A stretch of 64,000 nucleotides of DNA from Pseudomonas asgharzadehiana (GTDB lineage: Bacteria; Pseudomonadota; Gammaproteobacteria; Pseudomonadales; Pseudomonadaceae): assembly GCF_019139815.1 (NCBI RefSeq), contig NZ_CP077079.1, positions 434,001 through 498,000 of the forward strand, in the 5' to 3' direction. Both the position numbers and the translations under genes were made by a program. Below the pieces are notes generated by a model that was not told the DNA's origin, made no database searches, and worked only from the letters and a program-made list of their open reading frames with translations. How positions within the stretch are numbered: position 1 is the first letter of the stretch; every line of letters starts with the position of its first letter. Positions 1-64,000 of the stretch are shown piece after piece.

Positions 1-300
1 TTCCAGCAGGGCGGCGCAGCCCAGGCCGAGCCTGGCGGCCAGCGCGGCGGTTTGGCGTACGTGGTTGGACTGGATGGCGCCGGCGGTCACCAAGGTATCG
101 GCGCCCTGGGCGATGGCGTCGGCCGCCAGGTATTCGAGTTTGCGCAGTTTGTTGCCGCCCATGGCCAGTGGCGTGGTGTCATCGCGCTTGACGTAGATGT
201 CCCGGCCCAGCCAGGTCGACAGCCGTTCGAGTTTTTCCAGGGCAGTGACGCCGCCCAGCAGGTCCAGACGGTTAAAGCGGTCGAGCTGTTGCTTGATCAT
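1..300 (-). CDS. dcyD: D-cysteine desulfhydrase, N-terminal 100 residues (runs off the window)
   Basis: The start ATG lies at 300-298 on the minus strand and the frame stays open to base 1, so only the N-terminal 100 residues are visible. They carry the PLP-lysine region of the ACC-deaminase/DcyD family ([20 protein letters not shown], lysine near residue 51-54) and a following [14 protein letters not shown] segment. Family members split D-cysteine to pyruvate, sulfide and ammonia. It diverges from the serine acetyltransferase gene and sits near the taurine operon, which suits a sulfur-metabolism role. The ACC deaminase alternative is less likely but cannot be excluded without the C-terminus. 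Confidence 0.8.
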
Positions 301-467
301 GGCTACGCACGGTTGCTGAAGGGATGAAGCGACTATAGGCAGGCACTTTTCATCGGGCAACCGTCAATCGCTTATGTCCAATAGTTCTTAGCATCGCACC
401 ATTGGTTCTTAAGGGCGGCCCGGTTGGATACCGTAAAGTGACGGCCATTACGTCAGGAGTGAATACC

Positions 468-1394
468 GTGAGTGAGCGTTCCAGCCATTGGCAATTACAG
501 ACCATCGTCAGCCAACTGCGCGGCGCCCGCGACCAATGGCGAACGCGCAACGGCCGGTTGAGCGGCGAGCATGGTGGCCGCGAATTGCCTTCGCGCGAGG
601 CGGTGGCGCAGATCCTTGAAGCGCTGTGCGGGGCGCTGTTCCCGATGCGCCTGGGGCCGGCGGATTTACGCGAAGAGAGCGAAGACTTTTACGTCGGTCA
701 CACCCTCGACGTGGCACTCAACGCCTTGCTCGCCCAGGCGCGCCTGGAGCTGCGTTATGCCGCGCGCCAGGGTGGCCAGGATGACAGCCGGCTCGATGCC
801 CATGCCATTCGCCTGATCCAGGATTTCGCGCTGGCCTTGCCTTCGTTGCGCAGCCTGCTGGACACCGATGTGCTGGCCGCGTACCACGGCGACCCCGCTG
901 CGCGTAGCGTGGATGAAGTGCTGCTGTGCTACCCGGGGATCCTGGCGGTGATTCACCATCGCCTGGCCCACCACCTGTACCGCGCCGGCTTGCCGCTGCT
1001 GGCGCGGATCATCGCGGAAATCGCCCACTCGGCCACCGGCATCGATATCCACCCCGGCGCGCAGGTCGGCCCGAGCTTCTTCATCGACCACGGCACGGGC
1101 GTGGTGATCGGCGAGACCGCGATCATCGGCGAGCGGGTGCGTATCTACCAGGCCGTGACATTGGGCGCCAAACGCTTCCCGGCGGACGAGGATGGGCAAT
1201 TGCAGAAAGGTCATCCGCGCCACCCTATCGTCGAGGATGACGTGGTGATCTATGCCGGGGCGACGATCCTGGGGCGCATCACCATCGGCAAGGGCTCGAC
1301 CATTGGCGGCAATGTGTGGCTGACCCGCAGCGTACCGGCCGAGGCGAACATCACGCAGGCGAACTTGCAGCATGACGATGGCGCGCAGAAGTAA
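468..1394 (+). CDS. epsC: Serine O-acetyltransferase (EpsC/CysE type)
   Basis: The 308-residue product should acetylate L-serine with acetyl-CoA, the committed step to cysteine. The C-terminal third shows the left-handed beta-helix hexapeptide repeats of the family, with HPGAQVGPSFFIDHGTGVVI and AGATILGRITIGKGSTIGG. The long helical N-terminus (about 180 residues) is typical of the EpsC/SrpH branch rather than E. coli CysE. I chose the GTG at 468 because AGGAG at 455-459 lies 8 bases upstream; the frame stays open to an ATG at 402 but that start has no ribosome site. Divergent from dcyD. Confidence 0.92.
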   Translation: MSERSSHWQLQTIVSQLRGARDQWRTRNGRLSGEHGGRELPSREAVAQILEALCGALFPMRLGPADLREESEDFYVGHTLDVALNALLAQARLELRYAARQGGQDDSRLDAHAIRLIQDFALALPSLRSLLDTDVLAAYHGDPAARSVDEVLLCYPGILAVIHHRLAHHLYRAGLPLLARIIAEIAHSATGIDIHPGAQVGPSFFIDHGTGVVIGETAIIGERVRIYQAVTLGAKRFPADEDGQLQKGHPRHPIVEDDVVIYAGATILGRITIGKGSTIGGNVWLTRSVPAEANITQANLQHDDGAQK

Positions 1395-1414
1395 AGAACC
1401 GGCATGAATCCCCT

Positions 1415-1439
1415 GTGGGAGGGGCAAGCCCCCTACCAC
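1415..1439. repeat. REP palindrome (single)
   Basis: The sequence GTGGGAGGGGCAAGCCCC continues to CTACCAC, an imperfect palindrome of the P. fluorescens REP family, just after the epsC stop. It may also act as a transcript-end hairpin. Confidence 0.75.
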
Positions 1440-1584
1440 TTTTGATTGCATTCCAGATTTTTACCGGATTTCTCCCTGCAATCGCTGAACGATTAGCTCC
1501 CGCCACCCGTCATACCAAACCTTGAGCTGGTGTAGGAAGTATCTGCCGCTCAGCCCTGCGATTAGTCCCAGACCGCCTTTTCAT

Positions 1585-1614
1585 GTTTAACTTGAACGCT
1601 TGTTCAAGTTAAAC
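1585..1614. promoter_or_regulatory. Palindromic operator upstream of betT (candidate BetI site)
   Basis: GTTTAACTTGAAC at 1585-1597 is repeated as an exact inverse, GTTCAAGTTAAAC, at 1602-1614 with a 4-base spacer. The TTGAAC...GTTCAA core resembles the known BetI (TetR family) operator pattern upstream of choline genes. It lies 93 bp before the betT start and has no T-tract, so it reads as an operator rather than a terminator. BetI itself is not in this window, so assignment of the regulator is inference. Confidence 0.6.
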
Positions 1615-1653
1615 CCGGTGGTTCGCTGCCCGCTCACAACAGGAGGCTTACCT

Positions 1654-1710
1654 TTGCTGAGTCCGTTTTTTACAGCCACATTCCCAACCCTCGGGGTGCA
1701 TCGTTCATGA
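1654..1710 (+). CDS. Putative 18-residue leader ORF translationally coupled to betT
   Basis: A TTG codon at 1654 follows an ideal AGGAGG (1641-1646) and opens MLSPFFTATFPTLGVHRS, whose TGA (1708-1710) overlaps the betT ATG (1707-1709) as ATGA. betT itself has only a weak GGGG upstream, so ribosomes finishing the leader could reinitiate on betT. The TTG start and short length make this a hypothesis; an alternative is that the AGGAGG is fortuitous. Confidence 0.35.
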   Translation: MLSPFFTATFPTLGVHRS

Positions 1711-3707
1711 GTGCATCGTCCACCCCAGCCAGCGGCATGGTGCGCATGAATGCGCCGGTTTTCTACTTTGCCGCTACCTTCATTTTGCTGTTCGGCATCA
1801 CGGTCATCGCTATCCCGCAACAGGCCGGTGCCTGGTTGCTGGCGGCGCAAAACTGGGCGGCCAATACGGTCGGCTGGTACTACATGCTGGCGATGACCCT
1901 GTATCTGGTCTTCGTGGTGGTCACCGCGTTATCGGGCTACGGCAAGATAAAACTCGGTGCCGACCACGACGAGCCCGAATTCAGTTACTTGTCTTGGGCC
2001 GGCATGCTGTTCGCCGCCGGCATCAGCATCACGCTGTTTTTCTTCTGCGTGTCCGAGCCGCTGACGCACCTGGTGCAACCGCCCCAGGGCGCGCCAATGA
2101 ACGCTGACGCCGCGCGCCAGGCCATGCAGGTGCTGTTTCTGCACTGGGGCCTGCACGGCTGGGGCGTGTTTGCGTTCGTCGGCATGGCCCTGGCGTATTT
2201 CGCCTACCGGCATAACCTGCCGCTGGCGTTGCGCTCGGCGCTGTACCCGCTGATCGGCAAGCGCATCAACGGCCCCATTGGTTATGCGGTGGATGGCTTC
2301 GGCATCATTGCCACGGTATTCGGCCTGGGCGCCGACATGGGCTTTGGTGTGTTGCACCTCAACTCGGGTCTGGACTACCTCTTCGGCATCGCCCACACCC
2401 AATGGATCCAGGTCGGCCTGATCACCCTGATGATGGGCGCGGCGATCCTGGTCGCGGTGGCCGGCGTCGACAAGGGCGTGCGGGTGATGTCCGATATCAA
2501 CATGCTGCTGGCCTGCGCGCTGCTGCTGTTCGTGTTGTTCGCCGGGCCTACCCAGCACTTGCTCAATACCCTGATCCAGAACATCGGCGACTACCTTGGC
2601 GCCTTGCCGACCAAGAGCTTCGACGTGTACGCCTACGACAAACCCAGCGACTGGCTGGGCGGTTGGACGGTGTTCTATTGGGCCTGGTGGATCGCATGGT
2701 CGCCGTTCGTGGGCCTGTTTATCGCACGCATTTCCCGTGGCCGTACCATCCGTGAATTCGTGTTCGGCGTACTCCTGATCCCGCTGGGTTTCACCCTGGC
2801 GTGGATGTCGATCTTCGGCAACAGCGCCATCGACCAGGTACTCAACCACGGCATGGCGGCGCTCGGTCAGTCGGCCATCGATGATCCGTCGATGAGCCTC
2901 TACCTGCTGCTGGAAACCTACCCGTGGAGCAAAACCGTCATTGCGGTGACGGTGTTTATCAGCTTCGTATTCTTCGTCACCTCGGCGGACTCGGGCACCG
3001 TTGTGCTGTCGACCTTGTCGTCCAAGGGCGGCAACGCCGATGAAGACGGGCCGAAATGGCTGCGCGTGTTCTGGGGCGCAATGACCGCGCTGGTCACCAG
3101 TGCCTTGCTGTTTGCCGGCAGTATCGACTCGTTGAAATCGGCGGTGGTGCTGACTTCGTTGCCGTTCTCGCTGATCCTGCTGTTGATGATGTGGGGCCTG
3201 CACAAAGCCTTCTATCTCGAGTCGCAAAAGCAGATTGCACAATTGCATTCGCTGGCGCCGATCTCGGCCTCGCGTAAAGGCAGGGGCGGCTGGCGCCAGC
3301 GCTTGAGCCAGGCAGTGCACTTCCCGTCGCGCGACGAGGTGTATCGCTTCCTTGACTCGACGGTACGCCCGGCAATTGAAGAAGTGACCGCTGTGTTCGT
3401 CGAAAAGGGCCTGAGCGTGGTCGCTCAGCCGGACCCGGCCAACGACAGCGTCAGCCTGGAAATCGGCCATGGCGAGGAGCACCCGTTCATCTACCAGGTG
3501 CAGATGCGCGGCTATTTCACACCGTCGTTCGCCCGTGGCGGCATGGGTTCCAAAGAGATCAACAACCGCCGCTATTACCGCGCGGAAGTGCACCTGAGCG
3601 AGGGCAGCCAGGACTACGACCTGGTCGGCTATACCAAGGAACAGATCATTAACGACATCCTCGATCAGTACGAGCGGCACCTGCAGTTCCTGCACTTGGT
3701 GCGCTGA
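1707..3707 (+). CDS. betT: BCCT-family choline transporter BetT
   Basis: This 666-residue inner-membrane protein has the BCCT core of about 12 membrane segments. The family's tryptophan-rich segment is visible as WTVFYWAWWIAWSPFVGLFI (about residues 323-342). A hydrophilic C-terminal tail of about 150 residues follows the last membrane segment, as in osmoregulated BetT proteins where the tail senses osmotic strength. Substrate is probably choline, for glycine-betaine synthesis or catabolism; glycine betaine itself is the alternative. It is monocistronic, preceded by a palindromic operator and a leader ORF. Confidence 0.9.
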   Translation: MSASSTPASGMVRMNAPVFYFAATFILLFGITVIAIPQQAGAWLLAAQNWAANTVGWYYMLAMTLYLVFVVVTALSGYGKIKLGADHDEPEFSYLSWAGMLFAAGISITLFFFCVSEPLTHLVQPPQGAPMNADAARQAMQVLFLHWGLHGWGVFAFVGMALAYFAYRHNLPLALRSALYPLIGKRINGPIGYAVDGFGIIATVFGLGADMGFGVLHLNSGLDYLFGIAHTQWIQVGLITLMMGAAILVAVAGVDKGVRVMSDINMLLACALLLFVLFAGPTQHLLNTLIQNIGDYLGALPTKSFDVYAYDKPSDWLGGWTVFYWAWWIAWSPFVGLFIARISRGRTIREFVFGVLLIPLGFTLAWMSIFGNSAIDQVLNHGMAALGQSAIDDPSMSLYLLLETYPWSKTVIAVTVFISFVFFVTSADSGTVVLSTLSSKGGNADEDGPKWLRVFWGAMTALVTSALLFAGSIDSLKSAVVLTSLPFSLILLLMMWGLHKAFYLESQKQIAQLHSLAPISASRKGRGGWRQRLSQAVHFPSRDEVYRFLDSTVRPAIEEVTAVFVEKGLSVVAQPDPANDSVSLEIGHGEEHPFIYQVQMRGYFTPSFARGGMGSKEINNRRYYRAEVHLSEGSQDYDLVGYTKEQIINDILDQYERHLQFLHLVR

Positions 3708-3800
3708 AAACGGCCTGTGGATGTGCGTCAAACCGTTCCTCTCTTGTAGCGCTTTGCTGTAAAAGGATGAGGCAGACTTAAGCGATTCAGCGGCTTAAAA

Positions 3801-3834
3801 GGCTCGGGAATAACGTTATTCCCGGGCCTTGTTT
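3801..3834 (+). terminator. Palindromic hairpin downstream of betT
   Basis: GGCTCGGGAATAAC at 3801-3814 pairs with GTTATTCCCGGGCC at 3815-3828 with a single G-T type mismatch, followed by TTGTTT. It sits between betT and the aldo/keto reductase gene. It could be a terminator or, because the dyad has almost no loop, a protein-binding site for the downstream gene. Confidence 0.5.
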
Positions 3835-3857
3835 GCCCCAAGCCCAGAGAGGATTCG

Positions 3858-4895
3858 ATGACGTACATTGCAGCCGAAAACCGCTATGAATCTATCCCGT
3901 ATCGCCGCGTAGGCCGCAGTGGACTGGTGCTACCCGCACTGTCCCTGGGGCTGTGGCACAACTTTGGCGACAGCACCCCGATCGACACCCAGCGCGCCCT
4001 GCTGCGCACCGCCTTCGACCTGGGGATCAACCACTTCGACCTGGCCAACAACTATGGCCCGCCCTATGGCAGCGCCGAGATCAATTTCGGCCGGCTGCTG
4101 CGCGAAGACTTCAAGCACTACCGCGATGAATTGATCATCTCCAGCAAAGCCGGTTGGGACATGTGGCCAGGCCCTTATGGCCAGGGCGGTGGCTCGCGCA
4201 AATACGTATTGGCCAGCCTCGACCAGAGCCTGCAGCGAATGGGCGTCGACTATGTGGATATTTTCTACTCCCACCGTTTTGACGCCGACACGCCCCTGGA
4301 AGAAACCGCCAGCGCCCTTGCCACTGCCGTACAACAGGGCAAGGCGTTGTACATCGGTATCTCTTCGTATTCCGGTGTAAAAACCCGTGAAATGGCGGCG
4401 CTGCTCAAAGCGTGGAAAGTGCCGTTGCTGATCCACCAACCGGCCTACAACCTGCTCAACCGCTGGGTGGAAAAAGACCTGCTGGACACCACCGAAGAAC
4501 TCGGTGCCGGGGTGATCGCTTTCACGCCGCTGGCCCAGGGGTTGTTGACCGACAAATACCTCAACGGCGTGCCCGCTGACGCGCGGGTCAATCGCCCGGG
4601 TGGCGGTTCTTTGCAGGCCGGGCATCTGTCCGAAGCCAACATCGCCCATGTGCGTGCGCTGAATGAAATTGCCCAGCGCCGTGGCCAGAGCCTGGCGCAA
4701 CTGGCGTTGGCCTGGACCCTGCGCGACCCACGGGTAACCAGTGCGCTGATCGGCGCGAGCCGGCCGGAGCAGATTATCGAGAACGTCGGTGCGTTGAAGA
4801 ACTTGAGCTTCACTGCCGAGGAGTTGGCAGAGATCGACCGGTTTGCGCAGGAAGGCGGGATTAACCTTTGGGAAAAACCATCCACGGCTGAATAG
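3858..4895 (+). CDS. Aldo/keto reductase, L-glyceraldehyde 3-phosphate reductase (YghZ) type
   Basis: The 345-residue protein belongs to the aldo/keto reductase superfamily. The catalytic Asp (FDLANNYGPPYGSAE, about residues 59-73), Lys (ISSKAGWD) and active-site His (DIFYSHRFD) are in order, and the C-terminal NADP-binding segment (SALIGASRPEQI) is present. Length and the opening YRRVGRSGLVLPALSLGLWH match E. coli YghZ, which reduces L-glyceraldehyde 3-phosphate and methylglyoxal. It is a single gene between betT and the convergent taurine operon. Physiological substrate is unknown from sequence. Confidence 0.88.
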   Translation: MTYIAAENRYESIPYRRVGRSGLVLPALSLGLWHNFGDSTPIDTQRALLRTAFDLGINHFDLANNYGPPYGSAEINFGRLLREDFKHYRDELIISSKAGWDMWPGPYGQGGGSRKYVLASLDQSLQRMGVDYVDIFYSHRFDADTPLEETASALATAVQQGKALYIGISSYSGVKTREMAALLKAWKVPLLIHQPAYNLLNRWVEKDLLDTTEELGAGVIAFTPLAQGLLTDKYLNGVPADARVNRPGGGSLQAGHLSEANIAHVRALNEIAQRRGQSLAQLALAWTLRDPRVTSALIGASRPEQIIENVGALKNLSFTAEELAEIDRFAQEGGINLWEKPSTAE

Positions 4896-4920
4896 CCTGA
4901 TACCACTGGGTCAAAAGTGC

Positions 4921-4940
4921 GGGAGGGGCTTGCCCCTCCC
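4921..4940. repeat. Short REP-like palindrome between convergent genes
   Basis: GGGAGGGGC and its exact inverse GCCCCTCCC are separated by two bases, forming a 9-bp stem between the reductase and the convergent tauD. It is a reduced form of the REP core found elsewhere in the window and may help end transcription from both sides. Confidence 0.65.
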
Positions 4941-4963
4941 ACCGTTGATTTTCGGTGTGACGA

Positions 4964-5800
4964 CTAGAACGGTGCGTCGCCCAATATCGTCGCCCGATGC
5001 ATCACCCGCCGCTGCGGCCGGTAGTCATCCACCGCGTAATGCTGGGTCGCGCGGTTATCCCAGAACGCCACGTCATTCTCCTGCCAGCGCCAACGGATGG
5101 TGAACTCCGGTCGCGTCGCGTGGGCGAACAGCAGCTTGAGAATCGCCTCGCTCTCGGCCGGTTCCAGTTCGTTGATCCTGGTGGTGAAGCCCTCGTTGAT
5201 AAACAGCGACTTGCGCCCGCTGACCGGATGCGTGCGCACTACTGGGTGCGACAACGGTGGGTTTTTGCGGCGGGTTTCTTCCCAGCGCACCACGTCTTCG
5301 GCCGTGTTGCCGAAGCGCTCCAGCGGAAAGGACTTGGTGAAGTCGTGGGTAGCGGTGAGGCCGTTGAGCAGCGCCTTGAGCGGCTCGGACAACGCCGCAT
5401 AGGCCGCAAACCCACTGGCCCACAAGGTGTCGCCGCCAAACGCTGGCAGCAGCTTGGCACTGAGCACCGCGCCGAGCGCCGGGGTCGGCAGGAAGGTCAC
5501 ATCGGTATGCCACACGGCATTGTCGCGCACGTCAGTGACGGCCGTGTCGAGGACCAGCACTTCGGGCTGTTCCGCCACGTTGGGGTAGATCGGGTGAATG
5601 TGCAGGTCGCCGAAATGCGCGGCGAATCGCGCCTGTTGCTGCGGCGTGATGGCTTGGTCGCGAAAGAACAGCACCGAGTGGCTGAGCAACGCGTGTTCGA
5701 TGGCGTCGCGATGTTCGGCACTCAGCGGCTGGGTGATATCGACGCCGCTGATCTGGGCGCCCAGGGCGATGCTCAATGGGGTAACGGTCAGGCCGGTCAT
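4964..5800 (-). CDS. tauD: Taurine dioxygenase TauD
   Basis: This 278-residue Fe(II)/2-oxoglutarate oxygenase converts taurine to sulfite and aminoacetaldehyde so that the sulfur can be assimilated. The metal triad is visible as H98-T-D100 and H254 (in TQHYAV), and R269 in MHRATI is the expected 2-oxoglutarate ligand. The frame stays open far upstream into tauC, but ATG 5800 opens the homologous N-terminus [10 protein letters not shown]. It is the last gene of tauABCD, 11 bases after tauC. Confidence 0.95.
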
Positions 5801-5811
5801 AGGTTCACCAC

Positions 5812-6648
5812 TCAATGTGCCTGGCCATGCCAGGGCACCAGTTTGCGCTGCAGGGCGCGCAGGCTCATTTCCATCGCGAAGGCAATCAGGGCGATGACCA
5901 GGATCCCCAGCACCACCACGTCGGTGACCAGGAACTGCGCCGCCGACTGCACCATGAAACCCAGGCCGCTGGTGGCGGCGATCAGCTCGGCAGCCACCAA
6001 GGTCGACCAGCCCACGCCCAGGCCGATGCGCACACCGGTGAGGATGTCGGGCAGGGCGCTGGGCAGGATCACGTGGCGAATCAACTGGGCACGGCTCGCG
6101 CCCAGCGATTGCGCCGCGCGCAGTTTGGCCGGGTCGACAGTGCGCACGCCCGTCGCGGTCGCGATGGCGATTGGTGCAAAGATCGCCAGGTAAATCAGCA
6201 GCACCTTGGACAGCTCGCCGATGCCGCACCAGATCACGATCAACGGCAAGTAAGCCAGGGGCGGTATCGGCCGGTAGAACTCGATCAACGGATCAAGAAT
6301 GCCGCGCGCAATGCGATTGGAACCGATGGCGATCCCCACCGGAACGGCGGTGAGCACTGCAAAGCCCAAACCCAGGCCGATACGGTTGAGGCTTGCGCCC
6401 AGGTGCTGCCACAAGGTGGCGTCCATATAACCGGTGGTCGCCAGCAGCCAGCCTTTTTGCAGCACCGCAGACGGTGGTGGCAGGAACAGCGGTTCGATCA
6501 AACCAGTGGCGGTGACGGCCCACCAAAGCGTCAGCAATGCCGCCAGGGTCAGCACGCTGACCCAGCGGGTACTCAGGTTGCGACGCACCGCGATCGCCAT
6601 GTGCGCCGGCGGCTTGGCGACAGTGGCGGGGAGTTCATAGCTGCTCAT
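5812..6648 (-). CDS. tauC: Taurine ABC transporter permease TauC
   Basis: The 278-residue inner-membrane protein has about six membrane segments and the permease-ATPase coupling (EAA) loop around [20 protein letters not shown]. It would form the channel through which taurine passes, driven by TauB. Its start overlaps the tauB stop by four bases (ATGA at 6645-6648), so translation is coupled. SsuC-type alkanesulfonate permeases are close relatives; the tauD neighbour decides for taurine. Confidence 0.94.
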
Positions 6649-7424
6649 GCGGATACCTGCCGTTGCGAAAATACTCTGCCCAGCACGTGCTCGCGGGTTT
6701 CGATAAAACGCGGGTCGGACTTGATCGCCCGTGCCGATTCGCCGGCCGCGTAGCGTTGGCCGAAGTCCAGTTGCAGGCGCTCGACGACCTGACCGGGGTT
6801 GGGCGCCAGCAGGATCAGATCGGTGGCCAGAAACACCGCCTCTTCGATGTCATGGGTAATCAGGAACACCGGCTTGGCCGTGCGCCGCCAGACTTGCAGC
6901 AGCAGCTCCTGCATCTGTTCGCGGGTGAACGCATCGAGGGCGCCGAAGGGTTCGTCCATCAGCAGCACGCGCGGGTCGGCCGCCAAGGCGCGGGCCAGGC
7001 CGACACGTTGTTTCTGGCCACCGGAAAGCTGCCAGATACGGCGGTTGTCGAAGCCGGCCAGGTCCACCAGGGCGAGCATTTCTCGCGCACGCGCTTCACG
7101 CTGCGCCTTGGCTACACCGGCCAACTCCAGGCCGAAACCGACGTTGGCCAGCACGTCCTGCCAGGGCAGCAACGCGTCGTCCTGGAACACCACGCCACGT
7201 TCGGCGCTCGGGCCTTTGACCGGTACGCCATCAAGGGTGATGCGCCCGGCGCAGGGTTCGACAAAACCGGCAATCAGGTTCAACAGCGAGGTCTTGCCAC
7301 TGCCGGAAGGGCCCAGGGCGACCAGTAATTGCTGGGGCCCAAGCTCAAGTGAAATATCTGCCAGTACCGGTTCCGGGGCGCCTGGGTACTGTGCGCTGAT
7401 GCGCTCCAGTTGTAGCAAGGCCAT
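6645..7424 (-). CDS. tauB: Taurine ABC transporter ATP-binding protein TauB
   Basis: A 259-residue cytoplasmic ABC ATPase. Walker A (GPSGSGKTS), Q-loop ([10 protein letters not shown]), signature (LSGGQKQR), Walker B ([12 protein letters not shown]) and the H-loop ([10 protein letters not shown]) are all intact and in order. It energises taurine uptake with TauA and TauC. It lies 18 bases after tauA and overlaps tauC by four bases. Confidence 0.95.
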
Positions 7425-7442
7425 CGCGACGAACTCCTTGAA

Positions 7443-8435
7443 TCAGTTGGTGATGAACTTGGCGTTGATGTAAGGGGCGTAGTCCGGCAGCACGGCGTCG
7501 ACTTTGCCTTGTTCCTTGAGGAATGCGGCGGTATCGGTCACGGCCTTGGTGGTCGGTGCGCCGAGCAAGGTCACTTGGTCCGCGGCCAGCGGGTAGACGT
7601 TGCCTTGCAGCAGCAACGGAATGTCGCTGGCCTTGGCACCGGAGAGCTTTACCAGTTTGTCGACGTTGCTTTTGTCGGCGAGCCAGGCTTGTGGGTCTTT
7701 GCGGTATTGGGCGTAGGCGTCCAGCGTGACTTTGGCGAAGGCAGTGACGATTTCCGGGTGCTTCTCGGCGAAATCCTTGCGCACGATCCACGCGTCGAAC
7801 GTCGGTGCGCCGAACTTGGCCAGTTCGCCGGAGGTGATCAACACTTTGCCGTTTTCCTTGGCCACGCCCAGGGCTGGGTCCCACACATAGGTGGCGTCGA
7901 TATCACCGCGCTTCCAGGCGGCGATGATCGCCGGAGGCGCGAGGTTGAGAATCGTGACTTTCGACGGGTCGATGTTCCAGTGCTTCAACGCGGCCAGCAG
8001 GCTGTAGTGGCCGGTGGATACGAACGGCACGGCGACCTTTTTGCCGATCAGGTCCTGTGGGCTGTTGATGCCGGAACCGTCGCGCGCTACCAAGGCCTCG
8101 GCACCGCCGATCTGGGTGGCGACCAGAAAGGTCTGCACCGGCACTTTGCGGGTGATCGCGGCGGTCAGCGGGCTGGAGCCGAGATAGCCGATCTGTACGT
8201 CGCCCGAGGCGATGGCGGCAATGATGTCGGCACCGTTGTCGAATTTGCGCCAGTCTATTTTGGCGTGGGTGGCTTTTTCATAGGCGCCATCGGCCTGGGC
8301 GACCTTGGCGGGGTCTACGGTGGTCTGGTAGGCGATGGTCACATCCGCCGCCTGGGCAAACAGGCTGGCACCGGCCAGGGACAATGCGGCCAGAAGGCGC
8401 AGAGGGGTCAGCAGTTTCAAGGGTAAGCTCCTCAA
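7443..8435 (-). CDS. tauA: Taurine-binding periplasmic protein TauA
   Basis: The 330-residue protein begins with a classic Sec signal (positive MRSLPLKLL, hydrophobic stretch, cleavage near SLFAQA-ADV), followed by a type II periplasmic binding fold starting VTIAYQTTVDPAKVAQADGA, as in TauA. It captures taurine in the periplasm and hands it to TauBC. First gene of tauABCD. The upstream stretch 8460-8520 is A/T-rich (ATAAGC, AAAATAAATAAC) as in sulfate-starvation promoters that CysB activates; that regulatory link is inference. Confidence 0.93.
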   Translation of the reverse strand: MRSLPLKLLTPLRLLAALSLAGASLFAQAADVTIAYQTTVDPAKVAQADGAYEKATHAKIDWRKFDNGADIIAAIASGDVQIGYLGSSPLTAAITRKVPVQTFLVATQIGGAEALVARDGSGINSPQDLIGKKVAVPFVSTGHYSLLAALKHWNIDPSKVTILNLAPPAIIAAWKRGDIDATYVWDPALGVAKENGKVLITSGELAKFGAPTFDAWIVRKDFAEKHPEIVTAFAKVTLDAYAQYRKDPQAWLADKSNVDKLVKLSGAKASDIPLLLQGNVYPLAADQVTLLGAPTTKAVTDTAAFLKEQGKVDAVLPDYAPYINAKFITN

Positions 8436-8559
8436 TCAGGCGGCCGAGGGTCGGCATGTGAGGAGACTAAATGATCTAAGAATCCGAAAATAAATAACTT
8501 TTTCGAATTAGCTTATGGGCGAAAGGTTGAAGCAATCTTCCTGCAAGTGAAGGGCAACT

Positions 8560-8647
8560 GTGGGAGGGGGCTTGCTCCCGATAGCAGGGTGTCAGTCGGT
8601 ATAGGCATCAACTGACCCGCCGCCATCGGGAGCAAGCCCCCTCCCAC
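8560..8647. repeat. REPIN (paired inverted REPs)
   Basis: GTGGGAGGGGGCTTGCTCCC with GAT at the left end is repeated in inverse orientation (ATCGGGAGCAAGCCCCCTCC) at the right end, with about 40 bases between that include a second short dyad (GTCAGT...ACTGAC). This is the REPIN organisation mobilised by RAYT transposases in this group; no RAYT gene is in the window. Confidence 0.88.
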
Positions 8648-8665
8648 CGGGAACCGCGTAGGTCC

Positions 8666-10249
8666 TTAGTTGCTGATGGCGAGGATGCTTGCCTGGTACG
8701 AACCGACGAACACATCGAAATCGCCCACTTCGTTTTGCTCCAGCTCTGCCTGCTGCGCCAGCGACGTGCGGGCCAGCTCTTCAAAACGTGCCTGCTCTTC
8801 GGGCGCGAGCGGTTCCTTGCGGAAATACTCGGCGTGCAGCTGGCTCTGATGCAGCGAGAACTGCGCGAAACTTTCTTTGCGTTCGGCCATCGCCGCCAGC
8901 ACCTTGGCCGACGGCGTCAGGGACGGGTCCTGAACCTTCGCCAGTTGAGCGTCCAGCGCCTCGCTGTGTTCAGTGATGCCATGGCTCTGATCGAGCAGAG
9001 CGGCCAGCGGGGCGATCTTCTCCAACAGCTCGGCCGCCCACTCTTTCATGTCCACTGGCTGGCCGTCACGCTGCAATTGCAGGCCCGGACGCCGACCTTC
9101 CTTGACCACGCTGAGGAAGTTGGAGGTGGCGTTGCCGCACTCGTTGTTGGCGAACAGTGGGCTGTCGTTCAGCGCGCAATACAGCAGGAACGCATCGAGG
9201 AAGCGCGACTCCGGCAGGTCGATGCCCATCGGCAGGAACGGGTTGATGTCCAGGCAGCGTACTTCGATGTACTGGATGCCACGGGCCATCAGCGCCTGGA
9301 TCGGGCGCTCGCCGGTGTAGGTCACGCGCTTGGGGCGGATGTTGGAGTAGTACTCGTTTTCGATCTGCAGGATGTTGGTGTTGAGCTGCACCCACTCACC
9401 GTCCTTGTGCGTGCCGACTTCAACGTACGGCGCGTACGGTGTTGCTACCGCTTCGCGCAGGCTATCGGTGTAGCTCGCCAAGTCGTTGTAGCACGGCGTC
9501 AGGCCGGCTTGGGCGTTGCTCTGGTAACCCAGGTCGCTCATGCGCAGGCTCGTGGCATACGGCAGGTACAGGGTGTCGGCGTCGAGCACTTCCAACTGGT
9601 GCGAGCGACCGCGCAGGAAGCCCGCGTCCAAGGCCGGCGAGGCACCGAACAGGTACATCAGCAGCCAGCTGTAGCGGCGGAAGTTGCGGATCAGCGCGAT
9701 GTAGGCCGTGGACTGGTAATCGCGGTCGGTGCCGACAAAACCTTCAGTCTCCTTGAGCAACGGCCACAGCTGTTCCGGCAGGGAAAAGTTGTAGTGGATG
9801 CCGGCGATGCACTGCATGGTCTTGCCGTAACGCAGGGCCAGGCCCTTGCGATACACGTACTTGAGCTGGCCGATATTGGAGGTGCCGTAGTAGGCAATCG
9901 GAATATCTTCCTCGGCCGGCAAGGGGCACGGCATCGAGGGGCTCCACAGGTATTCGCTGCCGAGCTTGGTGTAGGCGAAGCGGTGGATCTTGTCCAGGCT
10001 GCTCAGGGTATCGGCCGGGTTGGGCAGGGCCGGGGTGATGAACTCCAGCAGCGATTCCGAGTAGTCGGTGGTGATCAATTCGTTGGTCAACGCGGCGCCC
10101 AGGGCTTCGGGGTGCGGCGTTTGTGCCAGGCGACCCTCACCGGTAACGCGCAGGCATTCACGCTCGATGCCGTGCAGGCATTGCTCTAGCAGGGAGAGGT
10201 GTTCGCGCTTGCCGAGCAGGGCCAGGCGGCGGTTGAGAAGTTCGCTCAA
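8666..10249 (-). CDS. gshA: Glutamate-cysteine ligase GshA
   Basis: The 527-residue cytoplasmic enzyme makes gamma-glutamylcysteine, the first step to glutathione. It has the proteobacterial type 1 GshA signature, including [10 protein letters not shown] near residue 27, [15 protein letters not shown], and [10 protein letters not shown] chose the TTG at 10249 because AAGGA lies 7 bases upstream and the resulting N-terminus ([13 protein letters not shown]) matches the family; a GTG five codons earlier has no ribosome site. It is next to the REPIN and downstream of the tex-thioesterase operon, with a hairpin between. Confidence 0.95.
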
Positions 10250-10415
10250 GTTGGATTCCTTCACGCGTCAGTCGCCCCAATATGGGGGTGGGCAGGACGG
10301 TCTACAAGGGTGAAGTTAAAACTGGCGTGATCGCCTGGTTTTGAGTCGATTTGACCCGCTATAAATAAAGCCTACTTCATTCTACGAATTGGGCTACAGC
10401 GCAGCGGGAAAATTC

Positions 10416-10437
10416 CGGCGCTGTTATCGCAGCGCCG
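10416..10437 (-). terminator. Hairpin after the thioesterase gene
   Basis: CGGCGCTG at 10416-10423 pairs with CAGCGCCG at 10430-10437, loop of six. On the minus strand it is followed by GGAATTTTCC, a weak T-run, and lies 28 bases after the thioesterase stop. Confidence 0.5.
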
Positions 10438-10464
10438 AAATTAACTCAAATCAAGGGTGAGGAG

Positions 10465-10848
10465 CTATAGGACAGCGAACGTGCCCTGCGCTTTTGCGAC
10501 AAGTCTTTCGTCCTGATACACGTCCGCTTCGACCACCAGGGTGCGTCTACCGGCGTGAATCACCCGGCTGGTGCACAGCACGTCACCGTCTTCCACGGCG
10601 CGAATGTAGTTGATCTTGCATTCGATGGTCGCGCTCTGCTGGTCGAAGCCATGGGAACTGGAACATGCCAGGCCCATGGTGATGTCCACCAGGCTGAAAA
10701 TCGCCCCGCCATGCAGCTTGCCCGCGCGGTTACGCAGGTGCGGCTGCAGGGTCAGGGCCACCTCGGCAACGCCTTCTTCCAGGCGTTGCAGGCGGCAGCC
10801 GATCAGTTCGCTGAAGGCGCTCTGGGTCAAACCGGCGGGGATTTGCAT
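10465..10848 (-). CDS. PaaI-type hotdog thioesterase
   Basis: A 127-residue single hotdog domain. The family motif HGGAIFSLVDITMG (residues 46-59) holds the helix and the active-site Asp, and the C-terminal strand pattern (VLCTSRVIHAGRRTLVVEAD) is typical. Such enzymes hydrolyse aryl- or acyl-CoA esters; the substrate cannot be told. Its ATG overlaps the tex stop by one base (TGATG), so it is translated with tex, an association that may only reflect operon structure. Confidence 0.85.
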   Translation of the reverse strand: MQIPAGLTQSAFSELIGCRLQRLEEGVAEVALTLQPHLRNRAGKLHGGAIFSLVDITMGLACSSSHGFDQQSATIECKINYIRAVEDGDVLCTSRVIHAGRRTLVVEADVYQDERLVAKAQGTFAVL

Positions 10849-13172
10849 CAGCGCTTCTTCAACTGCTTGGCGTTGGCGAACAGCGAGGCCATGGCGTTGT
10901 TGCTCGGCGCCGCAGTCGCGGTTTCCTTGCGGGGGGCGTTGTTCTGCGATGGGCGTGGCGCGGAGCCAGGGCGCGCACCACGGGCACCGTCGATTTTTTC
11001 GCCGGGCGTGTCGCTCATGCGCATCGACAGGCCGACGCGTTTGCGCGGGATATCAACTTCCATGACCTTGACCTTGACCACGTCGCCGGCCTTTACCGCC
11101 TCACGCGGGTCTTTGATGAACTTCTCCGAAAGCGCGGAGATGTGCACCAAACCGTCCTGATGCACGCCGATATCCACGAAGGCACCGAAGTTGGTCACGT
11201 TGGTCACCACGCCTTCAAGGATCATGCCCGGTTGCAGGTCCTTGAGGTCTTCGACGCCGTCCTGGAACTCTGCGGTCTTGAACTCTGGGCGCGGGTCGCG
11301 GCCAGGCTTTTCCAGCTCTTGCAGAATGTCGGTGATGGTCGGTACGCCGAAGGTTTCGTCGGTGTACTTTTTCGGGTCCAGGCGCTTGAGGAACGCAGCG
11401 TCGCCGATCAGCGAGCGGATGTCTCGGTCGGTTTCGGCGGCGATGCGTTGCACCAGCGGGTAGGCTTCCGGGTGAACGGCCGACGAATCCAACGGGTTGT
11501 CGCCGTTCATCACACGTAGGAAACCGGCGGCTTGTTCGAAGGTTTTTTCACCCAGGCGTGCAACTTTTTTCAGCGCGGCGCGGGTTTTGAAGGCGCCGTT
11601 TTCGTCACGGTGGGTGACGATATTCTGCGCCAGCGTGGCGTTGAGGCCGGAGATGCGCGCCAGCAGTGCCACGGAAGCGGTGTTTACGTCCACGCCCACG
11701 GCGTTTACGCAGTCTTCCACTACGGCATCCAGGCCTCGCGCCAGTTTCAATTGCGAGACGTCATGCTGGTACTGGCCGACACCGATGGATTTAGGGTCGA
11801 TCTTCACCAGTTCGGCCAGCGGGTCCTGCAGGCGACGGGCGATGGACACCGCGCCACGGATCGACACGTCGAGGTCCGGGAATTCCCTGGACGCCAGTTC
11901 CGACGCCGAGTACACCGAAGCGCCCGCCTCGGAGACCATGACTTTGGTCATCTTCATGGCTGGGTATTTTTTGATCAGCTCGGCGGCCAGCTTGTCGGTT
12001 TCGCGGCTGGCGGTGCCGTTGCCGATAGCGATCAGGTCTACCGAATGCTTGGCGCACAGGGCGGCCAGGATGGCGAGTGTCTGGTCCCACTTGTTGTGTG
12101 GCACGTGCGGGTACACGGTGGCGTGGTCCAGCAGCTTGCCGGTGGCATCGACCACCGCGACCTTGCAGCCGGTGCGCAGGCCTGGATCGAGGCCCAGGGT
12201 GGCGCGCGGGCCGGCCGGTGCGGCCAGCAGCAGGTCGTGAAGATTGTGGGCGAACACGTTGATCGCCTCGGTTTCGGCGCCGTCGCGCAGCTCGCCGAGC
12301 AGGTCGGTTTCCAGGTGGGTGTAGAGCTTGACTTTCCAGGTCCAGCGCACGACTTCACCGAGCCACTTATCCGCAGGACGGTTCTGATTCTGGATGCCGA
12401 ATTGTTGACCGATCATGCCTTCGCACGGGTGCATGGTGCCCGGCAACTCGTCGCCGACTTTCAGCGCGCAGCTGAGAATGCCTTCGTTGCGGCCGCGGAA
12501 AATTGCCAGTGCACGGTGAGACGGCATGCTTTTGAGCGGTTCGTCATGCTCGAAATAATCGCGGAACTTGGCGCCTTCTTCCTCTTTGCCGGCGATGACG
12601 CGAGCGCTGAGGATGGCTTCCTGCTTGAGGTAAGTGCGCAGTTTTTCCAGGAGGTTGGCGTCTTCGGCGAAGCGCTCCATGAGGATGTACTTGGCGCCTT
12701 CGAGGGCGGCCTTGACGTCGGCGACGCCTTTTTCGGCATCGATAAAGCGCGCGGCTTCGGCTTCCGGGGCCAGCGACGGATCGTTGAACAGCCCGTCGGC
12801 CAGCTCGCCCAGGCCGGCTTCGAGGGCGATCTGGCCCTTGGTGCGGCGCTTTTGTTTGTACGGCAGGTAGAGGTCTTCGAGACGGGTCTTGGTGTCGGCA
12901 AGCTTGATGTCACGCTCGAGTTGCGGGGTCAGCTTGCCTTGTTCCTCGATGCTGGCGAGGATGCTGATGCGCCGTTCGTCGAGTTCTCGCAGGTAGCGCA
13001 GGCGCTCTTCCAGGTGACGCAGTTGGATGTCGTCGAGGCTGCCGGTCACTTCTTTTCGGTAACGGGCGATAAAGGGCACCGTGGAGCCCTCATCCAGTAG
13101 AGCGACGGCCGCTTCGACCTGTTGTGGGCGTACACCGAGTTCCTCGGCGATGCGGCTGTTGATGCTGTCCAT
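10848..13172 (-). CDS. tex: Tex family S1 RNA-binding protein
   Basis: This 774-residue protein is the conserved transcription accessory factor Tex (E. coli YhgF). It opens with the Tex N-terminal helical region ([35 protein letters not shown]), followed by the YqgF/RuvC-like fold ([16 protein letters not shown]), helix-hairpin-helix segments, and a C-terminal S1 domain ([20 protein letters not shown]) with a basic Ala-rich tail. It binds nucleic acids and affects transcription. The ATG at 13172 has AGGTGG just upstream; the frame extends further but into the promoter region. It diverges from ompR as in enterics. Confidence 0.95.
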
Positions 13173-13530
13173 AAAACCACCTGAAATTCTGAAAAGCAGC
13201 TCGCAGGCCCGGGAAACAAGGCCTTGCGCAGCTGGTTGAGCGGCCCGACTGGCGCCGCTACCTGGGTCAAGAGGCAGCCTATTGACCCTCGAAATCGGGA
13301 AATTGCTGCCCTGCGCTGAAAAAACGGATGAAGCCGTAAACAGTAAAGTCTGACAGTGCCCCTGCACGAAGGCGCCGCATTATAACCAGCGTTCTGCCCT
13401 TGGGGGGTACCGCGCCGGCGGTTGTAGGGCGCGGGTTCACTGGCAGTGGAGGAAAAATCTGCTAACAATGCACACGGTGCGTATAACGGCAGCTAGGCCA
13501 TAATGCGCGCCGAGATAAGAGGAGCATCCA
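13173..13530. promoter_or_regulatory. Divergent tex/ompR intergenic region with a tex -10 element
   Basis: This 358-bp gap holds no convincing gene. On the minus strand a perfect TATAAT hexamer lies at 13384-13379, giving tex a leader of about 200 bases; its -35 is poor. On the plus strand TATAAC (13482-13487) and CATAAT (13499-13504) are weak candidate -10 elements for ompR, and AGAGGAG precedes its ATG. Direct reading only; no promoter was scored. Confidence 0.4.
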
Positions 13531-14271
13531 ATGAGCAGCACTGCACAAACTGCTGAAGGCGAAAAAATTCTCATCGTTGATGACGATCCGGGGCTGAGCA
13601 GCCTGCTGGAGCGTTTTTTCAACTCCAAGGGCTACCGTGCCCGCGCGGTGCCGAACACCGAGCAGATGGACCGCCTACTGGGGCGCGAAGTGTTCAACCT
13701 GGTCGTACTCGACCTGATGCTGCCCGGCGAAGACGGCCTGACTGCCTGCAAGCGCCTGCGCGGCGCGAACAATCAGATTCCAATCATCATGCTCACCGCC
13801 AAGGGCGATGAGCTGAGCCGCATCAAGGGCCTTGAACTGGGCGCTGATGACTACCTGGCCAAGCCATTCAACCCGGATGAACTGATGGCCCGGGTCAAAG
13901 CCGTACTGCGTCGTCAGGCCCCGCCGGTTCCTGGCGCGCCCGGCAGCGAAGACGAAAGCGTTACCTTTGGCGATTACGAGTTGTCGCTGGCAACGCGCGA
14001 ACTCAAGCGTGGCGACGAAGTGCACATGCTCACCACCGGCGAATTCGCAGTGCTCAAGGCCTTGGTGATGAACGCACGCCAGCCGCTGACTCGCGACAAG
14101 CTGATGAACCTGGCCCGTGGCCGGGAATGGGACGCTCTGGAACGCTCCATCGACGTGCAGATCTCCCGTCTGCGCCGGATGATCGAGCCAGACCCGTCCA
14201 AGCCACGTTATATCCAGACGGTATGGGGCGTGGGTTATGTGTTTGTGCCGGATGGCACCGCAACCAAGTGA
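13531..14271 (+). CDS. ompR: Response regulator OmpR
   Basis: A 246-residue two-component regulator. The receiver domain has the acidic pocket (VDDDP, residues 17-20), phospho-acceptor D61 in VVLDLMLPGEDG, and conserved Thr and Lys (MLTAKGDE, YLAKPFNP). The C-terminal winged-helix OmpR/PhoB domain ends with the DNA-recognition helix region SIDVQISRLRRMIEPDPSK. Partnered with envZ 117 bases downstream. It would control porin and osmolarity-linked genes. Confidence 0.96.
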   Translation: MSSTAQTAEGEKILIVDDDPGLSSLLERFFNSKGYRARAVPNTEQMDRLLGREVFNLVVLDLMLPGEDGLTACKRLRGANNQIPIIMLTAKGDELSRIKGLELGADDYLAKPFNPDELMARVKAVLRRQAPPVPGAPGSEDESVTFGDYELSLATRELKRGDEVHMLTTGEFAVLKALVMNARQPLTRDKLMNLARGREWDALERSIDVQISRLRRMIEPDPSKPRYIQTVWGVGYVFVPDGTATK

Positions 14272-14388
14272 TCGATGATTTGCAGCGGCGAGCATCCTGG
14301 CGTTTGATCCCATGAAGGTCAACGGCGTGCTCGGCGTCTGCAATTCTGCGAGCGCCGCTCGTTCCTGCAAGGTGTCCAGCTGTCATCT

Positions 14389-15702
14389 ATGAAAACCCCG
14401 CTGTGGTTCCCACAAAGTTTCTTCTCGCGCACCCTTTGGCTGGTGCTTATTGTCGTTCTGTTTTCCAAGGCACTTACGCTGGTTTATCTGTTGATGAACG
14501 AGGACGTGCTGGTGGATCGGCAGTACAGCCATGGTGTCGCCTTGACGCTGCGTGCCTACTGGGCCGCCGACCCCGAGAACCGCGAGAAGATCGCCAAGGC
14601 CGCCACCCTGGTGCGCGTGGCCGGCGCGGGCGTGCCGGAGGGTGAGCAGCACTGGCCCTACAGCGAGATCTACCAACGCCAGATGCAGGCCGAACTGGGT
14701 GAAGACACCGAGGTGCGGCTACGCATGCATGTGTCTCCCGCCTTATGGGTGCGCGCGCCGAGCCTGGGGGAAGACTGGCTGAAAGTGCCGCTGTACCCGC
14801 ACCCGCTGCGGGGGCAGAAGATCTGGAACGTGCTGGGCTGGTTCCTGGCTATTGGATTGCTTTCAACCGCATCCGCGTGGATTTTCGTGCGGCAGCTCAA
14901 CCAGCCGCTCAAGCGCCTGGTATTTGCCGCCCGCCAACTGGGTCAAGGGCGCAGCGTGCGTTTGCCGGTCAGCGATACGCCCAGCGAGATGACCGAGGTG
15001 TACGGGGCGTTCAACCAGATGGCCGAAGACGTCGAACAGGCCGGACGCGAACGTGAACTGATGTTGGCGGGAGTATCCCACGACCTGCGCACGCCGCTGA
15101 CGCGCCTGCGGTTGTCCCTGGAGTTGATGGGTAACCACACCGACCTTACCGATGACATGGTCCGCGACATCGAAGACATGGACGCGATCCTCGACCAGTT
15201 CCTGGCGTTTATCCGTGATGGCCGTGACGAGGTGGTGGAAGAGGTCGACCTGACGGATCTGGTGCGTGAGGTCGTTGCGCCCTACAACCAGAACGGCGAA
15301 CAGGTGAGCATGCGTCTGGAACCTATCCAGCCGTTTGCATTGCGGCGTGTGTCGATGAAACGCCTGCTGAACAACCTGATCGGCAATGCTCTGCACCATG
15401 CCGGTTCCGACGTGGAAGTGGCTGCGTACGTGTCGGGTGACAGCGCTGCGCCCTATGTGGTGTTGAGTGTGATGGACCGTGGCACGGGGATCGACCCGGC
15501 GGAGCTGGAAGGCATCTTCAACCCCTTCACCCGTGGCGACCGTGCCCGGGGTGGCAAGGGCACGGGGTTGGGGCTGGCGATTGTGCGGCGGATTGCTTCG
15601 ATGCATGGCGGCAACGTGGAATTGCGTAATCGCGAAGGTGGCGGCCTTGAAGCACGGGTGCGTTTGCCGCTTGGGCTGATGCTGCCAAGAGACGCGGTTT
15701 AG
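14389..15702 (+). CDS. envZ: Osmosensor histidine kinase EnvZ
   Basis: A 437-residue inner-membrane kinase. One membrane segment near residues 17-37, a periplasmic domain of about 110 residues, a second segment near 147-165, a HAMP linker (NQPLKRLVFAARQLGQG), the H-box with phospho-acceptor H231 in VSHDLRTPLTRL, N-box (NNLIGNALHH), and G-boxes (DRGTGIDP, GKGTGLGLAI). It phosphorylates and dephosphorylates OmpR. The tex-ompR-envZ order is conserved with E. coli. Confidence 0.96.
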   Translation: MKTPLWFPQSFFSRTLWLVLIVVLFSKALTLVYLLMNEDVLVDRQYSHGVALTLRAYWAADPENREKIAKAATLVRVAGAGVPEGEQHWPYSEIYQRQMQAELGEDTEVRLRMHVSPALWVRAPSLGEDWLKVPLYPHPLRGQKIWNVLGWFLAIGLLSTASAWIFVRQLNQPLKRLVFAARQLGQGRSVRLPVSDTPSEMTEVYGAFNQMAEDVEQAGRERELMLAGVSHDLRTPLTRLRLSLELMGNHTDLTDDMVRDIEDMDAILDQFLAFIRDGRDEVVEEVDLTDLVREVVAPYNQNGEQVSMRLEPIQPFALRRVSMKRLLNNLIGNALHHAGSDVEVAAYVSGDSAAPYVVLSVMDRGTGIDPAELEGIFNPFTRGDRARGGKGTGLGLAIVRRIASMHGGNVELRNREGGGLEARVRLPLGLMLPRDAV

Positions 15703-15723
15703 CAAACAACGCAGATCAAAATA

Positions 15724-15746
15724 TGAGAGGGGCTTGCCCCCTCTCA
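15724..15746. repeat. REP palindrome between convergent envZ and rimK
   Basis: TGAGAGGGGCTTGCCCC followed by CTCTCA, a diverged REP copy between two convergent genes, where it may also act as a two-way terminator. Confidence 0.65.
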
Positions 15747-15780
15747 CGTGTGGTGCTCTGTTGTGTCAGCGGGCGGGGGG

Positions 15781-16686
15781 TTAACCCTTGCCCTTGGTCC
15801 GGGTCATATTCGGGCCACCGTTTTTCTCCAGGTGCTGAATGATGATTCCCGCCACATCCTTGCCGGTGGTGGTCTCGATCCCTTCCAGGCCCGGCGACGA
15901 GTTGACCTCCATCACCAATGGCCCATGGTTGGAGCGCAAGATATCCACACCCGCTACCGCCAACCCCATTACCTTGGCTGCCCGCAGTGCGGTCATGCGT
16001 TCTTCCGGGGTGATCTTGATCAGGCTGGCACTGCCGCCACGGTGAAGGTTGGAGCGGAACTCGCCCGGCTTGGCCTGGCGCTTCATCGCCGCAATTACCT
16101 TGTCGCCTACCACAAAGCAGCGGATATCCGCCCCACCGGCTTCCTTGATGTATTCCTGCACCATGATGTTCTGCTTGAGGCCCATGAACGCCTCGATCAC
16201 CGACTCGGCCGCTGTCGCGGTTTCACACAGCACGACGCCGATGCCCTGAGTGCCTTCCAGCACCTTTATCACCAGCGGTGCGCCGTTGACCATTTCGATC
16301 AAGTCCGGGATGTCGTCGGGGGAGTGGGCGAAGCCGGTGACCGGCAGGCCAATGCCACGGCGCGACAACAGTTGCAGCGAGCGCAACTTGTCTCGCGAGC
16401 GCGCAATAGCCACCGATTCGTTCAGGGGATACACCCCCATCATTTCAAACTGGCGCAACACGGCGCAGCCATAGAACGTCACCGACGCGCCGATGCGCGG
16501 GATCACTGCATCGAAGCCTTCCAGCGGCTTGCCCCGGTAGTGGATCTGCGGCTTGTGGCTGGCAATGTTCATATAGGCACGCAACGTGTCGATCACCACC
16601 ATTTCGTGGCCACGTTCGGTGCCGGCCTCGACCAGGCGGCGGGTGGAATACAGACGCGGGTTTCGCGACAGCACAGCAATCTTCAT
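15781..16686 (-). CDS. rimK: Ribosomal protein S6 glutamate ligase RimK
   Basis: A 301-residue ATP-grasp ligase that adds glutamates to the C-terminus of ribosomal protein S6. The ATP-grasp signature is visible: [16 protein letters not shown] (nucleotide loop), [15 protein letters not shown], and metal-binding [14 protein letters not shown]. The RimK N-terminal domain opens [20 protein letters not shown]. It overlaps rimB by four bases. In P. fluorescens SBW25 the rimABK operon links S6 modification to c-di-GMP and translation of virulence and motility proteins. Confidence 0.96.
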
Positions 16687-17165
16687 GCAGCACCTGGGGC
16701 AGAAATAGTAGAGACCGGGAACACCGGCTTGTCTTGAACGTACTTGACGCCGGGATTGACCACCAAGTGGCCGTCAATCAGCGCCTTGGAACCCAGCAAC
16801 AGGCGGTAACGCATAGCCTTGCGGCAGGCCAGGGTGAATTCCACCCGCCATACCCGATCGCCCAGCGCCAGGGTGGTGCTGATCACATAGCGCACCTGCG
16901 CATGACCGTTGGAGCTCTTGATGGTTTTCATCGTCACCAGCGGCGCTTCACAGCGACGGTGACGCAGTTGCACCACACTGCCCAGGTGCGCCGTAAAGCG
17001 TACCCATTTTTCTCCGTCGCGCTCGAAGGGCTCGATATCGGTGGCGTGCAGGCTCGAGGTGCTGGCACCGGTGTCGATCTTTGCGCGCAGGCCAGCCACT
17101 CCCAAATCGGGAAGTGCCACCCATTCACGCAGACCTACAACGGTCAAATGGTCAAATGTCTTCAA
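16683..17165 (-). CDS. rimB: RimB, retropepsin-like/ATP-dependent zinc protease family (rimK partner)
   Basis: The 160-residue protein has the family motif [18 protein letters not shown] (Asp-Thr-Gly-Ala of retropepsin-like proteases) near residue 27 and [11 protein letters not shown] near the end. In the rimABK system RimB opposes or tunes RimK. The frame is open to an ATG at 17219, but that would overlap rimA by 41 bases; a TTG at 17165 gives the expected N-terminus [20 protein letters not shown] and lies 13 bases after the rimA stop. No strong ribosome site is seen for either, so coupled translation is likely. Overlaps rimK by ATGA. Confidence 0.85.
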
Positions 17166-17178
17166 TATGGATAACCGA

Positions 17179-17958
17179 TCAGTTCGCCCAGGCCTGAGGT
17201 GAGACCTCGGCCAGTGCATTGAATGCAGGCTTGGCGAACCAGTAACCCTGCATCAGAAATATTCCACAGTCGGACAGAAAGTCTCGCTCGCCAGCACTTT
17301 CAATGCCTTCGGCGATGACAGTAACCCCCAACTGCTCACAGATTGTGACAATCCCCCGGACGATCACCTGACGGACACGGTCCTTGTCGACATCGCGGAT
17401 CAGCGCCATATCGAGTTTGATCAAGTCAGGTTGGAAATCGGCCAGCAGATTCAGCCCCGAATAGCCCGCGCCGAAATCGTCGATGGCGGTCTTGAAACCG
17501 AATTCGCGGTATTCACGCAGAATATTCGTCAAATGGCGATAGTTATCTACGTGCTCGCTTTCCAGTGTTTCGAAAATCAGCCGGTCCACTGGAAAGTTGT
17601 GCGCACGTGCCGCCTCCAGCGTGCTACGGATACACAGCTCCGGGCGATATACGGCATTGGGCATGAAATTGATGGACAGGTGGGTCTGCATCCCCAAGGC
17701 GGCCGCACCAGCAATGGCTTGCGTGCGACAGCGTTGGTCGAAGCGGTAGCGATTGCTCTGATTGACGCGCGCCAGCACCGTCAAGGCGCCTTCACCCTGG
17801 GTGCCGCGCACCAAGGCCTCATTGGCAAAGATCGACTGGTCGCGAAGGTCTACGATGGGTTGGTAGGCGAAAGCAAAGTCGAACCCCAGGGGCTCGCTTT
17901 GCCGGCAACCCACGCACGGCTGGTTTGGCGAGGTGAGTGAAAGCGGAAAGTCGGTCAC
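17179..17958 (-). CDS. rimA: RimA, EAL-domain c-di-GMP phosphodiesterase
   Basis: A 259-residue stand-alone EAL domain. The catalytic set appears complete: NEALVRG (EAL motif), ETLES, the DDFGAGYSGL loop, KLD, AEGIES and QGYWFAKP. It should cleave cyclic di-GMP to pGpG. A short N-terminal segment with two cysteines (PCVGCRQSE, about residues 14-22) precedes the domain and might bind metal. First gene of rimABK, divergent from hslR. Confidence 0.9.
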   Translation of the reverse strand: MTDFPLSLTSPNQPCVGCRQSEPLGFDFAFAYQPIVDLRDQSIFANEALVRGTQGEGALTVLARVNQSNRYRFDQRCRTQAIAGAAALGMQTHLSINFMPNAVYRPELCIRSTLEAARAHNFPVDRLIFETLESEHVDNYRHLTNILREYREFGFKTAIDDFGAGYSGLNLLADFQPDLIKLDMALIRDVDKDRVRQVIVRGIVTICEQLGVTVIAEGIESAGERDFLSDCGIFLMQGYWFAKPAFNALAEVSPQAWAN

Positions 17959-18074
17959 GGCGTATCCTCGCGAAAACAGAATGCTATCTGGCGTATCTTA
18001 GGTGAGCCTTGGGGTTTATGCGTCGAAGGGTTTCAACGGTAAAGTTGCGACATTTTTCAGAGCGAGGAATTCAA

Positions 18075-18482
18075 GTGGCTCAGAAGCAGGAAGAGGAAGA
18101 AAAGGTTCGGCTGGATAAGTGGCTGTGGGCGGCGCGCTTCTATAAGACCCGTGCCCTGGCAAAAGCCGCCATCGAGAGCGGCAAAGTGCATCACCGTGGC
18201 GAGCGCTGCAAGCCGGGCAAGGAGCCGCGCATTGGCGATGAGTTCCAGATTCGCACCGGTTTTGATGAAAAAACGATCGTCGTGCAGGCGCTTTCCATTG
18301 TGCGCCGTGGCGCCCCTGAAGCGCAGGCGTTGTACGCCGAGACCGAAGCCAGCATCGCCAAGCGCGAAAATGCGGCGGCGATGCGCAAGGCGGGAGCTTC
18401 AGGCCTGACCACCGATGGCAAGCCGAGCAAGAAGCAACGCCGCGATCTGTTCAAGTTTCGCGGCAGCGGCAATGAAGATTGA
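18075..18482 (+). CDS. hslR: Heat-shock RNA-binding protein Hsp15
   Basis: A 135-residue protein with an S4 RNA-binding domain opening VRLDKWLWAARFYKTRALAK and a basic C-terminal tail. Hsp15 binds free 50S subunits carrying a nascent chain and helps recycle stalled ribosomes. GTG 18075 is preceded by GAGGA at a proper distance; the longer in-frame start at 18009 has none. It sits near hslO and pckA as in E. coli. Confidence 0.93.
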   Translation: MAQKQEEEEKVRLDKWLWAARFYKTRALAKAAIESGKVHHRGERCKPGKEPRIGDEFQIRTGFDEKTIVVQALSIVRRGAPEAQALYAETEASIAKRENAAAMRKAGASGLTTDGKPSKKQRRDLFKFRGSGNED

Positions 18483-18500
18483 TTGTGCCTGTCCCAGTCA

Positions 18501-18533
18501 AATGTGGGAGAGAGCAAGCCCCTTCCCACATTT
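18501..18533. repeat. REP palindrome between convergent hslR and PAP2 gene
   Basis: AATGTGGGAGAGAGCAAG continuing to CCCCTTCCCACATT, an imperfect REP copy of the local family between two gene ends. Confidence 0.75.
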
Positions 18534-18544
18534 AGCCTGCAGCA

Positions 18545-19348
18545 TTAAGCACCGGGGCGTATGACGCTTAATTGCCCGATCACCGGCAACTTGCCGAGTG
18601 ACTCAAAAATCGGCGTCGTCACCTTTAGCAATCCCTCCGACACCTTCGCTGCAAACGGTGTGTAATAACCCCAACCCAGCGCCAACAGGGCCAGCAACAC
18701 GCCGCCGATGTAATCGTCCTGGCCCCAATGCGCGCCTGCCACCAGGCGCGGCATCATGAACAACACCGCCAACCCCCAAATCACCAGTAACTGCCCGATA
18801 CGCTGGGCAAACACGGTCATGAACATCCCCCAGATCAACAGCACCGACGCATGATCCCCCGGAAAGCTCTGGCTCGAACGGTCCTTCAGCTCCCAGGTCT
18901 TCTCCAGGCCGGGGAAAAAGTCGCTCATCTGAATGGCCCCGCCGACCACCATCGAAGGGCTGCTGTGTTGCCAGCCCATTTGCGCCGCCAGCTTGGAAAA
19001 CAGCATGCGGATAAACAGCAACAGCAACAAAATGCCGACAAAACCTAACAGCGCCTGGCGCACCTGCGCGGCCTTGAATACCCAGTCGCCGCGAATCAGC
19101 AGGGTCAGCAGAATCACCCCGACCACCGCATCAAACGGTCTCAAACTGGCTACAGCCCACACATGCAGCCATGTTGTATGGGTCGCCAGCGGGTCGTTGA
19201 GCAGATGAAACAGCCACTCGTCGAAAATCAAACACAGCATTTGCCCCGTGGGCCACAGCCAAAAACACAGCAGCCCGATAGCGAGTAGATTGCAAAGAGC
19301 CCATCGCCGGAGGTTCCACTTAGCTTGGAACAAACCCGGATTGTTCAT
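18545..19348 (-). CDS. PAP2-family membrane phosphatase/phosphotransferase
   Basis: The 267-residue protein has about five or six membrane segments and the three-part PAP2 acid phosphatase signature: KDRSSQSFPGDHAS (residues 161-174), and RLVAGAHWGQDD about 35 residues later. The spacing and the membrane topology recall LpxT-like enzymes that transfer or remove phosphate on lipid A or undecaprenyl pyrophosphate. The exact substrate cannot be told from sequence. It diverges from hslO and interrupts the hslR-hslO pair that is contiguous in enterics. Confidence 0.8.
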   Translation of the reverse strand: MNNPGLFQAKWNLRRWALCNLLAIGLLCFWLWPTGQMLCLIFDEWLFHLLNDPLATHTTWLHVWAVASLRPFDAVVGVILLTLLIRGDWVFKAAQVRQALLGFVGILLLLLFIRMLFSKLAAQMGWQHSSPSMVVGGAIQMSDFFPGLEKTWELKDRSSQSFPGDHASVLLIWGMFMTVFAQRIGQLLVIWGLAVLFMMPRLVAGAHWGQDDYIGGVLLALLALGWGYYTPFAAKVSEGLLKVTTPIFESLGKLPVIGQLSVIRPGA

Positions 19349-19473
19349 AAACTGTCCCTCTTCGCTCTATTAAGTTCTCTGTTTCCAGGAGAAAACCGCA
19401 CCAAAACGGTGCTAAAGCGTTTAATTTTATAAACGTTGTAATCAATTTGTCATCAATTCAGATACCCAGACCT

Positions 19474-20376
19474 ATGACTGATCTACCGGATACCGACTTC
19501 ACTCAACGCTTCATTTTCGACGAGAACGACGCCCGCGGCGAACTGGTCTCCCTGGAGCGCAGCTACGCAGAAGTCCTTGCCAAGCACCCCTATCCGGAGC
19601 CGGTCGCGCAACTGCTCGGTGAGTTGATGGCGGCCGCTGCGCTGCTGGTTGGCACCATGAAATTCGACGGTCTGCTGATCCTGCAGGCGCGGTCTGAAGG
19701 GCCGGTGCCCATGCTGATGATCGAGTGCTCCAGCGAGCGTGAAATCCGTGGCCTGGCCCGTTACCACGCCGACCAGATCGCGCCTGACGCTACCCTGTCC
19801 GATCTGATGGCCAATGGCGTATTGGCCATTACGGTTGACCCTACGGAAGGCCAGCGTTACCAGGGCATCGTCGACCTCGACGGCGAGACCCTGTCGGACT
19901 GCTTCACCAATTATTTCGTCATGTCCCAGCAAGTCGGCACCAAGTTCTGGCTCAATGCCGACGGCAAGCGCGCCCGCGGCCTGCTGTTGCAGCAATTACC
20001 GGCTGACCGCATCAAGGACGACGATGACCGTGCTGAAAGCTGGCGGCATATCATTGCCCTGGCCGACACCCTGAAGGCCGAAGAACTGCTGGGCCTGGAC
20101 AACGAAACCATCCTGCATCGCCTGTACCACGAAGAGGCCGTGCGCCTGTTCGACGCACAGGGCCTGCGCTTCAATTGCAGCTGTTCGCGCGAGCGTTCTG
20201 CCAATGCCTTGGTCAGCCTGGGCCTGGAAGATGCGCAGCAATTGGTTGTGGAACACGGTGGCCATATCGAGATCGACTGCCAGTTTTGCAACGAGCGCTA
20301 CCTGTTCGATGCGGCGGATGTCGCTCAATTGTTCGCTGGGGCGGGCATCGACACGCCTTCCGACACCCGCCACTAA
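19474..20376 (+). CDS. hslO: Redox-regulated chaperone Hsp33
   Basis: A 300-residue chaperone activated by oxidation. The C-terminal zinc site with four cysteines is intact: CSCS (CxC) and 27 or more residues later CQFC (CxxC); their oxidation releases zinc and switches on holdase activity. ATG 19474 begins [20 protein letters not shown], the family start; the frame extends to a TTG at 19447 that lacks support. Followed 180 bp later by pckA, a conserved neighbour. Confidence 0.95.
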
Positions 20377-20460
20377 AACGTTTAAGCACAGGTAAATCAC
20401 CTGACAAATGCCGGATTAGAGGTGTTCTGACGGGAGGGCCCTACTCTTTTTGGGCTTTTC

Positions 20461-22097
<1,637 letters not shown>

Positions 22098-22116
22098 GAC
22101 TGCGCCGTTGTGAAAT

Positions 22117-22142
22117 AGCCGCCTCTTGTGGGCGGCTTTTTT
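22117..22142 (+). terminator. Intrinsic terminator of pckA
   Basis: AGCCGCC and GGCGGCT form a 7-bp stem with a short loop, followed by TTTTTT, 20 bases after the pckA stop. Confidence 0.9.
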
Positions 22143-22250
22143 ATGCGTGAGGGGTTGATAAGCGATGCGCAGAACGATCGCCCCAACCAGCATCCACACG
22201 CCCCCCAGCACGTGTACGGCCGACAATCGCTCGTTGAAAAACACGAATCG
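22141..22250 (-). pseudogene. Remnant of an EamA/DMT-family transporter C-terminus
   Basis: Read on the minus strand, this stretch encodes FVFFNERLSAVHVLGGVWML followed by VGAIVLRIA, the last membrane helices typical of EamA drug/metabolite transporters. There is no start codon and no upstream part, and the reading frame runs on into the pckA terminator. It looks like the tail end of a deleted gene. The match is from memory of the family, over about 30 residues. Confidence 0.5.
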
Positions 22251-22287
22251 AATTTTGAGTGGCGGTGTGCCTGGACCCGGTGTTCGC

Positions 22288-22926
22288 TCAACTCAGGTTT
22301 TCCAGCGTCTGTGTGTCCCAGCTATGGGTCTTGATCGCCAGGTACAGCATGCCGATGGTCAGCGGCACTTTTTCGCCACGGCCCTTGGCGCGGCGCTTCA
22401 TGAACACGTCGAACATCGGTGGGTTGAAGTAACGATAGGCGTCGTAGTCGCCTAGGTCGACGCCAAAATCCTGTTCCAGTGCTTCCATGAGTTGTTTGGC
22501 CTCACTGCCGTCGCAACCCAGGTCGAAGTTGATCGCGGTTTGCAGGCGGAGGGTCTTGTGTTTCGGCAGGCCGATTTCTTCGTGCAGCAGTTGCAGCAAC
22601 TGTTGAATCGCCGGGTCTTCGGGGAAGTTGGGGGCCAGGTTCATGGTTGGGGCACGCAGGAGTGGGTGAAGGGGATGGTTGTGTGATCTTTTGTGTTTGT
22701 TTTGGGTGAACAAGAGATCGACACCTGTGATGAAGGCAATGATCGGGAAACTGAAGAATGGTAACTGTGTTATCCAGGACGTGGCGCTGAATAAAAGTGT
22801 GGGTCCTGTAAGCATAAGGGCTAACCCAGTCCATTTTCTGATTACGGGGTGCTTCAGTTTCCTATCCAATACAGTGGCAAGTACTACAACGATGATAAGA
22901 GTTATCCAGGGAGAGTATTCGGTCAC
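22288..22926 (-). CDS. DUF1493-family protein fused to an N-terminal membrane region
   Basis: The 212-residue ORF has two parts. Residues 1-70 contain two or three hydrophobic helices (WITLIIVVVLATVL, TGLALMLTGPTLLFSA, PIIAFITGVDLLF). From about residue 95 (MNLAPNFPEDPAIQQLLQLL) it is a DUF1493 domain, a small acidic family seen in enteric accessory loci. DUF1493 proteins are normally stand-alone, so this could be two former genes joined in frame or a domain start at 22644. The GTG at 22926 has a strong AGGGAGGA. Follows the next gene by four bases. Function unknown. Confidence 0.6.
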   Translation of the reverse strand: MTEYSPWITLIIVVVLATVLDRKLKHPVIRKWTGLALMLTGPTLLFSATSWITQLPFFSFPIIAFITGVDLLFTQNKHKRSHNHPLHPLLRAPTMNLAPNFPEDPAIQQLLQLLHEEIGLPKHKTLRLQTAINFDLGCDGSEAKQLMEALEQDFGVDLGDYDAYRYFNPPMFDVFMKRRAKGRGEKVPLTIGMLYLAIKTHSWDTQTLENLS

Positions 22927-22930
22927 CGTA

Positions 22931-23482
22931 TTATCCTCCCTGGAACTTTCGGACCATGGCTGACAACGATCGTTGAGGACCGATGCCGCCGTTTACTTGT
23001 GCGTCTATGCCGATGATGACGTCTGCGACGTGATAGCTGCGAATGACATCTTTCACTTTCAGGCCAACTGCTCCACCTGCGGCGGCTCCCAAAAAGGGTG
23101 ATGCCAGGCTGATGGGCGCTGAAACAGCACTGGCGATCAACCCTGCCACGATGGTTCCACGTTCATTAAGCAAATCGGCCTGGCGCCGGGTCAGCGGCTT
23201 GGAGATTGCGACGGTCATCTTGCAAGGCAAATCACGGGCAAGCCTCTTTTCGTAGAGGCACATTAGGCCGTAGCGAACCTCGTTTGCTGAAGGACCGGCC
23301 TCCAATAAACAAAGGTTTGCCAGTGCCTGTCGGTTGGCAGGTAAAACGGTAAGGCGAATCACAGTGAACGTGACGCCGTAATGGCCGATGTGCTGAGTCC
23401 TTTCGATGTTCACTTTTTTTGCCGAAAAAATTGAGAGAGCGCTAGTTTCGGTCAGAAGGCGGGGCGTTCTGTAGGGGGGCAA
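22931..23482 (-). CDS. Hypothetical protein with a glycine/alanine-rich hydrophobic segment
   Basis: An open frame of 183 codons, start uncertain: the first 20 residues (MPPYRTPRLLTETS...) look non-coding and a GTG opening VNIERTQHIGHYG, or a later ATG opening MTVAISKPLTRRQADLLNER, may be the real start. The visible part has a hydrophobic Gly/Ala-rich stretch (residues 113-140, ASPFLGAAAGGAVGL) like glycine-zipper membrane proteins. It ends just before the DUF1493 gene and probably shares its transcript. I do not recognise the family. Confidence 0.45.
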   Translation of the reverse strand: MPPYRTPRLLTETSALSIFSAKKVNIERTQHIGHYGVTFTVIRLTVLPANRQALANLCLLEAGPSANEVRYGLMCLYEKRLARDLPCKMTVAISKPLTRRQADLLNERGTIVAGLIASAVSAPISLASPFLGAAAGGAVGLKVKDVIRSYHVADVIIGIDAQVNGGIGPQRSLSAMVRKFQGG

Positions 23483-23707
23483 GCAGGTGTTTTTTGCAGT
23501 TTAGGAATGGGATTGCACGGTGTTTGGCTGTTTCCTACAGTGGTTTCTGGCATTTTCGGCTTGGCAGCGATTTGACAGCTGAAACGGCTCAAACGATGGG
23601 CGTCCGGCTTGCCCGCTCACTACAGGGAGGATTTTCCAACGTTTAAAAATTGTGTAGATACCTATGCCGCGATGGTGGTGTAGCGCCCCGAAAATCCAAC
23701 TTTTTTC

Positions 23708-24304
23708 TTAGTTGGCCGGCCTGCTGATACACCGCTCGAAAATGGCCTCCAGCCCGCGATAGTCGCAGGCAACCGCATCAATGTTCGCGGGGATCCACGC
23801 TGCATGTTTGACCAGCCACCAGTTCACTGAAAACCCCGCGTTCACGATGATCTGTTCGAACAGGATCCGCTGCGCCCGGCCGTTGCCTTCGCGAAAGGGG
23901 TGGATAACATTAAGGTCGCCGTACGCCTCGGCAATTTTCCTCACCAGTTCAGCCTGGTTTGCGCCGACAAACCAGTTCGCTTCTTCCATATGACGAATGA
24001 TCTTCGCCGCTTCCGGTGGGATGCGTTCCGGGGTGCAGAACAGTGTGTCGCCTTTCTGGATGTTGACGCTGCGCAGTTCACCGGCCCAGTCATAGATGTC
24101 GCTGAACAGCGTGCGGTGGATGTTTTGCAGGCGGGCGAGGTCGTAGGGCGGCGGGAAGAGCGGGAGGCTGCCCACGGCGATTTCGGATAATTCCCGCTCG
24201 GCCTGGTGCAGGCGGTGTTCGTCGAGCAAATCCAGGCGGTTACGCAGGACGCTGCTCCCGGGGTAGCAGTACGGGTCCTGGCCCACCCCGTATTTGTCGA
24301 GCAT
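23708..24304 (-). CDS. fic: Fic-domain AMPylating toxin
   Basis: A 198-residue Fic protein. The catalytic loop HPFREGNGR spans residues 135-143 and matches HPFx(D/E)GNGR, with the flap region GDTLFCTPERI upstream. Active Fic enzymes transfer AMP from ATP to target proteins; in P. fluorescens the homologous Fic-1 modifies GyrB and stalls replication. It has no own inhibitory helix, which is supplied by the upstream 56-residue protein; the two genes overlap as TGATG at 24302-24306, the typical class I arrangement. Confidence 0.93.
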   Translation of the reverse strand: MLDKYGVGQDPYCYPGSSVLRNRLDLLDEHRLHQAERELSEIAVGSLPLFPPPYDLARLQNIHRTLFSDIYDWAGELRSVNIQKGDTLFCTPERIPPEAAKIIRHMEEANWFVGANQAELVRKIAEAYGDLNVIHPFREGNGRAQRILFEQIIVNAGFSVNWWLVKHAAWIPANIDAVACDYRGLEAIFERCISRPAN

Positions 24305-24474
24305 CAGCGTGGAGTGTTGCGGTACTTGGCAAGCACGGCTTCGCGGGTCGGCAGCGGTTTGTCGACGTCCGTCGGTTGGGTCTCGAACCCTTCCAGGCGC
24401 AGGCTGGCCAGATAATTGGAGCGGCGGATCTTATGGTAGTGATCCTGTTTTTGCTCAAACGTCAGTTCGCTCAT
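24304..24474 (-). CDS. yhfG: YhfG-family antitoxin of Fic
   Basis: This 56-residue protein starts at ATG 24474, preceded by CCAGGAGGACG. It carries the class I Fic inhibition motif (S/T)xxxE(G/N) as S24-L-R-L-E28-G29; in known pairs the Glu blocks ATP gamma-phosphate placement in the Fic active site. The opening MSELTFEQKQDHYHKIRRSN resembles E. coli YhfG and Pseudomonas AntF. It ends in TGATG overlap with fic, so antitoxin is made first. Confidence 0.9.
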   Translation of the reverse strand: MSELTFEQKQDHYHKIRRSNYLASLRLEGFETQPTDVDKPLPTREAVLAKYRNTPR

Positions 24475-24648
24475 TGCAGCGTCCTCCTGGTTAGCAAGGC
24501 CTGATTGTAGCGCAATGCGTCAGCGGGCAGGCGGGATAAAAACCGCGTCACATTTTGTATAAAAACTCCGCCAGCAGGCTGAATTCAGCGTATGTTTCAC
24601 CGCAAAATCTTGTAGGGCGATTCCGCCCGTTATTAAAGGGAGTTAAGC

Positions 24649-25824
24649 ATGAGTTTGCTTCGTGTCGCTTCGGCGATGTCATTGTGCGCGGTAGCTTTTT
24701 CCGTTCAGGCCGAGCAGTTGCCGATTGAAGTGCTCAGCGCGGTGGTCAAGGATCAGAAAATCGCCGATGCCGAAGTGTTGCTGCAACGCAACGGCGCGCA
24801 GAACGTGGTGGGCCGCACCAACGCTCAGGGCCAAGTGACCTTGACCAGCGAAGCCGCCGACGATGCCAGCAACCTGCTGATCATCAAGAAGCCCGGCTAT
24901 TCCAACCTGGTGGTGAAGTGCCCGTGCAAAGGCATGACTTACGCCATCAGCCCGGTGATGGAAAACCTCGACGGCCTGCGCGTGGTGCTGACTTGGGGCC
25001 AGACCCCGGACGATCTCGACTCCCATATGATCTTCCCCGGCAACAACATTTACTTCGAGAACAAGACCGGCACCGACGCCGAGCTGGACGTAGATGACAC
25101 CGACAGCTACGGCCCGGAAACCATCACCCTGCAGAAAAAACACTACGGCGAAAGCTACGTTTACGCCGTGCATGACTACAGCAACGGCGGCAATCCAGGC
25201 TCGCGCCAGTTGTCCAACAGCGAAGCCAAGGTGTTCGTGTACATGGGCCAATCGCTGGTGCGCACCTACTACGTACCGAAAAACCGCAGCGGTAACCTGT
25301 GGACAGTGTTTCGCATGACCGGCAGCGGCGACTTCCAGGACATCAACACGTTCAGCGGTGTGAAGGTCGATGCCAAGGACGTACTGAACGAAGTAAAACC
25401 ATTGCTGGATGACAGCGTTGCGGTCACCGCAGTAGCTGTCAGCTCGTCCGCACAAGCTGATGCGAAGCGTCTGAATGTGCAGGGTGAAGCGGCCTACCAA
25501 GCGGGTAACCTGGACCAGGCGATTGACCTGTTCCGTCAGGCTATCGATCTGGACAATGGTTTTGGCAAGGCCTACGGCAACCTCGGCCTGGCCTATCAGA
25601 AGGCCGGTAACACTGCTGAGTCGATCTGGGCCAACCGCAAGGCCATCGCCCTGGCGACGGGTGCCAATGCGGCCACCGTACGTGCCGGCGCCTACTACAA
25701 CATCGCGCGCATCTACGAAGCGGCGGGGCAGTTTGCGGATGCGTTGCGTCATTACCAATTGGCCAAAGAGCAGAAGGCCAATCCGGTGTATGACACGGCG
25801 ATTGAGCGGGTGCGGAACCGCTGA
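24649..25824 (+). CDS. Secreted YfaP-like (DUF2135) protein with C-terminal TPR repeats
   Basis: A 391-residue exported protein: Sec signal peptide (cleavage near VQA-EQLP, residue 21), a carboxypeptidase-regulatory-like beta domain (about 25-95, IADAEVLLQRNGAQNVVGRT), a YfaP/DUF2135 domain (about 105-240, LRVVLTWGQTPDDLDSHM), and two or three TPR repeats (about 270-385, LNVQGEAAYQAGNLDQAIDL, GKAYGNLGLAYQKAGNT). Probably periplasmic. Role unknown; TPRs suggest protein contacts in the envelope. Monocistronic with a REP downstream. Confidence 0.75.
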   Translation: MSLLRVASAMSLCAVAFSVQAEQLPIEVLSAVVKDQKIADAEVLLQRNGAQNVVGRTNAQGQVTLTSEAADDASNLLIIKKPGYSNLVVKCPCKGMTYAISPVMENLDGLRVVLTWGQTPDDLDSHMIFPGNNIYFENKTGTDAELDVDDTDSYGPETITLQKKHYGESYVYAVHDYSNGGNPGSRQLSNSEAKVFVYMGQSLVRTYYVPKNRSGNLWTVFRMTGSGDFQDINTFSGVKVDAKDVLNEVKPLLDDSVAVTAVAVSSSAQADAKRLNVQGEAAYQAGNLDQAIDLFRQAIDLDNGFGKAYGNLGLAYQKAGNTAESIWANRKAIALATGANAATVRAGAYYNIARIYEAAGQFADALRHYQLAKEQKANPVYDTAIERVRNR

Positions 25825-25850
25825 TTCAGCCATGGCGCAGTTCTGAAAGT

Positions 25851-25876
25851 GTGGGAGGGGGTAAGCCCCCTCCCAC
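25851..25876. repeat. REP palindrome
   Basis: GTGGGAGGGGGTAAGCCCCC then TCCCAC, a single REP hairpin between the YfaP-like gene and the RecQ-like gene. Confidence 0.8.
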
Positions 25877-26010
25877 ATTTGGTTTGCGGTGTTCCTAGCT
25901 ACATCCTGTGTATCATCCTGTCTCTTTTTTCCATGCGACCTTTCTCGATCCGCTGAGCTGACTGGGCTACGTTTTCAAGCCACGTTCACCGGTCAATGGA
26001 GTGACAGCCT

Positions 26011-27948
26011 ATGCACGACACCCTCCAGCAGGTCTTTGGTTATCCACAGTTTCGTTTGGGCCAGCAAGAAACGGTCAGCGCCGTGCTGGCCGGTCGTTCG
26101 GCGGCCGCGATATTTCCTACCGGCTCAGGCAAGTCCCTTTGTTACCAGCTATCGGCGGTCCTGCTGCCGCACCTGACGTTGGTGGTGTCGCCGCTGTTGG
26201 CACTGATGCAGGACCAGTTGGGTTTTTTGCAGCGCCACGGTATCTCGGCGGGCAGTATCGATTCGGCCCAGAGCCGCGGGCAGGCCAACGACGTCATGGC
26301 GCGTGCACGTTCGGGCGAGTTGAAAATCCTGATGATTTCAGTGGAGCGCCTGAAAAACGAGCGCTTTCGTAACTTCCTGCAAAGCGTGCGGATTTCGTTG
26401 TTGGTGGTGGATGAGGCGCACTGTATTTCCGAATGGGGCCACAACTTCCGTCCGGACTACCTGAAACTGCCGGACTACCAACGTCAGTTCAAGATCCCAC
26501 AAGCGCTGCTGCTGACGGCTACAGCCACGCCCAAGGTGATCGCCGATATGCAGGCCAAGTTCGCCATCGCGCCGCACGATGTGGTAACCACAGGGTTCTA
26601 TCGGCCGAACCTGAATCTATTGGTCGAGCCGGTCAGCGGTGCGGACAAACGCCGACGCTTGGTGCAATGGATGAGTGAGCGGGCCAACCAGCCGAGCATT
26701 GTCTACGTCACCCTGCAAAAAACCGCCGAGCAGATCGCCGAGCACCTGAACCGCAACGGTATCCAGGCCGAGGCCTATCACGCAGGTTTGCTCCACGACA
26801 AACGAGAGAGTATCCAGCAGCGCTTCATGGGCGGGCGCTGCAATTGCATCGTTGCCACCATCGCGTTTGGCATGGGCATCGACAAGAGTGACATCCGCAA
26901 TGTGGTGCACTTCGACCTGCCCAAATCCATTGAGAACTACAGCCAGGAAATCGGCCGCGCCGGGCGCGATGGGCAGCCTTCGGACTGCCTGGTGCTGGCC
27001 AACCGCGACAGCCTCAATGTGCTGGAGAACTTCGTCTATGGCGATACGCCAGAGCAGGAGGGCATCCGGCGCGTGCTCGAAGACTTGCAGGCGGCGCGCG
27101 GCGAGGGGCAGTGGGAGTTCCTGCTGCGCTCGCTGTCGGATCACAGCAATATCCGCGAGCTGCCACTCAAGACGCTGCTGGTGCAACTGGAGCTCAAGGG
27201 CGTGATCGCGCCGCGCTATGCGTTTTATGCTGAATATCGCTTCAAGTACCTGATCGAACCCGAGGCGTTGCTGGCACGATTTTCCGGTGAGCGGCAGCAG
27301 TTTGTCGCAGCGATTATCCAAGTGTGCAAGCGTGCGAAAACCTGGGCGACGGTGGATTTCGATGCGCTGTACCAGCAACACAACGCCGAGCGCAGCCGCG
27401 TGGTGAAGGCGCTGGATTACTTCCAGGAGCAGGGCCTGATCGAGCTGGAAAGCAAGCAGATGACCGAGGTCTACAGCCTGCTGAATACCGACTTTGACCC
27501 CCAGTTATTGAGCGCCGAGTTATACACAGGCTTCAAGCAGCACGAGGTGACGGAGGTGGCGCGAATTCACGCCATGCTCGAGCTGTTTGCCACTCAACAC
27601 TGCCTGGGGCAGCGGCTGGCGCGGTATTTCGGCGATGAAAACGCACCGCAGCGCTGCGGGCATTGCTCGGTATGCCGGGGGCACGTCGCGCATCTACCGG
27701 CGCCGCCGAGCCTGCCGCCGCTTGTGGATAAAAATTTCATGGGGCTGTGCGGTGATTTTATCCACAGGCATCATGCACACACCGGCCAACTGCCCGGCGC
27801 TGAACGGTTGACGCGTTTTCTGGGTGGTATCAGTGTGCCGCTGTTCACCCGGTTAAAGGCGCGAGGCATTTCGGGTTTTGCTGCGCTGGAGGACTACCCC
27901 TACGCCGAGGTGCGCGAGTGGGCCGAGGCCCATTTGAATGACCTGTAA
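26011..27948 (+). CDS. RecQ-family ATP-dependent DNA helicase
   Basis: A 645-residue superfamily 2 helicase. Motif I FPTGSGKSLCYQL, motif II VVDEAHCISEWGH, motif III LLTATATP, motif V ATIAFGMGIDKSDIR and motif VI QEIGRAGRDG are all intact. A RecQ zinc-binding module is visible (CGHCSVC, about residue 551). The C-terminal region differs from canonical RecQ and no clear HRDC domain is seen, so it is probably a second, RecQ-like paralogue. A 3'-5' unwinding role in repair is inferred from the family. Confidence 0.88.
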   Translation: MHDTLQQVFGYPQFRLGQQETVSAVLAGRSAAAIFPTGSGKSLCYQLSAVLLPHLTLVVSPLLALMQDQLGFLQRHGISAGSIDSAQSRGQANDVMARARSGELKILMISVERLKNERFRNFLQSVRISLLVVDEAHCISEWGHNFRPDYLKLPDYQRQFKIPQALLLTATATPKVIADMQAKFAIAPHDVVTTGFYRPNLNLLVEPVSGADKRRRLVQWMSERANQPSIVYVTLQKTAEQIAEHLNRNGIQAEAYHAGLLHDKRESIQQRFMGGRCNCIVATIAFGMGIDKSDIRNVVHFDLPKSIENYSQEIGRAGRDGQPSDCLVLANRDSLNVLENFVYGDTPEQEGIRRVLEDLQAARGEGQWEFLLRSLSDHSNIRELPLKTLLVQLELKGVIAPRYAFYAEYRFKYLIEPEALLARFSGERQQFVAAIIQVCKRAKTWATVDFDALYQQHNAERSRVVKALDYFQEQGLIELESKQMTEVYSLLNTDFDPQLLSAELYTGFKQHEVTEVARIHAMLELFATQHCLGQRLARYFGDENAPQRCGHCSVCRGHVAHLPAPPSLPPLVDKNFMGLCGDFIHRHHAHTGQLPGAERLTRFLGGISVPLFTRLKARGISGFAALEDYPYAEVREWAEAHLNDL

Positions 27949-27971
27949 CTTCCCTTTGACCAGAGGTGCCC

Positions 27972-28403
27972 ATGCCTGACTCCGTGCCGCAACGTGCCGA
28001 TTACCTTCACTTCCAGCCGGTCATTACGCGTTGGCACGACAACGACGTGTACGGCCATGTAAACAACGTCACCTATTACAGTTTTTTTGACACGGCGGTG
28101 AATACCTACCTGATCGAGCAGGGCGGGCTGGATATTCATGACGGTGAGGTGGTGGGGTTTGTGGTGAGTTCGGCGTGCGATTACTTTGCGTCAATCGCCT
28201 TTCCCGAGCGCATTGAAATCGGCCTGCGGGTGGGCAAGTTGGGCAACAGCTCAGTGCAGTATGAATTGGCGGTGTTCAAGGCAGGCGAAGAGCAAGCCTG
28301 TGCGGCGGGGCGTTTTGTGCACGTGTTTGTGGAGCGCCAGACTAACCAGCCAGTGACGATAGCGGGGACGTTGCGCGAGGCGTTGCAGCGGTTGGCGGTG
28401 TAG
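27972..28403 (+). CDS. Acyl-CoA thioesterase, 4-hydroxybenzoyl-CoA thioesterase (YbgC) type
   Basis: A 143-residue hotdog protein. The family motif with the catalytic Asp is plain: VITRWHDNDVYGHVNNVTYY (about residues 16-35). It hydrolyses acyl-CoA esters; substrate not predictable. The ATG at 27972 follows AGAGG; a GTG six bases earlier is also in frame. It begins 23 bases after the helicase stop and may be read through from it. Confidence 0.85.
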   Translation: MPDSVPQRADYLHFQPVITRWHDNDVYGHVNNVTYYSFFDTAVNTYLIEQGGLDIHDGEVVGFVVSSACDYFASIAFPERIEIGLRVGKLGNSSVQYELAVFKAGEEQACAAGRFVHVFVERQTNQPVTIAGTLREALQRLAV

Positions 28404-28430
28404 CCGATCCCCCAAACGCGGCAAGCACAA

Positions 28431-28520
28431 TGTGGAAGGGGGCTTGCTCCCGATATAGGTCGGTCAGTCAAGGATGCTATGACTGATCCGCCCCTATCGG
28501 GAGCAAGCCCCCTCCCACAT
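28431..28520. repeat. REPIN (paired inverted REPs)
   Basis: A left REP arm (TGTGGAAGGGGGCTTGCTCC, then CGATATAGG) and an inverted right arm (CCTATCGGGAGCAAGCCCCC, then TCCCACA) flank a 40-base centre with the GTCAGTCA/TGACTGAT dyad. Same architecture as at 8560. Confidence 0.88.
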
Positions 28521-28555
28521 TTAGTTCTTCAGTGATTCGTCAGGCCGCGTGTTTA

Positions 28556-29032
28556 TCAGTCGCGATAACGATGCTTGTTCTTGCGATGCCCATAGGCATG
28601 GCCACGGCCTGGGTGGCCATCGCGGTAGTAGCGACGGTCGTCGCGCCCACGATAACGGCGGTCGTCGTCATCGCTCTTGTTACCCATATAGTTGCCCAGC
28701 GCACCACCCGCGCCACCACCAGCTGCGGAGCCGATCAGTGCACCGGTGCTGCCGCCGACACTGCGGCCCACGACGTTGCCGCCGGCTGCGCCCAATGCGC
28801 CGCCAATGGCTGCTTCGCCACGGCTGCGTTTGTCGGCGCCGACCGCGCTACCGCCCGCGCCGCCGATGGCTGCGCCGATCGTCGAACCGGTGTTGCCGCC
28901 CAACTGCTGGCCGACCACAGAACCTAGAACCCCGCCCAATGCGCCGCCTACACCGGCTTCGGTGGTGCCACCGGCCATGGCTGCGCCACTGACCAGGCCA
29001 AGGGACAACAAGAGAATCGAGGAGAACTTCAT
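28556..29032 (-). CDS. Glycine-zipper exported protein
   Basis: A 158-residue protein with a signal peptide (MKFSSILLLSLGLVSGAAMA) followed by about 95 residues made of Gly/Ala-rich glycine-zipper repeats (GGALGGVLGSVVGQQLGG and similar), then a basic/acidic low-complexity tail rich in Asp, Arg, His and Tyr. Glycine zippers insert in or associate with membranes; related Pseudomonas proteins are annotated as outer-membrane lipoprotein-like, but no lipobox Cys is seen here. Function unknown. Confidence 0.75.
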   Translation of the reverse strand: MKFSSILLLSLGLVSGAAMAGGTTEAGVGGALGGVLGSVVGQQLGGNTGSTIGAAIGGAGGSAVGADKRSRGEAAIGGALGAAGGNVVGRSVGGSTGALIGSAAGGGAGGALGNYMGNKSDDDDRRYRGRDDRRYYRDGHPGRGHAYGHRKNKHRYRD

Positions 29033-29192
29033 TCAGGGAAACCTCAAGGGGATGACGGCGCGATCCTGAGGCTGTATTGACATTGTGACAATAGAAATCC
29101 GACCAGTAGCACGAGTTGTACACAATTCTCTAAGTTACTGTTTTAACTACGGAACTTAAGTGATTTTTGCGAGTCATTAGCTACTTCGGAAC

Positions 29193-29223
29193 GGCCGCTT
29201 TTTTACAAAAGCGGCCTTTTTTT
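29193..29223. terminator. Bidirectional intrinsic terminator
   Basis: GGCCGC plus T-run and its inverse A-run plus GCGGCC form a long stem with T-tracts on both strands, followed by seven Ts on the plus strand. It lies after the oxidoreductase gene on the minus strand. Confidence 0.88.
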
Positions 29224-29240
29224 GTGTCCGAATTGATCGG

Positions 29241-31589
29241 TCAGGCCGAACGCGACAGGATCAAACCGCTCTCGCTCGCCGCTTCCAGGCGTATCGCCAC
29301 AAATTTTGAGGTTGGCGTATGGCTGCCATCGCCTGTGCTTTCGAGCGGCACCAGTGGGTTCACTTCCGGGTAATACGCCGCTGCCTGCCCCGCCGGAATA
29401 TCAAATGCCAGCAAGGTAAAGCCCTTGACGCGGCGCTCGCGGCCATCCTCCCACAGCGACACGATGTCGGCCTTCTGCCCAGGCTTGAAGCCCAGGCGGA
29501 TAATGTCGGCTTCGTTGACGAACAACACATCGCGCTGGCCTTTGACCCCACGGTAACGGTCGTCCAGGCCATAAATGGTGGTGTTGTACTGATCGTGGGA
29601 GCGCATCGACTGCATGATCAGGTCCGGCACGCGCCCTGTGGCGTGGGTGCGCTCGTGGATCAGGTCCTTGGGCAGGATGTTCGGGCGGAAGTTGGCGCGG
29701 CCCGAGGGCGTGTTCCAACGGCGTGCGCCGGCGGAGTTGCCCAGATAGAACCCGCCCGGATGTTTGATTTTTTCGTTGAAGTCCTTGAAGCCTGGGATGG
29801 TATCGGCGATCAGATCGCGGATGCGCCCGTAGTCGGCCACCAGCCAGTTCCAGTCCACCGGTTTGCTGCCCAGGGTGGCGGCGGCGATGCCGGCGAGGAT
29901 GGCGGGCTCGGACTTCATCAGCTTGGACAGCGGTTGCAGTTGGCCATTGGAGCCGTGAACCATGCTGAACGAGTCCTCCACTGTGACCGCTTGCGCGCCG
30001 TCGGCCTGGATGTCGATATCGGTGCGGCCCAGGCACGGCAGAATCAGTGCGTCTTTACCGTGGGTCAGGTGGCTGCGGTTGAGCTTGGTGCTTATTTGCA
30101 CGGTCAGGTCGCAATTGCGCAGTGCTTCGAAGGTGCGGGTGCTGTCCGGCGTGGCTTGGGCAAAGTTGCCGCCCAGGCCGATAAACACTTTGGAACGCCC
30201 TTCCAGCATGGCGTGGATGGCTTCCACCACGTTGTGCCCGTTGCTGCGCGGTACCTGGAACTGGAAACGACGCTCCAGAGCGTCGAGGAACGCCACCGGC
30301 GGACGTTCGTTGATGCCCATCGTGCGGTCGCCCTGCACGTTACTGTGGCCGCGCACCGGGCACAGGCCGGCGCCTGGGCGGCCGATGTTGCCGCGCAACA
30401 GCATCAGGTTGGCGATTTCCTGGATGGTCGGTACCGAGTGGCGATGCTGGGTGATACCCATCGCCCAGCACATGATCACGTTCTTGCCCTTGGCGTACAT
30501 GCGCGCCGCCTGCTCGATCTCCACCAGCGGCAGGCCGGATTGCTCAACGATTTCATCCCACGAGGTGTCGTCGATCTTGGCCAGGTAATCCAGCACGTTG
30601 GCGGTGTGTTCGTTGAGGAAGTTGTGGTCGAACACGGCTTCCTTGCCTTCGGCCTGGGCCTGGCGTTCCCACAGCAGCAGGAACTTGGCCATGCCGCGCA
30701 GGATGGCCATATCGCCGCCCAACGCCGGACGAAAATAGGCGGTGTTGGTCGGCCTGTCGCCGTTGGTGAGCATTTCCAGCGGGTGTTGCGGGTGCTGGAA
30801 GCGTTCCAGGCCACGCTCTTTGAGTGGGTTGATGCACACCACCTGGGCGCCGCGCTTGACCGCTTCGCGCAGCGGTTCGAGCATGCGCGGGTGGTTGGTG
30901 CCGGGGTTCTGGCCCCAGACGAAGATCGCGTCGGCATGTTCGAAGTCATCAAAGGTCACGGTGCCTTTGCCCACCCCCACGCTCTGGGCCAGGGCCACGC
31001 CGCTGGCTTCGTGGCACATGTTCGAGCAATCCGGGAAGTTGTTGGTGCCATAGGCGCGCACGAACAACTGATACAAGTAGGCCGCCTCGTTGCTGGCGCG
31101 GCCCGAGGTATAGAACTCGGCCATGTCCGGGCTTGGCAACGCATTGAGGTGTTGACCGATCAGGGCGAACGCCGCTTCCCAGCTGATGGGCGTGTAGTGA
31201 TCGGTTTGGGCGTCGTAGCGCATCGGCTCGGTCAGGCGGCCCTGGTATTCGAGCCAGTAATCGCTCTGCTCCAGCAGCGCGGTCACGCTGTGCTTGGCGA
31301 AAAACGCGGCGTCCACACGGCGCTTGGTGGCTTCCCAGTTGACCGCCTTGGCGCCGTTTTCGCAGAACTTGACCATGCCGCTTTCCGGCGAATCGCCCCA
31401 GGCACAACCGGGGCAGTCAAAGCCGCCGTTCTGGTTGGTCTTGAGCATCATGCGCAGGTTTTTCAGTGCGTTATCGCTGGTCAGCCAGGCCTGTGCCACG
31501 CTGATCAGGGCACCCCAGCCGCCGGCCGGGCCTTTGTAAGGCTTGTAGCGCGGGGTCGGGGTTTGGTCGGCTTGATGATGATTGCTCAC
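29241..31589 (-). CDS. FdhF/YdeP-family molybdopterin oxidoreductase
   Basis: A 782-residue bis-MGD oxidoreductase of the formate dehydrogenase alpha family. An N-terminal FDCPGCAWGD segment stands where the Fe-S cluster cysteines lie. The metal-ligand position (SeCys in E. coli FdhF) is a cysteine in SNMCHEASG, as in YdeP. The C-terminal MopterinBD domain ends SKFVAIRLE. Start is GTG 31589, whose GTGA overlaps the fdhD stop; longer ATG frames overlap fdhD. YdeP-type proteins are linked to acid or formate stress, but the true reaction is uncertain. Confidence 0.88.
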   Translation of the reverse strand: MSNHHQADQTPTPRYKPYKGPAGGWGALISVAQAWLTSDNALKNLRMMLKTNQNGGFDCPGCAWGDSPESGMVKFCENGAKAVNWEATKRRVDAAFFAKHSVTALLEQSDYWLEYQGRLTEPMRYDAQTDHYTPISWEAAFALIGQHLNALPSPDMAEFYTSGRASNEAAYLYQLFVRAYGTNNFPDCSNMCHEASGVALAQSVGVGKGTVTFDDFEHADAIFVWGQNPGTNHPRMLEPLREAVKRGAQVVCINPLKERGLERFQHPQHPLEMLTNGDRPTNTAYFRPALGGDMAILRGMAKFLLLWERQAQAEGKEAVFDHNFLNEHTANVLDYLAKIDDTSWDEIVEQSGLPLVEIEQAARMYAKGKNVIMCWAMGITQHRHSVPTIQEIANLMLLRGNIGRPGAGLCPVRGHSNVQGDRTMGINERPPVAFLDALERRFQFQVPRSNGHNVVEAIHAMLEGRSKVFIGLGGNFAQATPDSTRTFEALRNCDLTVQISTKLNRSHLTHGKDALILPCLGRTDIDIQADGAQAVTVEDSFSMVHGSNGQLQPLSKLMKSEPAILAGIAAATLGSKPVDWNWLVADYGRIRDLIADTIPGFKDFNEKIKHPGGFYLGNSAGARRWNTPSGRANFRPNILPKDLIHERTHATGRVPDLIMQSMRSHDQYNTTIYGLDDRYRGVKGQRDVLFVNEADIIRLGFKPGQKADIVSLWEDGRERRVKGFTLLAFDIPAGQAAAYYPEVNPLVPLESTGDGSHTPTSKFVAIRLEAASESGLILSRSA

Positions 31590-32425
31590 GGCTGGTTCTC
31601 CATCGCAGGGCTGTAGACCCGCGGCGCACTTTTTTGCGGCAGGTGGATGAGATTGAGGTTGTGTCGGCGAGCCCATTGCAGGGCCAGGCCGGTGGGCGAC
31701 GACAGGCTGACCAGGGTCTGGATGCCCGCGCGCAGGACTTTCTGGATCAGCTCGAGGCTGCAACGGCTGGTGACGATCGCCAGGCCGCCTTCGGTCGGGA
31801 TCTGTTGGCGGATCAGCGCGCCGATCAACTTATCCAGCGCGTTATGCCGACCGATGTCTTCGCGGCCCAGCAGCAACTGGCCCTGGCTGTCCATAAACAC
31901 CGCCGCATGTACCGCGCCGCTGTACTGGCCCAAGGGCTGGAAGGCGCTGATGCGCTGGCGCAGGCCATCAAGCCATGCCGCAGGCGGTAACGGTGCACCG
32001 GGCAAGACCTTCAAATCCGGCAGAGCCTGCTCTACGGCTTCGACGCCGCACAGGCCGCAGCCGCTGGTGCCGGCCAACTGGCGACGTTGCTGTTTGAGGT
32101 TCCAGAATGCGCGGCTGGAAATCTGTACATGGGCGTACTGGGCAGAGCCCGAACCGCTGAGTTTCAGGTCATAAATCTCGCTAACGTCGGCGATAATGCC
32201 GCTGCCGATACTGAAACCAACGATAAAGTCTTCCAGATCGGTCGGTGTTACCAACATGACCGCCTGGCTGATGTCGTTGTAGGCAATCGCCAACGCCACT
32301 TCTTCCGCCAACGCAGTGCTGGCGACGTCTGTGTGTTCGAGTGTGCAGTACTGGTAGCTCTGGCTGGCGGCGGGCGCGGGCGTTTCGAGAGCGGGCGCCG
32401 CGCAGACTGGGCGCTTGGCGTTCAT
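31586..32425 (-). CDS. fdhD: Formate dehydrogenase sulfurtransferase FdhD
   Basis: A 279-residue sulfur-carrier protein that sulfurates the molybdenum cofactor of formate dehydrogenases. The conserved CxxC (GTSGCGLCGVEA, about residues 119-130) accepts sulfur from a cysteine desulfurase. Other family blocks are EVALAIAYNDIS, VGFSIGSGII and REDIGRHNALDKLIGA. Coupled to the downstream oxidoreductase by a 4-base overlap, so it very likely serves that enzyme. Confidence 0.94.
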   Translation of the reverse strand: MNAKRPVCAAPALETPAPAASQSYQYCTLEHTDVASTALAEEVALAIAYNDISQAVMLVTPTDLEDFIVGFSIGSGIIADVSEIYDLKLSGSGSAQYAHVQISSRAFWNLKQQRRQLAGTSGCGLCGVEAVEQALPDLKVLPGAPLPPAAWLDGLRQRISAFQPLGQYSGAVHAAVFMDSQGQLLLGREDIGRHNALDKLIGALIRQQIPTEGGLAIVTSRCSLELIQKVLRAGIQTLVSLSSPTGLALQWARRHNLNLIHLPQKSAPRVYSPAMENQP

Positions 32426-32522
32426 GAGGCAATACCACCGGCGGATTGATCAGTGTTTAGACTAGGCGCGACAAAGCGTCGCGTCTAATTGCCAGTACTG
32501 ATCTACCGATAGATGACGTCGA

Positions 32523-33410
32523 TCAAGGCTCGATCTGCGATTTCTGATACAGCGCGAAACAGGCCTCGGCCAACGCCGAACGTGGCGCGCCGCGCCGCAT
32601 GATCAGCCCCAGCCGGGCGAGGGTGTGGGCGTCTTCGATGGGTTGCAGGCGCAGGTGCTCGGTGAGCGCTTCCAGGCCTCCGTCCAGCGGCATCACGGCG
32701 CAGCACAGTCCACCGTGTACGGCTTGTAACAACTGATGGACGGCATCGGTTTGCAGCAGCGGTTGGGGGTTGAGCCCTCGGCTGTGGAAGTTGTGGTCGA
32801 TGGACTGGCGAAAATGCATGCCGCTGGTGAGCATGCCCAGGGGCAGTTCGATCAGTGCTTCCCAGCTCAACGGCTTGTCGCCGAAGCTGAAAAAACGTTG
32901 ATCGTAGAGCAGGCCCATGCGCGTTTCGCCCAGGGCCAGCGAGTCGAAGCGCTCGTTATCCAGGCGCTCCAGGTATGACACGCCCAGGTCCAGGCGATTG
33001 CTCGCCAATTGCTCAAGGATCTGTTCCGAGCTTAAGGCCGACAGCTCGAAGCGCAGGCTCGGGTGCTCTTTATGCAACTGTTGCATCAACGCCAACGGAT
33101 CAAAGCTCGACAGCGGCACCACGCCCAGGCGCAACGTACCCACCAGATTGCCCCGGCAGGCCGCCGCTTCGGCTTGCAAACCGTCATACGCCGCCAGCAC
33201 GGTGCGTGCCCAGGCCAGCACGCGTTCGCCGGGGGCGGTAAAGCCTTCAAAACGCTGGCCGCGATTGACCAACGGCAAGTCCAGCTCTTCTTCAAGGCTG
33301 CGCAGGCGCATCGACAGGGTCGGCTGAGTGATATGGCAACGCGCCGCCGCCTGGCCAAAGTGACGGGTTTCGTCGAGGGCGATGAGGAATTTCAGCTGTT
33401 TGATGTCCAT
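32523..33410 (-). CDS. LysR-type transcriptional regulator
   Basis: A 295-residue LTTR. The N-terminal helix-turn-helix (FLIALDETRHFGQAAARCHI, then TQPTLSMRLRSLEEEL) is intact and followed by a substrate-binding domain. It lies 97 bases upstream of fdhD on the same strand; it may control fdhD and the oxidoreductase gene, which is inference from position only. Divergent from the LysM gene. Confidence 0.88.
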   Translation of the reverse strand: MDIKQLKFLIALDETRHFGQAAARCHITQPTLSMRLRSLEEELDLPLVNRGQRFEGFTAPGERVLAWARTVLAAYDGLQAEAAACRGNLVGTLRLGVVPLSSFDPLALMQQLHKEHPSLRFELSALSSEQILEQLASNRLDLGVSYLERLDNERFDSLALGETRMGLLYDQRFFSFGDKPLSWEALIELPLGMLTSGMHFRQSIDHNFHSRGLNPQPLLQTDAVHQLLQAVHGGLCCAVMPLDGGLEALTEHLRLQPIEDAHTLARLGLIMRRGAPRSALAEACFALYQKSQIEP

Positions 33411-33542
33411 CTTCGCTCCAGGGCTTATTCCAATGGCGGGGGGATTCTAGCGCGTTTGGGTCTTTGGTCGGTCTGGAACCCAATTGTGTAAGGCTGGTCT
33501 AGTCTTGGGCATCTGGAACTTAAATACCAAGGAGAGTGCACC

Positions 33543-33983
33543 ATGAGTCTTTTTAGTTTTGTTAAGGAAGCCGGCGAGAAGTTGATCGACCTGTTGACGC
33601 CGGGCAATGCGAATGCCAGTGAGCAGTTGAAGGAGCACGTAGCCAAAGTGGGTCTGGGTAATCCGGATGTACAGACCACGGTGGAGGGCGACAAGGTGAC
33701 CGTGACCGGTAAAGTCGCCAGCCAGGAAGAGAAAGAGAAGATTCTGCTGGCGCTGGGCAATATTGCCGGTGTGGCCAGTGTGGATGACCAGATCACCGTA
33801 ACCGGCCCGGCCGTTGCCGCTGCCCGTTTCGTCGTGGTGAAAAAGGGCGACACCCTGAGCGCGATTTCCCTGACGGTGTATGGCAACGCCAACCAGTACA
33901 ACAAAATCTTCGAGGCCAACAAGCCGCTGTTGTCGCATCCGGACAAAATCTACCCAGGGCAGACGCTGCGCATTCCTGAGTAA
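33543..33983 (+). CDS. lysM: BON-LysM protein (Kbp/YgaU, potassium-binding)
   Basis: A 146-residue two-domain protein: a BON domain (about 20-90, [20 protein letters not shown]) and a C-terminal LysM domain (about 96-145, [20 protein letters not shown], then [10 protein letters not shown]). It is the same size and layout as E. coli Kbp, a cytoplasmic potassium-binding protein. No signal peptide is seen. AAGGAGAG precedes the ATG. Confidence 0.9.
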
Positions 33984-33998
33984 CAACGCAGGGCAAAA

Positions 33999-34026
33999 TG
34001 TGGGAGGGAGCAAGCTCCCTTCCACA
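33999..34026. repeat. REP palindrome between convergent lysM and yrfG
   Basis: TGTGGGAGGGAGCAAGCTCC then CTTCCACA, a single REP copy. Confidence 0.78.
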
Positions 34027-34031
34027 TAGGT

Positions 34032-34694
34032 TCAGAGCCCGGCAATCAGGTCCCGGTAATCATCGACCGCCGCAAACTCCGCCGTGTCCTTCGGCCCCTT
34101 TTTGCTGTCCGGCTCTTTCACCGCCAGCAAATGCCCCACGCCAAAATCCCGCGCACTGCGCAAAATCGGCAACGTGTCGTCGATAAACAGACTGCGCGAG
34201 GGGTTGAAGCCGGTGTCGGCTTGCAGCGCATCCCAGAATTGTGGGTTTTCCTTGGCAAAACCGTAGTCATGGGAGCTGATCAGCCGCTCGAAATACGGCG
34301 CCAGTTCGATGCGCTCAAGCTTGAGCGACAACGAATCGCGGTGGGCGTTGGTGATCATGATCACGCGCTTGCCGGCCTGTTTGATCGCCGCCAGGAAGGT
34401 ATCGGCATCCGGGCGCAGGGCGATCAAGTGAGCGGTTTCCAGCTTGAGCTCGCGCACCGGGATCTTCAGCTCGGCACTCCAGAAATCCAGGCAATACCAT
34501 TGCAACTGTCCGGCGTTACGCTCGAACAGTGGCAGCAGCTCCATCTCGGCCATGGCCCGGCTCACACCGTGCAGTTCGGCATAACGCTGGGGCAGGTGTT
34601 CCATCCAGAAGTGGTTGTCGTAGTGCAGGTCGAGCAAGGTGCCGTCCATGTCCAGCAGGACGGTGTCGATGGTTTGCCAGGGCAAAGAGGGCAT
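34032..34694 (-). CDS. yrfG: GMP/IMP nucleotidase YrfG (HAD-IA)
   Basis: A 220-residue HAD phosphatase. Motif I DMDGTLLDL holds the nucleophile Asp and acid/base Asp, motif II is ITNAHRD, motif III Lys is in YGFAKENPQFWDAL, and motif IV is FIDDTLPI. E. coli YrfG dephosphorylates GMP and IMP and adjoins hslR and nudE; here it is divergent from nudE with 87 bases between. Confidence 0.9.
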   Translation of the reverse strand: MPSLPWQTIDTVLLDMDGTLLDLHYDNHFWMEHLPQRYAELHGVSRAMAEMELLPLFERNAGQLQWYCLDFWSAELKIPVRELKLETAHLIALRPDADTFLAAIKQAGKRVIMITNAHRDSLSLKLERIELAPYFERLISSHDYGFAKENPQFWDALQADTGFNPSRSLFIDDTLPILRSARDFGVGHLLAVKEPDSKKGPKDTAEFAAVDDYRDLIAGL

Positions 34695-34781
34695 GGGGCG
34701 TTCTCATATAAGTAAAGATATCCGACACAGACAATCGGAAAAGCCACGGTATAGTACCCCGATCACGCCAAGGAGCCGCTT

Positions 34782-35348
34782 ATGCGCCAGAAACCCACCG
34801 TCCTCGCCCGCGAAATAGTCGCCAGTAGCCGTTTGTTCCGCGTGGAGGAAGTGCAATTGCGCTTTTCCAACGGCGTTGAACGCACCTACGAGCGCCTGGT
34901 GGGTCGCGGTGCCGGTTACGGCGCGGTGATGATCGTGGCGATGATTGACGCAGACCATGCGTTGCTGGTGGAAGAATACTGCGGCGGTACCGACGAATAT
35001 GAGTTGTCGTTGCCCAAGGGGTTGATCGAACCCGGCGAGGATGTGCTGGCGGCGGCAGACCGCGAACTCAAGGAAGAGGCCGGCTATGGCGCGCGGCAGT
35101 TGGAGCACATTACCGAACTGTCGCTGTCGCCCGGTTACATGAGCCAGAAAATCCAGGTGGTATTGGCCACCGATCTCTATGAGGAGCGCTTGGAGGGCGA
35201 TGAGCCTGAGCCGATGCGCGTGGACAGGGTCAACCTGCGCGAGCTGTCGCAGTTGGCGCAAAACGAGCAATTCAGTGAAGGCCGCGCCCTGGCGGCGCTG
35301 TATCTGGTACGAGACCTGTTGACCCAGCGTGGAGTGTTTGGCGCATGA
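34782..35348 (+). CDS. nudE: ADP compounds hydrolase NudE
   Basis: A 188-residue Nudix hydrolase. The Nudix box GLIEPGEDVLAAADREL, then KEEAGYG, begins near residue 81 and has all the metal-binding Glu residues. E. coli NudE hydrolyses ADP-ribose, NADH and Ap3A. It overlaps cysQ by ATGA (35345-35348), so both are made together. Confidence 0.92.
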   Translation: MRQKPTVLAREIVASSRLFRVEEVQLRFSNGVERTYERLVGRGAGYGAVMIVAMIDADHALLVEEYCGGTDEYELSLPKGLIEPGEDVLAAADRELKEEAGYGARQLEHITELSLSPGYMSQKIQVVLATDLYEERLEGDEPEPMRVDRVNLRELSQLAQNEQFSEGRALAALYLVRDLLTQRGVFGA

Positions 35349-36181
35349 GCGAACTGTTTTTAGGCCACCCGTTTATCGCCCCCGTGATCGAGTTGGCGCG
35401 CCAGGCCGGTGAAGCCATCCTGCCGTACTGGCGCGCTGATGTGGCCGTGACCTCCAAGGCTGACGATTCGCCGGTGACGGCCGCAGACCTGGCGGCTCAC
35501 CACCTGATTCTCGCGGGCCTGACCGCGCTGGACCCGAGCATCCCGGTACTGTCTGAAGAAGACGCCGATATCGACCAGAGCGTGCGCGCCGGTTGGACGC
35601 GCTGGTGGCTGGTGGACCCTTTGGACGGTACCAAGGAGTTCATCAGCGGCAGTGAAGAGTTCACCGTCAATATCGCCCTGATCGAAAACGGGCGTGTGGT
35701 GTTCGGTGTGGTGTCGATGCCTACCAATGGCCGTTGCTATTTCGGTGGCGCGGGGTTGGGCGCATGGCGCTCCGATGTGAACGAAGCGCCTCGGCAGATC
35801 CAGGTGCGCGAGGCACCGGCGGCCGGTGAGGCGTTTACCGTGGTTGCCAGCCGCCGACACACCAGCCCTGAGCAAGAAAACCTGTTGAGTGGGTTGAGTG
35901 CGGGGTTGGGTGAGTTGAAGTTGACGAATATCGGCAGTTCATTGAAGTTCTGCCTGCTGGCCGAGGGCAGCGCCGATTGCTACCCACGGCTGGCGCCGAC
36001 GTCGCAATGGGACACCGCCGCGGCCCAGGGTGTGCTGGAAGGTGCTGGCGGCGAGGTGCTGGAGCTGAGCGGCGAGCCGTTCAGCTACCCGGCGCGGGCG
36101 TCGCTGTTGAACCCGTTCTTTCTGGCGTTGCCGGCCAAGGCGGCATGGCGTGAGCGGTTGTTGACCCTGGCCCGTTCTTAA
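35345..36181 (+). CDS. cysQ: 3'(2'),5'-bisphosphate nucleotidase CysQ
   Basis: A 278-residue inositol-phosphatase-fold enzyme that hydrolyses 3'-phosphoadenosine 5'-phosphate left by PAPS reduction. Metal-binding motifs are in order: VLSEEDAD, DPLDGTKEFISG and WDTAAAQGVLEGAGG. Coupled with nudE. Conserved pair in Pseudomonas. Confidence 0.94.
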   Translation: MSELFLGHPFIAPVIELARQAGEAILPYWRADVAVTSKADDSPVTAADLAAHHLILAGLTALDPSIPVLSEEDADIDQSVRAGWTRWWLVDPLDGTKEFISGSEEFTVNIALIENGRVVFGVVSMPTNGRCYFGGAGLGAWRSDVNEAPRQIQVREAPAAGEAFTVVASRRHTSPEQENLLSGLSAGLGELKLTNIGSSLKFCLLAEGSADCYPRLAPTSQWDTAAAQGVLEGAGGEVLELSGEPFSYPARASLLNPFFLALPAKAAWRERLLTLARS

Positions 36182-36200
36182 GACCTGCGCAGATCAAAAT

Positions 36201-36226
36201 GTGGGAGGGGGCTTGCTCCCTCCCAC
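36201..36226. repeat. REP palindrome between convergent cysQ and thioesterase
   Basis: GTGGGAGGGGGCTTGCTCCC then TCCCAC, a near-perfect single REP. Confidence 0.85.
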
Positions 36227-36246
36227 ATTTGTTTTGTGTTTGGCTG

Positions 36247-36732
36247 CTAGCGGTGCAGGACGTATTGGCCCGTGAAGGCTACCGCTCTTTGGTCACTGCC
36301 CTCATTCACGATCCACGTGTCCAACGTCAACCGCGCCCGGCCATAGCGCTTGTAGGTCGCCAAGAAACGCTTCCACACCTTCTCTTCCGGCGCGGCGCAA
36401 ATAGCCGTAGCGTCCTGCGTCACCGGCAGCGGGTAACTGATCTGCCCCTCTTGAATCACGATATGCCCGTCTTCAATCCCTTCCTCGCGCAGTTGCAGGT
36501 GCAGCCAGCCCCAGCCCGCCAGCACGGCGCCGCAGTACAGGCTGCCGCCGAACATGGTGCTCTTGTGGTTGATATTGGCCTCAAGGGGCAAGTGCAGTTG
36601 CAGTTGCCCGTGTTGCCAGTCGAGCACCTTCAAGCCCATTTCCCGGGTGAGGGGGATGTCGTGGTGGAGGATGGATTCCAGGTAACGGCTGTCGCGGCTC
36701 ATGGCGGCCTCGTGGTGGGTGGGCGGGGTCAT
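36247..36732 (-). CDS. Hotdog thioesterase of the YiiD C-terminal family
   Basis: A 161-residue protein matching the putative thioesterase domain found at the C-terminus of E. coli YiiD/FabY (LESILHHDIPLTREMGLKVL, and NHKSTMFGGSLYCGAVLAGW with the active-site turn). Two starts are possible: ATG 36732, overlapping the dctD stop as ATGA, or ATG 36702 (MSRDSRY) with GAGG upstream. Translation with dctD is likely; no functional link to dicarboxylate transport is known to me. Confidence 0.8.
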   Translation of the reverse strand: MTPPTHHEAAMSRDSRYLESILHHDIPLTREMGLKVLDWQHGQLQLHLPLEANINHKSTMFGGSLYCGAVLAGWGWLHLQLREEGIEDGHIVIQEGQISYPLPVTQDATAICAAPEEKVWKRFLATYKRYGRARLTLDTWIVNEGSDQRAVAFTGQYVLHR

Positions 36733-38105
36733 TCGTCGTCAGCGCTTTGGTTGGCGAAGTTGAGGCCGTGCTTGCGCAGTTTGTCGTGCAAGGTTTTACG
36801 CGGCACGCCGAGGGCTTCGGCGAGGCTGCGCATGGAGCTGTGGGGGCGGGTCAGCTCGGCGGCGATCAGGCTTTTTTCGAACTGCTCGACCTGTTCGCTC
36901 AAGCCGCCCGGGGTGGACGTGAGCGCGCCGCTGGCGGGGTTGTCCGGCGTGCTGTCCAATGCCAGTTCCAGGCCCAGGGCGAAGCGCTCGGCGGCGTTTT
37001 GCAGTTCGCGCACGTTGCCCGGCCAGCTATGGCGCAACAACAAGGCGCGCTGGCCTGGCTGCAACTCGTGCAGCGGCAGGCCGTGACGGCTGCTGGCTTC
37101 GTCGGCGAAGTGCTGGAATAGCATCAACGCGTCTTCGCCACGCTCGCGCAGGGGAGGGATGCGCAGCGGGGCGACGTTGAGGCGGTAATACAGGTCGGCA
37201 CGGAAACGGCCCTGGTCCGCCGCCTGGCGCAGGTCTTCCTTGGTGGCGGCGATGATGCGGATATCCAGCGCAATCAGCTGATTGCCGCCCAATCGCTCCA
37301 CCACGCGCTCCTGCAACAGGCGTAGCAGCTTGACCTGCACGTCCAGGCTCATGCTTTCGATTTCATCCAGGAACAGCGTGCCGCCGTTGGCGAATTCGAA
37401 TTTGCCGATGCGGCGTTTCTGCGCACCGGTAAACGCGCCGGGCTCATGACCGAACAGTTCGCTTTCCACCACCGACTCGGCCAAGGCCCCAGCGTTGATC
37501 GCCACAAACGGCCCGCTGCGGCGGCTCGACAGGTCATGCAGCGCACGGGCCACCACTTCTTTGCCGGCGCCGGTCTCACCCAGGATCAACACATCGGCCT
37601 TGGTCGCCGCCAACGCACCGATCTGTTCGCGCAGGCGCAGCATTTGCGGCGAGTGCCCCACCAGGCGCGTGCTCAGTTGCTGACGGTCGCTCAAGGCCAG
37701 GCGCAGACTGCGGTTGTCCAGCACCAGGCGGCGCAGGGCCAGTGCGCGGCGCACGCTGTCGAGCAGCGCGTCGCTGGCAAAGGGTTTTTCGAGAAAGTCA
37801 TAAGCGCCCGCGCGCATGGCCTGCACCGCCAGCGGCACGTCGCCGTGGCCGGTGATCAGCAGCACCGGCAGGTCCGGGTCCTGGCCGTGCAGTTCGGCGA
37901 GCAACTCCAGGCCGTCCATGCCGGGCATGCGGATATCGCTGACCACGACGCCCGGCCAATCCCGCGTCAGGCGTGCGGTAAGGCCGCTGGCTTCACCCAG
38001 AGGCAGGACTTTCAGCCCGGCCAGGTCCAGGGTTTGGCACAACGCCTGACGCAGGTGCGGATCGTCGTCGATCAATACCACCTGAATCTGGTTATCGATA
38101 CTCAT
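36729..38105 (-). CDS. dctD: C4-dicarboxylate transport regulator DctD (NtrC family)
   Basis: A 458-residue sigma-54 activator. Receiver domain with D-D at VVLIDDDP and acceptor Asp in VVSDIRMPGMDG; central AAA+ domain with Walker A GETGAGKEV, GAFTGAQ (the sigma-54 contact loop) and Walker B GGTLFLDEIE; C-terminal Fis-type helix-turn-helix (MRSLAEALGVPRKTLHDKL). It would activate the dctA or dctPQM transporter genes, which are not in the window. Overlaps dctB by four bases. Confidence 0.93.
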   Translation of the reverse strand: MSIDNQIQVVLIDDDPHLRQALCQTLDLAGLKVLPLGEASGLTARLTRDWPGVVVSDIRMPGMDGLELLAELHGQDPDLPVLLITGHGDVPLAVQAMRAGAYDFLEKPFASDALLDSVRRALALRRLVLDNRSLRLALSDRQQLSTRLVGHSPQMLRLREQIGALAATKADVLILGETGAGKEVVARALHDLSSRRSGPFVAINAGALAESVVESELFGHEPGAFTGAQKRRIGKFEFANGGTLFLDEIESMSLDVQVKLLRLLQERVVERLGGNQLIALDIRIIAATKEDLRQAADQGRFRADLYYRLNVAPLRIPPLRERGEDALMLFQHFADEASSRHGLPLHELQPGQRALLLRHSWPGNVRELQNAAERFALGLELALDSTPDNPASGALTSTPGGLSEQVEQFEKSLIAAELTRPHSSMRSLAEALGVPRKTLHDKLRKHGLNFANQSADDE

Positions 38106-39910
38106 ACACTGCGGTCCTCGGACGGTTGCAGACTCACGCCCGGCGAGCCGGCACGCAATTTCAACGTTAATAGCGCACCGCCTTCCTTGTGGTTGGCGAA
38201 CAGCAATTCACCGCCAAACGCACGCATCAGCGTTTCACAGATCGCCAGGCCCAGCCCCAGGCCCTGGGTGCGCGTCTTGGTGGTGTAGAACGGCTCGCTG
38301 GCGCGGCCCAGCGCTTCCATGCAAAAGCCTGGGCCGTTGTCGCGAATGTACAGGTTGACGCCCTGTGCGGTGGTTTCGGCACTCAGCCACAGTTTGCGTG
38401 GCGGGCCTTTTTCGGTGAGCGCATCGAGGGCGTTGGCCAGCAGGTTGCCCAGCACCTGGCGCAAGCGGGTTTCGCCGGCTTGCACCCATAAGGTCGCCTC
38501 CGGCAGATCGCGGATCAGTTCCACTTCCATCGACCGCCGGCGCTTGGCCAGCAACGCCAGCGCATCGTCCAGCGCTGGTTGCAGCGCCACACTCTCCGGT
38601 GCGTGCCGGTCGCGACGGGCAAAGGCACGCAGGTGAGCGATGATCGAGGCCATGCGCCCGGTCAATTCGCTGATCAGCTTGAGATTGCCCCGCGCATCGG
38701 CGGTGCGTTCATGGTCGAGCAGGATCTCGGCGTTTTCCGCATAACTGCGAATCGCCGCCAGGGGCTGGTTGAGTTCGTGGCTGATGCTCGCCGACATGGT
38801 GCCCAGCGCCGACAGTTTGCCGGCCTGTACCAGGTCATCCTGGGCGCGCACCAATTCTTGCTGGGCGTGTTCGCGCTCCAGCACTTCCTGTTTGAGCCGC
38901 CGGTTCAGGCCTTCGAGGTCGCTGGTTCGCTCGGCCACGCGCATTTCCAACTCGCGCCGGGCCTTGGCTTCGAAGGCGATGCGTTCCAGGTAGTGGCGAC
39001 GGCGCTGCATCAGCAGGCCCAGCAGCAACATCAACACCAACAGTGTCGCGCCGCCCACGGCAACCACGGTGCGCACGGGGCGGCTGATCAAGGATTGCGG
39101 CGCCAGGATCTCCACGTTCCAGCCGGTCTCGGCGATGGCGGTGGATTGGCGCAGCCAGGCGGTGCCGCTCAGGTTCAGCGGCTGCGGGTCGCGGGTTGGG
39201 TAGGGCTGGATCGCAATGATGGCCTGGCGCTCTTCGGCGGTCAGCGGCCGGGTGGCGCGAAAGCGCCATTGTGGGCGCGAGGTGAGGATCACTACGCCGT
39301 TGTGGTCGGTGACCAGCAGTTGTTCCGGGGTATTGCCCCACAGGCTTTCGGTGTGGTCCAGGTCGACCTTGACCACCAGCACGCCGATGATCGTGTCACC
39401 CTCGCGCACGGCGGCGGCGAAGAAGTAGCCGCGTTTGGCCGACGTGGTGCCCAGGCCGAAAAACCGCCCCAGGCGCCCGGCCATGGCTTCGCTGAAGTAC
39501 GGGCGGAACGAGAAGTTGCGCCCGACGAAGCTGTCCTGTTTATCCCAGTTGGAGGCGGCGAGGGTCTTGCCGGTGGTGTCCATCAGGTACATCACTTCTA
39601 CCCCGGCCTGGGCGGCAACGTCCTTGAGCAACTGGTTGGCGTTGGCCAGGTGGGTGCTGACGTGCGGCGCATCCAGGGCGGTGCGCAGGGCGGGCAAGTC
39701 ACCGAGGATCTGCGGCAGCACTTCATAGCGATGCAGTGTGCCCAGCAGGTTGGCCACGTACAGGTCGAGAGTCTGGCGGTTTTGCCCGGCCAGTTCGCTG
39801 CGGTAGTAGCGCTCGGCCAAATGCTCCAGCGGCCACAACAGCGGTGCCAGGCACAGCGCCAACAGAGCAAGGCTGCGCCAGCGGGGTCTTCGCGCAAGGG
39901 ATGGAGTCAT
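38102..39910 (-). CDS. dctB: C4-dicarboxylate sensor kinase DctB
   Basis: A 602-residue membrane sensor kinase. N-terminal membrane segment (about 12-30), a periplasmic double-PAS (dCACHE-like) region of about 250 residues with NWDKQDSFVGRNFSFRPYF and RGYFFAAAV, second membrane segment (TVVAVGGATLLVLMLLLGLL), coiled coil, H-box SISHELNQPLAAIRSYAENA, and ATPase G-boxes (DNGPGF, TQGLGLGLAI). It senses succinate, fumarate or malate and phosphorylates DctD. Confidence 0.93.
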   Translation of the reverse strand: MTPSLARRPRWRSLALLALCLAPLLWPLEHLAERYYRSELAGQNRQTLDLYVANLLGTLHRYEVLPQILGDLPALRTALDAPHVSTHLANANQLLKDVAAQAGVEVMYLMDTTGKTLAASNWDKQDSFVGRNFSFRPYFSEAMAGRLGRFFGLGTTSAKRGYFFAAAVREGDTIIGVLVVKVDLDHTESLWGNTPEQLLVTDHNGVVILTSRPQWRFRATRPLTAEERQAIIAIQPYPTRDPQPLNLSGTAWLRQSTAIAETGWNVEILAPQSLISRPVRTVVAVGGATLLVLMLLLGLLMQRRRHYLERIAFEAKARRELEMRVAERTSDLEGLNRRLKQEVLEREHAQQELVRAQDDLVQAGKLSALGTMSASISHELNQPLAAIRSYAENAEILLDHERTADARGNLKLISELTGRMASIIAHLRAFARRDRHAPESVALQPALDDALALLAKRRRSMEVELIRDLPEATLWVQAGETRLRQVLGNLLANALDALTEKGPPRKLWLSAETTAQGVNLYIRDNGPGFCMEALGRASEPFYTTKTRTQGLGLGLAICETLMRAFGGELLFANHKEGGALLTLKLRAGSPGVSLQPSEDRSV

Positions 39911-39946
39911 GGGAGTCGTGCGCCTGGGGGTACAGGCGCATTATGC

Positions 39947-40828
39947 CTAGTGCTGTTGTGTAAGACACTCGCGCAATGCGTCTTGCCACTGCGGCTGGCT
40001 GACGTGCCATTGCTGTTGCAGGCGGCTGCAATCGAGGCGTGAGTTCAGTGGGCGCCGGGCCGGCGTTGGGTAAGCGCTGGAGGGGATCGCTTGCAGTTCG
40101 GCGCAGGCCTTGCCCTCGGTGCGTAAATGCTCGCCAATCGCCTGGGCGAAACCGAACCATGAGGTTTCACCCTGGGCGCTCAGGTGATAAACGCCCCATT
40201 CGCCGGCCTCGCCGGCCCGCCAACGTTCGATCAACGCACGGGTGCTGGCGGCAATGGTCCCGGCCCAGGTCGGCGCGCCGATCTGGTCGGCGACGATGCG
40301 CATTTGCGGTTTTTCCTGCAGCAGGCGCTGCATGGTCAGCAGGAAGTTTTTACCGTGGTTGGAATAGACCCAACTGGTGCGCAGAATCAGATATTCGCCC
40401 CCCACCGCCGCAATCGCCTGCTCACCCGCCAGTTTGCTTTGCCCATAGACCCCCAAGGGGTTGGGTGTGTCGGCTTCGGTGTAGGGCGCGGGTTTGCTGC
40501 CGTCGAACACGTAGTCGGTGGAGTAATGGATCAGCGGGATGCCCAGGGCCTTGGCCTCTTCAGCCAATACACCAGGGGCGATGGCGTTGATGGCGAAAGC
40601 GGCGTCTGGTTCGCTTTCGGCTTGGTCGACCGCCGTGTGCGCGGCAGCGTTGATGATCAGGTCGGGGCGGTGGGTGCGTATCTGCCGGCGGATCTGGTCG
40701 GCGTCGGCCAGGTCGAGTTGGTCGCTACCCAGCACGATCAACTCGCCCACGCCTTGGAGCTGCTGTTGCAGCGCCCGGGAGACTTGGCCGTGCCGGCCGG
40801 TGATGAGGATCTTCAAAGGGGGCGTCAT
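39947..40828 (-). CDS. rmlD: dTDP-4-dehydrorhamnose reductase RmlD
   Basis: A 293-residue extended SDR making dTDP-L-rhamnose from the 4-keto sugar. The NAD(P) motif is ITGRHGQVSRAL; the catalytic Tyr-Lys is in NPLGVYGQSKLAGE. Last gene of rmlBACD, overlapping rmlC by four bases. dTDP-L-rhamnose supplies rhamnolipid or LPS/exopolysaccharide sugars. Confidence 0.95.
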   Translation of the reverse strand: MTPPLKILITGRHGQVSRALQQQLQGVGELIVLGSDQLDLADADQIRRQIRTHRPDLIINAAAHTAVDQAESEPDAAFAINAIAPGVLAEEAKALGIPLIHYSTDYVFDGSKPAPYTEADTPNPLGVYGQSKLAGEQAIAAVGGEYLILRTSWVYSNHGKNFLLTMQRLLQEKPQMRIVADQIGAPTWAGTIAASTRALIERWRAGEAGEWGVYHLSAQGETSWFGFAQAIGEHLRTEGKACAELQAIPSSAYPTPARRPLNSRLDCSRLQQQWHVSQPQWQDALRECLTQQH

Positions 40829-41370
40829 GGGAAAAGGTCGGCTTCCTTCAGCAATTTGCCGGCTTGGTCTTTCGCCGACAGTTGCGGTGTCTCGGTGAGC
40901 TGCCAGTCGATGGCCAGCGCCGGGTCATTCCAAAGGATGCAGCGCTCGGCGCTCGGCTGATAGTAGTCGGTGGTTTTGTACAGGAACTCGGCGGCGTCGC
41001 TCAGCACCACAAACCCATGCGCGAAGCCTTCCGGCACCCAGAGCTGGCGGTTGTTCTGCGCCGACAGGCGCACGCCTACCCACTGGCCGAAGTGAGGTGA
41101 ACGGCGGCGTATGTCCACAGCCACGTCCAGCACTTCCCCGGCGATGACCCGCACCAATTTGCCCTGGGTGTGTTCCAGTTGGTAATGCAGCCCGCGCAGT
41201 ACGCCTTTTTGCGAGCGCGAATGGTTGTCCTGCACGAAGTCGCGTTTGAGCCCGGTCGCGGCTTCAAATGCACGGGCGTTGAAGCTCTCGTAGAAAAACC
41301 CACGCTCATCCCCGAACACTTTGGGTTCCAGGATCAGCACGCCGGGCAGTGAGGTTTCAACGACGTTCAC
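40825..41370 (-). CDS. rmlC: dTDP-4-dehydrorhamnose 3,5-epimerase RmlC
   Basis: A 181-residue cupin epimerase. Family motifs [17 protein letters not shown] (catalytic His) and [13 protein letters not shown] are intact. It overlaps rmlA and rmlD by four bases on either side. Confidence 0.96.
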
Positions 41371-42242
41371 TGTTTGTCTCCAGCCAGCGCGTACAGGTAT
41401 TGGCCATAACCGGTTTTGCCGAAGTATTTGGCACGTTCCAGCAGGTGGTCGCGGTCGATCCAGCTATTTTCATAGGCGATTTCTTCGAGGCAGGCGACTT
41501 TCAGGCCCTGGCGATGCTCGATGGTCTGCACGTACTGCGAAGCTTCCAGCAGGCTGTCGTGGGTGCCGGTATCGAGCCAGGCAAAGCCACGGCCGAAGCG
41601 TTCTACATGCAGGTCGCCGCGCTTGAGATAAGCATTGTTGATATCGGTGATTTCCAGCTCGCCACGAGGTGAGGGCTTGACCGCCTTGGCGATCTGGATC
41701 ACGTCGTTGTCGTAGAAATACAGGCCGGTCACGGCATAGCTGGACTTGGGCTGGGCCGGTTTTTCTTCAATCGACAGGGCGCGGCCTTCGCTGTCGAAGT
41801 CGATCACACCGAAGCGCTCCGGGTCCTTGACCCAATAGCCGAAAACCGTAGCCCCCGAAGGCCGCTTGGCCGCGCCCAACAACTGCTCGCCAAAATGCTG
41901 ACCGTGGAAGATGTTATCGCCCAGGATCAGGCACACCGGATCATCACCGATAAATTCTTCGCCAATGATAAACGCCTGCGCCAGACCATCCGGCGTCGGC
42001 TGTTCGGCATAGCTGAAACGCACGCCAAACTGGCTGCCATCACCCAGCAGGTTGCGATATTGCGGCAGGTCCAGCGGCGTGGAGATCACCAGGATGTCCT
42101 TGATTCCGGCGAGCATCAGCACCGAAATCGGGTAATAGATCATCGGCTTGTCATACACCGGCAGCAGTTGCTTGGACACACCCAGGGTAATGGGGTGCAA
42201 ACGGGTGCCGGAGCCGCCCGCCAATACGATTCCCTTCATCAT
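41367..42242 (-). CDS. rmlA: Glucose-1-phosphate thymidylyltransferase RmlA
   Basis: A 291-residue nucleotidyltransferase joining dTTP and glucose-1-phosphate. The signature [20 protein letters not shown] is at the N-terminus, with [12 protein letters not shown] and LGDNIFHG downstream. Start placed at ATG 42242 (MMKGIV), where it overlaps the rmlB stop as ATGA; ATG 42239 is equally possible. Normally feedback-inhibited by dTDP-rhamnose. Confidence 0.96.
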
Positions 42243-43321
42243 GCAATCAAATCCTTCATATCGGTGTTGCCCAAACGTTCGCCCTGATAACTGCCGTCCT
42301 GGACCCTGCGGCACCATTCCAGGTTATCCAGATACCACTGCACGGTCTTGCGCAGGCCGGTTTCGAAGGTCTCTTGCGGGACCCAGCCCAATTCACGTTC
42401 GATCTTGCTGGCATCGATCGCATAACGCTGATCGTGGCCGGGACGATCCTTGACGAAGGTGATCAGGTCGCTGAATTTTTCGACACCGGCCGGCCGCTGC
42501 GGCGCCAGCTCTTCCAGCAGGCCGCAGATGCTACGTACTACGTCGATGTTCTTTTGCTCGTTGTGGCCGCCGATGTTGTAGGTTTCGCCGACGACACCTT
42601 CGGTGACCACTTTAAGCAGCGCGCGGGCGTGGTCCTCGACGAACAGCCAGTCACGTACCTGCAAACCATCACCGTAGACCGGCAATGGCTTGCCCGCGAG
42701 GGCGTTGAGGATCACCAGCGGGATCAGTTTTTCGGGGAAGTGGAACGGCCCGTAGTTGTTCGAGCAGTTGGTCAGCAGCACCGGCAGGCCATAGGTGCGT
42801 TGCCAGGCACGCACCAGGTGGTCGGACGCGGCCTTGCTCGCCGAATAGGGTGAGCTGGGGGCGTAGGGCGTGGTTTCGGTGAACAGATCATCCACGCCGT
42901 GCAGGTCGCCATACACCTCGTCGGTGGAGATGTGATGGAAGCGGAAGGCGCTCTTGGCCGGCTCTGCCAACGTAAGCCAATAAGCGCGCGTGGCCTCAAG
43001 CAGGCTGTAGGTGCCGACAATATTGGTCTGGATAAAGTCCGACGGGCCGTCAATCGAACGGTCGACGTGGGACTCGGCGGCCAAGTGCATGATGGCCTGT
43101 GGCTCAAAGCGCGCAAGCACCGCGCTGACGGCCGCCTGATCGATGATATCGGCCTTGACGAACTCATAACGGCTATCGGCGGCGACGCTGACCAGCGACT
43201 CCAGGTTGCCGGCGTAGGTGAGTTTGTCCAGGTTAAGCACTTCGTGCTCGGTATGTTGGATCAGGTGGCGGATTAGGGCAGAGCCAATAAAACCGGCGCC
43301 ACCGGTGATGAGAATGCGCAT
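42239..43321 (-). CDS. rmlB: dTDP-glucose 4,6-dehydratase RmlB
   Basis: A 360-residue extended SDR converting dTDP-glucose to dTDP-4-keto-6-deoxyglucose. NAD motif [16 protein letters not shown] at the N-terminus, catalytic Thr/Asp/Glu in STDEVYGDL, and the YSASKA motif with Tyr and Lys. ATG 43321 gives the standard N-terminus MRILITGG; the open frame upstream to 43402 is not needed. First gene of rmlBACD. Confidence 0.96.
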
Positions 43322-43472
43322 GTCGGAGGGCCTTTTCCTTAGACGTACTTGAAGCGAATGGGGCATAGCTTGAGTCGTGGAGCCCAGCTCTGCAAGAACC
43401 ATGTAAGTGGGGGTTGCCTAACGCCCCTGAACAATGGCGATATAGACGTCTAAAAAAACCGAGGTCGTCACA

Positions 43473-46373
43473 ATGCTGCTCGCCACGCTGATCCACCGTG
43501 CAAGCCTACCCAGCCCTCAGCTAGGCCCCGATCAGGCCGCTCAACTGCTTGCGCGGCACTACGGCCTTAGTGGCACTTTGCAGTCATTGGGCAGCCAGCA
43601 AGATCTCAATTACAAACTTGACAGCATTCAAGGCCGCTTTGTTCTGAAAATCTGCCGTGGCGATTATGCCGCTGCAGAGTTGCAGGCCCAGCACGCGGCG
43701 CTCAATGCGGTGCACGGCGTGCGCGTGCCCAAGGTCATCAAGGCCCTGAGCGGTGAGGAGCTACTGACACTGAGCGTCGGCGGCCAAACCCTGCACCTGC
43801 GGTTGTTGGACTATATCGACGGTCAGCCACTGACTCATCTGCCTCATCTGGGGCGTGATGTGATCGCTGCGTTCGGCGACCTCTGCGGCCGTATGAGCCA
43901 GGCATTGGCCGATTTTGAACACCCTGGCCTGGACCGCACCCTGCAATGGGACCCGCGCCACGCCCCGGAACTGATCACCCACTTATTGGCCACCCTGCAA
44001 AACCTGCCCCACCGCGCTGCGCTGGAGCAGGTGGCCGAGCAGGTTGAGGCGCGCGTAGGCCCTTTGGCGGATCGCCTGCCGTGGCAAGCGGTGCACATGG
44101 ACATCACCGACGACAACGTGGTGTGGCAGCGCGATGCTCAGCGGCGGTGGCAGTGGCAGGGCGTTATCGATTTTGGCGACCTGGTGCGCACGTGGCGCAT
44201 TGCCGACCTGTCGGTGACCTGTGCGGCCCTGCTGCACCATGCCGAAGGTGACCCCTTTGCCATCTTGCCGGCGATTCAGGCGTGCCACGCCATTACCCCC
44301 TTGCAACGCGAAGAGTTGCAGGTGCTGTGGCCGCTGATTGTCGCCCGCGCAGCGGTGCTGGTGCTGAGCAGCGAACAACAGCAACGTCTGGACCCGGACA
44401 ATGCCTATCTGTTGAAAAACGCCGACCATGAGTGGGAAATTTTCCATGTGGCGACATCGGTGCCGTTCGAGCTGATGGAGGCGGCGATTTTGCGCTGCGT
44501 GGGCGAGGCACTCGCGCCGATTGCCGATGAAGGCTTCGTGCCCTTGTTGCCGGGGCTGGTGGGGCGAGAATTCGCGCTGATCGACCTGGGGGTGCTCAGC
44601 CCGCATTTCGAAGCGGGCAATTGGGAGACGCCCGGTATCGACCATCGGTTATTGGACGAGGCGGCGGCAGTGCATGGGCTGGCGGCCAGTCGTTATGGCC
44701 AATACCGGCTGTCGCGCACCTGCCCGGACAGCGCCGCCGAGCCGGAAAGTTTCCCTCTTCACGTCGAGTTGCATGTGCCCCATGGGACGACCTTGGAAGC
44801 GCCCTTCGCCGGCACGTTGCGCCAGGACGCCGATGGCCTTGTGTGCGTGCAAGGCGTTGAGTTGAGCGTGCGTTTGCGCGGCGTGAAGACGGTATTGAAG
44901 CCCGGTTCGCTGCTGGTAAAAGGGCAAGCCCTGGGTGAGGTCCAGGCACCGCTGACCGTGCAACTGTGCCGTGCAGACCTGGAACCGCCGCTGTTTTGCA
45001 CGCCTTCCCGGGCGCAGGCCTGGCAGGCACTGTGCCCATCACCTTCGGCATTGCTCGGCCTGGCCTGTGACGCAGAGCCGGAGCTGGACGCCGACGTCCT
45101 GCTCGCGCGCCGCGACGCCAGCTTCGCCCGGTCACAGAAGCACTATTACGTCGACCCACCGCGCATCGAGCGCGGCTGGCGCAATCACCTGATCGACATG
45201 CAGGGCCGTTCCTACCTGGACATGCTCAACAACGTGGCGGTGCTGGGCCATGGCCACCCGCGCATGGCCGCGGTGGCGGCGCGGCAGTGGTCGCTGCTGA
45301 ACACTAACTCGCGGTTTCACTATGCCGCGATTGCCGAGTTCTCCGAGCGCTTGCTGGCGCTGGCACCCAAGGGCATGGACCGCGTGTTTCTGGTCAACAG
45401 CGGCACCGAGGCCAATGACCTGGCCATCCGCCTGGCCTGGGCCTACAGCGGCGGGCGCGACATGCTCAGCGTGCTGGAGGCATACCACGGTTGGTCGGTG
45501 GCGGCGGATGCGGTGTCCACCTCGATTGCCGACAACCCCCAGGCGCTGAGCAGTCGCCCGGACTGGGTGCATCCGGTGACCGCGCCGAATACCTATCGCG
45601 GCGAGTTTCGGGGGCCGGACAGTGCACCGGACTACGTACGAAGCGTGGAACACAACCTGGCGAAAGTGGCTGCGAGCAAGCGCCAATTGGCGGGGTTCAT
45701 CTGTGAGCCGGTGTATGGCAACGCGGGGGGGATCTCCCTGCCGCCAGGCTATTTGCATCAGGTGTATGAACGGGTCCGCGCCCAGGGCGGTGTGTGTATC
45801 GCCGATGAAGTGCAGGTGGGGTATGGCCGCATGGGGCACTTCTTCTGGGGTTTTGAAGAACAAGGCGTAGTGCCCGACATCATTACCATGGCCAAGGGCA
45901 TGGGCAACGGCCAGCCGTTGGGTGCGGTGATTACCCGGCGTGAAATCGCCGAAGCCTTGGAGGCCGAGGGGTATTTCTTCTCGTCATCGGGGGGCAGCCC
46001 GGTCAGTTGCCGGATCGGCATGGCGGTGCTGGATGTCATGGAAGAAGAAAAGCTGTGGGAAAACGCCCAAGTGGTTGGCGGGCATTTCAAGGCTCGGTTG
46101 CAAGCACTGATCGAGCGTCACCCGCTGGTGGGCGCGGTGCACGGGTCCGGCTTCTATCTGGGCCTGGAGCTGGTACGCGACCGGCAAATCCTGGAACCGG
46201 CCACCGAAGAGACCACGCTGCTGTGCGAGCGCCTGCGTGAGTTGGGAATCTTCATGCAGCCCACCGGCGATTATCTGAACATCCTCAAGATCAAGCCGCC
46301 GATGGTTACCTCTAAACGCAGCGTGGACTTCTTTGTCGACATGCTGTCGAAGGTGCTGGATGAACAACTGTAA
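43473..46373 (+). CDS. Three-domain fusion: APH-like kinase, lipoyl/M23-like module, class III PLP aminotransferase
   Basis: A 966-residue protein. Residues about 20-350 are an aminoglycoside-phosphotransferase-like kinase with HMDITDDNVVW (catalytic loop) and GVIDFGDL (DFG-like). About 380-510 is a beta-rich module resembling M23/lipoyl folds (APFAGTLRQDADGLVCVQGV). About 540-966 is a class III aminotransferase with the PLP lysine at K808 (MAKGMGNGQPLGA). Relatives of the last domain include the phospho-lyases acting on phosphoethanolamine and phospho-hydroxylysine. A kinase plus phospho-lyase could phosphorylate an amino alcohol and then eliminate phosphate. It precedes aguA with 121 bases between. 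Reaction unproven. Confidence 0.8.
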   Translation: MLLATLIHRASLPSPQLGPDQAAQLLARHYGLSGTLQSLGSQQDLNYKLDSIQGRFVLKICRGDYAAAELQAQHAALNAVHGVRVPKVIKALSGEELLTLSVGGQTLHLRLLDYIDGQPLTHLPHLGRDVIAAFGDLCGRMSQALADFEHPGLDRTLQWDPRHAPELITHLLATLQNLPHRAALEQVAEQVEARVGPLADRLPWQAVHMDITDDNVVWQRDAQRRWQWQGVIDFGDLVRTWRIADLSVTCAALLHHAEGDPFAILPAIQACHAITPLQREELQVLWPLIVARAAVLVLSSEQQQRLDPDNAYLLKNADHEWEIFHVATSVPFELMEAAILRCVGEALAPIADEGFVPLLPGLVGREFALIDLGVLSPHFEAGNWETPGIDHRLLDEAAAVHGLAASRYGQYRLSRTCPDSAAEPESFPLHVELHVPHGTTLEAPFAGTLRQDADGLVCVQGVELSVRLRGVKTVLKPGSLLVKGQALGEVQAPLTVQLCRADLEPPLFCTPSRAQAWQALCPSPSALLGLACDAEPELDADVLLARRDASFARSQKHYYVDPPRIERGWRNHLIDMQGRSYLDMLNNVAVLGHGHPRMAAVAARQWSLLNTNSRFHYAAIAEFSERLLALAPKGMDRVFLVNSGTEANDLAIRLAWAYSGGRDMLSVLEAYHGWSVAADAVSTSIADNPQALSSRPDWVHPVTAPNTYRGEFRGPDSAPDYVRSVEHNLAKVAASKRQLAGFICEPVYGNAGGISLPPGYLHQVYERVRAQGGVCIADEVQVGYGRMGHFFWGFEEQGVVPDIITMAKGMGNGQPLGAVITRREIAEALEAEGYFFSSSGGSPVSCRIGMAVLDVMEEEKLWENAQVVGGHFKARLQALIERHPLVGAVHGSGFYLGLELVRDRQILEPATEETTLLCERLRELGIFMQPTGDYLNILKIKPPMVTSKRSVDFFVDMLSKVLDEQL

Positions 46374-46494
46374 TTAATCGATTGTTATCGGTTATTGCTT
46401 GTCATATTTATCGATCATGCTCGTTGATCGCTTTTAAAGCCGATTTTTATCCGTTATAAAGTCGGCCTTTACCCCATTCGGAGTCTTGATCGCC

Positions 46495-47601
46495 ATGACC
46501 ACCCTGCACAGCACCCCCCGCGCCGATGGCTTTTATATGCCTGCCGAATGGGCGCCACAAACGCAAACCTGGATGATCTGGCCCGAGCGCCCGGACAACT
46601 GGCGCCTGGGCGGCAAGCCGGCGCAGGCGGCCCATGTGGCCGTGGCCAAGGCCATTGCGCGCTTCGAGCCGGTGACCGTGGCGGTTTCCGCCGGCCAATA
46701 CGAGAACGCCCGTGCGCGCTTGGACGTGCCGAATATCCGGGTGGTGGAAATGTCCAGCGATGACGCCTGGGTGCGTGACACCGGCCCGACCTTCGTGATC
46801 AACAACAGCGGCGAAGTGCGCGGCGTGAACTGGGATTTCAATGCCTGGGGCGGGTTTGATGGCGGCCTGTACGCGCCGTGGAACCGTGACTCGCAGGTGG
46901 GCGGCAAGATCCTCGAAATCGAACGCGCGCCGCGCTACCGCACCGAAGGCTTTGTGCTGGAGGGCGGCTCGATTCACGTCGACGGCGAAGGCACCCTGAT
47001 CACCACCGAAGAATGCCTGCTAAACCGCAATCGCAACCCGCATCTGGATCGTGCCAGCATCGAAGCGGTGTTGAGCGACAACCTGGCGGTGGACAAGATC
47101 ATCTGGCTGCCCGATGGCCTGTTCAATGACGAAACCGACGGTCATGTGGATAACTTCTGCTGCTACGTGCGTCCCGGCGAAGTGCTGCTGGCCTGGACTG
47201 ACGACCCGCAGGACCCGAACTACGCACGTTGCCATGCGGCCATGGATGTCCTGCAAAGCAGCACCGATGCACAGGGCCGCCCATTCACTGTGCATAAAAT
47301 GCCGATCCCTGGGCCGCTGTATGCCACTGAGCAAGAGTGTGCCGGCGTCGACCCGGTGGACGGCTCCCAAGAGCGCAACCCGAGCGTGCGCCTGGCGGGT
47401 TCCTATGTGAACTTCCTGATCGCCAATGGCGGCATCATCGCGCCAAGTTTCGACGACCCGTTGGACAGCGAGGCCAAGGCCATCCTGCAGAGGCTGTTCC
47501 CACAGCATGAAGTGGTGATGGTGCCGGGGCGTGAATTGTTACTGGGTGGCGGCAATATCCACTGCCTGACCCAACAACAGCCGGCCCCGCACAGAAACTG
47601 A
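46495..47601 (+). CDS. aguA: Agmatine deiminase AguA
   Basis: A 368-residue PPAD-fold enzyme converting agmatine to N-carbamoylputrescine plus ammonia. [13 protein letters not shown] region ([18 protein letters not shown]), DGHVDNFC with catalytic His, and the C-terminal [13 protein letters not shown] with the nucleophile Cys are present. ATG 46495 has GGAG 11 bases upstream and matches the P. aeruginosa length. The usual partner aguB is absent from the window. Confidence 0.95.
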
Positions 47602-47662
47602 GTGCAGTTGTAACAGCGCCTTTCGTGTAACCGGGCGCTACTCGGTTTCAGCGCCTAAAGCA

Positions 47663-47695
47663 AGCCCGCGGCCCAGCACGGTCGCGGGCTTTTTT
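47663..47695 (+). terminator. Intrinsic terminator of aguA
   Basis: AGCCCGCG pairs with CGCGGGCT around a 12-base loop, followed by TTTTT. Confidence 0.85.
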
Positions 47696-47836
47696 GCGGC
47701 TGTATGCCTGCGAATACGGGACATTGGCATAGCTCTTGTATCGGTGATGCTCACAGTGGTTCAGGGGCATGACTGCGCGGTTCTGTCATAAACCTTGAGT
47801 AAGTTAGCCGCTCAAGCAGTAGGAGAGAGCGCTGAA

Positions 47837-48052
47837 ATGAACGCCGATATCAACCTGATGAATACCCGTACGTTCCACCCTTTGCGGGTCGACGGCGACG
47901 CGATCCAGGCGCTGGGGCTCTGGTTGAAGGAACACGGCTCGCGGCAGATCAGGCAGCAGCCCGATTTACGCAGCGTGATGAGTGAACGCTACCCGGTGGG
48001 GTTGTTCAGCGAGGATGAACTGCATGCGTTGTGTGACGTGTTGAAAAACTAG
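47837..48052 (+). CDS. Small conserved-looking hypothetical protein (71 residues)
   Basis: ATG 47837 is preceded by AGGAGAGAGC at a usable distance and opens MNADINLMNTRTFHPLRVDG. The 71-residue product has mixed charge, no membrane segment, and coding-like residue composition to the end (LFSEDELHALCDVLKN). It stands alone between the aguA terminator and a REPIN. I do not recognise the family; it may be a small Pseudomonas-specific cytoplasmic protein. Confidence 0.6.
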   Translation: MNADINLMNTRTFHPLRVDGDAIQALGLWLKEHGSRQIRQQPDLRSVMSERYPVGLFSEDELHALCDVLKN

Positions 48053-48070
48053 GCAACGCAGCTAACACCT

Positions 48071-48151
48071 GTGGGAGGGGCTCCGATTGCGGTCTGTCAG
48101 CCAAGTTTTCAGTAGCTGATCCACCGCAATCGGGAGCAAGCCCCCTCCCAC
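48071..48151. repeat. REPIN (paired inverted REPs, left arm diverged)
   Basis: GTGGGAGGGGCTCCGATTGC on the left and the inverted GCAATCGGGAGCAAGCCCCC, then TCCCAC, on the right, with about 40 bases between. The left arm has lost the CTTG core. Confidence 0.82.
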
Positions 48152-48342
48152 ATATTTGACGGGTGTGTCGCTTTTTAGAAACTGTAAGTACCTCAGCGCC
48201 GCCCGCACATCCCAGCCCTTCTGACGGAACCCGAGCAATCCTTTTCGAGCTTGGCATCCTGTAGGCCAATGTCGCTCAAGGCCAGAAAGGCTCTCAGCCA
48301 TTGCTTAGAATTAAATCGCCTAAATACAGACGATTCACGAAA

Positions 48343-48372
48343 TTGACACATAGTTCAACGCGCGACTAGGAT
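48343..48372 (+). promoter_or_regulatory. Sigma-70-like promoter upstream of the porin leader
   Basis: TTGACA (48343-48348), 18-base spacer, TAGGAT (48367-48372). The expected start near 48379 lies about 40 bases before a strong terminator. Confidence 0.5.
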
Positions 48373-48418
48373 TGCGCCCAACGCCTGTGGCTAACAGCCA
48401 TGACTCATCCAATAAGAA

Positions 48419-48460
48419 AAGGCCCGCGGCATGTTCAGTCGTCCGCGGGCCTTCTTTTTT
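48419..48460 (+). terminator. Strong terminator inside the oprD-type leader
   Basis: GGCCCGCGG at 48421-48429 pairs with CCGCGGGCC at 48443-48451 and is followed by TTCTTTTTT. It stands between a promoter-like element and the porin start, so it either ends a short RNA or attenuates porin transcription. Confidence 0.85.
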
Positions 48461-48543
48461 CCGGATAAAGTCGACACCAGAAAAGCGACACGGAGCCCTG
48501 GTGTCACAGCGCGTACTCAACCAGAAATAAGGAATACAAAAAA

Positions 48544-49836
48544 ATGTTGAAGCAACGGATGAGTCTGATCGCTCTGGGGATTTTGAGCGCATCGGCAGCC
48601 ATGGCAAACGACCAGGAGCAATCCAAGGGTTTCGTTGAAGACAGCCACCTGAACATCGCCGCACGTAACGCCTATATCAGCCGCGACTATAAAAACGGCA
48701 AGCAAGACAAAGCCGAATGGGGCCAGGGCTTCATCGGCAAATTCGAGTCCGGCTTCACCCAAGGCACCGTCGGTGTAGGTGTGGACGTGATCGGCCAATA
48801 CGCTATCCGCCTGGATGGTGGTAAAGGTCGCAGCGGTGCGGGCGGTATCAACTTCTTCAAGCAAGGTGACAGCGGCGCGGCAGCCGACGACCTGGCCAAG
48901 GGCGGCGCGGCAGTGAAGTTCCGTGTGTCCAACACCGTGCTCAAGTACGGCGATCAAATGCCGGCCGTCCCTGTGCTGCAGTACGACAACTCGCGCCTGT
49001 TGTCGGAAACCTACACCGGTACCTCGATCGTTTCCAAAGAGATCGAAGGCCTGCAGCTGGACGCTGGTCGCTTCACCAAGGAAGCCCAAAAAGCCGCCGA
49101 AGGCACCGACAGCGGCAACCTGAAAAACATCAGCTACCTGGGCGGCAGCTACAAGTTCACCGAAAGCCTGTCCGCTGCGCTGTACGCTTCCGACATGGAA
49201 GACGTGCTGAAGAAGCAATACGTCAACGTCAACTACGTACTGGCCCTGCCGGAAAAACAGTCGCTGACCTTTGACTTCAACGGCTACAAAACCAAGCTGG
49301 ACAAGAGCTTCGCCGAGCAGCGCGGCGATGCCGACGCGCGCGACAACAAGATCTGGAGCCTGGGTGCCACCTGGGCAGTGGGCGCACACAGCTTCACTCT
49401 GGCCCACCAGCGCAGCACCGGCGACACCGGCTACCTGTATGGCGGCTACCGCGACAATACCCGCGACACCGGCATCGGCGATGGCGGCAACACCATCCTG
49501 CTGGCCAACTCGTACTGGTCCGACTTCAACGGCAAGGACGAGCGTTCGTGGCAAGCGGGCTACGGCATCGACTTCACCACCTTCGGCGTGCCGGGCCTGA
49601 CCTACAACGTCGCTTACGTGCGCGGTACCAACATCGACGATGGCTCTGGCCGTGGCGATGGCACCGAGCGTGAAATCTGGAACCAGTTCAAATACGTGGT
49701 CCAGAGCGGCCCGGCCAAAGACCTGAGCCTGCGCGCCCGTGCCTCGTGGTTGCGCGTGTCCAACAACGCCAGCAACTACAACGTTGGCGGTAATGAACTG
49801 CGTCTGTTCGCCGACTACCCGATCAACGTTTTCTAA
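48544..49836 (+). CDS. OprD-family outer-membrane porin
   Basis: A 430-residue outer-membrane protein with signal peptide (MLKQRMSLIALGILSASAAM, cleavage after AMA). The OprD family opening SKGFVEDSHLNIAARNAYIS and WGQGFIGKFESGFTQGTVGV are plain, alternating beta-strand pattern throughout, and the chain ends in Phe (YPINVF) as needed for outer-membrane insertion. OprD porins take up amino acids, peptides or aromatic acids; the substrate is not evident. Possibly regulated by the terminator in its leader. Confidence 0.92.
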   Translation: MLKQRMSLIALGILSASAAMANDQEQSKGFVEDSHLNIAARNAYISRDYKNGKQDKAEWGQGFIGKFESGFTQGTVGVGVDVIGQYAIRLDGGKGRSGAGGINFFKQGDSGAAADDLAKGGAAVKFRVSNTVLKYGDQMPAVPVLQYDNSRLLSETYTGTSIVSKEIEGLQLDAGRFTKEAQKAAEGTDSGNLKNISYLGGSYKFTESLSAALYASDMEDVLKKQYVNVNYVLALPEKQSLTFDFNGYKTKLDKSFAEQRGDADARDNKIWSLGATWAVGAHSFTLAHQRSTGDTGYLYGGYRDNTRDTGIGDGGNTILLANSYWSDFNGKDERSWQAGYGIDFTTFGVPGLTYNVAYVRGTNIDDGSGRGDGTEREIWNQFKYVVQSGPAKDLSLRARASWLRVSNNASNYNVGGNELRLFADYPINVF

Positions 49837-49868
49837 GTGATCGCACGTCGTGCCTGATGCCAGGCGAT

Positions 49869-49898
49869 AAAAAACCCCGACTGGTTCGGGGTTTTTTT
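49869..49898. terminator. Bidirectional terminator between porin and M48 gene
   Basis: AAAACCCCGA and TCGGGGTTTT form the stem with A-tract and T-tract on both sides, serving the two convergent genes. Confidence 0.9.
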
Positions 49899-49909
49899 AT
49901 GGGCGCCGA

Positions 49910-52039
49910 TCAGTCCTCGCGGTGCTGCAAAATCTTGCGCGCCAGCGACGCGTTGACGTAGTCAGTCATCAGCACCAGGCCGTCGTAAGGCTCGATCTTT
50001 TTGTTGTCGATGCACAGCTGTGCCATCTGCAAAAGCACCTGGCGCTTCTTCTTGTTGACCCGTGCACCAGGCACGCCGAACGCGGTTTTGCGCAACTCGG
50101 GCAATGGCGCTTCCGGCGTCAGATCCACCGTCACCCAGATGCCTTGCATAAATTGCAACGTGACGCTGTCGATGTGCTCGATGGGCAACGGCTGCGCCAG
50201 GTTGGCAAACACAAAATGTTCCGGCGTCAGGCGCAACGCAATTTGCGGGGCGCGTTTGAACCGACGCACGCCCAGCCATAGAAAGATCAGCGCGATGCTA
50301 CCGATGGCCGCACCGGCGCCGAGGGCGGACAACGGCGTGCCCTTCATGCGCTCCGGCGCAAGCCAAGGCTGGGCCATGACCCACAGCCCGAGCAGCACGA
50401 ACGGGATCGACAGCACCGCCATCAGCACAGCGCCTCGGCGCCCGCCCTCGTGCAACGCATGCTCGCCCTGGGCCGATGCGACCATGGTTTCCAGCAGATG
50501 GGTGTGCTCGGCGTTCTCCACCACCGCCACCTCAATCAAGTCGCCGGACAGTTGTTCGCGTAATGCCCTTGGTGCGCTGAAACAGGCGTCGATTTGCGCA
50601 TTCGCCGCGTCACGGTCCACCTCGCGCGTGGCGCTGCGCACTGCATCGTCCAATGACACACCCAATGCCTGTAGGCGTTCGCCATTGGACGGGTGGGAAT
50701 CGGTCGGGTGCGCTTGCTGAATCTCCAGGGTTTCGGGCGGCAGTTGCAGCTCACACCCGCGCAAGGCGCCGAAAACCGCATCGGGCAGGTCCGTCGCTGA
50801 CGCCGCGTCGCACAACGCCAGCAGTGAGTCCTCAATGTGCGGCTGCAACACCGCCACCCGCAACAACGCCGAGGCGGCCGCGGCATTGCCCACCAACCGC
50901 GCGCCGGCGGCATCCGCGAGTAATTCGCGCTCACGGCTCCAGTGGTTCACCGCCTGGTCAAAGCGCTGCATGAAAAACACGCCGAACATGAACGACGGCC
51001 GCATCAACCGTCCCTGGATAAAGTCGCTGGCCAGCAACGCGTTCCACAGCGCTTCGAGGCTGCGATTGACCCCATCGTAGATCGGCAAAAAGCGCAGGCT
51101 GTACGCCGTGTCTTGCCCCGCAAAGTGCGCCAGCTCGTGGCCGATCACCGCGCCGATTTCCTCACGGCTCAACAGGCCCAGGTACAGCAGCGGCACATGC
51201 AAGGTGCGCCCCTGCAGCGCAATGTCCGCCGGTTGCACAACGGCGTCGCTGGAGGTCACGTAAAAACCCTGGGCCAGGCTCACCACAATATGGTCCGGCG
51301 GCAGCGCGCCCAGTGAACCTGCCAACTCGTTTACATGCCGCCACAACCCCGGCGCCTGCTCGGGGCTGACCACCTGGCCGTACATCTCCAGCGGCTCGGG
51401 CGTGAACATCCCCAGCATGTGGCGCAGCTGTTTAAGCAACTGCCAGATCGAATACAGACAGAACGCCGCGACCACCCCCAGCACCGCCATCAGCTTGACT
51501 TCGCCGCTGCCCAGCCGACCGATATGCCACATCGCCAAGCCTTCAAAACTCAGCACCAACGCGACCGCCGCCGCCATCGCCACCCCATGGCTCACCAGCA
51601 CATAGGGCAACAAGCGGCTGCCCAGAGAGAACACCTGCAACAACCTCTGCCGCGACCGCCGTGCCCGCCGCCCCGCCCAATACGTACCCGCCAAAGCGGC
51701 CACGCCAACCCCTGCCGCCAACAGCCCCAGGCCCATCACCCACGGCGCCAGCCCACGCATCACACGGTTCACGCGATGAGCAATGGGCAGTTCGGTTTCG
51801 ATTTTTGCCAGGCGGGAGAGTGCCAGTTGCACACCGATTGTTTCGTCTACCAGCTTGACCTTGGCCGCCGGGTCCTTTGCCGCCAGGGCTTGAAGTTGCT
51901 GCTTAGCGATATCCACATTGATGTGGTAATCGATCATCGCGGTGGTGGTTTCGTCAGCCCGCTGACGCTCCCAACCACCCAGGGCAGCGAGCACCAGCGG
52001 GAAAATCACCAGCAGAGCAACTAATTTCAGGGCGTTCAT
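49910..52039 (-). CDS. M48-family membrane metalloprotease
   Basis: A 709-residue protein with an N-terminal membrane segment (residues 5-20), three more around 95-205, a zinc-protease domain with VIGHELAHFAGQDTAYSLRF (HExxH, about residue 312), and two further membrane segments after 540 (AVLMAVLSIPFVLLGLWVMA, and a later one). M48 proteases such as HtpX cut membrane proteins under envelope stress. The large size and C-terminal domain set it apart from HtpX. Monocistronic, last gene before the island. Confidence 0.82.
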   Translation of the reverse strand: MNALKLVALLVIFPLVLAALGGWERQRADETTTAMIDYHINVDIAKQQLQALAAKDPAAKVKLVDETIGVQLALSRLAKIETELPIAHRVNRVMRGLAPWVMGLGLLAAGVGVAALAGTYWAGRRARRSRQRLLQVFSLGSRLLPYVLVSHGVAMAAAVALVLSFEGLAMWHIGRLGSGEVKLMAVLGVVAAFCLYSIWQLLKQLRHMLGMFTPEPLEMYGQVVSPEQAPGLWRHVNELAGSLGALPPDHIVVSLAQGFYVTSSDAVVQPADIALQGRTLHVPLLYLGLLSREEIGAVIGHELAHFAGQDTAYSLRFLPIYDGVNRSLEALWNALLASDFIQGRLMRPSFMFGVFFMQRFDQAVNHWSRERELLADAAGARLVGNAAAASALLRVAVLQPHIEDSLLALCDAASATDLPDAVFGALRGCELQLPPETLEIQQAHPTDSHPSNGERLQALGVSLDDAVRSATREVDRDAANAQIDACFSAPRALREQLSGDLIEVAVVENAEHTHLLETMVASAQGEHALHEGGRRGAVLMAVLSIPFVLLGLWVMAQPWLAPERMKGTPLSALGAGAAIGSIALIFLWLGVRRFKRAPQIALRLTPEHFVFANLAQPLPIEHIDSVTLQFMQGIWVTVDLTPEAPLPELRKTAFGVPGARVNKKKRQVLLQMAQLCIDNKKIEPYDGLVLMTDYVNASLARKILQHRED

Positions 52040-52133
52040 GGGGGGCCGTTCACCACGCAGAGATGAACAGGGTTATACCGAAAAAAACGCGCCAGGCCGA
52101 GGTGATCGTCCGCGGGAGCTGGGCAGCGCGCAC

Positions 52134-52165
52134 AAAAAAGGCCCACCTTTCGGTGAGCCTTTTTT
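52134..52165 (-). terminator. Orphan tRNA-type terminator at the island edge
   Basis: AAAAAAGGC, then an inner CACC/GGTG stem, then GCCTTTTTT. On the minus strand it lies 11 bases after a tRNA-like 3' end (52177), as terminators of tRNA genes do, although no intact tRNA precedes it now. Confidence 0.75.
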
Positions 52166-52176
52166 GATGTTGCGTA

Positions 52177-52198
52177 TGGTGCGGCACCAAGAGTCGAA
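52177..52198 (-). other. Left attachment remnant (decayed tRNA 3' end)
   Basis: TGGTGCGGCACCAAGAGTCG then AA matches the right-end tRNA-Thr 3' sequence with one base missing and one substitution over 23 positions. It sits 11 bases from a tRNA-type terminator. It may be the 3' fragment displaced by island insertion. Confidence 0.6.
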
Positions 52199-52505
52199 TA
52201 TATCTTATATACATATGATTTATATGAATTTTATTTAGCTATTCAAATCGGATTACCCCTTTGAATACCCTTGATCCCGGCAGTGGTCGAATATATTTTG
52301 TGCACCTGTTTTTCAGCTATGCCTAACCGTATTCGGATTACTCCCCAAGTATGAAATTTGAGCTGTATTTCAACGGACAAAAGACAGGAAACGGCCAAAA
52401 TTAGCCAGTGGAGCGGCTGAGCTGCGCTACTGCAGGTGTCTGTCAGATGGCGAAATGCCCTGCACTCCGGTTAGGATGAAAAAAAACTTCAGGGAGGGAA
52501 GGCGC
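52199..52505. other. A/T-rich left arm of the island
   Basis: About 300 bases without a supported gene. The decamer TCGAATATAT occurs at 52194-52203 and again at 52287-52296, which might be an integrase arm site. TTGATC (52271-52276) and TATATT (52292-52297) are a weak promoter candidate. AGGGAGGG at 52491 is the ribosome site of the next gene. Confidence 0.5.
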
Positions 52506-55394
52506 ATGAGTCAGTATCTATTGAGCTTTGCCAAAAGCCACTTGGATGGCAAATCGGATGGCTATCTGGCCCTTCTCTGGTGCATGGCCAAGGCGAGCCA
52601 GGATCGCGGACGCTATTCTGATCACATCAAGTCCTATCTCGCGTCGAACGCTGACCAACTGCTGAACACTAATTTTCAGCGTATCGGTGCATTGTTCAAA
52701 AGGGGGCTGGAGTCTAGGCCAGAACTGGACTGGGTGGCACCCTCAGGCCTCAGTCCTTTACTGGATTTGCAGGTCAAAAATTTCAGAGGCTTTGGCGAGT
52801 TGTCTGCGGATGACAGGGGAAGCTTTCTGCGTTTTAGCAAAATGAAGAACATCTTCTACGCACCTAATGGAGGGGGGAAGTCTTCGCTTTGTGAGGCGAT
52901 TGAGTATGGCACGACCGGGCATATCAAAGAGGCAGATCGCCGGAAAACGAAGGTAAAGGCCTATATTGCTAGGGATAGTGCAAAACCGACGCTGTCGTTG
53001 GTGGGCCGGGACAGAAAAGCCGTGACTAAGAGCCTAGCTTGGTCAGCTTGCTTCATTGATCGCAACCGTCTGCAAGAGTTCTCGTTGCTTGGCTCTAAGG
53101 ATACGGGGAGCGCTGAAAGCGACGTAGTGGCCAGCCTCTTCGGCCTCGAAGAGTTCCAAGAGATCATTGGACGGTTCGTGAAACCGGAGAGCTTCAATCT
53201 CACCCTGTACTTGAAGCCAGACCAGGCCGAAGCGTTGACCGAAGTTGAATTAGACCGGAAAGGCCTCCTTGCCGAGCGCCAGGATCATTTCAACCGCATA
53301 ACTGAGATCAATGACCAAGTATGCGAGACGCTCGGTTTGCAGTCGGATCAGCAATCTGCTGTTCGGATTAGATTTTTGCGGCTGAAGAGCGAGATCGAGC
53401 ACAAGATCCGTAAGTCAGAGCAACTCAAGCTTGCAGAAGCTCCGGTCGTTGATTCTTTCGAACGAATTAAGCGTGCGGCGCGTGCCGCCCGCTACCTCCT
53501 TGCCCGAAAGTCGATGATCGAAGCCTTGTTTTTAAAAAGTGCCAAGGACGTGAACTACGAAGCCATTTACTTGGCCATCCAAGACCTGGGTCAAGTGGAA
53601 GGCAGTGACACCTGTCCAGCATGTTCTACTCCGTTGCAACGCGTTGTGGAGAACCCCTTTGAAAAGGCAAAGCGAGAGCTTCATACCTTAGGCCGACTGG
53701 AGCGTTTAAGGGCCGCTAACCAGCGTAATGACGAGAGGATTCTTCAAATCGTCAGAGAAATTGCCAACGGGCTTGCGGGAATCGAAAAGAACACCCGGTT
53801 GGATGTCCCTTGCCGTCTTCACCTAAACGACCTCAAAAGCGAACTGGCCAACTTCCAGGCGTCCACCGACCGAGGAGCGCGTGCGGTGTCCGTGCTAAGT
53901 CACTTCGTCTCGCTTGTTAGAGAAGAGACCGCCGAAATCGAGACCTACCTGCAGGCTTGTACACTGAAGAGCGAAGTGTTCGCGCAAACTTCGGAGGCTG
54001 TCTCCCGTCTGGGCAGAGCGGTCGAGGTACTACAACAGACGCAAGATGCAATCAAAGATCTATTTGGTGCCAAAAAAACCTGCAAAAAACTGATTGAGAC
54101 TGCAGGCGAAAAGATCGCGCGACTCATTGATCGACGAAATATTTTAAAACGTGATGACGCCGATACGGCTCGATTCAATACCCTCATTCGTCAATTGCAG
54201 GATGAGTACGGCAACCTCTATCAAGATCTGCTGGAGTACAAACTTCACCTTGAGAAGACACGTATCACCGGGATCGAGACGAAGGCGGCTGAGTACTACA
54301 AAGCCATCAACGATCATGACGATGAGCATGAGCGTATTGATGCTATCCGCTTCGAGAAGATCAACGACAGCTATCGAATCAAGATCAACGCTGCGAACGG
54401 CACAGTGCAGGACGCTTTCTCGGTATTGAGCGAAGGGCACCTTCGCGTGCTCGGCCTTTCGCTTCTGCTGGCAATGGCAGAGAAAAATATGCTCCCGCTG
54501 ATTGTGTTCGACGACGTCGTGAACGCGATCGACAGCGACCATCGCTCGAACATCATCGACCTGTTTTTCTCTGACCCTTACCTTCGGCGTACTCAGATGG
54601 TCGTGACAACACATGACCGTCTGTTCTGGGAGCGCTTCTGCATCATCGCTGATCGGCACCCTCAGGCTGATCAGCACACAAGTTGCGTCTTGAGCTACAC
54701 GAACAGAGGCATCGTGGCGGTCGATCACTCAGGTGGATTTCAAGGCAAGGTGCATGAGGCGTTGCGCGTCTATGACGTGAGGCAGGCATTGATTTATTGC
54801 CGGATCTGGTTCGAGTCGATCGTGATCGAGTACTGTCTGGATAATGCCGTGGCGATCACAGCTCAGTTCGGCAAGTCTCAGTTAAAAAAGAACGTATATC
54901 TGCAGGTCAGTCTGGAGAGAACTTTCTCACTTATCGAGCCGCTGCTCGCTTACGATCCTGTCCACTTCAACCTGATCAAAAATGATCTGGTGAACTGGGC
55001 GGGTCAGAACCAGGAACACCACGCATTTGATGAGGGGAGCCTGAATTTCGTTCATTCAAAAACCAGTAAGGAAGTGGTCAGAGTCTACGATGCGATTCGC
55101 TTACTTGAATGCCAGCTTTTCCCTCTCAAGAAGAACATTGCTTGTAAGGTGTTTCTGGTTGAAGTGAACAATAAGATCGATCAGTGGGTGGCGAAGCTTG
55201 CCAAGCTCGCTCAGGCTCCAGAGGACGTGAAAAAGGACGCTGAGGCGCGCCTGAGACTCCTGCGCAGGCGGGCAGATGAGCTGACTCAGGAGCTAGCCTA
55301 CATCGCCGTCTGCCTAGCCGAGATGGCTAAACTAAATCTTCTGCCAAGCGGCCAGATGCATCCGGACGACGAGCTTCTGGAAGAGGGGGGCTAG
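52506..55394 (+). CDS. SMC/Rad50-like ATPase with zinc-hook motif and unassigned C-terminal domain
   Basis: A 962-residue ABC-type ATPase split by a coiled coil. Residues 1-95 are an unassigned helical domain; Walker A APNGGGKSS is at 119-127 (K125); a long coiled coil carries C370-P-A-C373, the zinc-hook CxxC of Rad50-like proteins; the signature LSEGH is at 641-645, Walker B LIVFDD ends at D670, and the H-loop is TTHD (H703). Residues 720-962 form an extra domain with R766-x3-E770, H838-H839 and H850, somewhat like the R/E/H pattern of PrrC/RloC anticodon nucleases, not proven. ATG 52506 has AGGGAGGG; a longer frame to 52455 lacks one. Likely defence ATPase, paired with the NACHT gene. Confidence 0.85.
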   Translation: MSQYLLSFAKSHLDGKSDGYLALLWCMAKASQDRGRYSDHIKSYLASNADQLLNTNFQRIGALFKRGLESRPELDWVAPSGLSPLLDLQVKNFRGFGELSADDRGSFLRFSKMKNIFYAPNGGGKSSLCEAIEYGTTGHIKEADRRKTKVKAYIARDSAKPTLSLVGRDRKAVTKSLAWSACFIDRNRLQEFSLLGSKDTGSAESDVVASLFGLEEFQEIIGRFVKPESFNLTLYLKPDQAEALTEVELDRKGLLAERQDHFNRITEINDQVCETLGLQSDQQSAVRIRFLRLKSEIEHKIRKSEQLKLAEAPVVDSFERIKRAARAARYLLARKSMIEALFLKSAKDVNYEAIYLAIQDLGQVEGSDTCPACSTPLQRVVENPFEKAKRELHTLGRLERLRAANQRNDERILQIVREIANGLAGIEKNTRLDVPCRLHLNDLKSELANFQASTDRGARAVSVLSHFVSLVREETAEIETYLQACTLKSEVFAQTSEAVSRLGRAVEVLQQTQDAIKDLFGAKKTCKKLIETAGEKIARLIDRRNILKRDDADTARFNTLIRQLQDEYGNLYQDLLEYKLHLEKTRITGIETKAAEYYKAINDHDDEHERIDAIRFEKINDSYRIKINAANGTVQDAFSVLSEGHLRVLGLSLLLAMAEKNMLPLIVFDDVVNAIDSDHRSNIIDLFFSDPYLRRTQMVVTTHDRLFWERFCIIADRHPQADQHTSCVLSYTNRGIVAVDHSGGFQGKVHEALRVYDVRQALIYCRIWFESIVIEYCLDNAVAITAQFGKSQLKKNVYLQVSLERTFSLIEPLLAYDPVHFNLIKNDLVNWAGQNQEHHAFDEGSLNFVHSKTSKEVVRVYDAIRLLECQLFPLKKNIACKVFLVEVNNKIDQWVAKLAKLAQAPEDVKKDAEARLRLLRRRADELTQELAYIAVCLAEMAKLNLLPSGQMHPDDELLEEGG

Positions 55395-55639
55395 GATGCA
55401 GATGTTCGCCTCCCCAAAGATTAGCGGCTACCAGAGGCCAGTGCCCAGCTAGAGTTGCGGAAAGAGCCATTCGAAGGAAACTCACGCCCCCCGATCACGG
55501 ACATATACCAGCGCCTGCGCACACCCAGCGTATCGGCGGTTTTTACGTGCTACGAATGACGCGCACCAACGTGTTCTTCCATGATGCATCATGGCTTGAG
55601 TACGTCGTGCGCCCCCGAAGATCCTCGACAGGAAAATAC

Positions 55640-58600
55640 ATGGCGACCAAGCCAAAGAAAAAAAACTCCAAGAATCGGACACGTCGCAATGCCGGCGGCG
55701 CTGCGACGGCGTCCGGGATGAACTTTCAGGCTGCTGTCACGGCGATCGCTGGGAGTCACTTGTTGCTTGGCGCATCGCTCGGGTGGCTTGACGGCTTGAT
55801 TGAGGATATCCCAACCGCGATCTGGGCCGAGACTGGCGGTCCGGGTGACGATATCCGGATTGAGTTGAGAAACGGCGAAGTTCTCGAAGCGCAGGTCAAG
55901 CGCGGTTTGAGTCGTGGCGAGAATTTGTGGGAGGCCATGCGAGCACTGGCGGTTGGTCTTGACGCAGGCACGATCCAGTACGGCGTCCTCATCGTTTCGC
56001 CCGACACGAGTAAGACCATCTGGACGGACTTGGCCAGAGATAACCGACGTCTTGGTGAAGGGCGCACCGACAACCTAAGCGATATCGGTCTGGAATGGCT
56101 CAGACGACTAACCGATGCCGCGCTGCCTGTGAACGAGGTGTGTGCCTGCCTCCGTATTCACGTTGTGCATGCATCGGATGCAGATCATGTCTCGGTGATG
56201 ATGGCTCGGGCCCGCCTGGCAAGCAGCTTCGCCAGCGCCTCCGATGCAGATAGCATTTGGTTCCGACTGTTACAAGACGCGCATGTAATCACAGAACGAC
56301 GCGGCCGCTGGGAACAAGCTGGCTTGGCTCAAATGCTGATGGGGATGGGGGTGCAAGCGAGTGCAGCCGCAACACCGGCAAGTGTCGCCCCCCGGGTCAG
56401 TTGCTGGGTCGCTGATTCTAACCAGCACTTTTCTTTGCTCGGTGTTAAAAACTCGCTTTCGATGGACAAGGCTTGGTTGCCTCTCAAAGCCGGTGTGGCG
56501 GATCCGGGCGAGCCAGAGCCCACTGATCCAGTCGCGGCCTTGGCACACTATCATGCTGCTTCCGGCGCCTCGCGTTCGAGGTGGAACAAACAAAAGACTC
56601 TAGAAGCCGAATGGGTCGGTCGGTTCTACACACGCGCCGTCGTGATCGGAGGACCGGGCATGGGCAAGAGCACGCTCATGACTCGGCTCGCTTGTCTATA
56701 TGCGCGCGATGGACTACCGGTCCTCAAGGTTCGCTTGCGGGATATTGCTGCTCGACTCGCCGCGGGCAACAGCTTCGATGAAAGCGTTTTGCAGTTGGGC
56801 TTGGATGGATCAGGAGTCCCGTTCCAACAGGTTCGCGACAGTTCGCTTGCCGACTGGGTTTTGCTATGCGATGGGCTAGACGAATGCGATGCACACCAAG
56901 AGCTGGTGGCAACACGCATCCGACAGTTTAGCGCAGGTAATCCGCGCGTCCGAATTATCGTAACGACTCGCCCAATTGGGTACCAGACTGGGGAACTATC
57001 GGAGTGGAGACACTACGAACTGATCGCTCCAGATGCCGAGCGAGGAGCGGAGAACTTAGCCAAGTTGTTACAGGCCGCCTCCCCCAAGCGCGCGGCGGAG
57101 GATTCTGACTGGGCCTTTGCTTTGGCGACCGAGCAATTGGAAGGTAACGCGGCGAAGGCCGTGATTTCGCAAAGTCCACAACTGTTAGGCATGGCCGCGT
57201 CCTTGCTAGCACGCGGTGGCACCTTGGGCACGTCCAAGACTGAGCTATATCAAAACCTCTTCGAGGTCATCGATGCTGAGCCAAACACCCGCAAAGCGCT
57301 GGATGATCAACCTGATTCAGCCGTGTTGGCCCGGGTCTTTGACATCGTTGGCTGGGAACTGATTGCTGACCCACTCGCCAAGACTTCTGATCTACTGACT
57401 CGAACTGCCATTCATCTTCGCGCGGATCTGGGCGTGATGCCGCTCAAGGCCAAGTCCATCGTCAACGCCGCTTTGAAGTACTGGCAGCAGGTAGGCCTGA
57501 TAGAGCAAGTGCGCCACGGAGCGACGACCTTGATCACGTTCGTTCACAAAACTTTTGCTGAGTTCGCTGCAGCAAGGTTCGTATGGACAAACCACGAGGC
57601 GACCGAACGTGCGCGCTGGTTATCTTCGTGCCTGGATGACTACGAACGTTGGAGCGAGGTGGTGGTCTTTGCCAGCGCCAAGATGTGCGAGGAAGTCCTG
57701 CAGGCTTTGCTGGTGCGGGTGGCGCAGGGGGATCGCCATGCACTCGAGCGGGCCTTGGGATTGTTGGTAGCAACCCCTGCCGGCGTGTTGGACGATACCG
57801 TCCAGCGTCTTGTGCAGTTGTCATTTGCGCAAGTTGACGCCGATAACACGGTGGTGGCTTACCGTTTCGGATTGCTTTTGGCACGACTTGTCACGCGATT
57901 TGAGCCAGTGATTGGCGCACTATCTAGGGCACGGTTGCATTCAACCCAACCCTGGACACAAAGGGTGGCGTGGGCATGTGAAGTCGAGATGGCCGAGTTC
58001 GATATCGATACAGCCCAAAACAAGCTGCACGAGTTTTTGGCAAGCAGCTCTCCATCGACGTCGATAAATTCAATGATGTCAATCAGTAGCTTGTCGCTCA
58101 GGCGGAACCCGGAAAACGAGCTCCACGAGAGCATGGCGCTAGCCTTAGTGCGACGCAGGTTAGCAGACCGTTCGGTCGATCAGCTTACTGCCTTGCTTAA
58201 GCTGTTTACTGACCAAGCCTTCGATACCGTCGGCTTCAGCATTAAGCTGAGTAAGCTTGCAAATCAGGCGGGTATGGAGCTGCCACATGTCCGGCATAAC
58301 CTGAGCGGTGACGCTCTCGCAGCGATGTTCCCCGCCGTCGAATACAGGCAAGCGCATACCACAGCCATGGATGCATTTCTCAGCACCCTGGCCACTCAGA
58401 ATGAATCCATTGGCAATGGGACAGCACTAGACCCAACGCTGCAACTGAGCGCGCTGTTCGAGATCACTGGATGGAACGAATCGCCCGCGTCGGATATCTG
58501 GTGGGCGATGAAGCCCGTCGACCGTGAGCCGATGCGTGAGGTCCTGCGTGGGATAATCGCACTTTCGGTAATTCACCCTGGACAGCTCCAGCTCGAGGCA

Positions 58601-59632
58601 GCGGCTGTGCGTGCACAAATTAAAGACGAACACGCAGATCCAGAAGCTTGGTTTATTCCCCACACCGTCGAAGTCGATGTCCCGGAACTGGACTGGAGTC
58701 GGGCAGGTTCCTTGGGGCTCGACCGCGCCAAGCTTGAGCATGCCGCCCTGCAACGGCCTCAATGGTTAGCGATATCGGCGACCAGACTACTTGAAAGTCT
58801 CGAGCCTCCGGACCCGGATCGGCTCGCCGATCTGCTCGCCAAGGCAACTGGCCTGGGAGTATTTACTGCCTGCCACCTCGCACGCCAGCAAGGCGAGATC
58901 GGCTTAAAGCTCCTGCTTGATCGTCTGGATGGTCCGATCACCTCCGGATTCGAACATCTTATAGGAGCACTCGCAAAAACCAGCACGACCTGGCCGCAGG
59001 TGGCTGACGGTGTGGGTAAGGCGATGCATGCGTCCAATGCACGCGTCGCGGTGGCGGCGGCGAGTTTGACGCTCAAGCACGTCAAAGGTGGGGGCGCGGT
59101 GCCTGAATCGATGTTGGAAGCGGCGTACCAGTATTGGTTGGCCCATGAAGAGCCCTATCCCGTGTCCTCGGGCACCGTTCCAGACAGTCCGAGGGAGACG
59201 CTTTTGGAGGCGATGAACTACCTTCGGCCGGTTTCAGATGAGCGGGCGGTCGAGCTACTCAATGATATGCGTCGCGATATGAAGGATTTAGCTCTGTCCT
59301 GGCTGATCCAGCGTGCCACTCGGTCTCCAATATCACGATCGAAGCTGGTCACATCCATGAGGGGAAAACTCCCCAATGCAGAGTCGGTTGCAAGATTGCT
59401 TGATTCGGAGATTGCCTTCGACGAGGCAGAGATATCGCAACTGTGCGATCTGTTTTCCGATGCCGATCCTGACTATCGGCTGGCTGCGTTGCGACTGATT
59501 AAGCCTCATCGAATGCCCAACGACCTGCTGACGGCGAAGCTCAAAGCACTAATGACCGACACATATTCCGATGTCGGCCGCACTGCGCGAACGCTGTGGG
59601 ATACCTTGGAAACCGATGGCGGCGTCGATTGA
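55640..59632 (+). CDS. NACHT NTPase with N-terminal putative nuclease and C-terminal helical repeats
   Basis: A 1330-residue STAND protein. After a Lys/Arg-rich start (residues 4-20), residues about 25-200 look like a PD-(D/E)xK nuclease of Mrr/Cap4 type: D70-D71 and Q85-V-K87 (QxK). The NACHT domain has Walker A GGPGMGKSTL (K343), Walker B LLCDGLDECD (D411, D414, E415), sensor IIVTTRP and the closing FVHKTFAEFAAARF near 636-648. From about 650 to the end it is helical, HEAT-like. Bacterial NACHT proteins sense phage components and kill the cell through the N-terminal effector. ATG 55640 has AGGA 6 bases upstream; the open frame to 55547 is weak. No transmembrane segment. Confidence 0.88.
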   Translation: MATKPKKKNSKNRTRRNAGGAATASGMNFQAAVTAIAGSHLLLGASLGWLDGLIEDIPTAIWAETGGPGDDIRIELRNGEVLEAQVKRGLSRGENLWEAMRALAVGLDAGTIQYGVLIVSPDTSKTIWTDLARDNRRLGEGRTDNLSDIGLEWLRRLTDAALPVNEVCACLRIHVVHASDADHVSVMMARARLASSFASASDADSIWFRLLQDAHVITERRGRWEQAGLAQMLMGMGVQASAAATPASVAPRVSCWVADSNQHFSLLGVKNSLSMDKAWLPLKAGVADPGEPEPTDPVAALAHYHAASGASRSRWNKQKTLEAEWVGRFYTRAVVIGGPGMGKSTLMTRLACLYARDGLPVLKVRLRDIAARLAAGNSFDESVLQLGLDGSGVPFQQVRDSSLADWVLLCDGLDECDAHQELVATRIRQFSAGNPRVRIIVTTRPIGYQTGELSEWRHYELIAPDAERGAENLAKLLQAASPKRAAEDSDWAFALATEQLEGNAAKAVISQSPQLLGMAASLLARGGTLGTSKTELYQNLFEVIDAEPNTRKALDDQPDSAVLARVFDIVGWELIADPLAKTSDLLTRTAIHLRADLGVMPLKAKSIVNAALKYWQQVGLIEQVRHGATTLITFVHKTFAEFAAARFVWTNHEATERARWLSSCLDDYERWSEVVVFASAKMCEEVLQALLVRVAQGDRHALERALGLLVATPAGVLDDTVQRLVQLSFAQVDADNTVVAYRFGLLLARLVTRFEPVIGALSRARLHSTQPWTQRVAWACEVEMAEFDIDTAQNKLHEFLASSSPSTSINSMMSISSLSLRRNPENELHESMALALVRRRLADRSVDQLTALLKLFTDQAFDTVGFSIKLSKLANQAGMELPHVRHNLSGDALAAMFPAVEYRQAHTTAMDAFLSTLATQNESIGNGTALDPTLQLSALFEITGWNESPASDIWWAMKPVDREPMREVLRGIIALSVIHPGQLQLEAAAVRAQIKDEHADPEAWFIPHTVEVDVPELDWSRAGSLGLDRAKLEHAALQRPQWLAISATRLLESLEPPDPDRLADLLAKATGLGVFTACHLARQQGEIGLKLLLDRLDGPITSGFEHLIGALAKTSTTWPQVADGVGKAMHASNARVAVAAASLTLKHVKGGGAVPESMLEAAYQYWLAHEEPYPVSSGTVPDSPRETLLEAMNYLRPVSDERAVELLNDMRRDMKDLALSWLIQRATRSPISRSKLVTSMRGKLPNAESVARLLDSEIAFDEAEISQLCDLFSDADPDYRLAALRLIKPHRMPNDLLTAKLKALMTDTYSDVGRTARTLWDTLETDGGVD

Positions 59633-60003
59633 GGGCATCCGGACAGCTTGGAGTTGGCGATGCTAGCCGTTGGCTAGCCATTTGCCCAAGGCAGACCGTT
59701 TTTCTCGAATGAAACACTGGGCGCGACAGCCCAGTGCTTCTGACGATGGCCATGAGATTACCAGCTGCGCTCAGACTTGCTGCCGCCTGATACATCAGCA
59801 TAGTAGCGATCCTTGCCTTTTGCCTTTTAAACCTCTGAGATAGCCTCATGGCAGCTAGAAGTGGTCCACGACCGCCTTAGCATTGCTGACCAATGTCCGT
59901 TTCTGGCTGGTTTCCGCCTATTACCAAACGGCTGAAGTTGGCGGCGGATTCAATTGGTCAACGGCAACATCGTAATTCCTGTATAGGCAGGAGGAGTGTG
60001 CAG
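59633..60003. other. Gap after the NACHT gene
   Basis: No gene supported. GCTAGCC and GGCTAGC (59662-59678) form a 7-bp hairpin that could end NACHT transcription, without a clear T-tract. The remaining sequence shows no structure I can name; a 102-codon minus-strand frame here has no coding signature. Confidence 0.5.
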
Positions 60004-60072
60004 ATGAAGCAAAGACCGCCGCGTATAGTTATCGGTCGTGACCATTTGGATCAGGCTCCACTCAGAGATTGA
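60004..60072 (+). CDS. Putative 22-residue peptide with a strong ribosome site
   Basis: ATG 60004 follows AGGAGGAG (59989-59996) at an ideal distance and encodes MKQRPPRIVIGRDHLDQAPL then RD before TGA. It is very short and overlaps the end of the minus-strand gene by 11 bases. It may be a real small protein, the 5' stump of a deleted gene, or chance. Confidence 0.3.
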   Translation: MKQRPPRIVIGRDHLDQAPLRD

Positions 60073-60337
60073 AAACCCATGACGTTTTTAGACGTCGAGC
60101 GAGCAGTCGAATCGTCAGCATGTAGTAATACCGCGTTGCCTCACTCCGTTGGCTCAGTCGGTGTTCTAGAAACCAAGCCACATGCTTTCTCTGCCAACCC
60201 CAAGGTGTTTCTCGCTGCCAGCGTGCTGCGATTTCAGCCTGAATGATTTTCGCCTGGTGCAAATGGCGTTGCCAGGTCGCGTGCGAGCCGGTCAGCACGC
60301 CAGCCAGGAACAGCTCCATATCGAATGGCTTACTCAT
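60062..60337 (-). CDS. Small protein downstream of the recombinase (91 residues)
   Basis: ATG 60337 follows the recombinase stop (60339-60341) almost directly, with GGTGGG as a ribosome site, so the two are translated in tandem. The product is rich in Trp, Arg and His (SHATWQRHLHQAKIIQAEIA, WGWQRKHVAWFLEHRL) and helical, without membrane segments. Its place suggests a recombination accessory protein. Family not recognised by name. Confidence 0.6.
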   Translation of the reverse strand: MSKPFDMELFLAGVLTGSHATWQRHLHQAKIIQAEIAARWQRETPWGWQRKHVAWFLEHRLSQRSEATRYYYMLTIRLLARRLKTSWVFNL

Positions 60338-60338
60338 G

Positions 60339-61310
60339 CTACCCACCGATATAGGCAGCGACCACATCGATCCGACCGTGCCCCAGCTCATAGCTGATTT
60401 TCTTTCGGGCATTACGATCAAGGTACCTATCTATCTCGCAGCATCGACCGCCATTGATAGGCGCTCGGTGCTGGGTAATCCGCTCATAGCGCTCACATGC
60501 GTAAGCAGCTCGCAGTTCATGAAAACCTTTGAGGTTGTGTGCATGGAGAATGTCCCTCGAGGGGCGGACGATGTCCTGCAGAACGTTCAGAAAGCGTTCA
60601 TTTGGTGCAATCAGGTTTCGGCTACCCACTGGCGAAACCTGCGCCGCAAATCCAAGCGCATCGCGAACATGCTGATCTACCGCAATCCAGCGAGACGCTG
60701 AAATACCGGCACGGCCGCCTTTGGTACCGTCCTGAATGCTGATCTTGCCGAGGTCTTTAGCCTCCCGGCATAGCCGTGGAAGGTCAGCCAAGATGGCCTC
60801 ATGCAAGCGTATGCCAATGGCGCGAGCCAATTGAGCGATGGCAGCAGCACGTGGCATCTGGTGCTCGCAGAGAGCGTCGACTAACCGCTTCACAAGTTCG
60901 CGGTCTTGGCCTTGAGGTGCCGAGCGGCGAATACCGGTTCGTTGCATCCTCAATGCCTTGCTCGGGCTCGTCACTTTCACATATTGATCACCTCGAAGGG
61001 CCGCCATGGTTCGGTTCACGCTGGACAATCGGTTTTGCGCGGTGGCGATGGCGAGCTCACCTTGTTCAACTTGCCGCAGATGTCTGGCGTAATCCAGCAA
61101 AGTCTGCCGAACAATCTGACGAGCATCGTTAAACCTGGATCCATCTTCCGACCGACACCAGCGCACAAACGCCTGCCAGCGATCCCTGTGTGCTTTGACC
61201 GTGCCGTAATGCCCGCCGCCAAACAGATCTTTCAAGGCCTTTGGCCCGGCATAGCTCAACTGCCGACCGTAGCCAAAATTGCGTCCGTCTCGCCTGCCCA
61301 CCAGTGCCAT
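60339..61310 (-). CDS. Tyrosine recombinase of the integrase-domain island family
   Basis: A 323-residue tyrosine recombinase with an N-terminal SAM-like DNA-binding domain (about 25-105, TVKAHRDRWQAFVRWCRSED) and a catalytic domain holding Arg in ARAIGIRLHEAIL, H-x-x-R in GFHELRAAYACE, a second His in ELGHGRIDVV, and the nucleophile Tyr in AAYIGG at the very C-terminus. Such genes occur in Pseudomonas islands separate from the main integrase. Together with its small partner it may move the cargo or be a relic. Confidence 0.85.
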   Translation of the reverse strand: MALVGRRDGRNFGYGRQLSYAGPKALKDLFGGGHYGTVKAHRDRWQAFVRWCRSEDGSRFNDARQIVRQTLLDYARHLRQVEQGELAIATAQNRLSSVNRTMAALRGDQYVKVTSPSKALRMQRTGIRRSAPQGQDRELVKRLVDALCEHQMPRAAAIAQLARAIGIRLHEAILADLPRLCREAKDLGKISIQDGTKGGRAGISASRWIAVDQHVRDALGFAAQVSPVGSRNLIAPNERFLNVLQDIVRPSRDILHAHNLKGFHELRAAYACERYERITQHRAPINGGRCCEIDRYLDRNARKKISYELGHGRIDVVAAYIGG

Positions 61311-61465
61311 GATCGAACTCCTCTCGAAGCCAAAACTTTTAAAACTTTCCCCACGTCATCCCGCCAAGAATGTTGAGTGTTATCAGGGATCAAGGCCCCT
61401 GCGACCTGTGAGGGTTGTCCACTAACGCGGGACTTGCGGCTCCTTACGACCGGGCGCTTGGGCAT
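61256..61465 (-). CDS. Putative small basic protein upstream of the recombinase
   Basis: ATG 61465 opens MPKRPVVRSRKSRVSGQPSQ and runs 69 residues, overlapping the recombinase start by 55 bases. AGGAGG lies 12 bases upstream, better placed for another ATG (61470) giving only 8 codons. The Lys/Arg-rich start might bind DNA. Weak support. Confidence 0.3.
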   Translation of the reverse strand: MPKRPVVRSRKSRVSGQPSQVAGALIPDNTQHSWRDDVGKVLKVLASRGVRSWHWWAGETDAILATVGS

Positions 61466-61738
61466 CTCATGATCTGGCCTCCTGAACACCGTTACCGGTG
61501 GGCGGGTGGAGGCTGCATTGGCTGACGAGACCGACGCCGCGAGATCTTGAGTCAGGTGAAGGCAGTGAAGCGATGACCGGGCGTGCCTGACTGTCAGTCA
61601 GGTGCAGTCCATTCCGTGGGCTGCGGCACCATCATCTGCATCGCTGTTGCTGGTGACTTTTCGGTGTTTGTCACGCCGATTGTCACGAGGGGGAATGCCG
61701 CAAAGCCTTGTACGAGTTGGGCTGCAGCGGCGGTAGGA

Positions 61739-61773
61739 GCGCCCGTCTCTTTCCGGGAGAAAGAGACGGGCGC
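61739..61773. repeat. Perfect 15-bp inverted repeat
   Basis: GCGCCCGTCTCTTTC (61739-61753) is exactly inverted as GAAAGAGACGGGCGC (61759-61773) with a 5-base loop CGGGA. No T-tract follows, and it differs from the REP family. Confidence 0.9.
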
Positions 61774-62010
61774 AGGTTGGCGCAATGAAATGGCCAAACG
61801 GATAGGTTGCTGCAGGGCAGATATGAAAGGGGGAAGTTGCCGCAGTGGGCACACTGGTAAAAGTAGGCATCCATCACATCGCTGTGACCGTGCGAGCCGC
61901 CGGACGCTAATCGCACTTTGGGAGAACCACCACGGTGTGGCGTAGCCTTAAAGGTTCTGGCTACCTGGGTTGCTGTCAACGACAGCGCTTTGCCCGATCT
62001 TTTCTACGCC

Positions 62011-62100
62011 TGTGGATAATTTGGGTCAAGGCTCGAATTTTCGGGAACTCTGCGGCTGTGGATGAAATTATCCACCGGTGGAAATCTATGGTTTTCCACA
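62011..62100. promoter_or_regulatory. Cluster of DnaA-box-like nonamers
   Basis: TGTGGATAA (62011-62019, an exact inverse of TTATCCACA), TGTGGATGA (62057-62065), TTATCCACC (62068-62076) and TTTTCCACA (62092-62100) fall within 90 bases. They could mark a replication start of the element. Confidence 0.45.
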
Positions 62101-62134
62101 GACAATTTGCGTGGGCTTTAGATTTTTTAAATGA

Positions 62135-62179
62135 GGTCCATCCAAGCAGGGCGGCTTTGCAGCCCCGCTTGGATGGACC
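62135..62179. repeat. 13-bp inverted repeat before the P4 integrase gene end
   Basis: GGTCCATCCAAGC (62135-62147) is exactly inverted as GCTTGGATGGACC (62167-62179); 19 bases in between include a further short dyad. It lies 36 bases after the integrase stop (minus strand) and may end its transcript. Confidence 0.8.
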
Positions 62180-62214
62180 CGCGTGGAAGGGCGGACTGCG
62201 GTGATCTTATTGGC

Positions 62215-63543
62215 TTACCCACGTTTGGATGCGCCACGGCTATTTTGTAGGGCGGTAATGTTGTCGCCGACCGGGTGAGCGAATTCGTGGGGCGTCACAT
62301 GCCCATGGCGGTTGGCGTCGATGTAGTTGCTCCACCACGCCATGATCAGCCTGCGCTGCTCGAGGAATTCGGCCTTGTGGATATACGCGGCGCGCACGCG
62401 GTTGCGTTCCTTGTGGCTCATTTGTCTTTCGATGGCTGCGTCGGTCCATAACCCGGACTCAAGCAGGGCGCTACAGGCCATGGTCCTGAAGCCGTGGCCG
62501 CACACGTCCTTACTGGTGTCATAGCCGACGTTGCGGAGCATGGTGTTCACTGTGTTCTCGGACATGGGCTTCCAGTACTTGTGGTCGCCCGGTAGCACCA
62601 ACTCTGAAAAGCGACTGAGGCTGCGCAGGCGCTCCAGTATTTCGATGACCTGCGGCGATAACGGAACCATTTGAATGTCGCCGTTCATCTTGGTCCCGCG
62701 TGTGGAGTTGCGTACCCCTTCAATCGGTGCGCGAGTATCGGGGATTTCCCACATGGCGCGTTGGAGGTCGAACTCACTCCATCGAGCGAAGCGCAGCTCG
62801 CTGGAGCGGACGAATACATGCAACGTCAACAGGACGGCGAGGCGCGTCAGTTCGCGGCCGTTGTAGTTGTCGATACGGTGCAGCAGTTCGGGTAGGCGGT
62901 TGAGGGAGAGGGCCGGGCGATGGACTGTGCGCGGCGCGTGAATCGAGCCTGCCAGATCGAGGGCAGGATTCATGGTGATCTGCCGAGCCCTTTTGGCCCC
63001 GCGCATGATGGTGGATAAGTAGTTCTGTACCCTTAACGCCACATCCATGGTGCCGCGTTCCTTGATGCGCTGGGTGATCTCTAGCAGGTCGTGGGTATCG
63101 AGTTCGGCGATGGGGCGTTGGCCGATCAGCGGGAAGACGTGGGTGCGCAGTCGGCTCATCACGGTTTTTGCGTGTCCTTCGGTCCAGCGACGGGACATGT
63201 CGGCGTGCCACTCCAGAGCAACGGTTTCGAAAAGCAGTGCCGCCCGTTGGGCTACGATCTTGGCCTTCTTCTTTTCTTCCATTGGGTCGAGGTTGTCGAG
63301 CAGCAACGCCTTGGCTTCGTCTCGCTTACGTCGTGCGACGGAAAGGGTAACGATGGGGTAATTGCCGATGATGAGCGTGCCTTCCTTGCCGCTGGGCTTG
63401 GTGTACTTCAAGCGCCAGGTCTTCACGCCATTGGGTTTGACGAAAAGGTACATGCCTCGGCCGTCGAACAGTTTGTAGGCGCGTTCGCGGGCTTTGGCCG
63501 TGCGGCATTGCAGGTCGCTGAGGGGGATCGCTAGACGTGGCAT
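62215..63543 (-). CDS. P4-type tyrosine integrase
   Basis: A 442-residue integrase. N-terminal arm-binding domain (LFDGRGMYLFVKPNGVKTWR, typical DUF4102), core-binding domain, and catalytic domain with Arg in SSELRFARWSE, HGFRTMACS (HxxR), and Tyr in RAAYIHKAEFLEQRR. P4-type integrases insert islands at tRNA 3' ends; the tRNA-Thr fragment lies 166 bases upstream of its start, as expected. ATG 63543 opens MPRLAIPLSDLQCRTAKARE; the longer frame is not needed. Confidence 0.93.
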   Translation of the reverse strand: MPRLAIPLSDLQCRTAKARERAYKLFDGRGMYLFVKPNGVKTWRLKYTKPSGKEGTLIIGNYPIVTLSVARRKRDEAKALLLDNLDPMEEKKKAKIVAQRAALLFETVALEWHADMSRRWTEGHAKTVMSRLRTHVFPLIGQRPIAELDTHDLLEITQRIKERGTMDVALRVQNYLSTIMRGAKRARQITMNPALDLAGSIHAPRTVHRPALSLNRLPELLHRIDNYNGRELTRLAVLLTLHVFVRSSELRFARWSEFDLQRAMWEIPDTRAPIEGVRNSTRGTKMNGDIQMVPLSPQVIEILERLRSLSRFSELVLPGDHKYWKPMSENTVNTMLRNVGYDTSKDVCGHGFRTMACSALLESGLWTDAAIERQMSHKERNRVRAAYIHKAEFLEQRRLIMAWWSNYIDANRHGHVTPHEFAHPVGDNITALQNSRGASKRG

Positions 63544-63639
63544 AGGGGGTACGCGCTCCTGACCGGGAAATCGCAGTACCCCTAACATACCCTCGGGGAA
63601 GGGGGATTTTGTTGGATCCCGACGGAGGGTCCTGGAACG

Positions 63640-63665
63640 AAAAAACCCGCCAAAGGGCGGGTTTT
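63640..63665. terminator. Hairpin between the integrase and the tRNA fragment
   Basis: AACCCGCC and GGCGGGTT with T- and A-tracts on both strands; positioned as the terminator of the tRNA fragment read on the minus strand, 43 bases after its 3' end. Confidence 0.8.
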
Positions 63666-63708
63666 CGGGGCTTCCAGAGCATTCGGTGGAATGCAATGGA
63701 GCCTAATG

Positions 63709-63753
63709 TGGTGCCGGCACCAGGAGTCGAACCCGGGACCTACTGATTACAAG
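63709..63753 (-). tRNA. tRNA-Thr(TGT) 3' fragment, right attachment site
   Basis: On the minus strand the 45 bases read from the anticodon loop (CTTGTAA) through the T-arm (GGGTTCGACTCC) to the acceptor end and CCA, exactly as in Pseudomonas tRNA-Thr(TGT). The 5' half is missing: upstream bases do not form the D-arm or acceptor strand. The break at the anticodon loop is typical of tyrosine-integrase crossover. Confidence 0.85.
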
Positions 63754-63871
63754 GAAGCTGCTTTAAACATGAGAATCAATGGGTTATCAATTTTCTTGTT
63801 ACGTGTGATGTCCCTGAAACCCAAAGGAATAAAGCATATGAGGAGGTTTGTTACGTGGGATTGGCAGCGAT

Positions 63872-64000
63872 TTGAAAAAAAAATTTGACTTCGAGGCTGC
63901 CCTGCAAGTCAGCGCGAAGACAGCTGCACTGATCGTCAATATAAGATTTTTCGACCAGTGGCAGACAGGTATCAATGCTTATCTAGCTGAAAAACTATTC
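63872..64000 (+). CDS. Partial ORF at the right edge (43 codons, open)
   Basis: From TTG 63872 the frame is open to the window end and encodes KKKFDFEAALQVSAKTAALI and on to INAYLAEKLF, a coding-like composition. No good ribosome site precedes the TTG, while ATG 63838 with AGGAGG lies in another frame and would join only by slippage on nine As (63875-63883). A/T-rich, unlike the core genome, probably part of a second element. Confidence 0.35.
   Translation, partial: MKKKFDFEAALQVSAKTAALIVNIRFFDQWQTGINAYLAEKLF

What the first reader, a model, noticed from the sequence alone, without database searches (positions are those of the whole stretch)
52506..59632. Candidate two-gene antiphage system: SMC/Rad50-like ATPase plus NACHT nuclease
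Two large same-strand genes are the sole sizeable cargo of a tRNA island. One is a zinc-hook ABC ATPase and the other a NACHT protein with a putative nuclease at its N-terminus. Established knowledge: SMC-like ATPases (Lamassu, RloC) and NACHT proteins (bNACHT, Avs) each act in phage defence. I do not recall a catalogued system pairing the two. A sensor-plus-executor design with two ATPase switches is inference.
Basis: partly seen in the sequence, partly recalled or inferred. Interest (0 to 1): 0.88.

Follow-up and report, generated by a model that had tools for sequence, protein, structure and literature searches.

The report
Two unlinked defence genes sharing island
Two large genes sitting side by side on a mobile stretch of a Pseudomonas-type chromosome each look like a self-contained anti-phage gene, and their relatives elsewhere travel separately, so they are probably neighbours by chance rather than one new two-part system.

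Summary
The genes are real and much as described: a 962-aa Rad50-like ATPase with a zinc hook (52506-55394) and a 1330-aa NACHT protein with a Cap4-type nuclease-like N-terminus (55640-59632), on an island ending at a tRNA-Thr fragment. The pairing fails: 0 of 44 other loci of the ATPase family carry a NACHT relative, and 0 of 5 loci of NACHT relatives carry the ATPase. DNA homology to the two closest ATPase orthologues covers that gene plus about 120 bp upstream and stops before the NACHT gene. The ATPase is a solo mobile gene, seen beside Kiwa, on a viral contig and near R-M genes. It resembles the tRNase RloC (zinc hook, invariant C-terminal R-x3-E and His, helical domain with a non-significant HEPN fold match) but fails the RloC tests I could run. 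I read it as an uncatalogued RloC-like family, and the NACHT gene as a new member of the bNACHT/Avs-like kind. Against me: 9 of 43 ATPase loci have a divergent DUF4365 gene next door and one (L083) a nuclease-like P-loop gene upstream, so looser partnerships are not excluded. No phage test could be run.

The parts
52178..52200 (.). probable left end: decayed copy of the tRNA-Thr 3' end
   Evidence: seen by eye; not found by the 3-mismatch search (it needs a deletion), so tentative
52379..55409 (+). probable mobile unit: DNA block shared with the ATPase loci L054 and L055; ends before the NACHT gene
   Evidence: blastn 90.2% over 52388-55355 (L054), 88.6% over 52379-55409 (L055)
52506..55394 (+). 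gene 1: Rad50-like ABC ATPase with zinc hook and C-terminal helical domain, 962 aa
52863..52883 (+). gene 1 Walker A (residues 120-126)
   Evidence: pattern present in 45 of 45 family rows
53613..53624 (+). gene 1 zinc hook CPAC (residues 370-373)
   Evidence: CPxC in 45 of 45 rows; C370, P371, C373 invariant in A5, 42 rows
54711..55334 (+). gene 1 C-terminal all-helical domain (residues 736-943), putative HEPN-like RNase; R766-x3-E770, H839, H850
   Evidence: the HEPN assignment is inference
55640..59632 (+). gene 2: NACHT STAND NTPase with nuclease-like N-terminus, 1330 aa
55679..56359 (+). gene 2 N-terminal Cap4-type PD-(D/E)XK-like domain (D70-D71 ... Q85-x-K87)
   Evidence: residues invariant in 5 of 5 rows; hhalign to PDC-M54A-type N-termini Prob 99
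56648..56884 (+). gene 2 NACHT core: Walker A (337-345) to LLCDGLDE (408-415)
60339..61310 (-). Integrase_1 / XerC-like recombinase of the island
62215..63696 (-). tyrosine integrase of the island, next to the attachment site
63710..63753 (-). 3' fragment of tRNA-Thr(TGT), right attachment site

Best explanation
The locus holds two independent stand-alone defence-type genes that were captured side by side in one tRNA-Thr island. Gene 1 works like RloC: a Rad50-like ATPase with a zinc-hook coiled coil senses altered or broken DNA during infection and releases a C-terminal helical, probably HEPN-type RNase that stops translation. Gene 2 works like other bNACHT/Avs proteins: the long C-terminal part senses a phage product, the NACHT core oligomerises, and the N-terminal Cap4-type nuclease cuts DNA, halting the infected cell. 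Shown here: gene anatomy, invariant residues, separate inheritance, solo gene-1 contexts in several phyla. Inferred: defence function, triggers, both catalytic activities, and that the C-terminal domain of gene 1 is an RNase.
For: Separate inheritance: NACHT relative (tblastn E<=1e-5) in 0 of 44 other ATPase-family loci and ATPase in 0 of 5 NACHT-relative loci; in two family-level searches of 398 genomes each, 28 have an ATPase match and 2 a NACHT match, only the window's own genome having both. The N-terminal nuclease profile of gene 2 rings (E<=0.01) in no ORF of those 44 loci. DNA homology to the orthologues at 91% and 89% protein identity stops at the ATPase gene. Gene 1 is followed by KwaA and KwaB in L039/L054, lies on a viral contig in L052, and 118 sampled neighbour ORFs include type III and IIG R-M, type I specificity, PifA and Tmn matches (no control set was run). 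RloC-like anatomy: zinc hook 45 of 45, C-terminal R-x3-E 45 of 45 (its pattern was one of two used in the search, so biased), QNQE-x-H-x-F-x-E-x3-N-x2-H 45 of 45; helical C-terminal model with that loop between helices; both chains of 2q00, listed as HEPN-T in PMC3710099, have prob 0.94/0.91 and TMt 0.63/0.59 over 130 columns. Gene 2; bNACHT25 and bNACHT32 with a PD-(D/E)XK DNase are reported to protect and to need it (PMC12169576, passages).
Against: HEPN is not statistically shown: 2q00 has Foldseek E 1.1, none of 299 matches reaches 0.001, and another chain with no HEPN label, 6b87, scores prob 0.97 and TMt 0.60 over 89 columns; the viral library gives nothing at 0.001 either; Pfam and PDB profiles give no nuclease for the domain; hhalign of the C-terminal domain to RloC's gives Prob 0.1. 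Hints of partnership: 9 of 43 loci have a divergent DUF4365 gene, and L083 has an upstream P-loop gene with a weak endonuclease-effector match. No terminator was predicted in the 245-bp gap between the genes, so co-transcription is possible. In 9 of the 44 loci the sequence held ends within 7 kb on at least one side. Only 5 NACHT-relative loci were found, one of them a fragment at a contig end.
Confidence: 0.7

Rival explanations
1. A genuine two-gene system: the ATPase senses and the NACHT nuclease executes.
For: Same strand, 245-bp gap, no predicted terminator between; sole sizeable cargo of one island. Other nuclease-like genes lie beside the ATPase elsewhere: DUF4365 in 9 of 43 loci, a P-loop gene with a weak endonuclease-effector match in L083.
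Against: 0 of 44 ATPase-family loci have the NACHT relative, 0 of 5 the reverse; the DNA homology unit excludes the NACHT gene; close orthologues lie next to Kiwa or other genes.
Confidence: 0.1
2. A Lamassu variant: gene 1 is LmuB and gene 2 a NACHT-fused LmuA with a Cap4 effector.
For: Best PADLOC matches of gene 1 are LmuB models: 2.9e-19, and 4e-19 for one of 611 positions that aligns from 17 to 586 with residues 123-722 of the longest ORF of gene 1. Lamassu effectors can carry Cap4 (PMC10586767, passages).
Against: The about 890-aa sister ATPases match LmuB models as well (5 of 5 scanned), so the match marks the shared head and coiled coil. Gene 1 is 962 aa against about 650, with a further C-terminal domain of about 200 aa; the residue after the Walker B aspartate is D (D670), where LmuB usually has Q. 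No LmuA or LmuC match in gene 2 at E<=1.
Confidence: 0.04
3. Gene 1 is simply an RloC anticodon nuclease.
For: Rad50-like ABC head, CxxC hook, C-terminal R-x3-E and His, DD Walker B like the 14 RloC-type proteins found in the same genus.
Against: Conserved His at spacing 68 and 79, not 36-52 (one His at spacing 49, H820, is not conserved); AAA_13 9.8 bits against a cut-off of 36; hhalign to the 14 comparators only over 88 columns around the ABC signature and Walker B, C-terminal domain Prob 0.1.
Confidence: 0.12
4. The C-terminal domain of gene 1 is not an enzyme but a binding or dimerisation module, and an unknown partner does the killing.
For: No significant fold or sequence match to any nuclease; the invariant loop has low model confidence.
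Against: Charged and polar invariants (R766, E770, H839, E843, N847, H850, S854, E856) across Pseudomonadota, Bacillota and one Bacteroidota row look catalytic.
Confidence: 0.25

Closest known systems
RloC (zinc-hook ABC ATPase with C-terminal anticodon nuclease)
   Same: Rad50-like head, CxxC zinc hook, C-terminal region with R-x3-E and an invariant His, genes rarely linked to one partner
   Different: Longer (902-967 aa in 44 of 45 rows, 1049 in L080, against 658-897 in the paper), a helical region of about 80 aa before the ATPase (not compared with RloC), His spacing 68/79, no AAA_13 match, no profile similarity in the C-terminal domain
About 890-aa ABC ATPase family found here (L021-L036)
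   Same: hhalign Prob 100 over 651 columns: sister family in the head and coiled coil
   Different: C-terminal domain not alignable (hhalign Prob 0.2), though it too shows an R-x3-E and a later His by eye
Lamassu LmuB
   Same: SMC/Rad50-like head and coiled coil (PADLOC 4e-19 over most of a 611-position model), zinc hook, defence context
   Different: LmuB lacks the C-terminal domain, is about 650 aa, usually has Q after the Walker B aspartate, and has LmuA/LmuC partners
bNACHT proteins such as bNACHT25, and Avs
   Same: N-terminal PD-(D/E)XK-type nuclease, central NACHT, C-terminal sensor-like part
   Different: Clade not assigned; not compared by sequence with any named bNACHT or Avs; no PADLOC model matches beyond the N-terminal region except a marginal GajB stretch
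PADLOC PDC-M54A
   Same: N-terminal nuclease-like domain (hhalign Prob 99)
   Different: About 1620 aa; best PADLOC stretch limited to residues 41-125 of the longest ORF of gene 2

Membership tests
RloC | Rad50-like ABC head with CxxC zinc hook | tested here: met
   CPxC in 45 of 45 rows; best fold matches are Rad50 and SMC heads
RloC | C-terminal R-x3-E-x36-52-His (definition read in PMC2610378) | tested here: not met
   conserved His at spacing 68 and 79; H820 at spacing 49 is not conserved. The motif as R-x3-E-x36-44-SH is in 14 of 14 AAA_13 comparators
RloC | Pfam AAA_13 (the link of this Pfam family to PrrC/RloC is recalled; one search agrees) | tested here: not met
   9.8 bits, cut-off 36
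RloC | Cleaves tRNA anticodon loops | not testable with these tools
   needs tRNA sequencing
HEPN superfamily | Helical bundle, acidic residue in helix 2, Rx4-6H at the helix 3 to 4 loop | tested here: inconclusive
   topology fits by eye, HEPN structure 2q00 at prob 0.94, TMt 0.63 but E 1.1; Rx4-6H not evident
Lamassu | LmuB of about 650 aa next to LmuA (and usually LmuC) | tested here: not met
   gene 1 matches LmuB over head and coiled coil but is 962 aa; no LmuA or LmuC match in gene 2
bNACHT / Avs-like STAND | Central NACHT with intact Walker A and B | tested here: met
   motifs invariant in 4 of 4 rows (window and three relatives); Pfam NACHT 26.2 bits, just under its 26.7 cut-off
bNACHT / Avs-like STAND | N-terminal effector domain | tested here: met
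   Cap4-type motifs in 5 of 5 rows; Prob 99 to PDC-M54A-type N-termini, Prob 43 directly to Cap4; Pfam Cap4_nuclease only in 1 of 5 rows at E 0.26
bNACHT / Avs-like STAND | Phage protection | not testable with these tools
   needs plaque assays
Two-gene ATPase plus NACHT system | Genes co-occur next to each other in unrelated genomes | tested here: not met
   0 of 44 and 0 of 5

The most novel reading that the evidence does not exclude
The zinc-hook ATPase is a shared DNA-damage module that pairs loosely, in trans or through swapped neighbours, with different nuclease-plus-sensor proteins: NACHT here, a divergent DUF4365 protein in 9 of 43 loci, a P-loop protein with an endonuclease-effector-like N-terminus in L083; such swapping would look like the absence of any fixed partner.
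Probability: 0.08. Interest if true: 0.65.

Novelty: new variant of a known kind. Interest (0 to 1): 0.38.

Why it matters
It removes a false two-gene system before anyone builds on it, and points to a mobile, RloC-like ATPase family found in Pseudomonadota, Bacillota and one Bacteroidota genome for which the 2023 PADLOC models scanned here hold only distant matches (best 67 bits). If its C-terminal domain is an RNase, it is a further zinc-hook ATPase-RNase lineage with its own active-site layout, which would make the question of how a Rad50-like sensor switches on an RNase testable in a new protein.

Tried and rejected
Pairing by genome search: rejected. Lamassu and plain RloC: rejected on the tests listed. 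Single-protein scans found nothing; alignment queries did better. Scanning with the N-terminal domain of the NACHT protein alone returned only the contig already known. Wider NACHT searches gave 1 of 369 class-level and 3 of 398 phylum-level genomes, the window's own included in both; no phage record matched. A possible fixed partner of one NACHT relative (a 618-aa ORF overlapping it in L100) matched no other NACHT locus. Promoter scans were uninformative. Profile comparisons of the C-terminal domain of gene 1 with the sister family and with RloC gave no support. hhalign E-values are for one comparison only, so I quote Prob. Literature: the titles and abstract starts listed name no paired ATPase-NACHT system and no family that I can identify with this ATPase. 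Of the listed papers I opened passages of four (PMC2610378, PMC3710099, PMC10586767, PMC12169576); subscription journals are mostly not held, so this is weak evidence of absence.

Full report
Observation. The window is G000:C1:434001-498000 of a 6.1-Mb single-contig genome. Both genes are there: 52506-55394 and 55640-59632, + strand, 245 bp apart. Between the likely ends at about 52.18 and 63.75 kb only an Integrase_1 recombinase, a tyrosine integrase and small ORFs remain. No tRNA gene lies in the window, but a tRNA-Thr(TGT) 3' fragment lies at 63710-63753 and the intact gene at G000:C1:530118-530193. Between them lies a P2-like prophage: of ten ORFs scanned there, five match terminase, P2-type capsid, minor tail, baseplate and tail-fibre families. 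So two elements stand in tandem at this tRNA. The left end is seen by eye only.

Gene 1. Pfam finds SMC_N, AAA_23 and AAA_21 above their cut-offs. The model of the whole protein (mean pLDDT 79.9) matches Rad50 and SMC heads. I collected 43 relatives from the species-level genome collection and one from a viral contig. Identity to the window protein runs from 31% (distant rows from Bacteroidota, Bacillota and enterobacteria, 31-33%) to 91% (42 rows). All 45 rows, window included, have Walker A, the CPxC hook, LSEGH, and a C-terminal YCRxWFE and QNQE-x-H-x-F-x-E-x3-N-x2-H; FDDVxNAID is in 44. YCRIWFE was one of the two search patterns, so its conservation is biased; the second motif was not a pattern.

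The C-terminal domain (residues 736-943) is modelled as all helical, mean pLDDT 78.9, with the invariant loop at low confidence. R766 and E770 sit in the second helix, the invariant His residues in a loop before the last helices. [quoted passage not shown] The fold search gave no significant match (0 of 299 at E 0.001). Among the 50 rows shown, the two chains of 2q00, listed as HEPN-T in that paper, had prob 0.94 and 0.91 and TMt 0.63 and 0.59 at E 1.1; 6b87, which I have no reason to call HEPN, had prob 0.97 and TMt 0.60 over fewer columns. I call HEPN-like RNase an inference.

RloC test. PMC2610378 (abstract and passages) describes RloC by R-x3-E-x36-52-His. A search of 149 genus-level genomes with Pfam AAA_13 gave 24 genomes with matches. 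The 14 proteins with matches over nearly the whole family (L110-L123) all have CxxC and R-x3-E-x36-44-SH. Against their alignment gene 1 aligns over only 88 columns around the ABC signature and Walker B (Prob 98), and the C-terminal domains do not align (Prob 0.1). So it works like RloC by anatomy but is not filed as RloC. Its nearest kin is a family of about 890 aa (16 loci, L021-L036; Prob 100 over 651 columns). Both families also match PADLOC's LmuB models over head and coiled coil.

Gene 2. Relatives over most or all of the length: L050 (29%), L051 on a Rhizobium plasmid (33%), L053 (27%) and L098/L100, one genome (31%); L099 is a C-terminal piece at a contig end. Walker motifs are invariant in the four-row alignment. 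The N-terminal D70-D71 and Q85-x-K87 are invariant in 5 of 5 rows. hhalign links this domain to five PDC-M54A-type N-termini (Prob 99), which link to five Cap4 proteins (Prob 93); the direct link to Cap4 is Prob 43, and Pfam Cap4_nuclease appears in only 1 of 5 rows, at E 0.26. PMC12169576 (passages) reports that bNACHT25 and bNACHT32 carry a PD-(D/E)XK DNase and need it for protection.

Are they a pair? In two family-level searches of 398 genomes each (by their handles apparently one draw), 28 have an ATPase match and 2 a NACHT match at E 1e-10; only the window's own has both. Ten full-length orthologues at 56-91% have no NACHT relative in stretches of about 18-20 kb; 8 of these 10 have the contig lengths of loci, so only two are extra. 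In 44 loci with up to 8 kb each side there is none at E 1e-5; in the NACHT loci there is no ATPase, L100 included. Nine of the 44 loci hold under 7 kb on one or both sides (L060, L062, L064, L071, L072, L074, L076, L082, L091). DNA homology to the two closest orthologues covers the ATPase gene and about 120 bp upstream, then stops. That block looks like the unit that moves.

What stands next to gene 1 instead: KwaA and KwaB (L039/L054); in L052, ORFs that I read by eye as phage genes, not scanned; R-M genes, PifA and Tmn among 118 sampled neighbours (first 25 of 191 matching families shown, no control). The most frequent neighbour is a divergent 1321-aa gene with an N-terminal DUF4365 domain (49 bits) and sub-threshold TPR matches, in 9 of 43 loci (in three pieces in L066). 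DUF4365 is called a nuclease domain in the abstract start of PMC10810196 (listing). It clusters on the tree (3 changes against a shuffled mean of 8.4). In L083, placed beside two of these loci (fork support 92/73), the space holds an 878-aa protein with a P-loop and LLLVIDDVW whose N-terminus matches a PADLOC 'Effector, Endonuclease' model (1.5e-7) and LmuA (3.2e-4) but hardly the Cap4 proteins or gene 2 (Prob 4 and 16). This is the best evidence against my reading: nuclease-like genes do recur beside this ATPase, in different families. In defence-rich DNA that may be chance. A small check found gene 2's type of N-terminus, PDC-M54A's or Cap4's in no ORF of the 44 loci at E 0.01, which also shows that those profiles miss L083.

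Verdict. What is left is one RloC-like solo family without a close model in the libraries scanned, and one further bNACHT-like protein.

Noticed in passing
window 63754 to the right edge, continuing to G000:C1:530118 (L002, L003): A P2-like prophage abuts the island at the same tRNA-Thr; next to an ORF with a weak integrase match it carries a KAP-family P-loop NTPase (L002:13979-15322, minus strand), a possible phage-borne defence gene.
   Followed up: partly
L064, L065, L066, L067, L068, L069, L073, L078, L090: A 1321-aa DUF4365 gene lies divergently next to the ATPase in 9 of 43 loci (in three pieces in L066): a candidate partner or fellow traveller.
   Followed up: partly
L083:3845-10868: Same-strand row of an 878-aa P-loop protein with an endonuclease-effector-like N-terminus (weak), a 302-aa gene and the ATPase.
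   Followed up: partly
L053:3788-11942: Two NACHT-type proteins of 1192 and 1339 aa in tandem; the first shows the same kind of N-terminal DD...QVK motif.
   Followed up: partly
L100:7597-13450 (minus strand): A NACHT relative whose end overlaps a 618-aa ORF with a cysteine-rich motif; the ORF is not found at the other NACHT loci.
   Followed up: partly
L021-L036: Sixteen ABC ATPases of 862-935 aa in the same bacterial family, sister to gene 1, with their own C-terminal R-x3-E and a later His.
   Followed up: partly
L049:5794-6561 (minus strand): A 255-aa ORF whose first 247 residues are 69% identical to the N-terminus of gene 1: a truncated copy.
   Followed up: no
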